DNA of 64,000 nt, taken from Luteolibacter ambystomatis (lineage in GTDB: Bacteria; Verrucomicrobiota; Verrucomicrobiia; Verrucomicrobiales; Akkermansiaceae). The stretch spans positions 1,612,001-1,676,000 of the forward strand of contig NZ_CP073100.1 of assembly GCF_018137965.1 (NCBI RefSeq), written 5' to 3'. Shown here piece by piece: positions 1-64,000 of this stretch. The notes under the pieces are model-generated. The model was not told the origin of the DNA. It did no database searches and saw only the letters and a program-made list of their open reading frames with translations. Positions within the stretch are counted from its first letter, which is position 1. Each line of letters begins with the position of its first letter. Both the position numbers and the translations under genes were made by a program.

Positions 1-1542
1 CAGAGCACCATGCATCCGTGGATCAAATCGGACAAGCCCGGACGCTGCACGATCTGCGGCATGGAGCTGACCCCTGTCTATGAAGGACGGGCGGATGCCG
101 CCACGCGTCCGGATCTCGTGATGCTCGATCCAGCCAATGTGCGTGTGCTCCGTGTGGAATCCACCGCGGTGAAAATGCAGCCGCTCGTACGGACGCTCGC
201 CGTTTCCGGAACCGTTGATGACGACGCCACACGCCATCGCATTGTCTCCGCCTATGTGGACGGTCGAATCGAGAAGCTTCACGTGAATCACATCGGAGCG
301 GAGATCACCGCAGGCCAGCCGATGATTTCCTTCTATAGCCAGATGTTGCTCGTTGCAGAAGGCGAGTATCGCCTTCTGGAACTCCAGCGCCGCGAATCCG
401 CCATGACCCGTCTCCGCCAGATGGGTCTGAGCACGGAGCAGATCCAGGCGCTGCCCTCGAAGTCCCCGTCCACCATCACTTCGGATCTCAATGCCCCCAT
501 GACTGGTACGGTGGTGGCCCAGAAGGTCTATGAGGGCCAGTACGTGAAGCAGGGCGATCCGCTCTTCGAGATCGCCGATTTCTCGACCATGTGGTTCATG
601 TTCGATGCCTATGAGTCCGATCTGCCATGGCTGCGGGCGGGCCAGGTCGTGGAAGTGCATGCACGCTCGCTTCCGGGCAAAACCATCGAGGGGAAGATCG
701 CTTTCATCGATCCGAACTTCGACGAAGTCACGCGCGCTACCAAAATCCGAGTGGAACTGCCAAATCCGCTGGTGGACGGCAAACGCCTGCTCGCCCACAA
801 GGTTTCCGCCGATGGCGAAGTCCGCATTTTCACCCCGGATGTGCTGGCGATTCCACGGTCCGCCGTTCTGCGGACGGGCCCGCGGGCCGTCGTCTATGTC
901 GATCAAGGTGGCGGAGCCTACCAGCAGCGGGTGATCCAGACGGGACGCAGCGGTGATCAACTGGTGGAAGTCATCTCAGGCTTGAAAGCGGGAGACAAGG
1001 TCGTCACGCAAGGCAATCTCCTCATCGATGGCCAGGCCGAGATCAACCATGGCGCCGAAACCGAACCGATGCCGGAATCAAAAGCGCTGACTTCCGGGGA
1101 GATCACGGCGGCGAAGGACTTCCTCGCTCTCTCCGACGCACTGGCCTCGGCTCTGGGCCGTGACGATTTGGAAGGCTTCAACAAAGAGGCAGCCACCGCC
1201 ATGGACACCACCGCGCGCTTCATCGCCGCGATGAAATCCCGCCCGAATCCCTCCCCCGCCCTCGTCGATCTCGAACAAAACCAGCATCTCCACAGTGCCG
1301 CCACCTTGAAGGATGCGCGCATGCGCTTCCACGCCTTCATCACTGCCGCGGAGGTCGTGTTGCAGCCGCTTCGACATGCCGATGGCACGCCACCTTTCCA
1401 TGTTTGGGAATGCCCGATGGTCCACGAAGCCATCCCCGGCAGCGCGGCGAAAGGACGCTGGATTCAAACCGGCGACCGACCGGGCAACAATCCCTTCTTC
1501 GGCAGTGCCATGCCGGATTGCGGCGAGGAAATCCAACCCTGA
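1..1542 (+). CDS. cusB: CusB-type RND efflux periplasmic adaptor (5' end outside window)
   Basis: Membrane-fusion adaptor of a tripartite heavy-metal (Cu/Ag-type) efflux pump; it links the inner-membrane RND pump to an outer-membrane channel in the periplasm. The frame is open through base 1, and the ATG at 10 lies inside a heavy-metal-binding domain (MHP at 10-18, CTICGM near 46-63) that normally follows a Tyr/Cys stretch. The true start, with its signal peptide, is therefore probably upstream of the window. Two lipoyl-like barrel halves follow (VDGRIEKLHV and APMTGTVV regions), then the beta-barrel domain. The C-terminal ~145 residues, with CPM and NPFFGSAMPDCG, match the DUF3347-type metal-binding domain found at the end of some CusB proteins. 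The stop is 9 bases before the pump gene, so the two are surely co-transcribed. The metal specificity is inferred. Confidence 0.9.
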   Translation, partial: QSTMHPWIKSDKPGRCTICGMELTPVYEGRADAATRPDLVMLDPANVRVLRVESTAVKMQPLVRTLAVSGTVDDDATRHRIVSAYVDGRIEKLHVNHIGAEITAGQPMISFYSQMLLVAEGEYRLLELQRRESAMTRLRQMGLSTEQIQALPSKSPSTITSDLNAPMTGTVVAQKVYEGQYVKQGDPLFEIADFSTMWFMFDAYESDLPWLRAGQVVEVHARSLPGKTIEGKIAFIDPNFDEVTRATKIRVELPNPLVDGKRLLAHKVSADGEVRIFTPDVLAIPRSAVLRTGPRAVVYVDQGGGAYQQRVIQTGRSGDQLVEVISGLKAGDKVVTQGNLLIDGQAEINHGAETEPMPESKALTSGEITAAKDFLALSDALASALGRDDLEGFNKEAATAMDTTARFIAAMKSRPNPSPALVDLEQNQHLHSAATLKDARMRFHAFITAAEVVLQPLRHADGTPPFHVWECPMVHEAIPGSAAKGRWIQTGDRPGNNPFFGSAMPDCGEEIQP

Positions 1543-1551
1543 GGCAACATC

Positions 1552-4500
1552 ATGATTCATCGCATCATCGAGTGGAGCCTTCGCAACCGCTTCCTCGTTC
1601 TCTGCGGCACTCTCGTGCTGATCGCTTTCGGCATCCGTGCGCTGGTCACCACCCCCGTGGACGCCATTCCGGACCTCACCGAAAACCAGGTGCTCGTCTA
1701 TGCCGATTGGGCGGGGCGCAGTCCGGAAGAAGTCGAGGACCAGGTAACGTATCCACTCTCCACCGGCCTCCAGGGTCTGGCGGGGGTGAAGGAAGTGCGT
1801 GCCACCTCCATGTTCGGCTTCTCGCTGGTGTCCGTGATCTTCGATGAGAAGACCGATACCTACTTCGCCCGCAGCCGGGTGTTGGAACGCCTGAACTTCC
1901 TCCAAAGCACCCTGCCTTCCGGCGTCACCGCACAGCTCGGCCCGGACGCCACCGGCCTCGGCTGGGTCTATCAATACTATCTCGACGTCGATCCGGCGAA
2001 GGCACCCTCGGGCGGCTATGATCTGGCGAAGCTCCGCTCGCTGCAGGACTGGCATATCCGTTACCAGCTCGCCTCGGTACAGGGCGTCGCGGAGGTCGCC
2101 TCCATCGGTGGTTATGTGAAGCAATATCAAGTGGAGGTGTCCTCCGCGCGCATGCGCTCCGCCGGGGTCAGCCTCAATGAAGTGATGATGGCCATTCAGA
2201 ACGCCAACCTCAACGTCGGCGGCAAGGTGATGGAGGAGAACGGCGCGGAGTTCGTGCTGCGTGGCGTGGGACTGATCAGGAACACGGAGGACATCGGTCT
2301 CGTGGCGGTAAAGCAGGAGAAGGGCACCCCGGTTTACCTCAAGGACATCGCCACCATTCAGATCGGCGGCGACTTCCGCCGTGGTGCGCTCGACATCGGC
2401 GGTCACGAAGCGGTCGGCGGCACGGTGGTCATGCGCACCGGTGAGAATGCCCGCGAGGTGATCACACGGGTGAAGGACAAGGTGGCCGAGCTCGAGAAAA
2501 CGCTGCCACCCGGAGTGACGATCAAGCCCTTCTACGACCGAAGCACGCTCATCGACCGCACCATCGACACCCTGAAGCACGCGCTCATCGAGGAGATCAT
2601 CCTCGTGACCCTCGCGCATATTCTTTTCCTCTGGCACTTCCGCAGCATCCTCATCGTCACGCTGCCGTTGCCGGTCTCGATCCTCGTTTCCTTCCTGCTG
2701 ATGAAGGAGACCGGCATCAGCAGCAACATCATGTCCCTCACCGGCATCGCCATCGCCATCGGCGTGCTGGTGGACGCTGCCATCGTGGTGACGGAGAACG
2801 TGCTGCGTCATGCCGAAATCGCCGAGAGGGAGAAAGGATCCCCGCTTGATGCCAGGGAACGATTGCAGGTCACGCTTGATGCCTGCCGCCAGGTCGGGCG
2901 GCCGATTTTCTTCGCGATGGCCATCATCATCCTCGCTTTCGTGCCGGTGTTCGCGCTCGCGGGCCAGGAGGGGAAATTGTTCCATCCGCTGGCGTGGACG
3001 AAGACCTTCGCGATGATCGGCTCCACGTTGCTGGCGGTGACATTCGTGCCGGTGTTGTGCAGCATCTTTGTGCGCGGCCCCTTCCACAGCGAGGACAACA
3101 ACATCGTGATGCGCCTCTTGCTGAAGCTCTATGATCCAGTGTTGCGCTGGGCCTTGGGTCATCGCCGCACGGTGATCGCCGGAGCCTTGCTATTGCTTGC
3201 CGCCGCCGTGCTCACGGCATTCGGTTTGCCGCGACCGTGGTTGAGGACTCTCGATGAACGTGGTTATCCACGGGTGGCGACGTGGTTTGCCGGATTCGGC
3301 CGCGAGTTCATGCCGCCGCTCAATGAAGGCAGCCTGCTCTACATGCCGGTGCTGCTTCCCAAGACCAGCGCCACCGAGATCCAGCGGGTGATGGCGTGGC
3401 AGGACAAGGTGCTCGCCGCCGTGCCGGAGATCGAAACCGTCGCGGGCAAGATGGGCCGCTTCGAAACCGCCACCGATCCCGCACCCACTGAGATGCTGGA
3501 GACCACAATCACGCTGAAACCCGAATACATCCCCGACGGACGCTGGGGCGTTAAGCGCAATCCGGCATGGCGCGAAGGCATGACCGTCGAGAAGCTCAAG
3601 GCCGAGCTCACCGAAACGATGAAGCAGGTGCCCGGCTATGTGCCTGCATTCCTGCAACCGATTGAGAACCGAATCCTCATGCTCTACACCGGCATCCGTG
3701 CGCAGGTGGGCGTGAAGATCTTCGGCGACAACCTGGCGGACGTGCAACGGAAGGCCTTCGAAATCGAGAAGATCGTTCGCGACATCCCGGGCGCGACGGG
3801 CGTTTCCCCCTCCCGCGTCCAAGGTAAACCGTATCTCAACATCGAAGTCGATCGCCGTGCGATGGCCCGGTATGGGCTCAGTGCGAAGGATGTGCTCGAT
3901 GCCGTGGAGGTTGGCTTGGGTGGAAAGAACGTCACCGTGACCATCGAAGGCCGTGAACGTTATCCCGTGCAGGTCCGTTTGGAACGTGGAGAGCGCGATG
4001 ACATCGAGAACATCGGACGCATCCCTGTCTCCCTTCCCGCAGGCATGGGCACTGCTCCCGCACCTGCCGCACCGGGCGGAGGAGGCATGAGCTCCATGGG
4101 AGGAGCGGCGGCACCAGCCACCACCACTGCATCGCCGGAGCCCGCTGCCATTGGCACCATTCCCCTGGCCATGGTAGCCAGGATCACCCGTGAAACCGGC
4201 GCCAACGAGATCGCCAGCGAGAACGGCAAGCTGCGCTCATATGTCCAGGCGAATGTCGAAGGGCGTGACCTGGGCGGTTTCGTAGCGGAAGTTGAACAGC
4301 GCCTGAAGCAGATGAACTGGGAGGGCATGACCTGGTCTTTGACGGGAGAATACGAAAACCAGAAACGCTTCGCCGATACCATGCTGCTTGTGGTTCCAGC
4401 AGTGCTGGGAGTGATTTTCGTGCTGCTGTTCATCGTCTATCGCAGTTTCGCGGAGGCCGCGCATGTCATGCTCGCCGTGCCTTTCGCTCTCAGCGGCGGC

Positions 4501-4911
4501 GTATTCCTCCAGAAACTGCTCGGCTACAATTTCAATGGAGCGGTGTGGGTCGGTTACATCGCCCTGTTTGGCACCGCCGTGCAGACCGGCGTGGTGATGG
4601 TGGTCTATCTGGAGGAGTCCGTGCGCAAGCGCATGGCCGAACTGGGCGATGCCTTCACCCGCTCCGATCTGGTGCAGGCCGTCATCGATGGCGCGAGACT
4701 GCGTCTGCGTCCGAAGGTGATGACCGTCGCAACCATCGTCGCCAGCCTCCTGCCGATCATGTGGAGCCACCGTCAGGGCTCGGAAGTCATGCAACCCCTT
4801 GCCACGCCGGTGATCGGCGGAATGATCTCCAGTCTGCTCCACATCCTCATCGTCACGCCCGTGATCTTCCTGTGGCTGCATGGCCGAAAACATCCCCAGA
4901 CCCAGGGGTGA
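1552..4911 (+). CDS. cusA: CusA/CzcA-type RND heavy-metal efflux pump
   Basis: Proton-driven inner-membrane RND transporter of 1119 residues, the usual size for the heavy-metal efflux branch. The N-terminus (IIEWSLRNRFLVL) forms the first membrane helix. The TM4 motif GVLVDAAIVVTENV carries Asp408, which fits the proton-relay aspartate of the family. Further helices lie around 340-560 and 940-1110. A low-complexity insert of about 38 residues, rich in Gly, Ala, Pro and Met (about 830-868), sits in the periplasmic part between RIPVSLP and IPLAMVARI and is not usual for CusA. A GAGG ribosome-binding sequence overlaps the stop of the adaptor gene. The pump type is firm; Cu/Ag rather than Zn/Co/Cd specificity is inferred from the adaptor domains. 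Confidence 0.93.
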   Translation: MIHRIIEWSLRNRFLVLCGTLVLIAFGIRALVTTPVDAIPDLTENQVLVYADWAGRSPEEVEDQVTYPLSTGLQGLAGVKEVRATSMFGFSLVSVIFDEKTDTYFARSRVLERLNFLQSTLPSGVTAQLGPDATGLGWVYQYYLDVDPAKAPSGGYDLAKLRSLQDWHIRYQLASVQGVAEVASIGGYVKQYQVEVSSARMRSAGVSLNEVMMAIQNANLNVGGKVMEENGAEFVLRGVGLIRNTEDIGLVAVKQEKGTPVYLKDIATIQIGGDFRRGALDIGGHEAVGGTVVMRTGENAREVITRVKDKVAELEKTLPPGVTIKPFYDRSTLIDRTIDTLKHALIEEIILVTLAHILFLWHFRSILIVTLPLPVSILVSFLLMKETGISSNIMSLTGIAIAIGVLVDAAIVVTENVLRHAEIAEREKGSPLDARERLQVTLDACRQVGRPIFFAMAIIILAFVPVFALAGQEGKLFHPLAWTKTFAMIGSTLLAVTFVPVLCSIFVRGPFHSEDNNIVMRLLLKLYDPVLRWALGHRRTVIAGALLLLAAAVLTAFGLPRPWLRTLDERGYPRVATWFAGFGREFMPPLNEGSLLYMPVLLPKTSATEIQRVMAWQDKVLAAVPEIETVAGKMGRFETATDPAPTEMLETTITLKPEYIPDGRWGVKRNPAWREGMTVEKLKAELTETMKQVPGYVPAFLQPIENRILMLYTGIRAQVGVKIFGDNLADVQRKAFEIEKIVRDIPGATGVSPSRVQGKPYLNIEVDRRAMARYGLSAKDVLDAVEVGLGGKNVTVTIEGRERYPVQVRLERGERDDIENIGRIPVSLPAGMGTAPAPAAPGGGGMSSMGGAAAPATTTASPEPAAIGTIPLAMVARITRETGANEIASENGKLRSYVQANVEGRDLGGFVAEVEQRLKQMNWEGMTWSLTGEYENQKRFADTMLLVVPAVLGVIFVLLFIVYRSFAEAAHVMLAVPFALSGGVFLQKLLGYNFNGAVWVGYIALFGTAVQTGVVMVVYLEESVRKRMAELGDAFTRSDLVQAVIDGARLRLRPKVMTVATIVASLLPIMWSHRQGSEVMQPLATPVIGGMISSLLHILIVTPVIFLWLHGRKHPQTQG

Positions 4912-5104
4912 AGTCGCAAAATCGGACGCAAGATATGCCAAAACTTTGTATTTATGCGTGATTGTGTTACTTGACAAAAATTATATCAATACGCGATCCG
5001 AAATATCATTGCGCACAGGATGCCGTTGCTTCAGATGGGATCATTCCGCCTGCTTCTAACAGAACAGGCGGAACCCGCTCTCACCCTGAAATTTCAAGCA
5101 ACTC
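4912..5104. promoter_or_regulatory. AT-rich intergenic region with strong hairpin before the lodA-like gene
   Basis: The first ~115 bases are markedly more AT-rich than the surrounding DNA and contain a TTGACA hexamer at 4971-4976, but no good -10 hexamer at the right distance. At 5044-5073 there is an inverted repeat: TTCCGCCTG (5044-5052) pairs with CAGGCGGAA (5065-5073), and TTCT (5054-5057) pairs with AGAA (5061-5064), leaving one bulged C and a three-base loop. No T-run follows on either strand, so this may be a weak terminator of the pump operon or a 5'-leader structure of the next gene. Confidence 0.5.
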
Positions 5105-7078
5105 ATGTCCGACACTACTTCCTGTCAGGATTCCGTCATCGTCCGGGCCGCCATCCATCCCGCCATCGGCGTCGCGCGCGTCGGTGATGCCGAAACCGCC
5201 TATTACATCGGCCCCGAAGTCACCGATCCCCTCCCCGGAGCGAACAGCGGCCATCACCGCACCACCACGGGCGAACTGAAACGCCAGGCCGCCCTTTTCC
5301 GGATCTACGGCTACAACGCGGCTGGCGAAGTGGTCCGCGAACTCACCGCCGATGATGCGGACATCCAATGGACCGCGCACGTGGCGAACCGCAAGGCCGA
5401 TTGGTTCCGCTTCATCACCGCGATGGACATTCCGGAAACGCATGATCTGACGGTGCCGCGCCGCAATGCCGCGGTCAAAGGTGCCGACCGTGAAAAGCTC
5501 GTGATCGATCCCGGTCCGCGCACCATCACCGGCCGGAATGTTTCCGGCGGCGCGGAACACCGCTTCGACACGGGTACGTTCACGGGCGTGGTCGTTCCTC
5601 TCGGTGAATTGCAGACTGATGAACAGGGCCGACTGCTGTTCCTCGGTGGCCATGGCGTATCCGCCTCTCCGAGCGGTGCCCCGCCATTCAATCCCGCTGA
5701 TCCCGATACCTTCAACAATGCCGACGATTGGTATGATGACATGTCGGATGGTCCGGTGGACGCCACGGTTTCCATTTCGGGCCGTTCCATTCCGGTCGAG
5801 GGCGCATGGGTGCTCTGCGCCCCGCCGAACTACGCTCCGGACGTAATCGGCTGGCGCACGCTTTATGACCTGCTGGTGGATACCTATATTGATGCCGGCA
5901 CGCTGCCCTTGCCCGGCACGACTTCCTTCACCCGCGACATCCTGCCATTGCTGCAACGCCTTTCGAATCTGCAATGGGTGAACAAGGGCTTTGCCGCGAT
6001 GTATGGCAGGGGGCGGCCGATGGACTTCGAGGATCGCGAGTTCATCCGCACGCTTTCGTTGAGCGGGCAGGACGGCGAGCCGTATGAGGAACTGCGCCGC
6101 ACGATCTTCAACACCTTCCGCCCCTTCGACAACGAGGTGAACGAGCCGCGCCTTTGGCCGTGGATCTATGGCGATGACTTCGGCGGCGAGTTGTTCTCCC
6201 CTTCCCCGAATACCATGCTGGCGCTGCCGCAGCTCCAGCAGCTTCATCTCCAGCGCTGGGTCAACGGGGTCTTCGATGACGATTGGCACCCGGCCCATAC
6301 GCCGCCGCGCACGCTCGCGGAGGTGCCGCTCGCCGAACAACCGGCGATGCTGGACAAAGCCGCACTGCATTACTGCCTCGCGGATGCCTTCCATCCCGGC
6401 TGCGAAACCACCTGGCCGATGCGTCACTCCACGCTCTACGGTTCGCCATTCCGCATCCGTCGTCGCCAGACAGCGGAGCCTGCTGGAGAATATGGTAGCA
6501 CGCTCGATCAGCAGGAGGCTCTTTCCCTCACCGGTCCGCTTTACGCGCAAGGCCCCGGTGACATCACCCGCTGGATGGGGCTGCCGTGGCAGGGCGATAC
6601 CGCCTACTGCCGCTCAGGCTATGATCCGCAGTATGATCCCTTCCTGCCCACCTTCTGGGCGGCCCGTGTGCCGAACTGGGTGCTCACGCAGGAAGACTAT
6701 GAGATCGTGATGAACGAGTCGTTGCCTCGCCCGCAGCGCATCGCCGCTTACAACCGCCGCGCCTACTGGTTCCGTTCCATCGACCAGGCTCCGGACATCC
6801 CAGCCCGCATGGAGAAGATGGTCGCAGAGTTCGGTGCACAAGGCATCGTCGAGGCCCAACCCGGCATTGTGGACGATCCGGATTTCCCCGCCATCATCTA
6901 CGTGGAGAATCTCAGCGAGAGCCGGAAGCAGCAGTTCGCCGCCGCCACGGAGAGCCTCCAGATGCTGCGCGCAGCCGCCCCGGCCAACTCGTGGCAGGAG
7001 AAGCTGCACACGGCCGGTTGGGACAGCGAGGAGCACCTTCGCGAAGCAGTCAACCTGCGCGCACGACGGAAGTCCTGA
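5105..7078 (+). CDS. LodA/GoxA-family amino-acid oxidase (putative CTQ quinoprotein)
   Basis: Likely an oxidase of the LodA family, in which a cysteine tryptophylquinone (CTQ) cofactor is built from the protein's own Cys and Trp; known members oxidise free lysine (LodA) or glycine (GoxA) and release H2O2 and ammonia. It has 657 residues, near the family size. The N-terminus HPAIGVARVGD, the DDWYDDMSDGPVDATV motif and the region MGLPWQGDTAYC are family hallmarks. Cys502 is the best candidate for the cofactor cysteine; Trp518 or Trp555 could be the partner, which only an alignment can settle. No signal peptide is visible. The downstream LodB-like flavoprotein starts 9 bases after the stop, matching the known need for LodB in CTQ formation. 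The amino-acid substrate is unknown. Confidence 0.85.
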   Translation: MSDTTSCQDSVIVRAAIHPAIGVARVGDAETAYYIGPEVTDPLPGANSGHHRTTTGELKRQAALFRIYGYNAAGEVVRELTADDADIQWTAHVANRKADWFRFITAMDIPETHDLTVPRRNAAVKGADREKLVIDPGPRTITGRNVSGGAEHRFDTGTFTGVVVPLGELQTDEQGRLLFLGGHGVSASPSGAPPFNPADPDTFNNADDWYDDMSDGPVDATVSISGRSIPVEGAWVLCAPPNYAPDVIGWRTLYDLLVDTYIDAGTLPLPGTTSFTRDILPLLQRLSNLQWVNKGFAAMYGRGRPMDFEDREFIRTLSLSGQDGEPYEELRRTIFNTFRPFDNEVNEPRLWPWIYGDDFGGELFSPSPNTMLALPQLQQLHLQRWVNGVFDDDWHPAHTPPRTLAEVPLAEQPAMLDKAALHYCLADAFHPGCETTWPMRHSTLYGSPFRIRRRQTAEPAGEYGSTLDQQEALSLTGPLYAQGPGDITRWMGLPWQGDTAYCRSGYDPQYDPFLPTFWAARVPNWVLTQEDYEIVMNESLPRPQRIAAYNRRAYWFRSIDQAPDIPARMEKMVAEFGAQGIVEAQPGIVDDPDFPAIIYVENLSESRKQQFAAATESLQMLRAAAPANSWQEKLHTAGWDSEEHLREAVNLRARRKS

Positions 7079-7087
7079 TCGATCACC

Positions 7088-8161
7088 ATGTGGGACGTCA
7101 TCATCGCAGGAGCGGGACCCGCCGGTCTGGTATCAGCCACGGTCTTGGCACGCAGCGGGCGCAGGGTTCTGCTTCTCGATCCCCAGGCATCGGGTCGTCA
7201 TAAAATCGGGGAATCCGTCCCCGGCGCGATGGCCCGCTTGCTTGCAAAGCTGGGGTTGCCCGGATTCGAAAGTCCCGGCAGCCCGCATCGTCGGATTGGC
7301 GGGATCATATCGCTGTGGGCCGGAGAACTGCGGACAGAGGACCATCTGACGACGCCGGAGGGCGGAGGATGGCGGTTGGATCGGGGAGCCTTTGAAAAGG
7401 AACTCTCCGAATCCGCAGCTCTCGCGGGCACGATCCGGATGCCCGCCCGCGTCGCCCGGATCAACCGCCGCAACCAAAGCTGGCAGATCGAAACCGAAGG
7501 TGGGGATCGGCTGGACGCCGGGTTCCTGATCGATGCCACCGGACGGAACGCGGCGATTGCCCGTCGACAGGGTGCCAGGCAGATCCACGGGCCTCCGCTG
7601 GTGGCGGTCTGGAGCATGGGTCGAGCCACCCGCGATGTCGTTTCGAATCGGACTTTCATCGAATCGACTGCCGATGGCTGGTGGTATGCCGCCTACCTGC
7701 CGGATCGCCGGCCGCTTGCGATCTTTCATGCATCTCCGGCCTTGGCCACGGAGTTGAGGGATCATCCGAAACAGTGGTTGGAACGCTTGCGGAAGACGGA
7801 ACACATCGCCACCCACATGGATCCGGATGCATTCTACAGGACCGCATTGAAATCGAACGACGCGAGATCGAGTCATCTCGATCAACCGTGCGGACCCGGC
7901 TGGGCGGCGTGTGGAGATGCGGCCTTGTCCTTCGACCCGCTTTCATCCCAAGGGATCTTCAATGCCATGGCCTCCGCGGACATGATCTCAACCGCCATCC
8001 TCCAAGGAACATCCATGGAGGACTACAGCGGGAGTCTCGATGAGATCAGGGCGATCTACCACAAACGAAGAAATCTGCTCTACGATTCCGCGGGCCGATA
8101 CTTCGCCTCGTCGTTCTGGACGGCCTTTGAGACCTCATCGCCGATCGTGCGGGAGACCTAA
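7088..8161 (+). CDS. LodB-like FAD-dependent oxidoreductase (CTQ maturation partner)
   Basis: Flavoprotein of 357 residues from the tryptophan-halogenase/geranylgeranyl-reductase-like FAD family. The N-terminal dinucleotide fold IIAGAGPAGLVSATVLARSG is clear. KIGESVPG (about 38-45) and the C-terminal CGDAALSFDPLSSQG match the second FAD-binding motif of this family. Known LodB proteins are required after translation to form the quinone cofactor of LodA; the adjacency to the LodA-like gene (9-base gap) supports the same role here. Its TAA (8159-8161) overlaps the TAG of the convergent regulator gene (8158-8160) by two bases. Confidence 0.87.
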   Translation: MWDVIIAGAGPAGLVSATVLARSGRRVLLLDPQASGRHKIGESVPGAMARLLAKLGLPGFESPGSPHRRIGGIISLWAGELRTEDHLTTPEGGGWRLDRGAFEKELSESAALAGTIRMPARVARINRRNQSWQIETEGGDRLDAGFLIDATGRNAAIARRQGARQIHGPPLVAVWSMGRATRDVVSNRTFIESTADGWWYAAYLPDRRPLAIFHASPALATELRDHPKQWLERLRKTEHIATHMDPDAFYRTALKSNDARSSHLDQPCGPGWAACGDAALSFDPLSSQGIFNAMASADMISTAILQGTSMEDYSGSLDEIRAIYHKRRNLLYDSAGRYFASSFWTAFETSSPIVRET

Positions 8162-8826
8162 GCTCCCTTCACTCCAAGCGTTGCCACTTCGAAATCCACC
8201 CGCGCGGGACCACCTTTCCCGCCGGGGATCTCGCGCCGGACGATTTTGGTGCCGAGAAGTTGTTCCATCATCCGCAATTCCATCTGGATCGCTGTCGGGT
8301 ATTTCTCAAACACCGGCAGCAGCGGGTGATGGTACTCCTCGATGCGAAATCCGCGTTCGGGATCATACTTGCAGCGGCCGAAACAACCTTCCTTTTCCCG
8401 CAGACCGGCGAGAAGCGTCGCTTTCTCCACCAACGATTTCGCCTTGGTGAGCTTCGGTCGCCATTTTTCAAGCTGTTGTTGGAAGTGCTGGAACAGCAAC
8501 CGGTCCGGCGCGGTTTCCCCGAACAAGGCCCGGATCGCCTCCAACAGATCGAGCGTGAGCGTCACCCCGGCCTGCGGAAACAGCGAATCCGCCTTCGGAG
8601 TGAGCCGGTAGAAGATTTCCGGTCGCCCCACCTGGGTCCGCGGCACCCGCCAGCGTTCCAGGTAGCCGAGGTCCTTGAGATCCTGACAGTGCTGCTTGAC
8701 AGTCATGTAGGCGATCTCCAGCCGCCTCCCCAACTCACTGACAGGCAATCCACCGGACAGCTTCAATTCCTCGATGACGGCGACCCACTGGGGTTTGACG
8801 AGATCTCGGAAGCCGGGCAGAAACAT
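8158..8826 (-). CDS. Winged-helix transcriptional regulator, SufR/DeoR-like
   Basis: Probable DNA-binding regulator of 222 residues. The start at 8826 (MFLPGFRDLVKPQW) was chosen over an upstream in-frame ATG at 8997 because the extra 57 residues lie over the start of the divergent kamA-like gene and look non-coding. Residues ~10-85 form a winged helix (ELGRRLEIAYMTVKQHCQDL, then YLERWR...GRPEIFYRLT). The C-terminal half resembles SufR-type regulators, but the region that holds iron-sulphur cysteines in SufR shows only a CFGRC pair and a His pair, so cluster binding is doubtful. It sits between the lodAB-like genes (convergent) and the kamA-like gene (divergent, 122-base gap) and could control either. 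Confidence 0.75.
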   Translation of the reverse strand: MFLPGFRDLVKPQWVAVIEELKLSGGLPVSELGRRLEIAYMTVKQHCQDLKDLGYLERWRVPRTQVGRPEIFYRLTPKADSLFPQAGVTLTLDLLEAIRALFGETAPDRLLFQHFQQQLEKWRPKLTKAKSLVEKATLLAGLREKEGCFGRCKYDPERGFRIEEYHHPLLPVFEKYPTAIQMELRMMEQLLGTKIVRREIPGGKGGPARVDFEVATLGVKGA

Positions 8827-8908
8827 GGTGTCCGCCCATGATTTGTTGGACGGGAGACGGATGCCAACGCAAAATGTCCGTTGCGCACACCAAAAGCGGG
8901 TCCATGGT

Positions 8909-8936
8909 TTGACAACTTTCGAACTAATACTAGCTT
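8909..8936 (+). promoter_or_regulatory. Possible sigma-70-type promoter of the kamA-like gene
   Basis: A perfect TTGACA (8909-8914) is followed after 16 bases by TAGCTT (8931-8936), which matches the -10 consensus only partly. Transcription would begin almost at the ATG (8949), leaving little or no leader. This is a weak prediction. Confidence 0.3.
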
Positions 8937-8948
8937 TCGTCCAAGCCG

Positions 8949-10145
8949 ATGGCCAACCGCCCAACCGATTTTGACCCCGCCTTCCGGTCGCATGCACCGG
9001 GATACTGGCCGGAGGATGCGATGGAGCACTGGAACGACCACAAGTGGCAGCTCCGCAACCGCATCGATTCCCTCTCTGATCTGGAGAGCCGCATCAACCT
9101 CACTGACGAGGAACGCGCCGGCGTCCTCCTCGCCGGCACCAAGCTGGCGATGGCGATCACGCCGCATTTCTTCAACCTGATCGACAAGGACGATCCGGAT
9201 TGCCCGATCCGTCGCCAGGTCATCCCACGCATTGACGAAGGATGGACCGCACCGGAGGAAATGGCGGACCCCTGCGGCGAGGACAGCCACATGCCGGTGC
9301 CCGGCCTCGTCCACCGCTACCCGGACCGCGTGCTGTTCCTCGTGACCGACCGCTGCGCGTCCTATTGCCGCTACTGCACCCGCTCCCGCGTGGTGTCCGG
9401 CGTGGGTGAGCAGCATCTGGAAACGCAGATGGAGCGGGCCTTCCAGTATCTGGAGCGCACTCCGCAGGTGCGGGACGTGCTGCTGTCCGGCGGCGATCCG
9501 CTGCTGTTCAGCGATGACAAGCTGGACAAGATTCTCACCCGCCTGCGCTCGATCCCGCACATCCAGTTCGTGCGCATCGGCTCGCGCATCCCGATCTTCC
9601 TTCCGCAGCGCATCACGCCGGAGCTGTGCGCGATGTTGAAGAAGCACCACCCGCTCTTCATCTCTGTTCACACGAACCATCCGCGTGAGCTGACGACGGA
9701 AGTCCGTGATGCACTCGGTCGACTCGCCGACGCCGGTATTCCGCTGGGCAATCAGAGTGTGTTGCTGCGCGGCATCAATGATTCGGTGGAAGTGCAGAAA
9801 GCGCTCGTTCACAAGCTGCTGATGTGCCGGGTGCGACCCTACTACCTCTACCAGTGCGACCTCATCACGGGCTCCTCGCACCTGCGCACCAGTGTGACGA
9901 AGGGCTTGGAGATCATCGAGGGCCTGCGTGGCCATACCACCGGCTACGCCGTGCCACAGTTCGTGATCGATGGCCCCGGCGGCGGCGGCAAGATCCCGCT
10001 CAACCCGGAATACGTGGTCACCCGCGAACCGGGCCGCGTGATCCTGCGCAACTACGAGGGCGGCATTTTCGAATACGCCGAGCCCACGCCGATTCCTGCG
10101 GATGCTCTCGCGGCGCTGCATGAGAAGGCGTTGGAGACGGCGTGA
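8949..10145 (+). CDS. kamA: KamA-family radical SAM aminomutase (lysine 2,3-aminomutase-like)
   Basis: Iron-sulphur, SAM- and PLP-dependent enzyme of 398 residues; lysine 2,3-aminomutase moves the amino group of L-lysine to give beta-lysine. The radical SAM cluster motif CxxxCxxC is Cys136, Cys140, Cys143 (RCASYCRYCTRSR). The PLP-binding lysine of the family fits Lys348 in PGGGGKIPLNPEY. The length is closer to true KamA (~416) than to EpmB (~340), so a metabolic role in lysine use is favoured over elongation-factor P modification, but the sequence alone cannot decide. It is divergent from a winged-helix regulator. Confidence 0.88.
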   Translation: MANRPTDFDPAFRSHAPGYWPEDAMEHWNDHKWQLRNRIDSLSDLESRINLTDEERAGVLLAGTKLAMAITPHFFNLIDKDDPDCPIRRQVIPRIDEGWTAPEEMADPCGEDSHMPVPGLVHRYPDRVLFLVTDRCASYCRYCTRSRVVSGVGEQHLETQMERAFQYLERTPQVRDVLLSGGDPLLFSDDKLDKILTRLRSIPHIQFVRIGSRIPIFLPQRITPELCAMLKKHHPLFISVHTNHPRELTTEVRDALGRLADAGIPLGNQSVLLRGINDSVEVQKALVHKLLMCRVRPYYLYQCDLITGSSHLRTSVTKGLEIIEGLRGHTTGYAVPQFVIDGPGGGGKIPLNPEYVVTREPGRVILRNYEGGIFEYAEPTPIPADALAALHEKALETA

Positions 10146-10218
10146 GGCCCTCGCTCTTCCAAAGCAGCGTCCCCTTTCCCACTGCACCCGTCCGCGGTTC
10201 CTGCCATCCTGCGCGCAA

Positions 10219-10635
10219 ATGAAAACGCGCATGGCCGGATTGCGGACGGAGCAATCCAGCACGGTGATGAAACTGGCGCTGCTGAAGCGGAAGCTTGCGC
10301 GCCTCGATCGGGAATGGATCCACTTTCGTGAGGCTGCCCTCATCCGCGACGCACACGGGGGCAAGGAACCTTCGGCCTTCCGCTGCGTGATGCGGGCCGG
10401 GGCTATGACCCTGCTCGGCCTCTTGGTCGCCGGGGTGCCTTGGTTCGCGGTCGCCTATGTCGCCAAGGCGGCGTTGGTTGCTGTCACCGGCATTGGAATG
10501 ACGATCCTTTGTCTCGGCTGGCATCATTTCGCCGAGGGGCTCTCCCGGGTTTCGCGTTTCAACCGCCAGCGTCGCCGTTACCAGACCCGTCGCCGTGAGA
10601 TCGTGGCCCTGATCCGCCACGAGCAATCCCGCTAA
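10219..10635 (+). CDS. Small two-helix membrane protein, unknown function
   Basis: Predicted 138-residue protein (start at 10219; 10231 is also possible). A charged N-terminal half (TVMKLALLKRKLARLDREW), possibly helical, precedes two adjacent hydrophobic segments at about 58-77 and 80-97 (AGAMTLLGLLVAGVPWFAVAY and VAVTGIGMTILCLGW). A very basic tail follows (RFNRQRRRYQTRRREI). No recognised family. It lies 73 bases after kamA, in the same direction. Confidence 0.6.
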   Translation: MKTRMAGLRTEQSSTVMKLALLKRKLARLDREWIHFREAALIRDAHGGKEPSAFRCVMRAGAMTLLGLLVAGVPWFAVAYVAKAALVAVTGIGMTILCLGWHHFAEGLSRVSRFNRQRRRYQTRRREIVALIRHEQSR

Positions 10636-10708
10636 AAAAGCGAACGGGTTTGCCGCATTCCGCGCATGTTTTGCGTCAAACGGTCAAGACACGGGTGCGA
10701 TCTTATAG

Positions 10709-13700
10709 ATGATGAGCATCCAATCCGTTCGTGACCGGCTGAGCCGGGTGAAGAAGCAGAAGATCGACGACAAGGCCTTGGCCACCGAGGCGGTGGAACT
10801 CGCCGCCGATCTTCTCGACTCGGCCAGGAACGAACAGCGGATCTCGGAACGCCGCCAGGCCGCCCAGATGGCCCGCATGATGGTGGATCCCGCGGGCAAG
10901 GCCTTCACGCTGGCGATGGCGGATCAGGTCTTCCGTCCCCCCACGCACTCCCGCTCCGCGGCGCAGTTCCGCCACCTCGTCGAGGGTTACGGCGTGCCCC
11001 ATTACCTTTCCATGCCGGAGCGTGTGGCCATGAAGGCCGGTGCGACTTTCTCGGCGGTGGCTCCGGATATCGTGATGCCCGCCGTCACCAGCGCCATGCG
11101 TTCCCAGAGTGCTTCGGTGATTCTTCCCGCGGAGGATGACAAGTTGAAGCCCCTGCTCGCCCGCCGCAAGCAAGCCGGCATGCGAATGAATCTGAACCAG
11201 CTCGGTGAAGCCATCCTCGGCGAAGGCGAGGCAGCCCATCGCATCGAAGCCGTCATCGCCCGCCTCAAGTCGCCGGATTGCGACTACCTCTCGGTGAAGA
11301 TCTCCGCGATCTTCTCCCAGATCCATCTCGTCGGCGAGCAGGAGACGCTCGCGCGCATCACGGAGCGCCTGCGCGAACTCTACCGCGTGGCCATCCAGAA
11401 CCCGATCAACGGCAAGCCGAAGTTCGTGAACCTGGACATGGAGGAATACCGCGACCTCCACCTCACCTGTGATGCCTTCCGCACCGTGCTCGATGAACCG
11501 GAGTTCATGAAGCTGGAAGCGGGCATCGTGCTCCAGGCCTACCTGCCGGATTCCTGGCCGGTGCAGAAGGATCTCATCGCCTGGGCGAAAGATCGCGTCG
11601 CACGCGGTGGCGCGGGCATCAAGATCCGCATCGTGAAGGGCGCGAACCTCGCCATGGAAAGTGTGGAGGCCGAGTTGCACGATTGGCCGCTCGCTCCTTA
11701 CGACACCAAGGAAGAGGTGGACGCAAATTTCAAGCGCATGGTCCACGAGGCCTGCAAGCCGGAGACCGCGAAGTATGTCCGCCATGGCGTGGCCAGCCAC
11801 AACCTTTTCGACATCGCCTACACCCTGCTGCTGCGCGCCCGCGAAGGCACCGAGGACAAGGTCGAGTTCGAGATGCTCGAAGGCATGGCCAACCATCAGG
11901 CCCGTGCCGTGCACGAGGTTGCCGGTGGCCTGCTCCTCTACGCGCCGGTGGTGAGCCGTGAGGATTTCCACAGCGCCATCGCCTACCTCGTTCGCCGTCT
12001 GGACGAGAACACCTCCGAGGAAAACTTCCTCCACGACCTCTTCGACATCGCTCCCGGCAATGCCGCCTGGAAGCGCCAGGAAGAGCGTTTCCTCCGCGCC
12101 TGCGCCCGCAAGGACACCGTGCTCGCCGGACCGAAGCGTCATCAGGACCGCGCTACCGAGCACACTGTGGCTCTGCCGGTGGATGTGCCGTTCCACAATG
12201 CCGATGACACCGACTACTCGCTTCCCCAGAACCGCCAGTGGATTCGCAAGACCATTGATGCAGCCCGTGGGGTTGCTATCGCAGACATTCCCTTGGTGAT
12301 TGCTGGCAAGGAAGAAGCCGGTGCTTCTCAAACCATCGGCCGCGATCCCTCCCGTCCCGGCGTGGATGCCTACCGCCATGCGTTGGCGGGCCCCGAGCAA
12401 GTCGAACGCGCGTTGCAAGCCGCCGTTTCCGCACGCACCTCCTGGCAGGCCCTCGGTTATGAAGGCCGTGCCGAACTCCTTCGCAAGGTCGCGGCGGAAG
12501 TCGCCAATGCCCGCGGCGAGGCAACCGCCACCATGATGCTCGATGGAGGCAAGGCCGTCACCGAGTCCGATGGCGAGATCTCGGAAGCCATCGATTTCGC
12601 CAACTACTACGCGCGTGGTTTTTCCGCCGCCGGTTTCGACGATGGCGCGGAGTTCGAGCCCTTCGGCACCGTGCTGGTCACACCGCCGTGGAACTTCCCC
12701 TTCGCGATCCCGCTCGGCAGCGTGCTGGCGGCCCTGATCGGCGGCAACACCGTCATCTTCAAACCCGCTCCGGAAACCGTGCTCACCGGTTGGGTGATGA
12801 TCAACTGCCTGTGGCGCGCCGGGATTCCGAAAGACGTGCTCCAGTTCGTCCCTTGTCCGGACAATGAGATCGGCAGGTCGCTCGTCACCGATGACCGTAT
12901 CGGTGCGGTCATCCTCACCGGTGCCTATGAAACGGCACGCATGTTCCTCGACTGGAAACCGTCGCTGCGCCTTTTCGCGGAAACCAGCGGCAAAAACTCG
13001 CTGGTCGTCACCGCCGCCGCCGACCCGGATCAGGCCGTGAAGGATCTGGTGAAGAGTGCCTTTGGCCACGCTGGTCAGAAGTGCTCCGCGGCCTCGCTCG
13101 GCATCATCGAGGCCGAGGTGTATGACAACCCTGGTTTCCGCAAGCAGCTCAAGGACGCCGCCAGCTCGCTGCGGGTCGCCGGTTCATGGAACCTCGATTC
13201 CATCGTCACCCCTGTCATCCGCGAGCCGGGCGCGGAGCTCGAGCGCGCGCTTACCTCGCTGGAGCCTGGTGAGGAATGGTTGCTGGAACCAAAGATGGTC
13301 GATGGCAATCCGTGCCTGTGGTCGCCCGGTATCAAGCTCGGGGTCGATCCGCAGGGCTGGTACCGCCGCACCGAGTGCTTCGGCCCGGTGCTCGGCCTGA
13401 TCCGCGCCAATGACGTGAAGCACGCCATCCGTATCCAGAATGATTCCAATTTCGCGCTTACGGGTGGCATCAGCTCGCTGGACGATCGCGAAATCGACCT
13501 GTGGCGCGAAAAGGTCGAGGTCGGCAACGCCTACATCAACCGTCCGATTACGGGAGCCATCGTACAACGCCAGCCGTTCGGTGGTTGGAAGCGATCCTGC
13601 TTCGGCCCCGGCTCGAAGGCTGGCGGCCCGAACTACTGCCAGCTCTTCGGCACCTGGACGAATGCCGGGCTCCCACAGCAGACGGCCAAACCCGGTCCAT

Positions 13701-14257
13701 CCGCCGCCGCTCTTTTGGAGAGGCTCGTCGCCGCATTGCCGGACCATGCAACAGAACTCACCGCAGCCGCGGGCAGCGATGCCCTATGGAATGCCCGCGA
13801 GTTCTCCAAGGAGCACGATCCAAGCGGCCTGCGCTTCGAATCGAACGTCTTCCGCTACCGCAAATTCCAGCGCGCCCTGATCCGTATCGGTAAAAATACT
13901 TCCGATCCCGAGCTTGCCCGCCTGTTGCTGGTCGCAGCCGCGATGAATGTGCCTGTTAGTATTTCCACGGAGATTCCCCGCACGTGGCTTGGAGGTCTTG
14001 GCTTCGAGATCATCGTGGAATCCGAAGCAGCTTTGGCCGCAAGATTGCCTTCCATTTCCGATCAATTCGGAGTGCTGCGCGCGCCCAATGCTACGGCCAG
14101 CTTGAAATCCGCAGCCATCGCCGCCGGCCTCCGCTGGGCGGATGGAAACGTTCTTTACAATGCCCGGTTGGAATGGCCGGCGTGGCTTCGTGAGCAAGCT
14201 GTTTCTGAAACGCGCCATCGCTACGGAAACCTCTTGCCGAAGCCGTCGGAATTGTAG
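10709..14257 (+). CDS. putA: Bifunctional proline dehydrogenase / L-glutamate gamma-semialdehyde dehydrogenase
   Basis: Converts proline to glutamate in two linked steps, passing electrons to the quinone pool and NAD+. It has 1182 residues. A FAD-dependent TIM-barrel proline dehydrogenase lies at ~60-460 (YLPDSWPVQKDLIAWA, RIVKGANLAME). An aldehyde dehydrogenase domain follows at ~530-1000, with the catalytic Cys792 in GHAGQKCSA and Glu758 in FAETSGKN. A C-terminal extension of about 180 residues has no clear catalytic motif and may be the family's structural tail domain. No N-terminal ribbon-helix-helix is seen, so it should be an enzyme only and not the DNA-binding PutA of enterics. ATG codons occur at 10709 and 10712. 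Confidence 0.95.
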   Translation: MMSIQSVRDRLSRVKKQKIDDKALATEAVELAADLLDSARNEQRISERRQAAQMARMMVDPAGKAFTLAMADQVFRPPTHSRSAAQFRHLVEGYGVPHYLSMPERVAMKAGATFSAVAPDIVMPAVTSAMRSQSASVILPAEDDKLKPLLARRKQAGMRMNLNQLGEAILGEGEAAHRIEAVIARLKSPDCDYLSVKISAIFSQIHLVGEQETLARITERLRELYRVAIQNPINGKPKFVNLDMEEYRDLHLTCDAFRTVLDEPEFMKLEAGIVLQAYLPDSWPVQKDLIAWAKDRVARGGAGIKIRIVKGANLAMESVEAELHDWPLAPYDTKEEVDANFKRMVHEACKPETAKYVRHGVASHNLFDIAYTLLLRAREGTEDKVEFEMLEGMANHQARAVHEVAGGLLLYAPVVSREDFHSAIAYLVRRLDENTSEENFLHDLFDIAPGNAAWKRQEERFLRACARKDTVLAGPKRHQDRATEHTVALPVDVPFHNADDTDYSLPQNRQWIRKTIDAARGVAIADIPLVIAGKEEAGASQTIGRDPSRPGVDAYRHALAGPEQVERALQAAVSARTSWQALGYEGRAELLRKVAAEVANARGEATATMMLDGGKAVTESDGEISEAIDFANYYARGFSAAGFDDGAEFEPFGTVLVTPPWNFPFAIPLGSVLAALIGGNTVIFKPAPETVLTGWVMINCLWRAGIPKDVLQFVPCPDNEIGRSLVTDDRIGAVILTGAYETARMFLDWKPSLRLFAETSGKNSLVVTAAADPDQAVKDLVKSAFGHAGQKCSAASLGIIEAEVYDNPGFRKQLKDAASSLRVAGSWNLDSIVTPVIREPGAELERALTSLEPGEEWLLEPKMVDGNPCLWSPGIKLGVDPQGWYRRTECFGPVLGLIRANDVKHAIRIQNDSNFALTGGISSLDDREIDLWREKVEVGNAYINRPITGAIVQRQPFGGWKRSCFGPGSKAGGPNYCQLFGTWTNAGLPQQTAKPGPSAAALLERLVAALPDHATELTAAAGSDALWNAREFSKEHDPSGLRFESNVFRYRKFQRALIRIGKNTSDPELARLLLVAAAMNVPVSISTEIPRTWLGGLGFEIIVESEAALAARLPSISDQFGVLRAPNATASLKSAAIAAGLRWADGNVLYNARLEWPAWLREQAVSETRHRYGNLLPKPSEL

Positions 14258-14336
14258 AATTGAACTCCGCTCCTGCCGCGCATCGCCATCGGGAAATCCG
14301 GGGGGAGAACTCGATGGTCGCGCGGTAGGGGCACTT

Positions 14337-14358
14337 GGTTTGTTGAAGGTGACAAACC
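14337..14358. terminator. Weak convergent terminator hairpin
   Basis: GGTTTGT (14337-14343) pairs with ACAAACC (14352-14358) around an eight-base loop, in the 110-base gap between the convergent stops of putA and the DUF5690-like gene. There is no T-run. The remainder of the gap holds nothing else recognisable. Confidence 0.3.
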
Positions 14359-14367
14359 TGAACGGGT

Positions 14368-15699
14368 TCAAGCCCCGGAAGCATGCTCCCCTTCCGTATC
14401 CTTCGGTTTCCAACGAAGGAAATAGACCATCGCCATGGCCGTCAGCGGGATTCCGCCCAGTGCCATCAGGATGCTGAAACTCTTGAAAAAGTACAGCCAG
14501 CTGTCCTTGGAAGCGAAAAGGTCCCGGTAGAGCTGGACGACCACGGAACCACTGTATCCCAAGGCATCGGCCACGTAGATGGCGAACACTGCCGTGCCTT
14601 GGAAACGTGTCGCTGCAATGGTGCGGTCGAACAGCACGCTCCCGAAAGGCACATACGCCAGATAGGCTCCGAGCCCCGTGGCGATCATCCACATTTCGCC
14701 ACCGAGTTTTCCCGCCGTATAGAGCCACGTGGATCCCCCCAGCAGCGCCAGGCCGCCGATCATCAGGCCATACACCCAGCGCAAGGCCGTGCGGTTGTCC
14801 TTCACCAGATAGATCAACGCCAGAGCGGCCATCACGCCAAAGGCCACCGGTCGCTCGGTCCTTGAAAAGGCGGCCGGATCATGGATTCCCATCTCGGCGA
14901 ACAACTCGCTTTGATAGTTGTCCCGGAAATCACGATAGGCGGTCAGGAACAGATACGCGATGCACAGCATCACCAGTCCCGGAAGGAACTTCATCAGAAA
15001 GGAATGGCGGCCGGCATGATCGAGGCGGTCGCGCGGCGAGCGCTCCCTTACATCTTCCGCGCCCGGGGGATGCAGCAGCGAAAGCATCCACACCGAGAGC
15101 AACAGCAAGGGGACGAACAATGCTCCGGTCACAAAAGGCATCCAGAACTCCCCCACTCCTTCCCTCATCAGCCATTGGCCCAAGCGTTTCACCTCACCGC
15201 TGGCGAGAATATATGAACACGACAAGGCCGCGAGGAGCAGTTCGGAAACCTTCCGCCCCTCCAACTGCCGCACGATCAGGCCCCATACCGTCCCCAACGG
15301 AATGCCATTGATGAAGATGGCCAGGATCTTGAACGGCAGCGGCACCACGGCGAAGACCAGCAGTGCCAGCCAGGCGACGCCGATCATTCCCAACACCGCT
15401 CGTCCGAGCGCCTTGCGGCGGATTTCCGAGCAGAACTTCATCCCCCAGAATTTCGCGACGCCGTAGCCCATGAGTTGGGCGATCACGAAAACGGTCTTCG
15501 GCGTCAGGTTCGACCCCAGCCAATCCCAGCCGAAGGAAACATCGGTATAGCCCGCCGCGCTGAACGGCCGCCGGAATGCATACATGCAGAAATACGCGGT
15601 GAACGCCGCCAAAGCCGCATGAACCGTCAGCCAAAAGGATGATTCATCCAATTTCCGCTGCCAACGCTCCACGAGTCCTTTGATTCCCACAACCTCCAC
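14368..15699 (-). CDS. MFS-like multi-pass membrane protein (DUF5690-like)
   Basis: Integral membrane protein of 443 residues with about 12 hydrophobic segments. The N-terminal FTAYFCMYAFRRPFSAAGY and the overall layout resemble the DUF5690 family, a major-facilitator-like group common in Bacteroidetes and Verrucomicrobia whose substrate is not known. The N-terminus (about 25 residues) is cytoplasmic and charged. It is convergent with putA and does not clearly belong to an operon. Confidence 0.75.
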   Translation of the reverse strand: MEVVGIKGLVERWQRKLDESSFWLTVHAALAAFTAYFCMYAFRRPFSAAGYTDVSFGWDWLGSNLTPKTVFVIAQLMGYGVAKFWGMKFCSEIRRKALGRAVLGMIGVAWLALLVFAVVPLPFKILAIFINGIPLGTVWGLIVRQLEGRKVSELLLAALSCSYILASGEVKRLGQWLMREGVGEFWMPFVTGALFVPLLLLSVWMLSLLHPPGAEDVRERSPRDRLDHAGRHSFLMKFLPGLVMLCIAYLFLTAYRDFRDNYQSELFAEMGIHDPAAFSRTERPVAFGVMAALALIYLVKDNRTALRWVYGLMIGGLALLGGSTWLYTAGKLGGEMWMIATGLGAYLAYVPFGSVLFDRTIAATRFQGTAVFAIYVADALGYSGSVVVQLYRDLFASKDSWLYFFKSFSILMALGGIPLTAMAMVYFLRWKPKDTEGEHASGA

Positions 15700-15797
15700 T
15701 AACCCGCCAAACGGTCCGCGGGCAAGAATCCTGTCGTGAATATCCAGCCATTGACCACGGCGGACTCCCGGTTACTCTGCCGCCCCGCATTCGACCC

Positions 15798-16649
15798 ATG
15801 GCCGGCTTCTTCAAATCCCTCTACAACAAGATCACCAATCGTGCGGAAATCGATTGGGATGACCTGGAAGCCGATCTGATCGGTGCCGACCTCGGCGTAC
15901 GGCTGGCGGGAGGGATCATCGATGAATTGAAGGATCTCGGCCGCCAGGTCTCCGCAGAGGACGTGGTGGAGGTCACCCGCCGCCAGATTTCCTCGAAGCT
16001 CCCGCCGAATGCTCCGCCTTTCCTGCTGCGTCCGGATGGCAAGCCCTTCGTGATTCTCGTCGTCGGCGTCAATGGCACCGGCAAGACCACCTCCACCGCC
16101 AAGCTGGGCCACTGGCTCCAGAAAAAGGGGCACTCGGTGGTGATGGCCGCTGCGGATACCTTCCGCGCCGCCGCGGTCGAGCAACTCCAGCGCTGGGGCG
16201 ACCGCCTCAACCTGCCGGTGGTGAAGGGCGCGCCCAATGCCGATCCCTCCTCGGTCTGCTACAATGCCCACCAGAAGGCGATCACCGATGGCGCGCGCTT
16301 CCTGCTCTGCGACACCGCCGGCCGCCTCCACACCCGCCACAATCTGATGGAGGAACTCACGAAAATCCGCCGTACGATCGCCAAACAGGACGAGACGGCG
16401 CCACATCTCACATTGCTGGTGGTGGATGCCACCACCGGCTCCAATGCACTCCAGCAGGCGAAGGAATTCCACAAGGCCAGTCCGCTCGATGGATTGGTGG
16501 TCACGAAACTTGATGGTTCCGGAAAAGGCGGAGTTGCCGTGGCGATCTACGAACAACTCGGCATCGCCCCGCGCTTCATCGGCACGGGTGAGGAACCCGA
16601 TGCCTTCTCACCATTCGAGAAGGACAAGTTCGTGGCGGAGATTCTCTGA
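15798..16649 (+). CDS. ftsY: Signal recognition particle receptor FtsY
   Basis: SRP-receptor GTPase that docks ribosome-SRP complexes at the membrane for insertion of membrane proteins. It has 283 residues: an N domain at 1-85 and a G domain with GVNGTGKTTSTAKL (P-loop), DTFRAAAVEQL, DTAGRLHT and TKLDGSGKGG. The acidic A domain of E. coli FtsY is absent, as in many short FtsY proteins. The stop is 10 bases from the stop of the convergent AraC-type gene. Confidence 0.95.
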   Translation: MAGFFKSLYNKITNRAEIDWDDLEADLIGADLGVRLAGGIIDELKDLGRQVSAEDVVEVTRRQISSKLPPNAPPFLLRPDGKPFVILVVGVNGTGKTTSTAKLGHWLQKKGHSVVMAAADTFRAAAVEQLQRWGDRLNLPVVKGAPNADPSSVCYNAHQKAITDGARFLLCDTAGRLHTRHNLMEELTKIRRTIAKQDETAPHLTLLVVDATTGSNALQQAKEFHKASPLDGLVVTKLDGSGKGGVAVAIYEQLGIAPRFIGTGEEPDAFSPFEKDKFVAEIL

Positions 16650-16659
16650 CGGGGATTGT

Positions 16660-17565
16660 TCAATCCTGCGCTTTTGCCGCCCGCCATTTGGTCGGGGAAG
16701 TGCCGGTGATTCTGGTGAAGGTACGATTGAACTGCGAGATCGACTGGAAGCCCACATCGAAGGCCACCGAGGAAACCCGCGAATCCACCTTGAGCAGCTC
16801 CTTCTTGGCCCGCTCGATCCGGCGACGGCTGATATAGTCCGTCATCGTAAGGCCGGTCACCTCCCGGAAGATCCGGCAGAAATGCGATTCGCTGAAACCC
16901 GCCACGCGGGCGACCGAACTCAGGGTGATCGGTTCGTGCAGGCGCGTTTCAATGAACTCCCGGGCCTTCGCCACCGATGACGGTTCCTCGCTCTGGCCCT
17001 GCACTGCCAGCAGATCCGCCTGTTGGCCGAGTTGGAGGGCAAAGCTCTGGAGCAGGAAGATCATGCTGGAGTAGCGCACGGGCTCCACCGCCCGGGTTTG
17101 GAAGAACGTCGAACGCAGCAGTTCGATCGTTCCGGTATCCAGACCATTGCGACCGATCTTTTCCAACAAACCTCCGAAGTCCTGCTCCGTGGGTTGCTGG
17201 GAAAACACCTGGCCGGTCTTCAGATATCCCAGGATACAGTCCTGAAAGCGGACCGGAATGGCAGACGACACCAATCCGGCAAAACAATGGCAGGAGGTCG
17301 GCCCGTTCACCTCCGCCTCCTCAAGCAACCTGCGGTTCGTCTCGATGCAAGCGAAGCAGGAGTTTTTGCAGAGGTTGAGCGCCTCGCACAGCTCCGCTGT
17401 TCCCGGTGTTCCAATTTCGACGCAGCGGTCCTCCAGATCCGTCCCGGAAAATTGCAGCGGCAGTCCGGTCGCGTTCCGGAAAGCCTCCTGATAGACCCGG
17501 AAAATCTCCGACTCCCTCAGGCGTTGCAGGAGCATGGATTCCAATGATGGACTCGGATGGTTCAT
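16660..17565 (-). CDS. PocR-domain AraC-family transcriptional regulator
   Basis: A 301-residue regulator. The N-terminal half (~20-175) is a PocR-type ligand-sensing domain with the Cys-rich stretch LCKNSCFACIETNRR and SCHCFAG. The C-terminal ~100 residues (AREFIETRLHEPITLSSVAR to SPTKWRAAK) are a double helix-turn-helix of the AraC/XylS type. PocR domains sense small hydrocarbon-derived ligands in the few cases known. It lies 14 bases downstream of an unknown gene and a dioxygenase gene on the same strand and may regulate them. Confidence 0.88.
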   Translation of the reverse strand: MNHPSPSLESMLLQRLRESEIFRVYQEAFRNATGLPLQFSGTDLEDRCVEIGTPGTAELCEALNLCKNSCFACIETNRRLLEEAEVNGPTSCHCFAGLVSSAIPVRFQDCILGYLKTGQVFSQQPTEQDFGGLLEKIGRNGLDTGTIELLRSTFFQTRAVEPVRYSSMIFLLQSFALQLGQQADLLAVQGQSEEPSSVAKAREFIETRLHEPITLSSVARVAGFSESHFCRIFREVTGLTMTDYISRRRIERAKKELLKVDSRVSSVAFDVGFQSISQFNRTFTRITGTSPTKWRAAKAQD

Positions 17566-17579
17566 TGGGGGGGAGCCGG

Positions 17580-18200
17580 TTATTCCGCGCTGAAACGGAA
17601 GCGCCAGTCCGGCTGACGATTGGATTGGGAAATGTTCCGGATTCCGAAGCGGCTTGTCACGTCCACACTGGGTGCGGGAGTTGGGTTTTTGGTCCGATCC
17701 CAGTCGATGAAACCATCCGCGATTCGCGCAGGCAGCAGGCTGTTCGGCACCGCGGAGGCGGAAAGATACAAATCCGCATGACGTTCATCTCCCATGGCAA
17801 CTTGAAAAACATCCGACTCACTGGCTGAGGCGGTGGCGGGCACGGTTCCTTGCAGCACCACATACCCCCTGCGCAGGATCGCGGTGCAGACGGCGGCAAG
17901 CTCGCTGCGTGGATGCTGGCGGTTCGGGATGGCGAGCAGATGACGCTGACAGGGATCGGCGGCAATTTGCTCCAAGAGATCCGGAAGAAAGGAAATCCAG
18001 CGTCCCTCGTAGGCCGGATTCCGTTCATTCAACTCACAGGCCACCGCCCACGCCAATACCTCGGGATCACGGTGAACCGGCTCGATGACGATCGACCGCG
18101 CCACCTCAGGAGAGGAGAAGAACAGCCATTGATGGAAGTCGTTGAGGGACCGAGCGAGCATGAACGCACCTTGGGGGAAGTGGAGCATGATAGATTTCAC
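17580..18200 (-). CDS. Hypothetical protein between dioxygenase and AraC-type regulator
   Basis: Predicted 206-residue soluble protein; a second ATG at 18188 (MLHFPQGAF) could be the real start. No membrane helix, signal or family motif recognised. It is kept because it fills the gap between two same-strand genes with short spacing (48 bases after the dioxygenase, 14 before the regulator), which suggests an operon. Confidence 0.6.
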   Translation of the reverse strand: MKSIMLHFPQGAFMLARSLNDFHQWLFFSSPEVARSIVIEPVHRDPEVLAWAVACELNERNPAYEGRWISFLPDLLEQIAADPCQRHLLAIPNRQHPRSELAAVCTAILRRGYVVLQGTVPATASASESDVFQVAMGDERHADLYLSASAVPNSLLPARIADGFIDWDRTKNPTPAPSVDVTSRFGIRNISQSNRQPDWRFRFSAE

Positions 18201-18248
18201 GGAATCGCGCTCCGCATGAATTGCTCAACTCTGCGCGGATTCCGTGGT

Positions 18249-18926
18249 CTATGGGTGCCCATCATCGGGGGTGAGGCCCAGAACGATATCAAATCGGGCG
18301 GCCAGTTCCCCCGTCTTGGAACCCTCCAACGGCTTGAACGGCACGATCACGGTCTTGAGCGCCTGCGGGTCCCGGATGGACTGGATCACGCCGTCTTTCT
18401 CCTGTCCCGGCTCACCGGCGGGATAGCACTGGGTGGTGAGCACCCGTTTGCCTTTCAGGGACACCGCCACGTGAATGTGCCGGGTGCGGCCTGGATACTG
18501 GCCGGGTTTGATGGTGCGGAAGTAATACTCACCCTTCGTGCCCGTGAGAAAGCGTCCGTAGCCTTGGAAATTCTTGTCACGGTTCTCGGGGTGGTCGGCC
18601 TTGGTGTGAAGATAGATGCCGTGGTTGTCCGCAGACCATATCTCGACAAGAGCATTTCGCACCGGCTGGCCTTTCAAATCCATGACCACGCCGGTCAGGT
18701 GCGTGACTTCTCCCACGGCGGGCGTCAGCGAGGCATTCAGGATGAGCAGGTCGTTGTCGGTATCGAGCGGCAGCCGGTCCGGATAAAACGGCCCCTCGGT
18801 CTGGGGTGCGGTGAGCATCAGTGCCTCGGCGAAAGCGCCCGGCACAGTGAAAAACGCGGCGGAACCGGCCAAGGCCGTCTTGAGGAAATTCCGGCGATGG
18901 CAGAGCGGACAGTCCGAAACACGCAT
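18249..18926 (-). CDS. Tat-exported intradiol ring-cleavage dioxygenase-like protein
   Basis: A 225-residue member of the intradiol (catechol/protocatechuate) dioxygenase family, which opens aromatic rings between two hydroxyls with Fe(III). The start at 18926 (MRVSDCPLC) places a twin-arginine signal RRNFLKTALAGSAAFF at about 10-25, so the protein is probably exported. The catalytic part contains LTAPQTEGPFYPD, YGRFLTGTKGEYYFRTI and GRTRHIHVAV, giving the family's Tyr, Tyr and His-x-His iron ligands. Exported members of this family are often of unknown substrate. It is divergent from a lipoprotein hydrolase gene. Confidence 0.87.
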   Translation of the reverse strand: MRVSDCPLCHRRNFLKTALAGSAAFFTVPGAFAEALMLTAPQTEGPFYPDRLPLDTDNDLLILNASLTPAVGEVTHLTGVVMDLKGQPVRNALVEIWSADNHGIYLHTKADHPENRDKNFQGYGRFLTGTKGEYYFRTIKPGQYPGRTRHIHVAVSLKGKRVLTTQCYPAGEPGQEKDGVIQSIRDPQALKTVIVPFKPLEGSKTGELAARFDIVLGLTPDDGHP

Positions 18927-19022
18927 GGGGTATTCCTGCCATGAATTCCCAATGGAATCAAGGAGCGGAGGAGCCCGGTTGATCTTGTCAGATTCACGCT
19001 CCGGTCCGAAACTCCGCCACCG

Positions 19023-19964
19023 ATGAGACTGCTCGCCGTTCTGTTTCTGCTCACCGCCCTGACCGGTTGCAAACCGACCCACACTGCTTCTGCAACGACC
19101 AAGGAAGCGGCTTCTCTGCTGGAGGCGCGCGGAGATTTCACCACCCGTCTCAAGCGTCGCGACCACGCGAACGATGCCGTGCCGCAGCCGCCCGAGGACA
19201 TGTTCAGGATCGTTCGGTATACCTCACCTGCAGGGGAATTGTCCGCCTATGTGACCCCGCCAAAGGAAGACAACGCAAAGCATCCGGCTATCATCTGGTT
19301 GTTCGGCGGCTTTTCAAACGGCATCGGGGAGACTGCCTGGGAAGACGCTCCGACGGAAAACGACCAGTCCGCCCGGGCATTCCGCGAGGCAGGCATCGTG
19401 ATGATGTATCCATCCCTGCGTGGCGGAAACAAGAATCCCGGCGTCCGTGAAGGCTTCTACGGCGAGGTCAACGACGTGCTCGCCGCCCGGGATTTCCTTT
19501 CGCGGCAGCCGAACGTCGATCCCGAGCGCATCTACCTTGGTGGTCACAGCACCGGCGGCACGCTCGCGCTGCTGGTAGCGGCTTCCAGCGACCGCTTCCG
19601 CGCGGTGTTCTCGTTCGGTCCCGTGGACGAGGTCGTCAATTACGGACAGGAAGTGCTGCCATTCGATATCACGGACACGAAGGAAGCGGACTTCCGTGCG
19701 CCGATCAAGTGGCTCGATTCGATCCACAATCCGACCTTCGTGTTCGAAGGTGGTGACAAGCAGGGCAATATCGGCTCGTTGCGTGTTCTGGCGAAAGCGA
19801 ACCGCAATCCGGTGATTCATATCGAGCCGGTGCCCGGCACCAATCACTTCAGTGTCCTCGCTCCGGTCACCCGCGTGCTGGCAAGGAAGATCGTGGAAGA
19901 CAACGGTCCCACCTCCATCATCAAGATCGATGCGAAGGATCTGCAGGTGGCGGTGAAACCCTGA
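19023..19964 (+). CDS. Lipoprotein alpha/beta hydrolase (prolyl oligopeptidase-like)
   Basis: A 313-residue serine hydrolase. The N-terminal signal ends in the lipobox LTGC (Cys16), so it should be a lipoprotein. The nucleophile elbow GHSTGG gives Ser176; Asp245 (in FEGGDKQG) and His275 (in PGTNHFSV) complete a plausible triad. The fold is that of dienelactone hydrolase/S9 peptidases. Substrate unknown; its divergent neighbour is an intradiol dioxygenase, which hints at, but does not prove, work on aromatic or ester compounds. Confidence 0.82.
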   Translation: MRLLAVLFLLTALTGCKPTHTASATTKEAASLLEARGDFTTRLKRRDHANDAVPQPPEDMFRIVRYTSPAGELSAYVTPPKEDNAKHPAIIWLFGGFSNGIGETAWEDAPTENDQSARAFREAGIVMMYPSLRGGNKNPGVREGFYGEVNDVLAARDFLSRQPNVDPERIYLGGHSTGGTLALLVAASSDRFRAVFSFGPVDEVVNYGQEVLPFDITDTKEADFRAPIKWLDSIHNPTFVFEGGDKQGNIGSLRVLAKANRNPVIHIEPVPGTNHFSVLAPVTRVLARKIVEDNGPTSIIKIDAKDLQVAVKP

Positions 19965-19967
19965 GAT

Positions 19968-20885
19968 TCACCACTCGATCCCCACGCCTGCCTCGGGGAT
20001 CAAGACCTTGTCGCTGATTCCCAAGCGATCGGCTTCGGCCAGCAGACGTTCCACCGGCTCATTGAGCGGTTCATTGCCGAGCGGAAAGGTGCCGTAGTGC
20101 ATCGGAATGATGACCTTGGCCCCGAGATCGGCGAAGGCACGAACGGCCTCCTCCGGGTTGAGGTGAACATCGCGACCACTAGGGGCATCGTAGGCGCCGA
20201 TGGGCATGAGGGCCACGTCGATGGGGTGGCGACGGCCAATTTCCGCGAAGCCTTCGAAATACGCGCTGTCACCGCAGTGGAAGACGCTCTTCCCCCCGGT
20301 CCGCACGATGTAGCCGCCGTAGTCGCGGTGCGTGTCGTGCAGGAACCGCGCGCCCCAGTGATGGCTGGGCGTGTGGATGATTTCCAGCGTGTCGAAGCAC
20401 AGTTCGTCCCATACCTTCACCTCGTGGACGGCCGGAAATCCGAGCCTCTTCACCAATGAGCCGCTGCCGCGTGGCACCACGATGCCATTGCGAGCCTGCA
20501 GGGTCTTCAGGCTCGGCTTGTGGAGGTGGTCGAAGTGAGCGTGGGTCACAAGCACCAGATCCACTTCCGGCACATCGCCGATACGCAGGCCCGGCTTGAT
20601 CTGGCGCTTCACCGGTCCGTGCCAGCCCGCCCAATTCGGATCGACCATCACCGAATGGCCGGCAAACTGGAGAAAGAACGATGCGTGACCGATCCAGGTG
20701 ATACGCACCCGTCCGTCCTCCGGTGGAGCCACCACGGGTTCAAGCATTTCCCCCGCCGCCTTCTTGAACATTCCGGGCACGATGCGGTGCCTGAAAAAGC
20801 GATAGTTCCGCTGCGGCCACCCCTTCTGCGGCAACAGGCCGGAGTAGGAAGCGCGCTTGTTCGGTATGGGGCCGGGATCCTTCAA
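19968..20885 (-). CDS. Metallo-beta-lactamase-fold hydrolase (NAPE-PLD/UlaG-like)
   Basis: A 305-residue metal-dependent hydrolase. The central motif THAHFDHL, followed by HTPSHHWG and the later HCGDSAYF, supplies the two-metal site of the MBL fold; VRITWIGHASFFLQF is typical of the NAPE-PLD/lipid-metabolism-related branch. No signal peptide is evident. It lies 52 bases downstream of pyrF on the same strand. Substrate unknown. Confidence 0.85.
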   Translation of the reverse strand: MKDPGPIPNKRASYSGLLPQKGWPQRNYRFFRHRIVPGMFKKAAGEMLEPVVAPPEDGRVRITWIGHASFFLQFAGHSVMVDPNWAGWHGPVKRQIKPGLRIGDVPEVDLVLVTHAHFDHLHKPSLKTLQARNGIVVPRGSGSLVKRLGFPAVHEVKVWDELCFDTLEIIHTPSHHWGARFLHDTHRDYGGYIVRTGGKSVFHCGDSAYFEGFAEIGRRHPIDVALMPIGAYDAPSGRDVHLNPEEAVRAFADLGAKVIIPMHYGTFPLGNEPLNEPVERLLAEADRLGISDKVLIPEAGVGIEW

Positions 20886-20937
20886 ACTGCCCCGATCTTA
20901 CGCACGATTCCCACCAATTTCGCGGGAAAAATGGGGC

Positions 20938-21714
20938 TCACAGACCATAAGCGACGGCGATTTTTTCCGCCCACACCTTGGCCCTTGCTTCAAACGATTG
21001 ATCGTCACCGGCATACAGGATTCCACGCGAAACGTTGATGGTGTCCGGAGCATTGCGGCCGGCGTTCGCGAGCGCCGCCAGATCCCCGCCTTGCGCTCCG
21101 AGACCGGGCACCAGCAGCGGTGCGTCCGGCACTCTTTCAAAGACTCCGGAGGCATTCGTAAGACCGACCACGTAGCCGACATCGGTCTTGCGGCCTTCGG
21201 TGGCGGCCCGGTCACCGAGAGCGGTAACGAGCTCGAACACGGAGCGGCCGTCCGCCAGCGTCTGGCGCTGGAAATCCGCCGAACCGGGGTTCGATGTCAC
21301 CGCCAGCAGGTAGATCCCCTTGCCCTCCCAATCGAGGAAAGGTTCGATGGAGTCATAGCCGAGGAAGGGATTGAGCGTGACGGCATCGACATTCCAGCGG
21401 CTGAAGTAGCCTTGCGCGTAGTATTTCTGGGTTTCGCCGATATCGCTGCGTTTCGCATCCAGAATCACAGGAACCTCCTTGGGCATTTCCAGCAGCAGTT
21501 CCTCCAGCACCTGCACCCCGGCGATGCCGAGGGCTTCGAAATAGGCCATGTTCGGCTTGAACGCGGCGGCGTGCTGCCAGGTTTCTCCGATCACACGGCG
21601 CAGAAATTCCTTCGCCTCCGCGGCTCCGCCATCACCGGGTCGGGGATCGAGTCCGACACAAAGGCGGGATCCGGTGGCGGCGATGCGGTTCTGGAGGCGT
21701 TCGGCGTAGCGCAT
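20938..21714 (-). CDS. pyrF: Orotidine-5'-phosphate decarboxylase
   Basis: Final step of UMP synthesis (OMP to UMP plus CO2). The start at 21714 (MRYAERLQNRIAATG) gives 258 residues; an open frame extends upstream, but that part overlaps the DoxX gene in another frame and looks non-coding. The catalytic motif is LDAKRSDIGET, where the Lys/Asp pair of the DxKxxD family signature is preserved; CVGLDPRP and the phosphate-binding VPGLGAQGGD fit the type 2 PyrF subgroup. DoxX ends 58 bases upstream. Confidence 0.93.
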   Translation of the reverse strand: MRYAERLQNRIAATGSRLCVGLDPRPGDGGAAEAKEFLRRVIGETWQHAAAFKPNMAYFEALGIAGVQVLEELLLEMPKEVPVILDAKRSDIGETQKYYAQGYFSRWNVDAVTLNPFLGYDSIEPFLDWEGKGIYLLAVTSNPGSADFQRQTLADGRSVFELVTALGDRAATEGRKTDVGYVVGLTNASGVFERVPDAPLLVPGLGAQGGDLAALANAGRNAPDTINVSRGILYAGDDQSFEARAKVWAEKIAVAYGL

Positions 21715-21772
21715 GGCCGGACGTTGGGTGGCTCCGGCGGCGGGGACAATGCTGAAAAGCCCCGGAATGGCC

Positions 21773-22228
21773 TCAAACATTTGCAGGGGATTTCCCCCTG
21801 CCAGTCCGGCATTCCTGCCACCATACGAATGCGATGACGGCGAAATAGGCGGCGAATTCCGCGAACTTCCCACCGTAGCTCATCGGCGCATCGGAACCCC
21901 GGCAACCGCAGGCGATGTTCAGCCCCTCGCGCCACGCATGGCCGACCGCGATGGCAAACACCGTGGTCATCCCAGCCACCAGTAGCAGGGCTCCCTTGCG
22001 CAGGAATCCGAGCACCAGACACAGCCCGGCGACGATCTCGAACCAAGGCAGCGTGTAGGCAATCACGGCCTCCCACGGCACCGGCACCATCCGGTAATTC
22101 CCCACCGCCCGGGTGAATTCCGCAAGTCCGGTGCCAAATACCTTTTCCCCACCGGAATAGACGAACCAGGCGCCGAGCAATACACGGAGAATCAGGGCGA
22201 GGATCGGCAACGGACGGTTCGGCGGCAT
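21773..22228 (-). CDS. DoxX/MauE-like membrane protein
   Basis: A 151-residue protein with four hydrophobic helices. The motif IACGCRGSDAP between helices 3 and 4 holds a CxC pair like that in MauE/DoxX redox-associated proteins. Such proteins help thiol/disulfide processes at the membrane. First gene of a same-strand run with pyrF and an MBL-fold gene. Confidence 0.8.
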   Translation of the reverse strand: MPPNRPLPILALILRVLLGAWFVYSGGEKVFGTGLAEFTRAVGNYRMVPVPWEAVIAYTLPWFEIVAGLCLVLGFLRKGALLLVAGMTTVFAIAVGHAWREGLNIACGCRGSDAPMSYGGKFAEFAAYFAVIAFVWWQECRTGRGKSPANV

Positions 22229-22345
22229 GCTTGGGACGGACTAAAGGCGGGAACAGGCCAATGGGCAAGTCCCGCACCCTACTCCTTGCCCTCGCGTCGA
22301 TGGCGGCTAGGCTTTTCCACATCGCCCTGTGGCACCCGCCAGCTC

Positions 22346-23488
22346 ATGAAATCCCGCGTCCTCACGGTCTTCTGCCTCGTCCTCAGCCTCTGCGCCGCAC
22401 AAGGCAAGACCTCCACCCGTTCGAAGAAGGCGCCCGCCCCGGCTCCGAAGTCCAAGGTCGCCCCGGCACCGAAGGAACAGCCCGCGATCCTCGGCACGAC
22501 CTTTGAGGTGAACGGATGGCCGCTGAAAGCCGCGCTGGTGGCGGACAAGACCGAGATCATGGCGGGTGAGCCGTTGTTCCTCACCTATCAGCTACAGAAC
22601 GCCGGTCGCGTGCCGCTCACGCTCCGCCGCACACCGGAGGCCACCTGCCTCGGCGAGCGACCGCTTTCGATCAGCGTGACCGTCGCTGATGCCAATGGCC
22701 AGGTCATTCCCCTTCCCGATCATCCCGCGCCGCGCACGGAAAAAAGCGTGGCCACCGAGCAATCGTTCCTGCCACGGGACAAATACAGCGCCCGTTTGTT
22801 GCTGGGTGAATGGGCGACCTTGGAAACGCCGGGCACTTACACCGTCACCGCAACCCGTACGGCCAGCCTCAACGAGAAGGACAAGGAATGGATCGAGGGC
22901 ACCCTCCACTCCACGAGCTCCGATGTGGTGACGACCGTCTCCACGAAGATCCGGGTAGCGGCGGTGGATCCGAAACAATTCGCGGCAAAAATCGACGCTC
23001 TCGGTGCAAAGATGCTGGAGGGCAAGGATGAGGAGGCCATGCCCGCCGCCCAGCAGCTCGCGGCGTATCAGGATGACCGCGCGGTTCCATTCCTGATCCG
23101 TGCCGCGGAAGGCAAGGAAGGATGGCTTCAATGGAATGCGATCCAGGCATTGGGACGCCACCCCATCGAGTCCGCCGTTGAAGCATTGGGCAGGAAACTC
23201 AATCTGGGTGGCACGGATCTCGGCTACGGCAAGCCGGAGGACGCCGAGCGCATCGCCGCCACCATCCGTGAGGATGCCGCGCACGCGCTGCTGATGAACC
23301 GCCATCCCAAGGCTGCGGAATTGCTGGCGGCACGGCGCAACGATCCATCATCCGATGTCCGTCTGGTGGTGGTGCAATCGCTGGCCCGTTCGAAGAACGA
23401 CGCCGCTACGGCCGTTTTGCTCCGTGGCATCTCCACCCAGGATCCGGATGATGCCGTGAGACAGGCGGCCATCGCCGCGCTGAAGTGA
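22346..23488 (+). CDS. Secreted HEAT-repeat protein, unknown role
   Basis: The start at 22346 (MKSRVLTVFCLVLSLCAAQG) begins with a signal peptide; an earlier ATG at 22286 gives an implausible N-terminus. 380 residues. A Lys/Ala/Pro-rich linker (~22-45) follows the signal. A beta-rich domain at ~50-200 is followed by two or more HEAT-like helical repeats at ~245-380 (AVPFLIRAAEGKEGWLQWNA, VRLVVVQSLARSKNDAATAV). Probably periplasmic and a protein-binding scaffold. Divergent from the DoxX gene. Confidence 0.75.
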   Translation: MKSRVLTVFCLVLSLCAAQGKTSTRSKKAPAPAPKSKVAPAPKEQPAILGTTFEVNGWPLKAALVADKTEIMAGEPLFLTYQLQNAGRVPLTLRRTPEATCLGERPLSISVTVADANGQVIPLPDHPAPRTEKSVATEQSFLPRDKYSARLLLGEWATLETPGTYTVTATRTASLNEKDKEWIEGTLHSTSSDVVTTVSTKIRVAAVDPKQFAAKIDALGAKMLEGKDEEAMPAAQQLAAYQDDRAVPFLIRAAEGKEGWLQWNAIQALGRHPIESAVEALGRKLNLGGTDLGYGKPEDAERIAATIREDAAHALLMNRHPKAAELLAARRNDPSSDVRLVVVQSLARSKNDAATAVLLRGISTQDPDDAVRQAAIAALK

Positions 23489-23556
23489 GTCACGTGATCA
23501 TGCCGTGACAAGATTGTGTCTTTCCCATTCCAAGGCGGACCGCTAACAACACGGTC

Positions 23557-24687
23557 ATGCCTTCCGACGTCGTCACGCTGCTGCAGGAACTGGTCCGCAT
23601 CCCGTCCGTGAATCCGGACAACACGCCGGGCACCGATCGCACGGGTGAAGCGGATGTCGCGAACTTTCTGGCGGATTGGTTGAAGGGCATCGGCGCCCAT
23701 GTGTCGCTCGATCCCGTGCAGCCGGGACGCCCGAACCTTATCGCGCGTTTCGCCCCGCAGGATGGCCGCCCTCGCATTTTTTTCGGACCTCATCTCGATA
23801 CGGTGGGTGTGAACGGCATGGTGATCGATCCCTTTGGCGGAGAGATCCGCGATGGCCGCGTGTGGGGTCGTGGTTCCTCGGATACAAAAGGACCGATGGC
23901 GGCGATGTTGTGGGCGTTGTACGAGTGCCGTGACCAACTCGCGGATGCTCCGGTGGCGGTCGATTTCGTGGCCTTCATGGCCGAGGAATCCGGCCAATGG
24001 GGATCGAAGGATTTCGTGAAGAAACACGGCGGCGAGTATGATTTCGCATTCGTGGGTGAACCGACCTCGATGCAGATCGTGAATGTCACCAAGGGTTCGC
24101 TGTGGACCACTCTGCGGGCCACAGGCAAGGCGGCGCACAGTTCGCAACCGGAGCGCGGCAGCAATGCGGTCATGACACTCGCGCGTTCACTGGATGTGTT
24201 GGATCGCAACCTGCCGACAAAGCTCGCGACCTACACGCATCCGGTGCTCGGACACAGCACCATGAACGTCGGTGTGATCCGCGGCGGGTCGCGGCCGAAT
24301 GTGGTTCCTGATCTCGCGGAAGCGGAGATCGACATCCGCATCACCCCCGCGCTGGCAAACTCCGGCGGTGCGTTGCAATTACTGACCGATTCGATCGCCT
24401 CGCTCAACCTGCCATTGGAAATCGTGAAACCTCACGAAAACACGCCGATGGATACCGATGCGGATCATCCGATGATCCAGGCGATGATGGCCATCGACCC
24501 GAAGATCGGACTCGCCGGCGCACCTTGGTTTTCAGACGCGGCCCATCTTTCCCACGGCGGCATTCCCAGCGTGTGCATCGGTCCGGGCTCCATCGATCAG
24601 GCTCACACGATCGATGAGTTTATCAACATCGCTGAGCTTGAGGAAGGTGCGGCGATTTTCACACGCTTCGTGAAGAGCTTGCTCTGA
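23557..24687 (+). CDS. M20-family metallopeptidase (ArgE/DapE/CPG2-like)
   Basis: A 376-residue zinc-dependent amidohydrolase of the M20 family. FGPHLDTVG, GRGSSDTKG and MAEESGQW supply metal ligands and the catalytic Glu; the dimerisation domain follows (~175-285), and HLSHGGIPSVCIGPG lies near the last ligand. The family covers ArgE, DapE, carboxypeptidase G2 and others; no gene neighbour points to one of them. The stop is 2 bases from that of the convergent MATE gene. Confidence 0.85.
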   Translation: MPSDVVTLLQELVRIPSVNPDNTPGTDRTGEADVANFLADWLKGIGAHVSLDPVQPGRPNLIARFAPQDGRPRIFFGPHLDTVGVNGMVIDPFGGEIRDGRVWGRGSSDTKGPMAAMLWALYECRDQLADAPVAVDFVAFMAEESGQWGSKDFVKKHGGEYDFAFVGEPTSMQIVNVTKGSLWTTLRATGKAAHSSQPERGSNAVMTLARSLDVLDRNLPTKLATYTHPVLGHSTMNVGVIRGGSRPNVVPDLAEAEIDIRITPALANSGGALQLLTDSIASLNLPLEIVKPHENTPMDTDADHPMIQAMMAIDPKIGLAGAPWFSDAAHLSHGGIPSVCIGPGSIDQAHTIDEFINIAELEEGAAIFTRFVKSLL

Positions 24688-24689
24688 TC

Positions 24690-26114
24690 TCACACCTTCG
24701 CATCGAGCCACTTCCCGCGGAAGTGCAACCAGGTGAATGCGATCGCCTGGACGAAGAGATCGAGCCCCAGCACCACCCACACGCCGATCAAAGAGATGCC
24801 GCCGTGGTGGAAGAACCACCACAACACGCCGACGCGGAAGAAAAACATGCTGCCGAATGACCAGCGCATCACCGTGGTCGTGGCCCCCGCACCGCGCATC
24901 GAGGTTTTCAGAATGATGCAGGTGGCGAAGAACGGCTGACCGCAGGCGGAGACGATCAACAGCGGCGCGGCGAGGTGCATGTGCAATTCGCTGCCCGGCG
25001 CCATGATGCCGATCAACTGCGAGCGGAAGATGACGAAGATCAGGCCGATGAAGGTCATCAATCCCACGGCGCCCATCCAGCAAAGACGCACCGCCTTCAC
25101 CGCCATCGGCTTCGATCCCGCGCCGAGATATTGTCCCGCCAAAGCCGCGGCGGCCGTGGCGATGGCGAAACCGGGCATGAAGCTCATCGATTCCACCCGG
25201 ATCGCCAGCATGTGTGCGCCCAAGGCTCCCTCGATGGCGAGGTTGGCGATGACATGGATGCCGTAGGCGTGGATCAGCCACATCACCAGGATCTCCAGTG
25301 ACTGTGGCGCGCCTATGCGGATGATCCGCTTCATCGTTTCCCAATGCGGGGTGAGCCCGAAGCGCGACCACTTCAGCCCGGCGCTGCGGCCATGGCCGAG
25401 CATGAGGAAGGAAGTCAGGAACCCGCAGATCCATCCGGTCACGGTGCCGGTGGCGATGCCTTCGATGCCATGACCACCGATCGGCGCGGGGCCGAATACC
25501 AGCATCCAGCTCACCAGCATGTTCACCGCGTTCACGATCACCATCGCGAGGAAGGGCGTGCGCGTGTCGCCGGTGGCACGAAGAGCCGCGTTGATCGCGA
25601 ACATCGCACCGCTGATCGGTCCGGACCACGCCAGCACGCGCAGGAATTTCTCCGCCTGCACGCCCGCCTCCGGACTCAGGCCGATCTGCCGGATGAGCAG
25701 TGGAATGCCGAGCTGGAGAATCGTCAGCGAGCCGATGCCGGCCAGCACTCCGAGCCAGAGTCCCTGCCCCAGCCCGCGATTCGCCAGCGGTTCATCGCGG
25801 GCTCCAGTGGCGCGGGCGACGAGCGCCATCACTCCGGTGGCCACCGCTCCCTGGAGAATATTGAAAAACCAGCCGACGTAGCCACCGAGTCCCATGGCAT
25901 CCAGAATGGCCACGCGATGCGCGCCCTCGGCCATGCGCCCGGAGATCAGCAAATCGGTCAGGCCCACGAAAAACGCGAGCACGTTCTCCAAAAGCGGCCA
26001 TACCGCCAGCGTCACCACCTGCCGGGTGAGCGACAGACCTCCCAGTTTTCCAGCGAGTTCCACCTCTCCGACCGCCCGACTGCTGGCTTCGATACTCAAT
26101 CCGGGTTTGGCCAT
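24690..26114 (-). CDS. MATE-family multidrug efflux transporter
   Basis: A 474-residue inner-membrane exporter with 12 hydrophobic segments in two similar halves. ENVLAFFVGLTDLLISGRM and GALGAHMLAIRVESMSF fit the MATE repeats. It exports cationic drugs or toxic compounds in exchange for Na+ or H+. Starts at ATG 26114, divergent from the YqgE/AlgH gene. Confidence 0.9.
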   Translation of the reverse strand: MAKPGLSIEASSRAVGEVELAGKLGGLSLTRQVVTLAVWPLLENVLAFFVGLTDLLISGRMAEGAHRVAILDAMGLGGYVGWFFNILQGAVATGVMALVARATGARDEPLANRGLGQGLWLGVLAGIGSLTILQLGIPLLIRQIGLSPEAGVQAEKFLRVLAWSGPISGAMFAINAALRATGDTRTPFLAMVIVNAVNMLVSWMLVFGPAPIGGHGIEGIATGTVTGWICGFLTSFLMLGHGRSAGLKWSRFGLTPHWETMKRIIRIGAPQSLEILVMWLIHAYGIHVIANLAIEGALGAHMLAIRVESMSFMPGFAIATAAAALAGQYLGAGSKPMAVKAVRLCWMGAVGLMTFIGLIFVIFRSQLIGIMAPGSELHMHLAAPLLIVSACGQPFFATCIILKTSMRGAGATTTVMRWSFGSMFFFRVGVLWWFFHHGGISLIGVWVVLGLDLFVQAIAFTWLHFRGKWLDAKV

Positions 26115-26223
26115 GCGTGTTCCGCGAGCAAGAGGCCGTCATTTCCCATTTCCAACAAAAAAACCGGCGTTCTGCGTGGATTCCGTCATTGGCGCGGAGA
26201 CTGCCTTGTTGTATCATGCGTCC

Positions 26224-26793
26224 GTGGAGTCGAAGCCCTCTTCATCGGATCAACCCATTGCCTTGCAAGGCCAGCTCCTGCTCGCGGACCCCTCTTTGCG
26301 GGATGGTGTTTTCGATCATTCCGTCGTTCTGCTCGCCGAGCATTCGTCGAAGACCGGGGCCTTCGGTCTGGTTTTGAATCATCCGACCGGCCATGTTGTC
26401 GGCGATCTCCTGAAAGACGAAGCCTTCGCCCCTTTGCGCAAGGTGGCCGTCCACCAGGGCGGCCCCGTCTCCTGCGAACACCTCACGTTTTCCGCGTTCT
26501 GGTGGAACCATGAGAAAAAGCAGCTCCGCTGGGCGATCCGGATTTCGGCAGAGGATGCCATCGCGCACAGCCACCGTCCGGGGACATTGATCCGTGCTTT
26601 CATCGGCTACTCCGGCTGGAACCCCGGCCAGCTCGAAACCGAACTGCGCCGGAACTCCTGGATCACCACCCAGCCTGACAACGCCCTGCTGGGACAGAAC
26701 CACGACCGCGAACTCTGGACCGAAATTCTCCGGCACCTCTCGCCCTACCACCGCATCCTTGCAGAAGCTCCGCCGGATCCATTCCTCAACTGA
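26224..26793 (+). CDS. YqgE/AlgH family protein
   Basis: A 189-residue protein of the YqgE/AlgH family, function not established (linked to alginate control in Pseudomonas). Hallmarks: LQGQLLLADPSLRDGVFDHS, GAFGLVLNHPTG, VHQGGPVS and FIGYSGWNPGQLETELRRNSW. The start is taken as GTG 26224, since no ATG is available close to the conserved N-terminus and 189 residues is the normal family length. Confidence 0.88.
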   Translation: MESKPSSSDQPIALQGQLLLADPSLRDGVFDHSVVLLAEHSSKTGAFGLVLNHPTGHVVGDLLKDEAFAPLRKVAVHQGGPVSCEHLTFSAFWWNHEKKQLRWAIRISAEDAIAHSHRPGTLIRAFIGYSGWNPGQLETELRRNSWITTQPDNALLGQNHDRELWTEILRHLSPYHRILAEAPPDPFLN

Positions 26794-26807
26794 ATTCCGG
26801 AAACAAA

Positions 26808-26839
26808 AAGCCCATCCCTCAATATGGAAGGATGGGCTT
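26808..26839. terminator. Bidirectional intrinsic terminator
   Basis: AAGCCCATCC (26808-26817) pairs perfectly with GGATGGGCTT (26830-26839). The minus strand continues into CTTTTTGTTT, a good U-run for stopping the DUF1080 gene's transcript after its stop at 26869. The plus-strand side has a weaker CTTCTTCTT tail, after the YqgE/AlgH gene. Confidence 0.8.
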
Positions 26840-26868
26840 CTTCTTGAGAGTCTGGCGGCCGGAGCCCT

Positions 26869-27669
26869 TTACGGCTTCGCGCCGGCATCCCGGGCACCAA
26901 GCGGGCGGATCCAGATATTCCGGAATTCCACCGGGTCGCCGTGGAACTGGAGCTCCACCGGACCGGTGGCCGGATGTTTGTCCGGGTAAGCCGCCAGCTT
27001 GCGGTATTGGGTCGGTCCGATGAAGGACTCGCCGTTCTGGGTGATGATGCCATTGTGCATCACCGTGGCCTTGGCCGGACGGGTCACCTTGCCATCGGTG
27101 TAAACCGGCGGCTCGAAGGCGATGTCGTAGCTCTGCCACTCACCCTGCGGCAGCGTGGCATTCGCCAGCGGCGGCAGTTGGCCGTAGAAGGCCGTGGCCT
27201 GGCCGTCCGGATAGGTCTTGTTGCCGTTGCTCTGGAGGATCTGGATCTCGTAGAGGCCCATCAGGAAGACGCCGCTGTTGCCGCCTCCCTGGCCTTCCAC
27301 CTTGCGACCCGCCGGAATACGCCACTCGAGGTGGAGCTGCACCGCGCCGAAGCTGTCCTTGGTCCGGAGATTGCCCGGAGGACCGCCGACGAGACTGCCG
27401 TTCTGGATTTTCCAAGCGGCCGGTTTGTCACCATTGAGCCAGGCATCCGCATTGGTGCCATCGAAGAGGATCTTGGCATCGGACGGCGCCTTTTGGAGCA
27501 CCGCCGCGGCCGGAGTCACGACCGGCGGCTGCGGGCGCGTGCCATCGTGGACCACATAGGGCACTCCCGGGAGTTGCGGGGTATTCGGCTTTTCGCCGAA
27601 TCCCTCGCCCGCCGCCACTCCGCACGCTGCTGCCAGCGCGCCCGTCAGGAACCATCCTGTGGATTTCAT
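26869..27669 (-). CDS. Secreted DUF1080 (3-keto-disaccharide hydrolase-like) protein
   Basis: A 266-residue protein with a signal peptide (WFLTGALAAACGVAAG). The DUF1080 domain spans ~70-262: ILFDGTNADAWLNGD, SFGAVQLHLEWRIPAG, NSGVFLMGLYEIQIL, GEWQSYDIAF. DUF1080 proteins are jelly-roll domains very common in Verrucomicrobia and Planctomycetes; some are glycosidase-like enzymes acting on 3-keto sugars. No partner genes are adjacent. Confidence 0.87.
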   Translation of the reverse strand: MKSTGWFLTGALAAACGVAAGEGFGEKPNTPQLPGVPYVVHDGTRPQPPVVTPAAAVLQKAPSDAKILFDGTNADAWLNGDKPAAWKIQNGSLVGGPPGNLRTKDSFGAVQLHLEWRIPAGRKVEGQGGGNSGVFLMGLYEIQILQSNGNKTYPDGQATAFYGQLPPLANATLPQGEWQSYDIAFEPPVYTDGKVTRPAKATVMHNGIITQNGESFIGPTQYRKLAAYPDKHPATGPVELQFHGDPVEFRNIWIRPLGARDAGAKP

Positions 27670-27747
27670 GCGTCACAGGAACGCCTGGAAACCGCCGATC
27701 TTTCAAGCCGGGAGTTCATATCAAGTGTTGCGGGACCCGCCGGGATC

Positions 27748-28782
27748 ATGGATGTTTCCGGCGCCTTCCTTGCCATGCCAGCTCAAACCCTCCAGACCGG
27801 TCGCAGCGACCGCTTCCCGTTCGAACTCGTCAAACCGGAACTCGAGCGGGTGGAGTCTGCGATCCGTGATCAGGTGCGGGCCTTCGACCCGGCCGTGGAG
27901 CCCTATGTGGCCTACGTCTGCAATACCTCAGGGAAGCGCATCCGCCCCGCTCTGGCGGTGCTCGTGGGTGGTGCCTTGGGCAAGGTCGATGACGGCCATC
28001 TCAAGCTGGGCGTGATCATGGAACTGATCCACATGGCCACGCTGGTGCATGATGACATCATCGATGGCGCGACCACCCGCCGGATGGTTCCCACCGCCAA
28101 TGCGAAATGGGGCGCGGGTCTTTCCGTCCTGCTCGGCGACGCCCTGTTCTCGCACGCCTTGAGCCTGGCCACCGATTTCAACAGCATCGACATCTGCCGC
28201 AAGGTCGGCCAGTCCTCGCGCGAGGTCTGCCAGGGTGAAATCATCCAGACCCAGCGCCGTTTCGACCTCACGCTGACCAAGGCCGACTACTTCCGGATCA
28301 TCGAGATGAAGACCGGTGCGCTGTTCGCTTCCTCGGCTGGCATTGCGGCCAGCCTCTCGGGCGCGGACGAGGAAACCGAAGCACGTTTCTATGACTACGG
28401 AATGAAGCTCGGTACCGCCTACCAGATCTACGACGACTGTCTCGATCTCGTCGGTTCCGAGGAAGAGGTTGGCAAGACTCTCCGTACCGATCTCGCCAAG
28501 GGCAAGCTGACGCTGCCAATCCTGAACCTGCTGGAAACCGCCAGCGAAGCCCAGCGCAGCAAACTCAACAAGCGGATCATCGATCAGGAACCGCTCGATC
28601 TGCCGGTGCTGGTCGGCATCGCCGAATACGAAGGCGCGATCGAAAGCGCCATCGACACCGCGGTTGGATTGCTGGCTTCCTGCCGTGAGGACCTCGAGAT
28701 CCTCGCTCCATCCGACTACAAGGACGCTCTGGTGCAGATCACCTGGTTCCTCCAGGTGCTGCTGGAGAAGTGCCGCCGCTGA
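27748..28782 (+). CDS. Polyprenyl diphosphate synthase
   Basis: Trans-isoprenyl chain-elongating enzyme, probably making the side chain of a respiratory quinone. 344 residues from ATG 27748 (335 from 27775, also possible). The two aspartate-rich motifs are DDIID (near 110) and DDCLD (near 235), with GKRIRPAL in the conserved first region. The small residues before the first DDxxD do not allow a secure chain-length prediction. The frame is open well upstream, but that part lies antisense to the DUF1080 gene. Confidence 0.9.
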   Translation: MDVSGAFLAMPAQTLQTGRSDRFPFELVKPELERVESAIRDQVRAFDPAVEPYVAYVCNTSGKRIRPALAVLVGGALGKVDDGHLKLGVIMELIHMATLVHDDIIDGATTRRMVPTANAKWGAGLSVLLGDALFSHALSLATDFNSIDICRKVGQSSREVCQGEIIQTQRRFDLTLTKADYFRIIEMKTGALFASSAGIAASLSGADEETEARFYDYGMKLGTAYQIYDDCLDLVGSEEEVGKTLRTDLAKGKLTLPILNLLETASEAQRSKLNKRIIDQEPLDLPVLVGIAEYEGAIESAIDTAVGLLASCREDLEILAPSDYKDALVQITWFLQVLLEKCRR

Positions 28783-28783
28783 A

Positions 28784-28810
28784 GTAGCACAAGTTTTCAA
28801 CTTGTGAGTG
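28784..28810 (+). repeat. Palindromic repeat, family A copy 1
   Basis: GTAGCACAAGTTTTCAACTT begins the copy: CACAAGTT (28788-28795) pairs with AACTTGTG (28799-28806), loop TTC, followed by AGTG. It begins right after the polyprenyl synthase stop codon. Same outer sequence as copies at 30275 and 30862. Confidence 0.8.
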
Positions 28811-29129
28811 AAAGCGGTTCCTTGTGTGGGAACGGCTGCGAGTGGTCCTGCATGCTGCGCATGTTTGCGTGGCGACGATCACTTGTGGAGGTGGATCATC
28901 CGCAATGATCAATGACTCATCCACCACGGCCGGTCCGTAGCCGGAAACCTTTTGTTAGAGCTCCTTCCGCTTTCCGTCCGCGTGCCCATTTTTCTAAAAA
29001 TCTCCCTACAGAATCCCCGATCATCGCGGCCCCATCACTAAATAAGCTAGTGTTTTCGCGTTGACGCCACCATATATCGTCAACACACTCTCGGACATTC
29101 GTTGCCGTCCCCCTCTGCCTGCCTTCCTT
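28811..29129. promoter_or_regulatory. Intergenic region upstream of nrdR with two operator-like palindromes
   Basis: About 320 bases without a convincing gene. Near the nrdR end lie CACTA-N7-TAGTG (29036-29052) and GTTGACG-N11-CGTCAAC (29060-29084); both could be operators, the first with an AT-rich core. No clear -35/-10 pair was found. A short GTTCC/GGAAC stem at 28817-28833 follows the family A repeat. Confidence 0.35.
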
Positions 29130-29621
29130 ATGCGGTGCATCCAATGTGGCTCACTCAAAGACAAGGTGCTCGACTCCCGCGCATCGAAGGACGGTACGAC
29201 CATACGCCGCCGCCGCGAATGCCTGAACTGCAGCTACCGCTACACCACCTACGAGCAGATCGAGCGCACCGATCTGCGCGTGGTGAAGCGCGACGGCGCG
29301 CGCGAATCCTTGAACCGGGAAAAGATCCTCAGCGGTCTGGTGAAGGCCTGCGAAAAGCGGCCGGTGCCGATGGACCGGCTCGACCGTGCCGTGGAGGAGA
29401 TCCTTGCCGAACTGCACAAGGACCACCTCGCCGAAGTCCCCTCCTCCGCCATCGGCGCGAAGGTGATGGACAAGCTCCACCAGATCGATCCCGTCGCTTA
29501 CGTACGCTACGTCTCGGTTTACCGCCAGTTCGAGAACGTCAACGAGTTCATCCAGGAAATCCAATCTCTCTCGATGCGAGCCGCCCGCGACCCCTTGCAG
29601 CGCCGCCTCTTCAAAGACTGA
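29130..29621 (+). CDS. nrdR: Transcriptional repressor NrdR
   Basis: Nucleotide-sensing repressor of ribonucleotide reductase genes. 163 residues from ATG 29130 (MRCIQCGSLKDKVLDSR). A zinc ribbon uses Cys3, Cys6, Cys31 and Cys34; the ATP-cone domain follows from ~45 (LRVVKRDGARESLNREKI) to ~140. No nrd genes are in the window. Confidence 0.95.
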   Translation: MRCIQCGSLKDKVLDSRASKDGTTIRRRRECLNCSYRYTTYEQIERTDLRVVKRDGARESLNREKILSGLVKACEKRPVPMDRLDRAVEEILAELHKDHLAEVPSSAIGAKVMDKLHQIDPVAYVRYVSVYRQFENVNEFIQEIQSLSMRAARDPLQRRLFKD

Positions 29622-29701
29622 GCCTCACCCAGCAACCAGCCACCCTGCTGTTCCACCCAACCCTAACCCCGCTGTCCCGCCACCTTTCTGATCGTTAACC
29701 A

Positions 29702-30274
29702 GTGATCTCACTCATCGGCAACCGCCCCGCGTTGCAAGTCGGCCGCTATCAGGTGATCGACTACGATACCGCGTGGCTTGGTGACGCCCTGCGCCGTGCG
29801 GCGTTGGCGGCGGAGCGGGAGGATTTTCCCTTTGTGGAGGACATCCGTTCGGGAATCGCGCAGTACTTGGAGACGAAGTGCCCGCTGCGGTTGCTGCCGC
29901 TGGCCGAGCTCTTTTCCAAGATGCGGAAGATGCTGGAGACGATCGGCTGCGAGACGATCGCAGAGAAACTCGAGCCGCTGGCACCGCCATTGACGGTGTC
30001 ATTGCTTCCTGCGGCCAAGGAAGCCGGCAATGGATTCGAGTTGGCGTTCTTCGAGCGGGTTCGGGCGGAACTGGATGAACTCCGCCGTGAGGGTGCGGAA
30101 GAGATCCGCTTCACTCATCTCAAGGAGTGCGCCCTGCTGATCCGTGGCGTGGAGAAGTGGGACAAGCACTGCGCCCAGCTTGAGGAAGAGATCGTTGGGT
30201 TCCTCCGTGCCTGCGACCGGGATCAGGATGACTTCGACCGCAGGCTGCGGTTGAAGGTCGAGAGTGATCGCTAG
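29702..30274 (+). CDS. Hypothetical cytoplasmic protein downstream of nrdR
   Basis: Predicted 190-residue charged protein starting at GTG 29702, 80 bases after nrdR and in the same direction. It appears helix-rich with many Glu/Arg residues, no signal or membrane segment, and no family recognised. A role with nrdR is only a positional guess. The family A repeat begins directly at its stop. Confidence 0.6.
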   Translation: MISLIGNRPALQVGRYQVIDYDTAWLGDALRRAALAAEREDFPFVEDIRSGIAQYLETKCPLRLLPLAELFSKMRKMLETIGCETIAEKLEPLAPPLTVSLLPAAKEAGNGFELAFFERVRAELDELRREGAEEIRFTHLKECALLIRGVEKWDKHCAQLEEEIVGFLRACDRDQDDFDRRLRLKVESDR

Positions 30275-30302
30275 GTAGCACAAGCATTCCTGCTTGTGAG
30301 TG
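30275..30302 (+). repeat. Palindromic repeat, family A copy 2
   Basis: GTAG, then CACAAGCA (30279-30286) pairing with TGCTTGTG (30291-30298), loop TTCC, then AGTG. It begins the base after the stop codon of the preceding gene. Copy 3 lies inverted about 560 bases further on, at the other side of a small membrane protein gene. Confidence 0.85.
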
Positions 30303-30350
30303 TGAGGAGTCCGTTGGCTCAGGGAGCCGAAGCAATCTCCCGATTCCGAT

Positions 30351-30740
30351 TCATCCCTTCTCCCACGGATCGGGATACTCCGGATCGATGGCATTCATCT
30401 CACCTTTGTCTTTGGGATGGCGTTCAGGAAGGAACCCATACATCCACCGGATCGCTGCCAACATTGCGAGAGTTGAAAGTGCCTGCAAGCCCAGCAGCCA
30501 CCATGTTCCGTTCCTGACGAGATAGAAGAGCCATACGAACAACGGCAGAACAATCCACGCCGCAATCCGGAGTTGGAGGCGGCTTTGTCTCACGATGCCT
30601 ACCGCCATCCCAATACCGAAGAGCAGGCCGATGATGGGTTGGAAACGATCCTCGGCTATTCGCATCAGTACATTCCAAAGCACCATGGCCACCCCGCAGG
30701 TGATCCACGCGGCTTTGAATCCCGGACGATGAGAGTCCAT
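30351..30740 (-). CDS. Small four-helix membrane protein, unknown function
   Basis: Predicted 129-residue protein (MDSHRPGFKAAW start at 30740; an upstream start at 30785 would add 15 residues). Hydrophobic segments at ~9-26, ~34-49, ~54-73 and ~78-95, then a charged tail ending in DPEYPDPWEKG. No family recognised. The gene is slightly less GC-rich than its neighbours and is bracketed by inverted family A repeats. Confidence 0.55.
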   Translation of the reverse strand: MDSHRPGFKAAWITCGVAMVLWNVLMRIAEDRFQPIIGLLFGIGMAVGIVRQSRLQLRIAAWIVLPLFVWLFYLVRNGTWWLLGLQALSTLAMLAAIRWMYGFLPERHPKDKGEMNAIDPEYPDPWEKG

Positions 30741-30812
30741 GGGGAGAGGAAATAACTTTTCCGTGAACCCTTCAAGCACCCTCACTGCAAGGATCGTGCG
30801 TTCATAACGACA

Positions 30813-30856
30813 AACGGATCGCCAGGGCGCATTTGAAGCTCCCTCCGCGATCCGTT
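30813..30856. repeat. Perfect 10-bp inverted repeat between guaA and the small membrane gene
   Basis: AACGGATCGC (30813-30822) pairs with GCGATCCGTT (30847-30856) with a 24-base loop. It lies next to family A copy 3, in the region where the guaA transcript (minus strand) ends. It may serve as part of a terminator; no U-run follows. Confidence 0.5.
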
Positions 30857-30861
30857 GCGCG

Positions 30862-30889
30862 CACTCACAAGCAGGAATGCTTGTGCTAC
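30862..30889 (-). repeat. Palindromic repeat, family A copy 3 (inverted)
   Basis: CACAAGCA (30866-30873), loop GGAA, TGCTTGTG (30878-30885), then CTAC: the reverse complement of copy 2 over essentially the entire element. It ends a few bases from the guaA stop codon. Confidence 0.85.
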
Positions 30890-30893
30890 TGCT

Positions 30894-32417
30894 TTACTCC
30901 CATTCGATCGATGCCGGTGGCTTGGTCGAGATGTCGTAGAGCACTCGGTTTACGCCCTTCACCTCGTTGAGGATGCGGTTGCTGGTTTCACGCAGCAGTG
31001 CGCTGGGAAGCTCCACCCAGTCGGCGGTCATGGCGTCCTCGGACACCACGGCGCGCAGGGTGATCGCCCACTCGTAGGAGCGTTCGTCGCCTTTCACGCC
31101 CACGGTCTTTACCGGAACGAGACCGGCATAGGCCTGCCAGACCTTGTCATACCAGCCGTATTCCTTGAGGCGGGAGATGAAGATGGCATCGCACTCGCGG
31201 ATGATCTCCAGACGATCCTCGGTGATGATGCCCGGGCAGCGCACCGCGAGTCCTGGTCCCGGGAACGGGTGGCGCATCAGGATGTCCTGCGGGATGCCGA
31301 GCGAGGTTCCGAGCGCGCGAACCTCGTCCTTGAAGAGTTCCGCCAGCGGCTCCAGCACCTTGCCCTGCTCCTGGAGTTCCAGAATGCGGTCAACACGGTT
31401 GTGGTGGGTCTTGATCTTGGAGGCCTTCGACTTGGCGTTCGAGGCGCTCTCGATCACATCGGGATAGAGCGTGCCCTGGGCAAGCATCTCGGCATTGCCG
31501 ACCGCGTCCCAAAACACATCGACAAACAGCTCGCCGATGATCTTGCGCTTCTTCTCCGGGTCATCGACTCCGGACAGCGCGGTGAGGAACCGCTCGGAGG
31601 CATCGACCGTTTCGATCTCCACGCCCATGCGGTGGAAGTTGTTGCGAACCTCATCGCCCTCGTTCTTCCGCATCAGGCCTTGGTCCACGAAGATCGCGCG
31701 GACGTTCACGCCGGCTTCGTTGAGCAGCACGGCGAGTACGGTGCTGTCCACGCCGCCGGAAACACCGCAGACGACCTGCTTGCTGCCGACGGTGGTGCGG
31801 ATGTTCTCAATCAGCTCACGCTTGAAATCTTCGATGTGGAACGGTGCGAGTTCGCCGCACTGGAGCAGGAAGTTGTGGAGGATGCGGATGCCCTGATGGC
31901 TGTGGGTCACTTCCGGGTGGAACTGGATGCCATAGAAGCTATTGCCCCACTTTAACGAGACGGGCGTCCCGTGCTGGTTGGTGGCGATCACCTTGGCGCA
32001 ATCCGGCAGGATCTTCACCGTGTCCGAGTGGCTCATCCACACCTGCGAGTTCTGGGAGACTCCCTCGTAGAGCGCCTCATCCGTCACGGTCGTGAGCGCG
32101 GCCGGACCGTATTCGCGGCGGTTGCTGGAGGCTACACTGCCACCGAACTTGATGTTCAGAAGCTGCATGCCGTAGCACACGCCGAGCACCGGCACGCCGA
32201 AGCCTTTGAGGGCCTCGAAATCGATATCCGGGGCATCCAGCTCGCTGGTGCTGCGCGGACCGCCCGAAAGAATGATCGCACCGGGCTTGCCGATGTTCGG
32301 GAAATCCTCGGTGGCGTAGAGCTTGGCGAAGTAGCCGAGCTCCCGCACGCGGCGGACGATGAGCTGGGTGTATTGCGAGCCGAAATCGAGAACGGCGACG
32401 TGGTTGATCTCCTGCAT
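30894..32417 (-). CDS. guaA: GMP synthase (glutamine-hydrolysing)
   Basis: Converts XMP to GMP using glutamine and ATP. 507 residues. The class I amidotransferase domain (1-190) has the catalytic Cys81 in GVCYGMQLL and the His/Glu pair in FHPEVTHSHQG. The ATP-pyrophosphatase domain has SGGVDSTV, and the C-terminus ends in ISTKPPASIEWE, as expected for GuaA. It lies 36 bases downstream of guaB, so the two form an operon. Confidence 0.97.
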   Translation of the reverse strand: MQEINHVAVLDFGSQYTQLIVRRVRELGYFAKLYATEDFPNIGKPGAIILSGGPRSTSELDAPDIDFEALKGFGVPVLGVCYGMQLLNIKFGGSVASSNRREYGPAALTTVTDEALYEGVSQNSQVWMSHSDTVKILPDCAKVIATNQHGTPVSLKWGNSFYGIQFHPEVTHSHQGIRILHNFLLQCGELAPFHIEDFKRELIENIRTTVGSKQVVCGVSGGVDSTVLAVLLNEAGVNVRAIFVDQGLMRKNEGDEVRNNFHRMGVEIETVDASERFLTALSGVDDPEKKRKIIGELFVDVFWDAVGNAEMLAQGTLYPDVIESASNAKSKASKIKTHHNRVDRILELQEQGKVLEPLAELFKDEVRALGTSLGIPQDILMRHPFPGPGLAVRCPGIITEDRLEIIRECDAIFISRLKEYGWYDKVWQAYAGLVPVKTVGVKGDERSYEWAITLRAVVSEDAMTADWVELPSALLRETSNRILNEVKGVNRVLYDISTKPPASIEWE

Positions 32418-32453
32418 TGGAATCGGAAAACGGAAGGGTTTGGAAAACGGGTT

Positions 32454-33908
32454 TCAGCTCAGCGGCTGGTAGTTGGTCGGCTCCTCGGTCATGACGATGT
32501 CATGGACGTGGCTTTCGCGAAGGCCGCCGCTGGTGATCTGGACGAACTGAGCGCGGTCGCGGAGTTCCTGCAATGATGAGGCTCCCACATAGCCCATGCC
32601 GGACTTGAGGCCGCCCATGAGCTGGAACACCACATCGGACAGCGGACCCTTGTAGGGAACGCGGCCTTCGACTCCTTCGGCGACGAGCTTGCCGGAGCTG
32701 TTCTGTGCGTAGCGATCACCGGAGCCTTTTTTCATGGCACCGAGCGAGCCCATGCCGCGGTAGGTTTTGAACCTACGGCCCTGATAGTAGACGCTCTGGC
32801 CGGGGCTTTCGCGGGTGCCCGCGAGCAGCGAACCGAGCATCACCAGGTCGGCACCGGCGGCGAGCGCCTTCACCACGTCACCGGAGTAGCGGATACCGCC
32901 GTCGGCGATAACCTTCACGCCGTGCTCGCGGCAGTAGTCGGCCACGTTGCGTATGGCGGTGAACTGCGGCATGCCTACCCCGGCGATGACGCGGGTGGTG
33001 CAGATCGAACCCGGGCCGACGCCCACCTTGATGGCGCTGGCACCGGCGGCGACGAGATCCTTCGCGCCTTGGAGGGTGACCACGTTGCCCGCCACGACCG
33101 GGCGGTCGGACAGCGAGCGGAGCTTGCCGATCACGTCCATCACGCGGGAGGTGTGGCCGGTGGCGGCATCGATGAAGAGTGCATCCGCACCCGCGTCGAT
33201 GAGCGCCTGGCCGCGATCCACGCAATCCGGGCCCACACCCACGGCGGCACCGCAGCGGAGGCGGCCGGCCGGATCCTTGGCGGCATTCGTGAAAGTAATA
33301 CGCTTCTCGATGTCCGAGCCGGTGATGAGGCCGACGAGCTTGCCACTGCCATCGACCAGCGGAAGTTTCTCGATGCGGTTCTGATAGAGAATGCGGCGTG
33401 CTTCCTCGAGGCTGGTCGTGGCGGGGGCGGTGATGAGCTTGTCGTGCTTCGTCATCACATCGGCCACGCGGGCGTCCACGGTATCGAGGTAGCGGACGTC
33501 ACGGCCGGTGACCATGCCTTCCAAGCGGCCTTCGGCATCCACAACCGGGAAGCCGGAGAAACCATGCTCGGCCATGATCGCGCGGACCTCGTCCACGCTC
33601 TGTTCCTTGCGCACGGTGTAGGGCTTGAGGATCACGGCGTTCTCGGAACGCTTCACGCGGGACACCATGGTCGCCTGCTCGTCGATCGGGCAGGCACGGT
33701 GGATCACGCCGATGCCGCCCTCGCGAGCCAAGGCGATCGCCAGTTCCGATTCGGACACCGTGTCCATCGCAGCCGAGACGACCGGAATGTGCAGCGGGAT
33801 GCCCGCCGTCACGTGGGTGGAAAGATCAGCTTCTCCGGGGAGCACCTCGCTCAACGCCGGGACCAGAAGCACATCATCAAAAGAAAGTCCGAGAGAAATC
33901 TCCGCCAT
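32454..33908 (-). CDS. guaB: IMP dehydrogenase
   Basis: NAD-dependent oxidation of IMP to XMP, the first step toward GMP. 484 residues: TIM barrel with a CBS-domain pair inserted at ~95-205, catalytic Cys303 in [10 protein letters not shown], and the flap/active-site stretch [10 protein letters not shown]. Start at 33908. Operon with guaA. Confidence 0.97.
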
Positions 33909-33972
33909 GGCGGAGTCAATAGACCAGCCCCCCCGATATCAAGCCCGATTTCGCGGGAAGGTACCCCGAGGT

Positions 33973-34038
33973 GGCGGTTTCCAACCGCCAGGACTCTTAT
34001 TTTCAAAACCATCAGAGGCATGGCGGTTGGAAACCGCC
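33973..34038. repeat. Inverted pair of palindromic repeats, family B
   Basis: GGCGGTTTCCAACCGCCA (33973-33990) and its exact reverse complement TGGCGGTTGGAAACCGCC (34021-34038) are separated by 30 bases. Each half is itself a hairpin (GGCGGTT, 3-base loop, AACCGCC). It lies between the guaB start and the end of the HAD gene. The layout is like the REPIN-type doublets of other bacteria. Confidence 0.85.
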
Positions 34039-34055
34039 GCCCCGGCCCAAACAAA

Positions 34056-34087
34056 AAACGGCGGATGACCCGGGTCATCCGCCGTTT
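34056..34087 (-). terminator. Intrinsic terminator of the HAD phosphatase gene
   Basis: A perfect 32-base palindrome (16 + 16, centre between 34071 and 34072, arms AAACGGCGGATGACCC and complement). On the minus strand it is followed by TTTTTTGT, and it lies 24 bases after the HAD stop codon. The two-fold symmetry has no separate loop. Confidence 0.85.
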
Positions 34088-34111
34088 CTGAAAATCTTGT
34101 TAGAGGGCCTT

Positions 34112-34732
34112 TCAGCTCCGCGCGAAGTCCATCGGCGACGGAATAGCCACCACCGCCATGCCAGCGCATTGGGCGGCCATGATACCGGCTGGAGCGTCTT
34201 CAAGAGCGAGGCACTTGAGCGGCGATACGCCGAGGAGCTTGGCGGCGTGGAGGTAGATATCGGGAGCAGGCTTGCCGATCTTCACTTCATCCGCGGTGAC
34301 GACTTCATCGAACCAATCGGAAACACCGACAGCCTGAAGTGTTTTTTCGATCACCATGCGGGTGCCACCGGTGGCGATCGCCATCGGGATGTGGCGGGCC
34401 AGCAGGCTGCGGGCGAAATCCGCCACTTCCTCAATAAGGGTCAGCGTGGAGAGTTTCTTCAGGAAAGCCTCGCGCTTCGCGAGAGCCACGGACACCGGAT
34501 CCAGCTTGAGGCCGTATTCGTTGTTGAGTTCGACGACGATGTCCTTCGTAGGACGACCGCCCATCGCATAGAACACATCCTCTTTCAGAACGCCTTTGGC
34601 ATTGTGGAGGGCCATGGCTTCACACCAGGCCTCGAAATGCGCGGGCATCGAGTCGACGAGGGTTCCATCACAATCAAAAATGACGGCATCGTAGCCGTTT
34701 TCCGGTAAGTCAAGGGGGCCCACTTGCGCCAT
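34112..34732 (-). CDS. HAD-superfamily phosphatase/phosphoglucomutase-like
   Basis: A 206-residue HAD hydrolase of the beta-phosphoglucomutase-like group. Motif I is FDCDGTLVDS, motif II ATGGTR, motif III Lys in KIGKPAPDIY and motif IV ALEDAPAG. The substrate is probably a sugar phosphate. It lies 80 bases downstream of the UDP-glucose pyrophosphorylase gene on the same strand, with a GC hairpin directly in front of its ATG. Confidence 0.88.
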   Translation of the reverse strand: MAQVGPLDLPENGYDAVIFDCDGTLVDSMPAHFEAWCEAMALHNAKGVLKEDVFYAMGGRPTKDIVVELNNEYGLKLDPVSVALAKREAFLKKLSTLTLIEEVADFARSLLARHIPMAIATGGTRMVIEKTLQAVGVSDWFDEVVTADEVKIGKPAPDIYLHAAKLLGVSPLKCLALEDAPAGIMAAQCAGMAVVAIPSPMDFARS

Positions 34733-34734
34733 GC

Positions 34735-34756
34735 GGGGCCGGAAATACCCGGCCCC
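34735..34756 (-). promoter_or_regulatory. GC hairpin abutting the start codon of the HAD gene
   Basis: GGGGCCGG (34735-34742) pairs with CCGGCCCC (34749-34756) around a six-base loop, ending two bases before the ATG (34732) on the minus strand. No Shine-Dalgarno sequence is visible there. It could hold back translation or help end the upstream transcript. Confidence 0.45.
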
Positions 34757-34812
34757 ACGGGAAAAACAAGACCTGATAGAATAAATTTGCGTAGTTTTCC
34801 GTAATACCCGGA

Positions 34813-36207
34813 TTACAAAACTACCTGCTGGCCTTCATAACGCCCTGCGGACAAGGTTTTTGGCCCTTCTTGACCGCCTTGTATCGAGACGTCGCCCGCG
34901 AAGGCCACTCCGGCCTCGAACGTTACGCGGCCTTGGATGTCCAAGCTCCGGGATTCCAGCAAGCTGGGCACCGCGCCGAGTTCTTCGAGTTGATCCACCA
35001 GCTTGTAGGAATCACCCAGTGAGACCACCGGTGGCACGCCATCGCGTTGTGCCGCAAGCCGGACCTGTCCATCCTCCAACACCTCGTAGGCGTCCGAACG
35101 GAGGGAGAACAAATCCCCCGTCGTCTTCACCGGCGCGAAGCGGCTGCGCGGCACCTCGATGGCCGTGGAGCCCTCAAAGCACTCGATGGCAGCCCCCATG
35201 GCCACTTCCAACTGGAGCACGGCCGGGGAATTCTTGTCGCGCGGATCGACTGTCTTGCGGTTGCGGATCATGGGCAGCGGCAGCACGCCGTCATCCGCCG
35301 CGAGCTGTTCCTTGAGCAGGTCAAGGCGCAGCCACAGGCTGTTGGTGTTGAAATACTGGTGGCGGTCGATGTTCTGGAATGCCTCCAGATCCGCATCCGG
35401 GCACTGGGCGACCTCACGCAGCAACAAACGGCCATCACTCTTGCGCTTCGCCAGATGGCCACCCTTGCGGTCGGCGGCGGTGCGCCGCGTGACTTCCATG
35501 AGGAATGGCGCGCCGCTTTCGGCGAAGTAACGCAGCAGCGATGGGTCGAGAACCGCGCCGAGATTGTCCGAGTTCGACACGAAGGCGTACTTCACGCCTT
35601 CCGCCAGCAGGCGATCCAGCCAGCCGCTGCCCACCAGCGCCGGGAAAAGATCGCCGTGGCCCGGCGGGCACCATTCCAGATCGGCATCCGTGGACCATTC
35701 GACCGGTTGCAGGGAGCCCGCGTCGATCTTCGGGATCTGGTTCTGGAGCAGTTCCACCTCGGAGGCTTCCGCAAAACCATCGGCCTTGTAGCGCTGGAGG
35801 TGCTCCAGAGTGCCCTCGCTGGTGTTGAAGCTGTTCATCAGCAGCAGGCGCACGCGGGCACCGGTGCTCTCGCGCAGCGATTGCACCTGGCGGACCATCA
35901 GGTCGAGGAAAGTCACACCATCGCGCACCGGCAGCAGGCTTTTCGGGCCTTGCAGGCCCATGCTGGTGCCAAGGCCGCCGTTGAGCTTGATGACCACGGC
36001 CTGGCCTAACAGAGAGGCATCCGCCGGAGCGCCTTCGGCCACGTTGGAGAAGTCCGGCAGGTTCTCTGCGGGACCAATGTCGGATTCCGGGATCAAGCCG
36101 GTTTCATTGCGGCAAAGCGCCTCGTAGTTGCGGCGAAATGCACGGATCGCGGCGTCGCCCATGCCGGCGGCGCGCATTTTCTGGTCGAAAGCTTCAAAGG
36201 ATGCCAT
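34813..36207 (-). CDS. UTP-glucose-1-phosphate uridylyltransferase (eukaryotic-type)
   Basis: Makes UDP-glucose from UTP and glucose-1-phosphate for polysaccharide and glycolipid synthesis. 464 residues from 36207 (MASFEAFDQKM; an upstream ATG at 36231 would add 8). The nucleotide-binding motif KLNGGLGTSMGLQGPKSLLP and the length mark the UDPGP type 1 family, typical of eukaryotic UGP2, rather than bacterial GalU (~300 residues). A left-handed beta-helix-like tail is likely in the last ~80 residues. Confidence 0.9.
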   Translation of the reverse strand: MASFEAFDQKMRAAGMGDAAIRAFRRNYEALCRNETGLIPESDIGPAENLPDFSNVAEGAPADASLLGQAVVIKLNGGLGTSMGLQGPKSLLPVRDGVTFLDLMVRQVQSLRESTGARVRLLLMNSFNTSEGTLEHLQRYKADGFAEASEVELLQNQIPKIDAGSLQPVEWSTDADLEWCPPGHGDLFPALVGSGWLDRLLAEGVKYAFVSNSDNLGAVLDPSLLRYFAESGAPFLMEVTRRTAADRKGGHLAKRKSDGRLLLREVAQCPDADLEAFQNIDRHQYFNTNSLWLRLDLLKEQLAADDGVLPLPMIRNRKTVDPRDKNSPAVLQLEVAMGAAIECFEGSTAIEVPRSRFAPVKTTGDLFSLRSDAYEVLEDGQVRLAAQRDGVPPVVSLGDSYKLVDQLEELGAVPSLLESRSLDIQGRVTFEAGVAFAGDVSIQGGQEGPKTLSAGRYEGQQVVL

Positions 36208-36257
36208 GAGTGGATAGTTGGGGTGACCCAACGGTGCCGCGCCGGATTCCGACCGTC

Positions 36258-36277
36258 ACGCCCGAAAATCAGGGCGT
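36258..36277. promoter_or_regulatory. Short hairpin between divergent UGPase and rpoN genes
   Basis: ACGCCC (36258-36263) pairs with GGGCGT (36272-36277), followed by TATAAAAAG. Placed in the divergent promoter region; role not known. Confidence 0.3.
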
Positions 36278-36321
36278 TATAAAAAGCGCAATCCCTTGCC
36301 GTATAAGCAAAAACACGAGCA

Positions 36322-36337
36322 TGGCACGAAATTTGCT
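36322..36337 (+). promoter_or_regulatory. Consensus sigma-54 promoter upstream of rpoN
   Basis: TGGCACGAAATTTGCT matches the -24/-12 consensus TGGCACG-N4-TTGCW at every position, with GG at 36323-36324 and GC at 36335-36336 in the right spacing. Transcription would begin near 36348, about 40 bases before the rpoN ATG and in the same direction. Confidence 0.8.
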
Positions 36338-36387
36338 GCACTTTTCCCAACTGGTGCTTCAATGGCCCTGTCGCCGCGGCGCAGACC

Positions 36388-37788
36388 ATGTCCCAAGCCT
36401 CGCTCCACCAATCCCTCTCCCAGCAGCAGACGCTTGCGCCCCAGATGCGCAAGAGCCTCGAGATCCTGCAGGCGAGCACGCTGGAGTTGACCCAACTGGT
36501 GAGGCAGTCCTTGGAGACGAATCCGGTTTTGGAGGACATCACCGAAGTGGACTCCCTGGATGCCGAGAGTCCCGATCCGGAAGAGGCGGACTCCCTCGAC
36601 TATCTCAACGAGACCGACGATGACTGGCGCGATCGCTCGATCATGGAGGCGCGTTCGTCACCATGGACAAGCGAGGATGAGGAGCGCCGCCAACGCCTTT
36701 ACGATTCCATTGTCGCGCCGGAGACCCTCCAGCAGCACCTCTCCCATCAGCTCGACCTTTCCATGGTCGATCCGGAAGTGCGCGAGGCGGGGCGTGCGGT
36801 GATCGCGAATCTCGATGAACGCGGGTTCCTGGACCTCCCCGCCAAGGAATTGGGAGCGAGAATGAATCTGAAACCGGCGGCGCTGCAGGCGGCGCTGGTG
36901 CTGATCCAGTCGTTCGATCCGCCCGGTGTCGGTGCGGAGAACATCCATCAGTCCCTGCTGATCCAGCTCGAACGGGCCGGCGAAAGCGGCTCCATCGAAT
37001 ACAAGATCGTCCGCGATCATTTGGAGGATCTCGCCCGCAAGCGCTATCCGCAGATCGCACGCGCGCTGGGAACGAACGTGGAACGCATCACCGAAGCCGC
37101 TTCCCGCATCGGCCGTCTGACGCCGAATCCGGGTGGCGAGTTCGACCCCACCGGCAATCCCTACATTCTGCCGGATGTGGTGATCGAGCGTGACGACGAC
37201 GGCGAATGGTCGGCGCGCCTGACGAATGAGTATCTGCCGAATCTGCGGATCAACGATTTCTACAAGGATCTCATCGGCCGCAGCAAGACGGACGGCAAGA
37301 CCCGTCAGTTCCTGCGCGACCAGATCCGCGACGGCCGCAGCCTGATCCGCTCGATCTCCCTGCGTCAGGAAACCATCCTCGCGATCGCCTACAAGCTCAT
37401 CGAGCACCAGCCTGCCTTCCTCGCCAAAGGTCCGCGTCACCTGCGGCCCCTGACCATGAACGACATCGCGGACGAGCTCTCCCTGCACGCCACGACCGTT
37501 TCCCGCGCCGTCGCCGGCAAGTATGTGCTGACTCCGCACGGGCTGATGGAAATGCGCGCCTTCTTCGCCACCGGGTATCAAACCGAAGGCGGGGAAGAAG
37601 TTTCGAATGCCGGAGTCCGCGAGGCGATCCAACAGATTATCGCCCAGGAAAACGCCTCCAAGCCCCTCTCGGATGACGCGCTGGCCAAGCAGCTCAAGAC
37701 CCAGGGCATCAATGTCGCGCGCCGCACGGTGGCGAAGTATCGCGAGCAGTTGAACATCCTGCCCTCGCACCTGCGGAAGTCGTTCTAG
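36388..37788 (+). CDS. rpoN: RNA polymerase sigma-54 factor
   Basis: Alternative sigma factor that needs ATP-driven enhancer-binding activators and recognises -24/-12 promoters. 466 residues. Region I (1-50) starts with the typical SLSQQQTLAPQMRKSLEILQ; an acidic region II lies at ~52-80; the core-binding and DNA-binding domains follow; the RpoN box ARRTVAKYRE is at 444-453. A consensus sigma-54 promoter stands 50 bases upstream, suggesting autoregulation. Confidence 0.97.
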   Translation: MSQASLHQSLSQQQTLAPQMRKSLEILQASTLELTQLVRQSLETNPVLEDITEVDSLDAESPDPEEADSLDYLNETDDDWRDRSIMEARSSPWTSEDEERRQRLYDSIVAPETLQQHLSHQLDLSMVDPEVREAGRAVIANLDERGFLDLPAKELGARMNLKPAALQAALVLIQSFDPPGVGAENIHQSLLIQLERAGESGSIEYKIVRDHLEDLARKRYPQIARALGTNVERITEAASRIGRLTPNPGGEFDPTGNPYILPDVVIERDDDGEWSARLTNEYLPNLRINDFYKDLIGRSKTDGKTRQFLRDQIRDGRSLIRSISLRQETILAIAYKLIEHQPAFLAKGPRHLRPLTMNDIADELSLHATTVSRAVAGKYVLTPHGLMEMRAFFATGYQTEGGEEVSNAGVREAIQQIIAQENASKPLSDDALAKQLKTQGINVARRTVAKYREQLNILPSHLRKSF

Positions 37789-37872
37789 ACCCGGGAAGCA
37801 GGGACAATCTTGCGGCACGGGTTGCTAAAACCGTTGCGCCCGCGCGCGCTTGGAGGAGAATCGCGGCGCGCC

Positions 37873-38913
37873 ATGACTCCCGACTTCATCCGTGAGGCCC
37901 TCAAGCAGGTCCGCTATCCCGGCTTCTCCCGCGACATCGTTTCCTTCGGCCTCGTCAAAGAAATCCAGGTCCAGGAGGACGGAGTCCATGTCCGGATCGA
38001 AGTCCAGACCCGTGATCCCGATATTCCGGAAAAGATCTTCAAGGACACCCACGCGATCCTCGATGAACTGCCGGACATCGGTGCGGTGAAAGTGGAGATC
38101 GAGATCAAGGACCCTCCCGGCCAGAACACCGCCAGCGCCACCGGCAAGTCCTCCATTCCCGGCGTGAAGCGCATCATCGCGGTGGCCTCCGGCAAGGGCG
38201 GTGTCGGCAAATCCACCGTCGCGGCGAACCTCGCCGTGGCGCTTTCCAAGACCGGCGCACGCGTCGGCCTGTGCGACTGCGACCTCTACGGGCCTTCCGT
38301 CGCCATCATGTTCGGCACCACCGAGCGTCCGATGGCGAACGAGCAGGAGGAGATCATCCCGATCGAGGCCCACGGACTCCAGCTCATGTCGATGGGCTTC
38401 CTGTTGGAGGATCGCTCTCCCGTCATCGTCCGTGGTCCGATGGCCACGCGCTACACCCAGCAGTTCCTCCGTCAGGTGGCATGGGATCATCTCGACTATC
38501 TCATCCTCGACCTGCCGCCCGGCACCGGCGACATCCAGCTCACCATCGTCCAGACCGTGGCAGTGGATGGCGCGGTGATCGTCACCACGCCGCAGGAAGT
38601 CGCGCTCGCGGACGCGCGGAAGGCTGTCTCCATGTTCGCCAAGGTGAACGTGCCGATCCTCGGCTTGGTGGAAAACATGGCGTGGTTCGATTGCGATCAC
38701 GGCCAGCGTTACTTCCTCTTCGGTGAAGGCGGCGGTGTACGCGAAGCCCAGAAGCTCAATGTCCCTCTGCTCGGTCAGATCCCGATCAATCCGGAAACCG
38801 GCAAGCGCGGGGATCAGGGAGCCCCTGTGGCATTGTTACCACCATCGGAGCATCCGGTGTCCGCAGCTTTCCACCAGATCGCAGCAAGTCTGCGTGAGCG
38901 GGTGAAGGCGTAG
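37873..38913 (+). CDS. Mrp/ApbC-type iron-sulphur cluster carrier ATPase
   Basis: A 346-residue P-loop ATPase of the Mrp/NBP35 group, which carries Fe-S clusters to client enzymes. Start at 37873 (MTPDFIREALKQVRYPGF). The N-terminal ~85 residues are a MIP18/DUF59 domain; the deviant Walker A is ASGKGGVGKSTVAANLA; DLPPGTGD and CDLYGPS are family motifs. It lies 84 bases after rpoN, in the same direction. Confidence 0.93.
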   Translation: MTPDFIREALKQVRYPGFSRDIVSFGLVKEIQVQEDGVHVRIEVQTRDPDIPEKIFKDTHAILDELPDIGAVKVEIEIKDPPGQNTASATGKSSIPGVKRIIAVASGKGGVGKSTVAANLAVALSKTGARVGLCDCDLYGPSVAIMFGTTERPMANEQEEIIPIEAHGLQLMSMGFLLEDRSPVIVRGPMATRYTQQFLRQVAWDHLDYLILDLPPGTGDIQLTIVQTVAVDGAVIVTTPQEVALADARKAVSMFAKVNVPILGLVENMAWFDCDHGQRYFLFGEGGGVREAQKLNVPLLGQIPINPETGKRGDQGAPVALLPPSEHPVSAAFHQIAASLRERVKA

Positions 38914-38926
38914 TCCGCATGGCTGA

Positions 38927-40222
38927 TCACAATCCGCTCTCGCTTGGTTCCTCCACCGCGGTGGCAGGAACCGCCCGCGTCGCGGACCATTCCTCGATCA
39001 GCCGGAAAGTCACCGCCAACAAGGTAGGACCGAGGAACACCCCGACCAGTCCGAAGGCGAAGGCGCCTCCGATCACACCGCAGAAGATCAGCACGAAGGG
39101 CGTCTTGCTTTCGTGGCTGATCAGGTAGGGCTTCACGATGTTGTCCACGCCGCTGATGCCGAGCGTGCCCCACAGCGCCATGAAGATCCCCCACCCCGGC
39201 CGACCTTGGGCAAACAGCCAGACGGTCGCGGGAATCCACACCATCGGCGGACCGATCGGCAGTGCGGAGAGGAAGAAAGTCAGCACGGAAAGAAGTACCG
39301 CTCCGGGAACCCCGGCGATGGCAAAGCCCACCCCGGCCACCACCGCCTGCACGAGGGCCGTCCCCAGGATGCCATAGACGACGCCGCGCACCGTGCCGCC
39401 TGCCACATGCAGGAGATGTTGGCCGCGCTTGCCCGCGATCCGGTGCATGCCGGTGGAAAGGCGTTCCGAAAGCGCGCGCCCGTCCTTCAACAGGAAGAAG
39501 GCGAGGAAGACACTCAGCAGCACTTCGATCACCCCCTTGCCCACCACACGGCCGGTGGCGAAGAGCGCCACCTGGAGCCATGCGGAGGCCTGGCCGAGTT
39601 GGCTGAACATGCGCTCCACCAGTCGCGAGGACTCCTTGCCTGCCGCAGTCGTGACGATGCCGGTTTGGGTGGCGGGACCGGCGGGAAGCACCGGCACCGC
39701 CGGAGGCTCATGCAGGGTCATTTCCTCGCCATCGGCATTGGGTTCGGCGATTTTCGGACGCGGCGGCTTTTCCTTGGCCGCTTCATCGAAGCTGTGGATC
39801 CACCGTTTCCTGTCTTCGGCGAAATCCCGCCAATAGGCCGTCATCTCATCCCCGACCAGCGGCGTCTTGATCATCCATTCCGGCGGCTCGTCCGGCGCGG
39901 ACTCGAACCATCTGCGGGTGGCGGTCCCGAGCGCCTTGGCATCATCCGCGATGCTGAAGCCTATCAACACGAAGGGACCCACGGTGACCAGCGTGAGGGT
40001 CAGGGTCACGAAAATGGCGGCGAAGATCCGCGAGCCACGGAACCACTTGGTGAAGCGCTGCTGGAGGGGCCACAATGAGTAGGCCAGCACGATCGCCCAC
40101 ATCAGCGCCGAGAGGAACGGGCGGAGAACGAAAAAACAGCCGAACAGCAACAACATCAGGCCGATCGTTCCCAACAGCGGTTCGATCCTGCGCTCCCCCC
40201 GTCTGGCCTCTTCGTCGCTCAT
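38927..40222 (-). CDS. AI-2E family transporter (YdiK/TqsA-like membrane protein)
   Basis: A 431-residue membrane protein of the AI-2E transporter family with the usual helix pairs at both ends and a large soluble loop (~105-225, rich in Pro and Glu) between. The C-terminal GPPMVWIPATVWLFAQG and LFGTLGISG-like region (ALWGTLGISGVDNIVKPYLI) are family hallmarks. The start at 40222 was chosen because MSDEEARRG is a normal N-terminus; 14 more residues are open upstream. Real substrates of this family vary and autoinducer-2 export is not proven here. Convergent with the Mrp gene. Confidence 0.88.
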   Translation of the reverse strand: MSDEEARRGERRIEPLLGTIGLMLLLFGCFFVLRPFLSALMWAIVLAYSLWPLQQRFTKWFRGSRIFAAIFVTLTLTLVTVGPFVLIGFSIADDAKALGTATRRWFESAPDEPPEWMIKTPLVGDEMTAYWRDFAEDRKRWIHSFDEAAKEKPPRPKIAEPNADGEEMTLHEPPAVPVLPAGPATQTGIVTTAAGKESSRLVERMFSQLGQASAWLQVALFATGRVVGKGVIEVLLSVFLAFFLLKDGRALSERLSTGMHRIAGKRGQHLLHVAGGTVRGVVYGILGTALVQAVVAGVGFAIAGVPGAVLLSVLTFFLSALPIGPPMVWIPATVWLFAQGRPGWGIFMALWGTLGISGVDNIVKPYLISHESKTPFVLIFCGVIGGAFAFGLVGVFLGPTLLAVTFRLIEEWSATRAVPATAVEEPSESGL

Positions 40223-40340
40223 CCTCTTCTCCACTCTAACCGTACTGCCGGGGATCGCCAGCACGTTCTCGGGGAAGACATGGGTATTTCAAGGCCTGCC
40301 GCATGCGATTTCATTGGCAATCGCCAGTGAACGGGTTGAA

Positions 40341-42113
40341 ATGTCCGGAATCCCGATGGCCCGACAGCCTCCCAAGTTCACCCGCCACGTCTGGTCCCAG
40401 CTCTGGCGGTTGTCGAAACCGTTCTTCTTCGGGAAGACCTGGCGGCGCGCTTGGTTCCTGCTTGCAGCCCTGCTCAGCCTCTCCCTGCTGGTGACCTATG
40501 TGGGTATCAAGGCCAACATGGCCAACGGGAACTTCGTCAACGCCCTCCAGATCCGGGACGACAAAGGCTATTCGTATTGGCTGAAATTCTATCTCGCCAC
40601 CTTCGCCCTCTCGGTGCCGCTGGCGGCCTTTTACCGCTACTGCGAGGAGCGCCTCGGACTGAGCTGGCGCGATGTCCTCGCCCGCACCCTGATGCAGCGG
40701 TATTTCCACAACCGCGCTTATTTCCATCTCGGCTCCAGCGAAGCCATCGACAACCCCGACCAACGTATCTCGGAGGACGCGAAGAACTTCACCATCACCA
40801 CGCTTTCGTTCCTGCTCATCATCATGAACTCGGTGATCCAGATCGTGGGCTATACCGGAGTGCTGATGGCGATCTCACCGAGGCTGGTCGCCGCGTTGTT
40901 TGGCTATGCGTTTTTCGGCACCGCGGGGGCCTATCTGATCGGCAAGCGGTTGATCGGATTGAACTACATGCAGTACGAGCGTGAGGCGAATTTCCGCTAC
41001 GGGCTCGTCCGGGTGCGGGACAATGCGGAGTCCATCGCCTTCTACCGCGGCGAACGACGTGAACTGAATGACCTGCGGGCACGGCTCGGGGCGGTGGTCG
41101 GAAACATGATGGTCCTCATCCGTTGGAACCGGAACCTCGCGTTCTTCACCACCGGCTACAACTCGCTGGCCCTGATCCTGCCGGTGCTTTTCGTGGCCCC
41201 GCTTTATCTGCAGGGAAAGGTGGGATTGGGGGAAATCACCAAGGCGACCGGGGCCTTCGCCGTGGTGCTGGCGGCGGTCTCGATGGTGATCACCCAGTTC
41301 GAGCGCCTGAGCGCCTTCGCGGCCGGTGTCACCCGTCTGGGCGACTTGTGGGACTATCTCGACGAACGTGATGCGGAAGACGACCTGGATCAGGAGGGTG
41401 AGAATATCGACATCTGCGAGGAAGAGCGCACGATCGTGCTGGAAGATCTCACGGTGAAGACCCCGCAGGGGCAGCGGGTGCTGCTGAAGGATCTCACCTT
41501 CCGGCTTCCTCCCGGTGGCAGCCTGCTGATCATGGGTGAGAGCGGCTCGGGGAAGAGTTCCCTGCTGCGCACCATCGCCGGACTCTGGAGTTGTGGAGAA
41601 GGCTTCATCGGCCGGCCACCGTACCGCAACATGATGTTTCTCCCGCAGCGCCCCTACATGATCCCGGGCAGCCTGCGGAACCTGCTGGAATATCCGGGAG
41701 CCAAGCAAAAGCCTGACGACAACAAACTGCGGGAGGTGCTCAAGATCGTGAATCTCCGCAACCTCGCGGGCCGCGTGGAGAATGATTTCGACCGTGAGGC
41801 GGACTGGTCCAACATGCTTTCCCTGGGTGAGCAGCAGCGCGTTTCCTTCGCCCGCCTGCTGTTGCGGAAGCCCGCCATCGCCTTCCTGGATGAATCCACC
41901 AGCGCGCTCGACGAGCCGAACGAAGAGCGGGCGTATCACTACCTGCGCGAGCATCGCTACACCTACGTCAGCGTCGGCCACCGCTCCACCTTGCTCCAGC
42001 ATCACGACTGGCTGATGAAGATCGGCAAGGACGCGACCTGGGAGATTCACAAGATCTCGGAGATGGAGGAGCAGCTTCCCGATGCCGCGAGACAAGCGGG
42101 GCCCGGCCTCTGA
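40341..42113 (+). CDS. SbmA/BacA-like ABC transporter (permease-ATPase fusion)
   Basis: A 590-residue half-transporter: SbmA/BacA-type membrane domain at ~1-340 (six helices; ERLGLSWRDVLARTLMQRYF) and an ATPase domain at ~355-590 with Walker A GESGSGKSS, signature LSLGEQQRVSFARL and Walker B IAFLDESTSALDE. This YddA/ABCD-like group imports peptides or moves very-long-chain lipids. ATG 40314 would add 9 residues. The substrate cannot be told from sequence. Confidence 0.9.
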   Translation: MSGIPMARQPPKFTRHVWSQLWRLSKPFFFGKTWRRAWFLLAALLSLSLLVTYVGIKANMANGNFVNALQIRDDKGYSYWLKFYLATFALSVPLAAFYRYCEERLGLSWRDVLARTLMQRYFHNRAYFHLGSSEAIDNPDQRISEDAKNFTITTLSFLLIIMNSVIQIVGYTGVLMAISPRLVAALFGYAFFGTAGAYLIGKRLIGLNYMQYEREANFRYGLVRVRDNAESIAFYRGERRELNDLRARLGAVVGNMMVLIRWNRNLAFFTTGYNSLALILPVLFVAPLYLQGKVGLGEITKATGAFAVVLAAVSMVITQFERLSAFAAGVTRLGDLWDYLDERDAEDDLDQEGENIDICEEERTIVLEDLTVKTPQGQRVLLKDLTFRLPPGGSLLIMGESGSGKSSLLRTIAGLWSCGEGFIGRPPYRNMMFLPQRPYMIPGSLRNLLEYPGAKQKPDDNKLREVLKIVNLRNLAGRVENDFDREADWSNMLSLGEQQRVSFARLLLRKPAIAFLDESTSALDEPNEERAYHYLREHRYTYVSVGHRSTLLQHHDWLMKIGKDATWEIHKISEMEEQLPDAARQAGPGL

Positions 42114-42222
42114 GCAACAGGTGGCCGAGCCATTGTGTGCTCTGAATATGACGGAATGGTTGCGAAGAAAACCGTGCGCATCCGTCCGTTAGGGATGGAC
42201 CTTCAAGGTTCATTCCACCCCC

Positions 42223-45200
42223 ATGAAGCCCCGAACGTTCCTATCCCCCCTCGCGATTGTTTTCGCCGCCACCACCTTCTCCGTCAACGCCCAGTTGCTG
42301 CTGACGGAAATCCAGTCGGACGGACTCTCCGACTATTGGGAACTCACCAACACCGGTGCTTCCGCGGTCGACCTGAGCAACTGGAAGTGGGACGACGACA
42401 GCCAAAACCCGAATGACGCGGCCGCGGTGACCATCCCGAGCGGCACCAGCATTGCCGCCGGGGAATCGATCATCTTCACATCCGCCGCCAACGCGAATAC
42501 TTTCCGTACCCAGTGGGGTCTTTCCAATTCGGTGCAGGTCATCACCGGCGGCCCGGGCTTCGGCCAGGACGACGGCGTGGCGTTGTTCAATGCTTCCAAC
42601 GTGAAGCAGTTCTATTTCACTTACGCTTCCGGCGGCTTCACCCGTCCGGACGGTAGTTCCTCCACCGGTGGCCATGCCGGGATCTCGGCGGGCGGCACTG
42701 CCGCCAAGGCCTTGGTTTGGAATCCGGCCTCTGGCACTTCCTCGCCACGCTACACCTACGCTACCGGCACCACGCTGGGAACGTTCACGGCCCCCGGCGG
42801 TTCCACCAACATCGGCTCTCCGGGTTTCAGCGGTTACACCACCGGCGGCGGCCCGCAGATCACGCTGTCCCTCAGCGCCACCAGCACCACCTTCTCTGAA
42901 AGCGCGTCAAATCCCGCGTCCACCGGCACGGTCACCCGTGCGCTGGCCACACCGGATGCGCTGGTCGTCAATCTGACCAGCAGCGACACCACGGAAGCCA
43001 CCGTGCCTGCGACGGTGACCATCCCCGCCAATCAGACTTCGGTCACCTTTCCGATCACCGCGGTCAACGACACCTTCCCCGATGGCGGCAAGACGGCGAT
43101 CATCACCGCCACCGCAACCGATGCGACGAGCCCGACCCTGAGCCTCACGGTGCAGGACGATGGTGACACGCTCGACACCGCCTTCCTGCTCACCGAGATC
43201 CAGTCGAACCAGTCCGCCAACAAGCCCTCCGGCGCGGATGACTACTGGGAACTCACCAACACCAGCGCGGTCTCCCGCGATATCAGCGGCTACAGTTGGC
43301 ACGACAACGGTCGCTCCGGTGCTGCGGCCCAAGCCTACAAGTTGCCATCCGGCACCACCATCGCCGCAGGCGAATCGGTGGTCTTCACCTCCATGGCTCC
43401 CGCCGCCTTCCGTGCCTGGTGGGGCATCCCGAACACCGTTCAGGTATTCCAGTCCATCGGCGCTCCCGGCCTTGGCAAGGACGACGGCATCTCGTTCTTC
43501 GATCCGGGTCAGAACGAATTGTTCTTCTTCAGCTACGCCGCCGCGGGCTTCACCAAGGCAGACGGCAATCCGTCCGTGGGTGGTCATGCAGGAGCGTCCG
43601 CTGGTGGCTCCGCCGACTCGCAGGCGCTCGTGTGGGTGCCCACCTCCGGCACCGCCAGTCCGCGCTACACGTTTGCAACCGGATCGAACTACGCGACCTT
43701 CAGCGCGGTTTCCCCTGCCACCGATCTTGGCTCGCCGGGTTCGCAGGGTGTGGTGACAGAGAACGTCGCCATCGCCGATGCCTCCATCACCGAAGGCAAC
43801 AGCGGCACCAGCACCGTCTCGCTGAATGTCACCCGCTCCAGTACCTCCACCGCTTTCACGGTGAACTACGCGGTGACCGGCGGCACCGCCACCACGGGCA
43901 ACGACTACGCCACGCTGGCGTCTGGCACACTGACCTTCACCAACGGCGGCGCGGCCACCCAGCCGATCCAGATCCAGGTCAATGGCGATACCACTCCGGA
44001 ACCGGACGAAACCATCATCGTGACGCTTTCCAACGTCGTCAACACGACGGGCACCACGGTGCTGGCGAACTCGGTTGGCACCGCCACGATCATCAACGAT
44101 GATCAGATCCTTCCGGCCATCACCACCCAGCCGGTCGGCACCACCGTCGCAAGCGGCTCCACCACCACCCTCACGGTGGCTGCCAGCGGTTTCCCTGCTC
44201 CGACGTTCCAGTGGTATATCGGCAACAGCGGCGATACCAGCCAGCCGATTTCCGGAGCCACCAGCGCGACGCTGGTGACGCCGGCCATCAATGCCAACAC
44301 CCGCTTCTGGGCGCGTGCCACGAATTCCGCCGGTTCCGCGGACAGTTCCGCCGCTCTGGTCACCATCGTTTCCGGTGTGACGTCCATCGATCTCTCCAGC
44401 TATGTCCGCGTGGCCCGCTATGCGCTGCCGGAGCCGATCCTCACAGCGCTTCCCGCTGGCACGCCATCCTCCAATTATCTCTGCCAGGAAGCCTCCGGCG
44501 TGACCTACAACTGGGACACCGACACCTTGTTCATCGTCGGTGACGGCGGCCGCTCGGTCACCCAGGTTTCGAAGACCGGCGTGTTGATCGACACGATGAC
44601 ACTCGCACTCGGCGGCAGCCCGCAGGGCACCGAGTTCTACGATACGGAAGGCATCACCTACCTCGGCAATGGTGAGTTCGCCTTCACGGAAGAACGCGAT
44701 CGCCAGATCGTGAAGTTCACCTACGCGGCCGGCACCACGCTCACGCGTTCGGCGACCAAGACGGTGAAGCTCGGCACCTTCGTCAACAACACCGGCCTCG
44801 AAGGCTTCTCCTGGGATCCGCAGACCGGCGGCTTCATCATCGTGAAGGAGATCAGCCCGATGGGCATCTTCCAGACCGGCATCGACTTCAATGCGGGCAC
44901 GGCCACCAACGGCTCGCCGACCACGATCAACTCCACCGACCTCTTCGATCCGAATCTGCTCGGTATGTCCGACTTCGCGGATGTGTTCGCGCTTTCGAAT
45001 CTGCCGTCCGTGACCGGGCACCCGCAAGCAGGCAATCTGCTCGTCCTGAGCCAGGAGTCGGCGCGCATCGTGAACACCGACCGCTCGGGCAACATCACCA
45101 GTTCGCTCCAGATCGTCGCCGATTCCGGCGACACGCTCTCGGTGGCGGACATGCAGCATGAAGGCCTGACCATGGACCGCGCGGGCAATCTTTACGTGGT

Positions 45201-47631
45201 CAATGAAAACGGTGGCGGCAACATCGACCATCCGCAACTCTGGGTCTATGCTCCTTCCTCCGCGCCGAACCAGGCTCCAACCGCCGTGGCGGTGAGCAAT
45301 CCGGTGAATACGATCGCGGAGAACACCACCACTGCTTCCGCCATCAAGGTCGGTGACATCGTGGTGACGGACGATGGCAAGGGCACCAACGTCCTTACGC
45401 TTGTCGGCACGGATGCGGCGTTCTTCGAGATCACCAATTCCAGCCTCTATCTCAAGGCAGGCACCGTTCTCGATTTCGAAACCAAGAGCAGCTACAACGT
45501 CACGGTCCAGGTGGACGACGCGACACTCGGCAACACGCCGGATGCCAGCACCACCTTCACCCTGACGGTCACGGATGTGGTGAATGAAGGCTCGGGTTCG
45601 TCCTCCGTTTTCATCTCGGAAGTCAATCCGACCGGCAGCAGCAACGGTACCTACAATGCCGACTGGTTCGAGGTGACCAACGCCGGCACCACCGATCTCG
45701 ACATCACCGGTTGGAAGATGGATGACAACTCCAACGGAACCAACACCTCCGACCGGGTCGCGCTCCGCGGCGTCACCACCATTCCCGCAGGCAAATCGGC
45801 GATCTTCTTCGAAGGAGCCGCCGATGGTTCCACGGATGCCACCATCCTCGCCAACTTCTGCACCGCTTGGTTCGGCACTTCCACGCCTCCGGCGGGTGTC
45901 CTCATCGGTGCCTATGGCGGTGGCAGCGTCGGACTCAGTTCCGGCGGCGATGCGGTGAATCTCTTCGATGCCGCTGGCAACCGCGTGACCGGAGTCGCCT
46001 TTGGCGCGGCCACCACCAACGTGACCTTCGATAACAAGGCAGGTCTTGGCAGCGCCACGCTTCCGCTGCCGATGGTCACCACCAAGAGCACCAACGGTGT
46101 GAATGGCGCCTTTGTCTCCTCCAATGGTGCGGAGACCGGTTCCCCGGCCGCCACCGGCCGGGTCTTCATCTCGGAAGTCAATCCGACCGGTAGCAGCAAC
46201 GGCACCTACAACGCCGACTGGTTTGAGATCACCAATGCCACCGCTGTTCCACTCAATCTCACCGGCTGGAAGATGGATGACAACTCCAACGGAACCAACA
46301 CCTCCGACCGGGTCGCACTCCGCGGCGTCACCACCATTCCCGCAGGCAAATCGGCGATCTTCTTCGAAGGAGCCGCCGATGGTTCCACGGATGCCACCAT
46401 CCTCGCCAACTTCTGCACCGCTTGGTTCGGCACTTCCACGCCTCCGGCGGGTGTCCTCATCGGTGCCTATGGCGGTGGCAGCGTCGGACTCAGTTCCGGC
46501 GGCGATGCGGTGAATCTCTTCGACGCTGCAGGCAACCGAGTGACCGGTGTCGCCTTTGGCGCGGCCACCACCAACGTCACCTTCGACAACAAGGCAGGTA
46601 TCGGCAGCGCCACGCTTCCGCTGCCGATGATCACGATCAAGAGCGCCAACGGCGTGAATGGCGCCTTTGTCTCCTCCAATGGTGCGGAGACTGGCTCCCC
46701 CGGCATTACCGGACGCGTGGTGGTGACTGAGGTCGCCCCTTGGTCCAGCAGCACCTCTGTGGGTGCCGATTGGTTCGAAGTGATGAACACCTCCGCGGTG
46801 ACCGTCGATCTCACCGGCTGGAAGATGGATGACAACACGGAATCTCCCGTGGCTGCGGTCGCGCTCAATGGAGTGACCACCTTGGAGCCCGGCGAACGTG
46901 CGGTCTTCCTGGAAACCTCCACGCCCTCCACCACCATTCCGGCCTTCCTCACCAACTGGTTCGGTGCGAATCCGCCTGCCAGCCTCAAAGTCGGCAGCTA
47001 CGCCGGTGACGGCGTGGGCCTGAGCACGGGTGGCGATGCGGTGAACCTTTACAACAGCAATGGTGTCCGCCAGTCCGGTGTCTCCTTCGGTGCCGCTCCC
47101 AGCAACCCTCTCGCCACCTTTGAGAACGCGACGGGCACGCCCTTCGTTGCCCTCTCCCAGCTCAGCGTGCCGGGCATCAATGGTGCCTTCGTTGCGAAGA
47201 ACTCCGCCGACCAGATCGGTTCTCCGGGGGCGGTCGCCAGCAGCGGGCCGCTCGACTTCAACCTGTGGCTCAGCGCCAACAACCTGAGCTCCACCGGTTT
47301 CGGTTCCGACAGCAACGGCAATGGGTTCAAGGACGGTGTGGAGTTCTTCTTCAACGTGAAGAAGCCCGGCGACATCAAGAATCTGCCGAAGCTCACCAGC
47401 TTGGGCGGAGACAAACTGTTGTCGTTCACGACCCTCAACGGAATCTCTGGTGTGACCGGTGTGCTTGAACATTCCGACGACCTCGGCGTGGCCGACGCGT
47501 GGACTTCCGCTGCCGCCGGAACCGACTACGAAGTGGTGACCACCACCAGCGCCAACGGCCAGACCACGACCACGCTGCGCCTGCTGGGCAACGCTTCCAG
47601 CAAGTTCTGGCGCTATCGTGTGACCCAATAA
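42223..47631 (+). CDS. Giant secreted lamin-tail / Calx-beta / SdiA-regulated-like protein
   Basis: A 1802-residue exported protein. A signal peptide (~1-23) is followed by lamin-tail domain 1 (~25-205, LLLTEIQSDGLSDYWELTNTG), a Calx-beta-like domain (~213-312), lamin-tail 2 (~320-505), Calx-beta 2 (~512-628), an Ig-like domain (~632-720), an SdiA-regulated/phytase-like beta-propeller (~725-1015, EASGVTYNWDTDTLFIVGDG), a cadherin-like domain (~1022-1125), and three more lamin-tail domains (~1128-1670). The C-terminal region is DSNGNGFKDGVEFFFN plus a beta domain, a type often seen at the ends of Verrucomicrobia secreted proteins. Lamin-tail 3 and 4 are nearly identical in DNA (555-base unit). 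Probably cell-surface or extracellular; adhesion or phosphate-ester work are guesses. A strong terminator follows. Confidence 0.9.
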   Translation: MKPRTFLSPLAIVFAATTFSVNAQLLLTEIQSDGLSDYWELTNTGASAVDLSNWKWDDDSQNPNDAAAVTIPSGTSIAAGESIIFTSAANANTFRTQWGLSNSVQVITGGPGFGQDDGVALFNASNVKQFYFTYASGGFTRPDGSSSTGGHAGISAGGTAAKALVWNPASGTSSPRYTYATGTTLGTFTAPGGSTNIGSPGFSGYTTGGGPQITLSLSATSTTFSESASNPASTGTVTRALATPDALVVNLTSSDTTEATVPATVTIPANQTSVTFPITAVNDTFPDGGKTAIITATATDATSPTLSLTVQDDGDTLDTAFLLTEIQSNQSANKPSGADDYWELTNTSAVSRDISGYSWHDNGRSGAAAQAYKLPSGTTIAAGESVVFTSMAPAAFRAWWGIPNTVQVFQSIGAPGLGKDDGISFFDPGQNELFFFSYAAAGFTKADGNPSVGGHAGASAGGSADSQALVWVPTSGTASPRYTFATGSNYATFSAVSPATDLGSPGSQGVVTENVAIADASITEGNSGTSTVSLNVTRSSTSTAFTVNYAVTGGTATTGNDYATLASGTLTFTNGGAATQPIQIQVNGDTTPEPDETIIVTLSNVVNTTGTTVLANSVGTATIINDDQILPAITTQPVGTTVASGSTTTLTVAASGFPAPTFQWYIGNSGDTSQPISGATSATLVTPAINANTRFWARATNSAGSADSSAALVTIVSGVTSIDLSSYVRVARYALPEPILTALPAGTPSSNYLCQEASGVTYNWDTDTLFIVGDGGRSVTQVSKTGVLIDTMTLALGGSPQGTEFYDTEGITYLGNGEFAFTEERDRQIVKFTYAAGTTLTRSATKTVKLGTFVNNTGLEGFSWDPQTGGFIIVKEISPMGIFQTGIDFNAGTATNGSPTTINSTDLFDPNLLGMSDFADVFALSNLPSVTGHPQAGNLLVLSQESARIVNTDRSGNITSSLQIVADSGDTLSVADMQHEGLTMDRAGNLYVVNENGGGNIDHPQLWVYAPSSAPNQAPTAVAVSNPVNTIAENTTTASAIKVGDIVVTDDGKGTNVLTLVGTDAAFFEITNSSLYLKAGTVLDFETKSSYNVTVQVDDATLGNTPDASTTFTLTVTDVVNEGSGSSSVFISEVNPTGSSNGTYNADWFEVTNAGTTDLDITGWKMDDNSNGTNTSDRVALRGVTTIPAGKSAIFFEGAADGSTDATILANFCTAWFGTSTPPAGVLIGAYGGGSVGLSSGGDAVNLFDAAGNRVTGVAFGAATTNVTFDNKAGLGSATLPLPMVTTKSTNGVNGAFVSSNGAETGSPAATGRVFISEVNPTGSSNGTYNADWFEITNATAVPLNLTGWKMDDNSNGTNTSDRVALRGVTTIPAGKSAIFFEGAADGSTDATILANFCTAWFGTSTPPAGVLIGAYGGGSVGLSSGGDAVNLFDAAGNRVTGVAFGAATTNVTFDNKAGIGSATLPLPMITIKSANGVNGAFVSSNGAETGSPGITGRVVVTEVAPWSSSTSVGADWFEVMNTSAVTVDLTGWKMDDNTESPVAAVALNGVTTLEPGERAVFLETSTPSTTIPAFLTNWFGANPPASLKVGSYAGDGVGLSTGGDAVNLYNSNGVRQSGVSFGAAPSNPLATFENATGTPFVALSQLSVPGINGAFVAKNSADQIGSPGAVASSGPLDFNLWLSANNLSSTGFGSDSNGNGFKDGVEFFFNVKKPGDIKNLPKLTSLGGDKLLSFTTLNGISGVTGVLEHSDDLGVADAWTSAAAGTDYEVVTTTSANGQTTTTLRLLGNASSKFWRYRVTQ
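45608..46717 (+). repeat. Two-copy tandem repeat of 555 bases inside the giant gene
   Basis: The stretch from ~45608 recurs from ~46163 with a constant offset of 555 bases (185 codons), for example ATGGATGACAACTCC at 45718 and 46273. Long blocks (45718-45955 against 46273-46510) are nearly identical even at silent positions, while the ends diverge. This implies a recent duplication or gene conversion of a lamin-tail domain. Confidence 0.9.
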
Positions 47632-47653
47632 ACCGCCTTCATCGGTTGGTGCC

Positions 47654-47694
47654 AACGGCCTTCCCGGAATCCGGGAGGGCCGTTTTGATTTTCA
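47654..47694 (+). terminator. Strong intrinsic terminator after the giant gene
   Basis: AACGGCCTTCCCGG (47654-47667) pairs with CCGGGAGGGCCGTT (47671-47684) with one wobble and a three-base loop, followed by TTGATTTT. It starts 22 bases after the stop codon. Confidence 0.9.
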
Positions 47695-47742
47695 CTGGAA
47701 ACCCGGAACGATATAGCCTTCCGGCGATCCTGCTCATCCACC

Positions 47743-48195
47743 ATGCGCCATTTCACCTGCCTCCTGTTCCTCTGCCTCCTTCCTCTCTCCGTTCATGCGG
47801 AGGATGCAGGCGGCGATCATGCCTACTCGAAAACCATCACCATCACGCCTCTGATGAAGACCAAGGTGGATGCGGATGGCAAACCGATTGTCTGGCCGGA
47901 AGCGCCTGCCGAAGTCTCCGCGGTGCGCGTGGAGATCCCTCCCGGCGCGGAAACCGGCTGGCACAAGCATCCCGTGCCCTGCTTCGCCTACGTATTGGAA
48001 GGAGAACTCACCGTTCGTCTCGAATCCGGCACCACCAAATTGCTCAAAGCAGGCGACGCTTTCGCGGAAGCGGTCAACGTGATGCACAACGGCACCAACA
48101 CCGGCAAGGTGCCTGTGAAGCTGGTGATGTTCGCCGCCGGCCAGGCGGACAAGCCATATGCGGAGAAGCAGGCGACGGACACCAAGCCGCGCTGA
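47743..48195 (+). CDS. Secreted cupin-domain protein
   Basis: A 150-residue protein with a signal peptide (HFTCLLFLCLLPLSVHA). A single cupin barrel at ~50-135 carries PPGAETGWHKHPVPCFAYVLEGEL (motif 1, His pair) and AGDAFAEAVNVMHNGTN (motif 2, last His ligand). Periplasmic, metal-binding; substrate unknown. Confidence 0.85.
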   Translation: MRHFTCLLFLCLLPLSVHAEDAGGDHAYSKTITITPLMKTKVDADGKPIVWPEAPAEVSAVRVEIPPGAETGWHKHPVPCFAYVLEGELTVRLESGTTKLLKAGDAFAEAVNVMHNGTNTGKVPVKLVMFAAGQADKPYAEKQATDTKPR

Positions 48196-48201
48196 AGAGA
48201 A

Positions 48202-48298
48202 CAGTCCGCCTCAGAGGCATACGGGGTGACTCAAAGGCGGACTGAAAATGCGAGGATGTTCTTATACGCCCTCAGCCCGAAGTCTTACGACTCCGGCT
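48202..48298. repeat. Two hairpins between cupin and propeller genes (family C candidate)
   Basis: CAGTCCGCCT (48202-48211) pairs with AGGCGGACTG (48235-48244), loop 23 bases. A second imperfect hairpin at 48274-48298 has core AGTC-TTAC-GACT with outer AGCC/GGCT arms. They lie between the convergent stops of the two genes. They could be terminators or small dispersed repeats. Confidence 0.55.
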
Positions 48299-48311
48299 AC
48301 AAAGAAAGGTT

Positions 48312-49346
48312 TCATGCCTTCACGCGCTCCAGCTTGATCGGGTAGGTCTTGCCCGAGTTCCACTGGGCCACGTAGATGCTCTGCTGGTCATCGATCAGGA
48401 TGCCGTGCGGATACGTGAACAGCTTCGAGTCCGAGGTGATCGTGGCGAGCTTTTCACCATCGTATTGCGGCGGTGCGGCGGCGAGATTGGAGATCACCTT
48501 GCGGGATGGATCGAGCACGCAGAGCAGGCCGTTTTTGTGGCCGGTGCTCCGCAGGCACGGAATGACGGTGTGGTCGCCGTAGGGGACGATGAAGTTCGGC
48601 TCGGCGCCGGTCAGTTCCAGGATGTCCACCAATTCGCCATCGAGCGTGTAACGCTTGAGCTTCGATTCGGCGCGGGAGGTGATCCACAGCAGGTTTTTCG
48701 GATCGCGGGTGTCAACCCAGGCACCGTGCGAGCAGGCGAGATTCGCACCATTGGGGTCATTGCCGCCGAAGCACTTCACCCATTCGCCGCTCTTGTCATA
48801 GCGGTGGCACCAGCTTTTGCCGTAGCCATCCACCACGAAGAAGCCTCCATCCGGAGCCAGCGCGACGTGGGTCGGCTTGTATTCAGCCGCGGACTTGTAT
48901 TTGCCGCTCTTCTCCGGATAATCCCAAGTGCGCAACACCTTGCCATCGAGCGTGGTCTTGTAAACCTGATGGCGGTCGTGGTCGGTCAGATACAACACTT
49001 CCTCGCCGTTCTCCACCGCCAGCGTCATGCCATGGGCGCCAGGATATTCCGTACCCCATTTGCCAAGAAGCTTTCCGGCACGGTCATAGATGACCATGTT
49101 GTTCTTGGTGTGGTTGGTGAAAAGGAAGATGCGGCCGTCCTTGGTCTGCACCATCGCGTGGCAATCCTTCACCGGCGTTTCCGCATCCAGCACACCCCAA
49201 CCCGGAACAGCCTTCCACTGGTAGTTTCCCTGCCCCACCACCAGCGCGCCGGTGGACGGGTCCTGGGACTGGGCAAAGCCCCGGGTGCTCAAGGCCGCAA
49301 TGGCGGCCGACATCGAAATCAGGAATTCGCGGCGATCAAAGTTCAT
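48312..49346 (-). CDS. Tat-exported six-bladed beta-propeller (NHL-like) protein
   Basis: A 344-residue protein with a twin-arginine-type signal (DRREFLISMSAAIAALSTRG). The rest is a propeller made of NHL/YWTD-like strands (GRIFLFTNHTKNNMVIYDRAG, PTHVALAPDGGFFVVDGYG, PHGILIDDQQSIYVAQW). Related proteins include peptidyl-alpha-hydroxyglycine lyase-like propellers; function unknown. Confidence 0.85.
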   Translation of the reverse strand: MNFDRREFLISMSAAIAALSTRGFAQSQDPSTGALVVGQGNYQWKAVPGWGVLDAETPVKDCHAMVQTKDGRIFLFTNHTKNNMVIYDRAGKLLGKWGTEYPGAHGMTLAVENGEEVLYLTDHDRHQVYKTTLDGKVLRTWDYPEKSGKYKSAAEYKPTHVALAPDGGFFVVDGYGKSWCHRYDKSGEWVKCFGGNDPNGANLACSHGAWVDTRDPKNLLWITSRAESKLKRYTLDGELVDILELTGAEPNFIVPYGDHTVIPCLRSTGHKNGLLCVLDPSRKVISNLAAAPPQYDGEKLATITSDSKLFTYPHGILIDDQQSIYVAQWNSGKTYPIKLERVKA

Positions 49347-49406
49347 CGTATGAAGGACAGACGAACCTTACGCCGTGGCAAAGGAAATACTTTCCACTAA
49401 ATGCGT

Positions 49407-49437
49407 CGTCGCGCCGGGGGTTTTTCCCGGCGCGACG
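49407..49437 (-). terminator. GC-rich terminator hairpin after the aldolase/dehydrogenase gene
   Basis: CGTCGCGCCGGG (49407-49418) pairs with CCCGGCGCGACG (49426-49437), seven-base loop. It begins 11 bases after the stop at 49449 on the minus strand. No U-run follows. Confidence 0.65.
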
Positions 49438-49448
49438 GCATCCGCGCA

Positions 49449-51650
<2,202 letters not shown>

Positions 51651-51739
51651 GGTAGGTAGGTTTGAGAAGGAATGATGCCTCGCGCTTGAAGTGCAGCATT
51701 AAAACCGCTAGATCAACAGAAAATCCCACAATTTCCCAC
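51651..51739. promoter_or_regulatory. Divergent control region with 10-bp-phased direct repeat
   Basis: TCCCACA occurs at 51724-51730 and again at 51734-51740, exactly 10 bases apart (one helical turn), the second copy touching the regulator's ATG. CCCACA also occurs in TGTGGAACCCACA (52520-52532) upstream of the next genes. This looks like an operator of the adjacent DeoR-type repressor, which would control the divergent aldolase gene and itself. Confidence 0.45.
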
Positions 51740-52504
51740 ATGCTGCCCGTAGAGCGCCAAAATCGCATCCTCAAACTGGCCCGGACCAACGGCACGGTAC
51801 GCACCATCGATCTGGCCAAGGACTTCGACGTGGCCGAAGAAACGATCCGCCGCGACCTCGACTTCCTGAGCCGCCGGGGACACCTGAAGCGGACGCATGG
51901 CGGCGCGATGGATAATTCCGCCCCGCTTGCAGAACTTCCTTATTCTGAAAGAGAAAGCCGCCAACTCGATGAGAAAACCGCCATCGCCAAGGAAGCGATC
52001 CGGCTCATTTTACCTGGGGAAACCATTCTCATTGATGCCAGCTCGACCGCCCTGCAACTGGTCTCCCACATCCCCGTCGGCCTGCCGCTGCGGGTGGTGA
52101 GCCACTCGATTGCGGTGATGGAACGCCTGTCGGGTCATGAAAGCGTGGAGTTGGTCCAGCTAGGCGGCGTCTACGAGCCCCGGGGTCGCCGCTACAGCGG
52201 TATGCTCACGGAGCTTTCTCTCCGCGCCCTGCGGATCGACCGTTTCTTTTTCTCCGCCAGCGGCCTCGACCCGCTCCGCGGACTCAGCGAGCCGAATTCC
52301 GAACAGGCCCGCCTGAAACGGTTGATGATCGAGCATGCCACTTGGAACTGCGCCTTGATCGACCACACGAAAATGGGTGGCCAGGATGATTTCTTTTTCG
52401 CCCAGCTCCATGACGTCAACACCGTCGTCACCGACGGGAAAGCCCGCGGCTATGCCAAGGCGAACTTCAAGAGCGTGCCTTTCGACCTGAAATTCAGCCG
52501 TTGA
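51740..52504 (+). CDS. DeoR/GlpR-family transcriptional repressor
   Basis: A 254-residue regulator. The start at 51740 (MLPVERQNRILKLARTNG) is standard; an upstream open frame from 51662 has no helix-turn-helix sense. Residues 1-58 are the DeoR helix-turn-helix (RTIDLAKDFDVAEETIRRDLD), and ~75-235 the sugar-phosphate sensing domain (LIDASSTALQLVSHIP, CALIDHTKMG). It probably responds to a sugar-phosphate of the pathway encoded around it. Confidence 0.93.
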   Translation: MLPVERQNRILKLARTNGTVRTIDLAKDFDVAEETIRRDLDFLSRRGHLKRTHGGAMDNSAPLAELPYSERESRQLDEKTAIAKEAIRLILPGETILIDASSTALQLVSHIPVGLPLRVVSHSIAVMERLSGHESVELVQLGGVYEPRGRRYSGMLTELSLRALRIDRFFFSASGLDPLRGLSEPNSEQARLKRLMIEHATWNCALIDHTKMGGQDDFFFAQLHDVNTVVTDGKARGYAKANFKSVPFDLKFSR

Positions 52505-52608
52505 GGTTCTTCCTCTTTCTGTGGAACCCACATCCGATTTGGGGAAATTTGACCGAAAATGTGATTTTTCTTCCGTTTTTCCCCGTTTATCCATGAATCG
52601 CTCTCACC
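52505..52608. promoter_or_regulatory. Leader region of the sugar operon
   Basis: Contains TGTGGAACCCACA (52520-52532), a palindrome sharing the CCCACA core of the upstream operator candidate, and GGGGAAA (52541-52547) pairing at distance with TTTCCCC (52578-52584). AT-rich between. May hold the promoter of the genes from 52609 on. Confidence 0.35.
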
Positions 52609-53718
52609 ATGACTGAACCCGAGCTGATTCACGGAGAACCCAGTTGGCGGCTGTCCAACGATGTGGTGGACCTCGCGGTCACCCGCCAGGCCGGCCACCT
52701 GGCTCCGGTGACGTTCCGGCTGGGCGATCGCACGGTATCCCCCTACTCGCTGTCTCCATGGAAGCCGGATGAGGTTGAGGAGGATCTGCCTTATCTACTC
52801 CGGGTGCTGCGCGGGGATTTTTTCTGTATCCCCTTCGCCGGTTCGAAGGAACTGCCGCCCCATGGCGACTCCGCCAACCAGGAGTGGGACCTCCTCCTGG
52901 CGTCACCCGATCGCCTCAAGCTTTCCATCCCCGGCGGTGTGGAGGGAGCCACGGTGGAAAAGATCATCCAAGTTCGCGATGGAGAAACGGCGGTCTATCA
53001 GGACCACCGCCTGAACGGCTGGGATGGCGAATACAACTACGGCAATCATCCGATCCTCGATCTCTCCAGTCTGCCGGAGGGCGCCGGTCGTGTGACCGTA
53101 TCCCCTTTCCGGTGGGCCTCCGTTTTCGATGGCGTGTTCGCGAACCCCGAGCAGGAGGAATACGGCCTGTTGGCCTCCGGCCAGACTTTCACCGATCTCC
53201 GCACCGTGCCCTTGGCTGCGGGTGGCACCACCGATCTGACGCATTATCCCGTCCGTGCCGGTTCCGAGGATCTGGTGATGATGGCGAACGAGCCGGCCAC
53301 CGATGCACAACCGTTCGCGTGGTCGGCGGTCGTGCTGGATGGCTATGTGTGGTTCAGCCTGAAGAACCCCGCCGACTTTCCCGCCACGCTTTTCTGGCTT
53401 TCCAATGGCGGACGCCACCGCTCGCCATGGAAAGCCCGCCACCTCGGCCGCATCGGCATCGAGGAAGTCTGCTCCTATTTCTGCTACGGTCTCGAAGAGG
53501 CAAGAGAGAACCGTCTCGCGGATCCGGGCATCCCCACCACCCGCCGCTTCCATCCGGACGAGACGGTTTCGCTTCGTACGGTACAAGCCGTAGCTGCGGT
53601 TCCCTCCGGCTTCGGTGCCGTCGCCACCATCACTCCTGATGGCCCCTCTCAGGTGGCCATCCGCGACGAACACGGAACGACCGTCACCGCCAAGGTCGAC
53701 TGGTCCTACGTTCTCTAA
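52609..53718 (+). CDS. Hypothetical protein of the sugar locus (possibly mutarotase-like)
   Basis: A 369-residue soluble protein. Its place in the locus and stretches such as VVDLAVTRQAGHLAPVTFRL and FWLSNGGRHRSPWKARHLGR recall galactose mutarotase-type beta-sandwich proteins, but no catalytic signature was confirmed. Start ATG 52609, no Shine-Dalgarno. The cupin gene begins 34 bases after the stop. Confidence 0.7.
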   Translation: MTEPELIHGEPSWRLSNDVVDLAVTRQAGHLAPVTFRLGDRTVSPYSLSPWKPDEVEEDLPYLLRVLRGDFFCIPFAGSKELPPHGDSANQEWDLLLASPDRLKLSIPGGVEGATVEKIIQVRDGETAVYQDHRLNGWDGEYNYGNHPILDLSSLPEGAGRVTVSPFRWASVFDGVFANPEQEEYGLLASGQTFTDLRTVPLAAGGTTDLTHYPVRAGSEDLVMMANEPATDAQPFAWSAVVLDGYVWFSLKNPADFPATLFWLSNGGRHRSPWKARHLGRIGIEEVCSYFCYGLEEARENRLADPGIPTTRRFHPDETVSLRTVQAVAAVPSGFGAVATITPDGPSQVAIRDEHGTTVTAKVDWSYVL

Positions 53719-53752
53719 CAGACATCTCAACAATCGCATCTCATCTCATCCC

Positions 53753-55012
53753 ATGACCCAACCCCGTACCACGAAAGACCTGACCACGCGTTCGGGCAAC
53801 GTCCGTGCCGCCGTTGAAGCGCATCTCGAAGAAACCGGCGGCCTGCTGCGCCTCGCTCCCTGCTGGGTGCCGCGTTCGTTCCTCCAGCCGGGCAAGCGCC
53901 TGAAGCTGCATCCGGACGACCTCTACGCCTTCGGCTTGAACCGCGGCGGCATCGACGAACGCTGGTTCGCCTCCACCACCGAAGCCGCCAATGACAACCG
54001 CACCGAAGACGAGGGCCTGTCCTACGTGGTCGTGGGTAACGAGCGCTTCACGCTGAAGGAAGCCGTCGCCGAATGCGGCGCCGCCCTCATCGGCGAGGCG
54101 ATCTGGAACAAGTATGGCAAGTGGCCGGTGTATTCGAAGTTCTTCGACAACATGGGGCCGATCCCGCACCACATGCACCAGGACGCCGCCCAGGCCGCGC
54201 TCGTGGGACAGGAAGGCAAGCCGGAGTCCTACTACTTCCCGCCGCAGCACAACAACGTCGGCAACAACTTCCCCTACACCTTCATGGGCTTCGAGCCCGG
54301 CACCACGAAGGAACAGGTGCGCGAGTGCATCGCCAACTGGAACAAGGGTGACAATGGCATCCTCGATCTCTCGAAGGCCTACCGCCTGAAGCCCGGTACC
54401 GGCTGGCTGATCGATCCGTGCATCCTCCACGCCCCGGGTTCGCTCTGCACCTATGAGCCGCAGTGGGGTTCCGATGTCTTCGGCATGTATCAGTCCCTTG
54501 TTGAGGGCCGCGAAGTGCCGTGGGATCTTCTCGTAAAGGACATGCCTGCGGACAAACATCAGGACATCGACTTCATCGTCGACCAGCTTCACTGGGAGAA
54601 GAACGTCGACCCGAACTTCAAGGACAACCACTACCTCGAGCCGGTCGTCGCCGAGGAAAGCGAAGGCCACGTCGACAAGTGGATCGTCTACGGCAAGGTG
54701 GACAACTTCCAGTACTTCACCGCGAAGGAACTCACCCTCAAGCCCGGCGCGAAGGTCACCGTGAAGGACAATGGCGCCTACGGCCTGATCGTCGTCGCCG
54801 GTGAAGGCCATGCCAACAAGCTGCGCCTGAACTGCCCGAAGCTGATCCGCTTCCACGATCTCACGCAGGACGAATTCTTCGCCACCGAAGCCGCCGCGAA
54901 GGCCGGTGTGGTGTTCGAGAACACCTCGGAAACCGAGGACCTCGTCTGCCTGCGCTACTTCGGCCCGGAAGTGAATCCGGATGCCCCGGCGCTGGGTGCC
55001 TATAAGAAATAA
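53753..55012 (+). CDS. Mannose-6-phosphate-isomerase-like cupin protein
   Basis: A 419-residue metal-dependent protein. Start at 53753 (MTQPRTTKDLTTRSGNV). The motif GPIPHHMHQDAA (His139, His140, His142) is a metal-binding cupin motif like that in class I phosphomannose isomerases; a second cupin-like half lies at ~320-400 (LKPGAKVTVKDNGAYGLIVV). In this locus it may isomerise the sugar or sugar phosphate, replacing a normal RhaA-type isomerase; this is inference. Confidence 0.75.
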   Translation: MTQPRTTKDLTTRSGNVRAAVEAHLEETGGLLRLAPCWVPRSFLQPGKRLKLHPDDLYAFGLNRGGIDERWFASTTEAANDNRTEDEGLSYVVVGNERFTLKEAVAECGAALIGEAIWNKYGKWPVYSKFFDNMGPIPHHMHQDAAQAALVGQEGKPESYYFPPQHNNVGNNFPYTFMGFEPGTTKEQVRECIANWNKGDNGILDLSKAYRLKPGTGWLIDPCILHAPGSLCTYEPQWGSDVFGMYQSLVEGREVPWDLLVKDMPADKHQDIDFIVDQLHWEKNVDPNFKDNHYLEPVVAEESEGHVDKWIVYGKVDNFQYFTAKELTLKPGAKVTVKDNGAYGLIVVAGEGHANKLRLNCPKLIRFHDLTQDEFFATEAAAKAGVVFENTSETEDLVCLRYFGPEVNPDAPALGAYKK

Positions 55013-55126
55013 TCCAACACCGCGGATGGACGCGAATCCGCATGAACGAAGAAGCTATTAGAGCCCTTCTGATTTCGTGTTCATTCGTGTCATTCGTGGT
55101 TCAACCCCTTTGATCTCCTTTACCCC
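55013..55126. repeat. Short TTCGTG-rich intergenic repeat
   Basis: TTCGTG occurs three times at roughly 10-base steps (55074, 55084, 55093) in GTGTTCATTCGTGTCATTCG-like sequence, preceded by a small GCGGAT/ATCCGC hairpin near 55023-55041. No terminator. Resembles simple dispersed intergenic repeats of Verrucomicrobia and Planctomycetes. Confidence 0.4.
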
Positions 55127-56128
55127 ATGAAACTTCACAATGCGATGTGGCCCGGCCTGGTTGGCAAAGAACCCGGCACCGATCACCCACCGATCTCCCT
55201 CGATCACATGCTCGAGCTGACCGCGGCATCCTCCGTGAACGGCCGCAGGTTCGATGGCATCGACCTCTTCCTCTTCCACCCGCACATCGATCCGGATGCA
55301 TCCGAGGCCGAACTGCGTGCGATGGCGGACAAGATCGCTTCCCGCAATCTTTCCGTCGGCTCGCTGGTGGCTCCCGTCTGGCCCGGCACGGTTGGCGGCT
55401 GCGCCTTCGGCACCGATGAGGATCGCAAGAACTTCGTGCTGGCAGTCGAAAAGGCCTGCCGTATCGCGAAGATCCTCAACGAGCACGGTGTCCGCAAATC
55501 CGGCATCATCCGCATCGACTCCGCGGGTGGTCCGGAGGCTTTCCTTCAGGACACCGTCGGCAATACCAAGAAGCTCGCTGAAACTTTCCGCGAAGCTGGC
55601 AAGGTCGCCGAACAGCACGGCGAGCGCCTCGCCGCCGAAGGTGAGATCTGCTGGGGCGGCATGCACTCGTGGAAGGCGATGGTAAACACGTTGGAAGCGA
55701 CCAACCTGCCCGGCATCGTCGGCTTCCAGGCGGACCTCGCCCACACCTATCTCTATCTCCTCGGCTACAATGCCCCGGAGGCAGCCTTGCTCGCCGCCGA
55801 CTACACCGAGGAGGAATTCTGGAACGCCTACGCCCAGATGACCGACGTGCTGCGCCCGTGGACGATCGACTTCCACGTCGCCCAGAACGACGGCTCCGTA
55901 CACGGCACCGGTTCCCACGACAAGACCGGCCGCCACTGCCCGGCGGATGATCCGAACGGCAAGCTCGATATCGCCCGCGCCTCCACCTACTGGCTCAAGG
56001 GCGCGGCCGACCGCGGCATCCAGCACATCTGTTGGGATGGCTGCATGTTCCCGAATGCCACCCTCGAAAACCCATCCACCTGGGACACCATCCTCGCCAC
56101 CATGATCCAGGTGGACGAAGCCCTCTAA
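55127..56128 (+). CDS. TIM-barrel sugar phosphate isomerase/epimerase
   Basis: A 333-residue xylose-isomerase-like/AP endonuclease 2-family barrel. Conserved acidic and His residues include [36 protein letters not shown] and [18 protein letters not shown], fitting the metal-binding Glu/Asp/His set. Such enzymes isomerise or epimerise keto sugars. 13 bases before the Gfo/Idh/MocA gene. Confidence 0.88.
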
Positions 56129-56141
56129 CCTCCTTCACAAC

Positions 56142-57293
56142 ATGTCCAAAAAGGAAATCCGCATCGGCCTCATCGGCTATGGCTTCATGGGCCGCACCCA
56201 TTCGAATGCCTACTCGCAGCTCACACACTTCTTCGATACCCAGCATGTTCCCGTCCGCCAGGCCGTCTGCGGTCGCGATGAGGAGAAGGTGAAAGCCTTC
56301 GCCGAGAAGTGGGGCTACGCCTCCTATGAAACCGACTGGCGCGAGCTGGTGAAGCGTGAAGACATCGACGCGATCGACATCTGCACGCCGAACGACTCCC
56401 ACGCCGAAATCGCACTGGAGTGCATCAAGCATGGCAAGATGATCCTCTGCGAAAAGCCTCTCGCCCTCAATGGCGAGCAAGGCGAGCAGATGGTGAAGGC
56501 GGTGGAGGCTTCCGGCCTGCCGAACCTTGTCTGGTACAACTACCGCTTCCTTCCGGCCGTCACGCTGGCGAAGAACATCGTCGATGCCGGTGAACTCGGC
56601 CGCGTTTTCCACTACCGCGCGAACTTCCTGCAGGACTGGACCATCTCCCAGGATCTGCCGCAGGGCGGTGCCGGGCTGTGGCGTCTCGATGCCGCTGCCG
56701 CAGGCTCCGGTGTGACCGGTGACCTGCTCGCCCACTGCATCGACACTGCCCGTTGGATCAACGGTGACATCGTGCAGGTGTCCGCCATGACCGAGACCTT
56801 CATCAAGGAACGCGTCCACACCGCCACCGGTGAGAAGCAGGCCGTCACCATCGATGATGCCTGCGCTTTTCTGGCCCGCTTCGAGAACGGTTCGCTGGCG
56901 ATCTTCGAGTCCACCCGCTACGCCCGTGGTCACAAGGCGCTCTATACCTTCGAGATCAACGGCGAGAAGAAGTCGCTGGCCTGGGATCTCCACGATCTCA
57001 ACCGCCTCTCTTACTTCGACCACGGTGTTCCGGGCGACCGCCGGAGCTGGGGCAGCATCCACTGCTCGGATGGAGATCATCCCTACGCGGGCAACTGGTG
57101 GGTGCCGGGCCTCTGCCTCGGCTACGAACACTCGTTCATCCACGAGCTGTATGAGTTCTTCAGGTCGCTCGATGATCCTTCCGCCAAGAAGGCTTATCCG
57201 GACTTCCGCCACGCCCTCGGCACGCAGTATGTCTGCGATGCCGTCCTCGAGTCCGCAAAGACCGGACAGTGGGTGGACGTGAAGAAGGCTTGA
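56142..57293 (+). CDS. Gfo/Idh/MocA-family NAD(P)-dependent oxidoreductase
   Basis: A 383-residue sugar or inositol dehydrogenase-like enzyme. Rossmann motif [16 protein letters not shown]; the family's EKPLA catalytic-lysine motif is CEKPLALNG; the C-terminal substrate domain includes [14 protein letters not shown]. Last gene of the sugar operon; the natural sugar is not known. Confidence 0.92.
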
Positions 57294-57359
57294 TCGGTTT
57301 CCCCTCTCAAACGAGAGCCACCGGTTCGCTCCAGATCGAGTATCGGACGACCGGTGGCC

Positions 57360-57638
57360 TCAAGTCCGCGTCTTTTTTGCGGACGGTTGAAGCTTCCAAA
57401 CGAAAGCACGACCGGAACCCTTGCGGCGGACAAGCCCGATGTCCTCCTCCAGCATGCGCGTCCATTCCGGACACGGCCGCTCATAGGGCAATGCCAGGCT
57501 CTCACGGAGCTCAAGCCAGGTGGCACCATCCGCACGCGCTTGCAAATGCCGCTGGATGGCTGTTTTGAATTCAGAATAGCGCACGGCAAACTCCTGTTGG
57601 GATGGTTCAGGGTATGCCAACCACACGCTCGTCGCCAA
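57360..57638 (-). CDS. Small winged-helix-like protein, unknown function
   Basis: Predicted 92 residues from TTG 57638, with GGAG about 11 bases upstream. Residues ~25-85 (AIQRHLQARADGATWLELRE and RMLEEDIGLVRRKGSGRAFVWKL) look like a small winged helix. Convergent with the Gfo/Idh/MocA gene. Confidence 0.6.
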   Translation of the reverse strand: MATSVWLAYPEPSQQEFAVRYSEFKTAIQRHLQARADGATWLELRESLALPYERPCPEWTRMLEEDIGLVRRKGSGRAFVWKLQPSAKKTRT

Positions 57639-57721
57639 TCATCAAATATCTCCGTGCGTCGGCCCGGCGAACCCCGGCGGACACCGCCACGTTTCCAACA
57701 AGTTCCGCCGTTAGCACAACC

Positions 57722-57859
57722 TTAGCTCATCAACATCGCCGCCGCGAGTACCGTGGCGACGGCCACCAGGCCGGAGATGTGCGTGAAACCGTAGCCGCTC
57801 TTCCCTCTCGTCGGGGTATCCGGTACGGGATCGTCATGGACATAGGCTCGTGTGTTCAT
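57722..57859 (-). CDS. Small membrane peptide (45 residues)
   Basis: Start ATG 57859 (MNTRAYVHDDPVPDTP), ending with a hydrophobic segment HISGLVAVATVLAAAMLMS; the N-terminal half is polar. A candidate single-pass small protein. No homology recognised. The remaining ~240 bases up to 58100 hold no other convincing gene. Confidence 0.4.
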   Translation of the reverse strand: MNTRAYVHDDPVPDTPTRGKSGYGFTHISGLVAVATVLAAAMLMS

Positions 57860-58100
57860 GGCTGGTTGGTTCGGGATGAATCCCTTCCCTAGCTCCGCAC
57901 ATGCCAGTGGCATTGCTCCGCCAATATCTCGCTCATCATGTGTGCATTGTGAGCATTTGCACTCATCTCCAACAAGCCGGTGAAAGGCCTCTTCCGATGC
58001 ATTCCTAAATGTGGAAGTGCATTTTGCCCTGCTTGGGGAAGGCCGTGCAAATTTTTCGAGCATCCTATCCGGGATGTGACAGGATACGGGAAAGTCCCGG

Positions 58101-60437
58101 ATGAACGAGCCTTCCCTCCGCGCTGTTAGATCCCGTCCTCCTCAGCGGCGGAAATCCTCTGCCGATGCCTTGTCCGGCATCTGGGCAGTCAGCTTGAGCG
58201 CGTTCGTCATCGGTATCGCGTGGTTCGGTCGTGAGATCATCGTGCCACTCGCCTTGGCCGCTTTGCTGACTTTCCTCTTGATTCCACTGGTAGATCGCCT
58301 GCAACGCTGGATCGGCCGGGTGGCGGCGGTGATCCTGACGATGCTGCTGATTCTAGGCGGCACCATCGCCGCGGGTTGGTCGATCTCTCACCAAGCCGTG
58401 GATCTCGCGAACCGGCTGCCGGACTACAAGGAGAACCTCCGTGCCAAACTGCAATCGATCCAGATGCCCAGCGGTGCCGGCTTCAAACGTCTTTCCGATA
58501 CCTTCGAGGATCTGAAGAAGGATCTCCCCGCCGGTCTCGGTGCAAAGCCTGATGAGAAAGCCAAACCCGCCACCCCTGCCGCCGAAACGCCGCTGCCGGT
58601 GAAGGTGATGGATGACGGCAAAGGGCATTCCCTCGAGCTCATCCAATCGCTTGCCTCCCCCGTGCTTGGCCCGCTCGGCACCGCGTCCCTCGTCCTGCTG
58701 CTGGTGACATTCATGCTCTTGAAACATGAGGACCTGCGCTCGCGCTTCATCCGGTTGATGGGCCAGGGCCGCATCAGCTCCACCACCCGGGCTCTCGATG
58801 ACGCGGGCATGCGCATCCGCCGCTACCTGCTGATGCAGCTGGTGGTGAATCTCATCTATGGCCTCGCCCTGTGCGTCGGCCTCTATTTCATCGGCGTGCC
58901 GAATGCCTTGCTGTGGGGTGCGCTGGCGGCAGGGCTGCGGTTTATTCCTTATATTGGTCCGTGGATCGCCGCCTCGTTTCCGATGCTGTTGTCGCTGGCC
59001 GTCTCACCATCGTGGCTGACTCCGGCGCTGACACTCGGATTGTTCATCGCCATCGAACTGGTGACGAACAACGTGCTTGAACCATGGCTCTATGGATCAA
59101 GCACCGGAGTTTCCTCCATGGCCTTGATCGTGGCAGCGGTGTTCTGGACGTGGCTGTGGGGACCAGTGGGGCTGGTGCTGTCCACTCCCCTCACCGTCTG
59201 CCTGGTGGTGATGGGCCGTCACATACCACAGCTATCGTTTCTCAGCGTCCTGCTCAGTGAGGAAGACGCGCTCACACCCGCGGAGGATTTCTACCACCGT
59301 CTGCTGCGCCGCGGCGAACACGACGAGAGCGACCAGATCGAATCCTACCTCAAGGAGAACTCCATCAACGATCTCTATGACGCGGTGCTGATCCCCGTGA
59401 TGATCGCAGCCGAGGAAGACTACGCCCGCGGCATGGTCGATGAGGAACAGCGCGAATGGGTGATCCGTGCTTTGCGATCCATCGTAGAGGATCTGGATCA
59501 CAGCGAGCCCACGCCATCCTCCGAGGGCTCATCGCAGCCGGTCTGCCGCGTTTACTGCCTGCCCGCCCGCGCCGAGCGTGATGAACTGGTCGGCGCGATG
59601 CTGGCCAACGCTCTGCATCACGAGGGCTTCGATGCCCGCCACGCGGTCGGACGCAGGATGGCGAAGGAACTGGTGACCCAGTTCAGCGAAGATCCCACGG
59701 ACATCGTTTTCATTTCCGCGGTGGAACCCACCACCGCCAACCACGCCCGTGCGCTCTGCGAAAAAATCCGCTCCAGCGTGCCCGATCAGAGGATCGTCAT
59801 CGGGCTGTGGGGCAGGCAGGGCGACATCGAGGAAACCACCGAGGATCTCAAGCTCTCCGGCGCGGATGAAGTTTTCGCCAGCATCGCCGAGGCCGTGGCC
59901 TTCTGCGAAGGCTTCGCCCTGCAATGGGCCGATGATGTGATGGAGGCTCCCCGTCCCGACAATGAGGATGAACGCCAGCACAGCTTGGAACAACTCGACC
60001 TTCTTTCCCCGGAGCCAATGCCGGCACTCGACCGCCTTACGGCAAAGCTGGCCCGCGTTTTCGAAGTGCCCGTGGCCAGCGTCACGCTCGTGGACAAGCA
60101 CCGCCAGTTCTTCCGTGCCAACAGTGGCCTGCCACCCAGCCTTCGCGAGACCCCGCGCGATCTCTCCGTCTGTGGCCACGTGGTCTATCAGGACGAGCTG
60201 TTGGTCGTGGAGGATCTTCTGCGTGACAGACGCTTCGCCAACAACCTGTTCCTAAAACAACACGGCATCCGCTTCTATGCCGGGGCACCGATCCATGCCA
60301 GTGACGGCCAACCCATCGGCTCGCTCTGCCTGATGGACACCAGGCCGCGCCGTTTTTCCAAACGGGAACGCCGGCTTCTCTCCGAGCACGCGGAAGAACT
60401 CTCGCGTGAAATCGGCCTATTGCCGGAGGAGGACTAG
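58101..60437 (+). CDS. AI-2E transporter / Rossmann (B12-binding-like) / GAF fusion
   Basis: A 778-residue three-part protein. Residues ~20-390 are an AI-2E-type membrane domain (GREIIVPLALAALLTFLLIP, AGLRFIPYIGPWIAASFPM). Residues ~478-610 are an alpha/beta domain like a cobalamin-binding or response-regulator fold, but without the B12 motif DxHxxG. Residues ~640-772 are a GAF domain (ARVFEVPVASVTLVDKHRQF, GSLCLMDTRPRRFSK). A membrane carrier joined to two sensory-type domains suggests control of transport by a small ligand; the ligand is not known. Confidence 0.85.
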   Translation: MNEPSLRAVRSRPPQRRKSSADALSGIWAVSLSAFVIGIAWFGREIIVPLALAALLTFLLIPLVDRLQRWIGRVAAVILTMLLILGGTIAAGWSISHQAVDLANRLPDYKENLRAKLQSIQMPSGAGFKRLSDTFEDLKKDLPAGLGAKPDEKAKPATPAAETPLPVKVMDDGKGHSLELIQSLASPVLGPLGTASLVLLLVTFMLLKHEDLRSRFIRLMGQGRISSTTRALDDAGMRIRRYLLMQLVVNLIYGLALCVGLYFIGVPNALLWGALAAGLRFIPYIGPWIAASFPMLLSLAVSPSWLTPALTLGLFIAIELVTNNVLEPWLYGSSTGVSSMALIVAAVFWTWLWGPVGLVLSTPLTVCLVVMGRHIPQLSFLSVLLSEEDALTPAEDFYHRLLRRGEHDESDQIESYLKENSINDLYDAVLIPVMIAAEEDYARGMVDEEQREWVIRALRSIVEDLDHSEPTPSSEGSSQPVCRVYCLPARAERDELVGAMLANALHHEGFDARHAVGRRMAKELVTQFSEDPTDIVFISAVEPTTANHARALCEKIRSSVPDQRIVIGLWGRQGDIEETTEDLKLSGADEVFASIAEAVAFCEGFALQWADDVMEAPRPDNEDERQHSLEQLDLLSPEPMPALDRLTAKLARVFEVPVASVTLVDKHRQFFRANSGLPPSLRETPRDLSVCGHVVYQDELLVVEDLLRDRRFANNLFLKQHGIRFYAGAPIHASDGQPIGSLCLMDTRPRRFSKRERRLLSEHAEELSREIGLLPEED

Positions 60438-60555
60438 GTTGAATCGACATTTAAAGCGTGAGGCCGGGTGTCTCTGATGCCTCGCCGCATTCCAAATCCA
60501 AAGCGCCCTTTGGATGCTTCTCATCCAAAGCAAAATGAATGTCGACTCAACCTAG
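60434..60555. repeat. 122-bp element with 18-bp terminal inverted repeats and competing hairpins
   Basis: CTAGGTTGAATCGACATT (60434-60451) matches the complement of 60538-60555 at 17 of 18 bases. Inside, ATCCAAAG (60496-60503) can pair with CTTTGGAT (60508-60515), or CTTTGGATG (60508-60516) with CATCCAAAG (60522-60530); the two are mutually exclusive. The stop codons of both converging genes lie in the terminal repeats (TAG at 60435-60437 and 60554-60552). Confidence 0.8.
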
Positions 60556-61151
60556 CCCTCGGCCAGTTCGGCCTCCAGCCATTGCTCGAAGGCAGCGTGG
60601 TCCTTCAGATCATATTGCCAGGACCTCAAACCTGCTTTGCGACCGGCGGCGATGTTCGCCGGCAGGTCGTCGATGTAGCGGGTTTGCTCCGGCACCAATC
60701 CGTGAGCCTCGATGGCATGCTGATAGATCACCGGGTCGGCCTTGATCGCTCCGACCTCGAAAGAAAGCACGGCACCATGGAACCGCGAGAAGCGCGGAAA
60801 GGCTTCGGTGATCCACGGCCAATGGATCGAGTTGATGTTTGAGAACAGGATCAAGCGATGCCCTTCCTCAGCCAGCCGCTCCACCACCTGCCACATCGGT
60901 GCGTTGGGCACGAAGATGCTTCTCCACACGCTGCGGAACTCATCCGGGGTCGCTTCGGACTCCAGTCGTTCCAGCGACCAGTCAATGAACTCATCCTCCG
61001 GAATCTTTCCGGCCTCGAAGTCATCCTTGCGCTCCAGCAACCGCTCCAAGCGTCCGCGGCGATCTTCGCAATCCACGGGCAGTAACTTTTCCAAAGATCT
61101 CTCGTATTCGAAGTCGAGCAACACCCGGCCAATATCGAACAGGAAGGTCAT
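60552..61151 (-). CDS. HAD-superfamily hydrolase (YihX-like)
   Basis: A 199-residue hydrolase. Start at 61151 (MTFLFDIGRVLLDFEYERS). Motif I is FDIGRVLLD, where the first Asp is retained but the usual +2 Asp position holds Gly; this pattern (DxG) also occurs in the YihX/epoxide-hydrolase N-domain-like group. Motif II Ser in LFSNINS, motif III Lys in GAIKADPVIYQ, motif IV YIDDLPANI. Its ATG overlaps the stop of the glycosyltransferase gene (ATGA). Confidence 0.82.
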   Translation of the reverse strand: MTFLFDIGRVLLDFEYERSLEKLLPVDCEDRRGRLERLLERKDDFEAGKIPEDEFIDWSLERLESEATPDEFRSVWRSIFVPNAPMWQVVERLAEEGHRLILFSNINSIHWPWITEAFPRFSRFHGAVLSFEVGAIKADPVIYQHAIEAHGLVPEQTRYIDDLPANIAAGRKAGLRSWQYDLKDHAAFEQWLEAELAEG

Positions 61152-62269
61152 GAGCCGCTCTTCGTTTTTCCCGCCAGCGTATCGAGAATGAAACGAGCCG
61201 CGTGCAACGCTCCCGCATTCCGTCCATGACGGGCCAGCGCCTGCTTCATCTGTCGCCAGCGCGCTCCACCATCCGACAAGAGGTCCGCGGTCGTCGAACC
61301 CACCAAAGCAGGCGTGGACGCCAAGCCACCGCCACCGATCGATTCGAGAAGACGGAGATTCCCCTCTTCCTGCCCCGGCACCAGATGATGGATGATCATC
61401 GGACAACGCGCGGCGATCGCCTCATGAACGGTGGCACCGCCGGCCTTGCCCACGATCAGATGATGGGTGTTCAACAACTGCGGCACGCGCCGGGTCCAAC
61501 CGATGATCCGCACCCGGCCCTTGTAGGTGTCCTTGATCTCCTTCGCCCGGCTCCACAGCAGTCGCACGTTGCGACCCAGCACGATGGTCAGCTTCACCTT
61601 CGGCGAGATGTCCAGCAGCGCGCGGCTGATGCGGCGGACGTAAGGCAGCTTCGCGGTCGGGAAATAGAGGATGCGGAAGGCCTCGCAGGAGTCGTTGCAT
61701 TCCACCGGCTCCAGTTCGGAAAAGGCCGGGTTCACCGGAAAGCCGGTGTCGATGATGCGGGTGGCATCCAAGCCGCTGCGGATCATCGCCTCCCGTGTCG
61801 CCGGATCAGTCACCAACCAGTAGTCGGTGGGCGCTTTCAGCCAGGCCGCGTTGATCTCGATGGAATCCGTCACCACCGTAAAGACCGGCACCTTCTTCCC
61901 GCTCTTGGAGAAAATGCGCTCAAGGAAATAAGGATAAAGCGGATACGTGGCCACCACGGCATCGGCTTGGAATTCCTCCACCAGCTTGGCAAGGTGGTTC
62001 TCCGGCTTGCGCATCAGCGGCAGCCGCTGGCGGCGGAAGTCCTGGCGGTCGGTGGATCGGTAGATCCGCGCCCACAGCCGGGGGCTGTAGGTCGTCACAA
62101 AGCGGTAGCCGCGGGCCAGCAGATCGGTGGAGAAAGGAGCGCCCAGCTTGCACGGGTCCGCCACGCGGGTGACCGCCCCTTGGGCATCCAAGGCCAGCCC
62201 CAGATTGCGGGCGGCGCTGTTGTGGCCTTCGCCGAAGGCGGCGGTGATGATGAGGATTCGGGGCGGCAT
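61148..62269 (-). CDS. MGDG synthase-like glycosyltransferase
   Basis: A 373-residue GT28/MurG-like glycosyltransferase of the monogalactosyldiacylglycerol-synthase/diglucosyldiacylglycerol type. Start at 62269 (MPPRILIITAAFGEGHNSAA, the typical GEGH-x-AA motif). The nucleotide-sugar region includes HHLIVGKAGGATVHEAIAAR and PGQEEGN. It probably glycosylates diacylglycerol for membrane glycolipids. The downstream HAD gene overlaps by 4 bases. Confidence 0.88.
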   Translation of the reverse strand: MPPRILIITAAFGEGHNSAARNLGLALDAQGAVTRVADPCKLGAPFSTDLLARGYRFVTTYSPRLWARIYRSTDRQDFRRQRLPLMRKPENHLAKLVEEFQADAVVATYPLYPYFLERIFSKSGKKVPVFTVVTDSIEINAAWLKAPTDYWLVTDPATREAMIRSGLDATRIIDTGFPVNPAFSELEPVECNDSCEAFRILYFPTAKLPYVRRISRALLDISPKVKLTIVLGRNVRLLWSRAKEIKDTYKGRVRIIGWTRRVPQLLNTHHLIVGKAGGATVHEAIAARCPMIIHHLVPGQEEGNLRLLESIGGGGLASTPALVGSTTADLLSDGGARWRQMKQALARHGRNAGALHAARFILDTLAGKTKSGS

Positions 62270-62345
62270 TCGGGGCTCGTGCCCGGTTTTTAAAGTCATC
62301 CGGACGTTGCGTCGATGGGCATTTCCGGCTTTTGTGGTTTTGCAC

Positions 62346-63479
62346 ATGGCGCGTGATCCGGAACAGGTGCGGTTGAAGGTGGTCGATGACATGACCGCCA
62401 AACCGGGAGAAGTGGTGCGGTTGAAACCCTCGGGCACGGATTTCCCCCGTGCCGAGCCCCCATCGTCCCAGCCTCCCGGCCGGGTCCTGCTCCATTCCGC
62501 CTCTCCCGCTGCAACTCCCCTGCCCGTTCCTGAAAAGCTGGAGGTGCCGCGAACCAGCGAACGCCGCACCCACGATCCCGGCATCGATTCCCTGATCGAG
62601 GACACCACCGTGGTGGCAAAACCACTCGAGGAAACCTGGAACGACCGGGAACGGGCGCGGCGTCCGACGCCGTGGGGGTGGTTCGCGCTGTTCGGCCTGA
62701 TTTGCGGAGGCGCGGTGGTCTGGTCGCTGGTGCACCTGAGCTCCAACAGCACCAAGCCGGAAACCGCACGCGATGAGTCCGTGGCACGTTTGGAACAGGA
62801 TGCCCGCGAAAACGCGGCGGCGGAGGTCCGTGTGGATCGGATCACCGATACCGCCCGCTCCTTCGTGGCGGCGGCTTCGATTGACCAAATGCTGCCTCTC
62901 GTGCGCCAACCGGAGCGGGTCCGCCCACTGATGGAAGGCTGGTATGCCAGACATCCGCTCACACGGGGACGCTTCAAATCACTGAGCACCTTCCGCCCCA
63001 TTACCCTCGGCGATCGGGCATCGTTCTGGCAGGTTGGATGCCTGCTGGCGGATGAAACGACGCGCGAGCTGATCATTGAGGAACTGCCGGACGGGAAGAT
63101 GGCTGTCGATTGGGAAACCAGCGTGATTTACCAGCCGATGGACTGGAACGACTACACCCGCGACCGGCCGACCGGCTCGTTCGATTTCCGGGTGATATTG
63201 CAATCGGACGTCTTTTTCAGCCACGAGTTCTCGGATTCGACGCGCTGGAGCAACTTCAGGCTCTCCACCTTGGGTGGCGAAGACCCGCTCTATGGCTACT
63301 GCCAGCGGGACTCCGAAACCGAACGCTATCTTCAGAATCTCATTTCCCGGAACCGGGGCAGGCCGGTGGCGCTGGTGATCCGCATTTCCACCCCTCCGGA
63401 TCTCAAATCACCCCGGGGCGTGGTCATTGAAAAGGTCATGTCGGAACATTGGGTCTATCTGACACCACCTGACGCTTGA
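62346..63479 (+). CDS. Membrane-anchored hypothetical protein
   Basis: Predicted 377 residues from ATG 62346 (MARDPEQVRLKVVDDM), divergent from the glycosyltransferase (76-base gap). A Pro/Ser-rich N-terminal region (~30-105) precedes one hydrophobic segment (~112-134, WFALFGLICGGAVVWSLVHL), and a ~240-residue soluble domain follows (~140-377). No family recognised. Confidence 0.65.
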   Translation: MARDPEQVRLKVVDDMTAKPGEVVRLKPSGTDFPRAEPPSSQPPGRVLLHSASPAATPLPVPEKLEVPRTSERRTHDPGIDSLIEDTTVVAKPLEETWNDRERARRPTPWGWFALFGLICGGAVVWSLVHLSSNSTKPETARDESVARLEQDARENAAAEVRVDRITDTARSFVAAASIDQMLPLVRQPERVRPLMEGWYARHPLTRGRFKSLSTFRPITLGDRASFWQVGCLLADETTRELIIEELPDGKMAVDWETSVIYQPMDWNDYTRDRPTGSFDFRVILQSDVFFSHEFSDSTRWSNFRLSTLGGEDPLYGYCQRDSETERYLQNLISRNRGRPVALVIRISTPPDLKSPRGVVIEKVMSEHWVYLTPPDA

Positions 63480-63513
63480 TGCCCGGGCGCGATGCTGCAA
63501 GCGTTCCGCCCCG

Positions 63514-64000
63514 ATGTCCCGGATTTCCGATCCCGCATTCCCGCGGTCCGCCGCCGCTCCCCGCAAGCTCCTCTGGCCTACGGTGTTGGGAACCGTGCTG
63601 TTCCTCGCCCTCCAATATGCCAGTGCGATCTGGCGGCTGGCGCACAGCTCGAAGGAGATGGACAACAAGTTCAGCGCCCTCGCCCGCACGCACTACCTCA
63701 AGTTCCTGATCGGGCAGAACATCGAGGTCCTGCTGGCCTACCTCCTCCTCGGCATCGCCGCCGTCACGCTGGTGCTGCCGGTGATCTCCACGTGGAGCAA
63801 GCGGCTGAAAAAACCGCGCCGCATCACGGCGGTGCTGACCGCATTCTTCTGCGTGGCGGTCATCCACGGCTATTTCATGCTGCGTTTGACAAAGACGCGG
63901 CCCTATTTCCTCAACGATGCGGAGTTCGGTGCCTGGTACTACCGCGTCCTCGATTGGCCCGCATCGGTGCAGCCTGCTTTCTCCTTCATCCTGTTCAAGC
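63514..64000 (+). CDS. Multi-pass membrane protein, cut by window end
   Basis: An open frame from ATG 63514 (MSRISDPAFPRSAAAPRK) runs to the window end without a stop. Three hydrophobic segments are visible at ~20-42, ~70-95 and ~104-125, then KTRPYFLNDAEFGAWYYRV. N-terminal fragment only; the family cannot be named. It follows the previous gene by 34 bases. Confidence 0.75.
   Translation, partial: MSRISDPAFPRSAAAPRKLLWPTVLGTVLFLALQYASAIWRLAHSSKEMDNKFSALARTHYLKFLIGQNIEVLLAYLLLGIAAVTLVLPVISTWSKRLKKPRRITAVLTAFFCVAVIHGYFMLRLTKTRPYFLNDAEFGAWYYRVLDWPASVQPAFSFILFK

Follow-up and report, generated by a model that had tools for sequence, protein, structure and literature searches.

A well-conserved and probably functional sigma-54 promoter directly upstream of the rpoN gene of Luteolibacter ambystomatis

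The rpoN gene of Luteolibacter ambystomatis is preceded by a well-conserved sigma-54 site that is probably a functional promoter of rpoN itself, and our overall reading, held with somewhat better than even confidence, is that sigma-54 autoregulation is layered upon a basal sigma-70 supply. The window analyzed here is a 64,000-nucleotide stretch of the genome (contig NZ_CP073100.1). Its rpoN (36388-37788, + strand) encodes a protein of 466 aa in which the Pfam AID, CBD and DBD families (PF00309, PF04963 and PF04552) each score above cut-off, and it is the one sigma-54 gene found in the 5.32-Mb genome. The upstream neighbor is a divergent gene for a UDPGP-family uridylyltransferase (34813-36207, - strand; PF01704, E 7.5e-125); neither a prxS-type upstream gene nor a second rpoN copy was found, and no Rfam family matches positions 36150-36600 at E values up to 1. 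Further downstream in the window, positions 42223-47631 hold an open frame of 1802 aa that begins in a signal-like manner and contains long internal repeats, nearly identical to one another.

The sigma-54 promoter core, P1 (TGGCACGAAATTTGCT), occupies positions 36322-36337 of the + strand, with its -24 GG at 36323-36324 and its -12 GC at 36335-36336, 10 nt apart. It matches the consensus TGGCACG-N4-TTGCW at 12 of 12 fixed positions, and its start and end lie 66 and 50 nt upstream of the rpoN ATG. From the geometry of sigma-54 promoters, transcription is predicted to start at 36348 (+ strand), 12 nt past the C of the -12 GC, giving a leader of about 40 nt. The first-pass annotation had described a site that agrees with every fixed position and the spacing of the -24/-12 consensus, points toward rpoN and yields a leader of roughly 40 bases; each of these descriptions is borne out, the second by the shared strand and by the three sigma-54 domains that confirm the gene. 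P1 is the one exact consensus match on either strand of the 64-kb window, compared to a mean of 0.01 in 100 dinucleotide-preserving shuffles of the window. When up to two mismatches are allowed, the window holds 12 matches versus 12.05 expected by chance, and it is therefore the exact match and its conservation that carry the evidence. Together they indicate that P1 is almost certainly a real sigma-54 promoter.

Conservation was assessed in 110 rpoN loci, 30 from a genome search and 80 from genome contigs, a collection biased to close relatives in which 17 loci repeat an upstream sequence already counted, leaving 93 distinct sequences. All 110 loci possess a GG-N10-GC site that matches 9-12 of the 12 fixed positions and begins 53-84 nt ahead of the rpoN ORF, where the rule for picking sites demanded GG and GC and left the remaining letters free. 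Dinucleotide shuffles of the 93 upstream sequences attained 9/12 at the corresponding position 55 times in 1860, versus 93/93 for the real sequences, and the reverse strand of the same stretch carries a 9/12 site in 1/93. Across the 74 distinct sequences whose RpoN identity exceeds 65%, TGGCA and TGC are invariant, which adds T, C, A and T to the letters fixed by the picking rule, and T-rich sequence following the GC is also kept. The flanks have diverged, with columns from -60 to about -20 upstream of the site near random in the same 74 relatives. An alignment (A1) in which rows L003 and L006 are out of register was left unused.

To this we add a wider sample drawn from 195 evenly drawn genomes of the window's family, read with a uniform rule (a score of 9/12 or better, no more than 250 nt from the estimated rpoN start) and with one genome matched to locus L108 through its coordinates. 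Outside two reduced genera, g3 and g5, such a site is present in 135 of 137 readable genomes (one of the 138 non-reduced upstreams reads N and was left out), within 140 nt in 130 of them and 160-217 nt upstream in 5, and the remaining two genomes have 8/12 matches with both GG and GC. Within the reduced genera, the first of which we take to be Akkermansia, the same rule finds a site in 1 of 25 genomes (23 g3 and 2 g5, one g3 genome providing just 75 nt of upstream sequence), and a single hit of this kind, TGGCCCCATTATAGCA, is close to what chance would give. Sites of the form [TC]GG[CT]-N8-TGCT occur in 136/137 genomes outside the reduced genera and in 0/25 inside them, while relaxing the threshold to 8/12 returns 137/137 and 9/25, respectively. 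Three g3 genomes (L222, L223 and L224) have the sequence AGGCACATTGTGTGCG, an 8/12 match at the usual place, 66 nt before rpoN, which is perhaps a relic or decayed sigma-54 site.

Beyond the family, where rpoN starts are estimates, the site recurs in several lineages. Family f2 of the same order has a 9-12/12 site 59-70 nt before the start in 6/6 genomes (L136-L139, L142 and L143), both genomes of f6 have a 9/12 site (of CGGC type) some 52-55 nt ahead of rpoN, f11 has a 10/12 site about 55 nt upstream of where the gene is expected to begin, two genomes of f4 have 9-10/12 about 40 nt before the estimated start, and f5 has a 9/12 match in one genome of three (G211), some 56 nt ahead of the estimated start, the other two having none. 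No 9/12 match was found at promoter distance in f3 (two genomes) or in f8, f9, f10, f12 and f13 (one genome each), where the additional matches are intragenic or hundreds of bases distant. Whether close relatives keep the GG and GC elements was a check proposed by the first-pass annotation; the comparison places them throughout the family, apart from two genera, as well as in the second family f2.

A second feature of the leader is a candidate sigma-70-type -10 hexamer, P2 (TTCAAT, 36358-36363, + strand), which lies about 22 nt past the -12 GC and near a position at which relatives conserve TANNNT. A start from P2 would fall at about 36370. TANNNT begins 36-39 nt after the start of the site in 41 of 74 relatives (mean 4.1 and maximum 11 in 500 shuffles) and, once the set is thinned, in 35 of 60; TA begins 37-39 nt past the site's first base in 56/74, and of the 58 sequences with TA at 35-43, 42 have a further T five bases beyond the T of this TA. 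Such a TANNNT at a fixed offset is the signature of a putative sigma-70 -10 element. The hexamer of the window is itself not TANNNT and agrees with TATAAT at 4/6 positions, and no good -35 element is recognizable for P2, a strict sigma-70 scan of the window being negative. A CA at positions 17-18 counted from the start of the site, found in 38/74 close and 4/19 far sequences, is perhaps a -35 trace. The 19 more distant sequences show no concentration of the hexamer at this place. An AT-rich block 7-15 nt upstream of P1 (36307-36315), present at the same place (-15 to -7 from the site) in the 74 relatives, resembles TATAAT in 32/74 versus 30/74 at the P2 place, and contains TANNNT in 19/74. Three other AT-rich places reach 25-26 of 74, and the immediate neighbors of P2 are low. 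The block is possibly an UP-like element, a second sigma-70 -10 or a promoter element of the divergent gene. As equally TATAAT-like AT-rich stretches exist elsewhere, our confidence in P2 is lowered, and we regard the question of whether it is real in this clade as evenly balanced.

The predicted P2 start coincides with a hairpin, CTGTCGCCGCGGCGCAG (36368-36384, + strand), located directly before the rpoN start codon in a leader whose own fold energy is -7.5 kcal/mol. Watson-Crick stems of at least 5 pairs occur in the last 26 nt of 35/74 relatives versus 7.3 expected and comprise 30 distinct stem sequences, such that the sequence of the stem varies among relatives while its complementarity is kept. 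Since these stems were picked by complementarity, the evidence is their excess over shuffles. The mean leader fold energy is -8.27, compared to -4.83 in dinucleotide shuffles, and it is lower than the shuffles in 65/74 sequences. Neither three control stretches nor the 19 distant sequences show a stem excess, and no obvious Shine-Dalgarno sequence is visible by eye at the hairpin.

These elements suggest the following mechanism. Sigma-54 RNA polymerase would bind at 36322-36337 and, upon remodeling by an enhancer-binding protein (bEBP), would initiate at about 36348, so that rpoN output would partly depend on sigma-54 itself. As the search yielded a single rpoN, some sigma-54 must come from a basal source that does not itself require sigma-54, and P2 with its conserved -10-like hexamer would be the best candidate for it. 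The polymerases of P1 and P2 would not occupy the region together. Sigma-54 would thus hold down its own basal promoter while the activator is silent and raise its own level once the activator is active, leaving the activator to set the sign of the feedback. Net autoactivation of rpoN under some condition appears likely from the promoter architecture. The positive feedback loop put forward by the first-pass annotation is accordingly upheld in part: the site is conserved and the genome encodes bEBPs, but sigma-54 could also repress a basal promoter while the activator is silent, a P2-like -10 lying within reach of the polymerase.

Four strong PF00158 matches (174-253 bits) represent the bEBPs of this genome, namely EBP1 (receiver and AAA domains), EBP2 (NtrC type, beside a histidine kinase gene), EBP3 (NtrC type) and RtcR; five weak matches (21-34 bits) belong to a type seen in all 14 control genomes as well. 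Of the 195 family genomes, 147 have an EBP1 orthologue; those without one are all 40 g3 genomes, both g5 genomes and six drafts. When tabulated against the site, whose status covers all but 32 of the 195 genomes (15 with EBP1 and 17 without), both are present in 131 and both absent in 25, one of the latter having the 9/12 TGGCCCCATTATAGCA match; the site occurs without detected EBP1 in six draft genomes that are 70-93% complete, and one genome with EBP1 has an unreadable upstream. G015 and G052, each of which yields only two strong bEBP hits, have EBP1, EBP2 and the site. In five g3 genomes that were sampled, EBP2 is retained (57-67% identity) and EBP1 is missing, as is the site where examined. 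In a tree read with support values left aside, the EBP1 proteins of f1 and f2 fall together with f11 and f14 proteins; f1, f2 and f11 carry the site, and the rpoN contig of f14 is truncated.

Observations in other families count against the link. Both f6 genomes have the site, though f6 has no EBP1 orthologue (best 42% identity, or none at 1e-90), f4 has the site without an EBP1 orthologue above 48% identity, and EBP1-like proteins of 45-48% identity occur in genomes without a good site. The f6 loci L209 (G206) and L210 (G345) have another bEBP gene on the rpoN strand, no more than about 1-1.5 kb upstream of rpoN. One or two losses may be all that underlies the EBP1/site link, and those in g3 and g5 may be a single event. 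With confidence lowered by the f6 sites that lack an EBP1 orthologue, we tentatively name EBP1 the likeliest single candidate for the activator of P1, its prospects falling somewhat short of even.

The sequence of EBP1 bears on how it might act. Its phospho-Asp column reads Ala in the protein of this genome and in G036 and G090, Ser in G051, Glu in 5/6 f2 genomes (Asp in G406) and in f11, and Asp in G048, G052, G015, G073 and f14. Pfam HTH_8 is matched by EBP2 and EBP3 and finds no match in this EBP1 at E 0.001, and the G052 protein stops short of the HTH_8 region, pointing to erosion of the DNA-binding end in relatives. Given a receiver without the phospho-Asp and a weakened DNA-binding end, it is plausible that EBP1 can act unphosphorylated and with no fixed enhancer; an NtrC-type EBP1 needing neither phosphorylation nor a specific enhancer would then remodel P1. 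No enhancer motif was found: in the 74 sequences, no column from 60 to about 20 nt ahead of the site is conserved, and inverted repeats are only weak. The NifA site is TGT-N10-ACA, and a NifA-type enhancer before rpoN was rejected, as the stretch between the UDPGP gene and rpoN contains no such sequence. Among the neighbors of the EBP1 gene in nine genomes, none is common to more than three, and no exact sigma-54 site was found there.

Three other explanations can be weighed against this reading. EBP2 could activate P1 instead, placing rpoN in a nitrogen regulon with the PII gene and amtB, an arrangement we consider possible, if on balance doubtful. EBP2 has a receiver with the Asp and a Fis domain, and its orthologues occur in 14 classified f1/f2 genomes, where the classification in G252 covers two of eight hits and does not establish an orthologue. 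The genome also has an exact-pattern site 37 nt before its PII gene (L128; family confirmed by a family search) and further exact-pattern sites near an ammonium-transporter-like gene and an adjoining porin-like gene (L129, L130 and L216), both named from their translations. In genome-wide counts, which rest on a pattern search, TGGCAYRN5TGCW occurs at 12 sites versus 18 for the reversed control; being no commoner than its control, this pattern was rejected as a definition of a regulon, and the sites at the nitrogen genes draw their support from context alone. The retention of EBP2 in the five Akkermansia-like genomes argues against it as the activator, as the site in its full form is absent from every Akkermansia-like genome examined, and the spacers also differ, being AT-rich at the rpoN sites of relatives and GC-rich at the nitrogen-gene sites here.

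A different alternative concerns the sign of regulation. Under pure negative autoregulation, sigma-54 polymerase bound at the -24/-12 site would chiefly obstruct an rpoN promoter of the sigma-70 type and rarely initiate, as might be suggested by the conserved -10-like hexamer adjoining the site, by glmY, whose sigma-70 promoter is repressed by sigma-54 binding according to the available passages of PMC7073468, and by the negatively autoregulated rpoN of Rhizobium leguminosarum mentioned in an excerpt of PMC3538637. We consider this unlikely, as the site retains the full form of a promoter, including the T-rich sequence after GC, and persists in the 19 distant sequences that lack a concentration of the hexamer. 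That P1 is a chance match or a functionless relic has a negligible probability. The near-matches in the window, with up to two mismatches, do occur only at their chance number, but the expectation for an exact match is 0.01 per window and 110/110 loci keep the site amid diverged flanks, a degree of conservation by which a chance origin was rejected.

Returning to sigma-54 autoregulation upon a basal sigma-70 supply, a more elaborate version can be formulated, which we think improbable as a whole. Here, EBP1 would be a dedicated, phosphorylation- and enhancer-independent protein that tunes the sigma-54 level via the rpoN promoter, the overlapping sigma-70 start would act as a sign switch, short sigma-70 transcripts beginning at the hairpin would be translated differently from the longer sigma-54 ones, and Akkermansia would have dropped promoter and activator together on becoming host-bound. 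More generally, a sole rpoN under its own sigma factor, kept family-wide and missing along with one candidate activator in Akkermansia-like genomes, constitutes a compact natural experiment, with one promoter, one protein and one lineage named for testing positive versus negative self-control. To our knowledge, the setting of the sigma-54 level has been little studied outside the proteobacteria.

The papers compared here were available as excerpts, and the comparisons relate to the passages concerned. A 2025 study (PMC12316311) finds rpoN enriched among genes with sigma-54 promoters in Verrucomicrobiia and other classes, "implying autoregulation", and the broad claim of rpoN autoregulation for the class is therefore already in print. 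Besides this study, we found no title on rpoN regulation or start-site mapping in Verrucomicrobiales in a literature largely without subscription journals. A Geobacter paper (PMC2725144) has no word starting with "autoregul" in the places shown. The first-pass annotation had called self-dependence of rpoN unusual, which is too strong given the sigma-54-driven rpoN2 of rhizobia (PMC3538637) and this class-level inference (PMC12316311).

Our reading shares with the regulons of PMC12316311 the inference that rpoN is autoregulated through a sigma-54 promoter; that work provides class-level enrichment, to which the individual site, its order-wide conservation, a candidate activator and the Akkermansia loss are added here. 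In the prxS-rpoN2 operon of Rhizobium etli and Mesorhizobium loti, rpoN2 is read from a sigma-54 promoter with the bEBP NifA, and the authors' model has the RpoN2 level raised in this way, with some basal supply required (PMC3538637). The likeness lies in an rpoN gene with a sigma-54 promoter. In contrast to that second, symbiotic copy in a NifA-activated operon, one rpoN was found here with the promoter directly before it, and the intergenic stretch has no NifA-type TGT-N10-ACA. R. leguminosarum offers a further case of self-control, of opposite sign, its rpoN being under negative autoregulation according to PMC3538637. Repression of an overlapping sigma-70 promoter by sigma-54 binding is stated as a precedent in PMC4591121 and is described for E. 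coli glmY, where the sigma-54 site overlaps a weaker sigma-70 promoter (PMC7073468). Like glmY, rpoN of L. ambystomatis has a sigma-54 site with a nearby candidate sigma-70 start, but the glmY promoters are "perfectly overlapping" according to the title of a cited reference, whereas the -10-like hexamer here lies about 22 nt past the -12 GC, and, unlike glmY (PMC7073468), the gene encodes sigma-54 itself.
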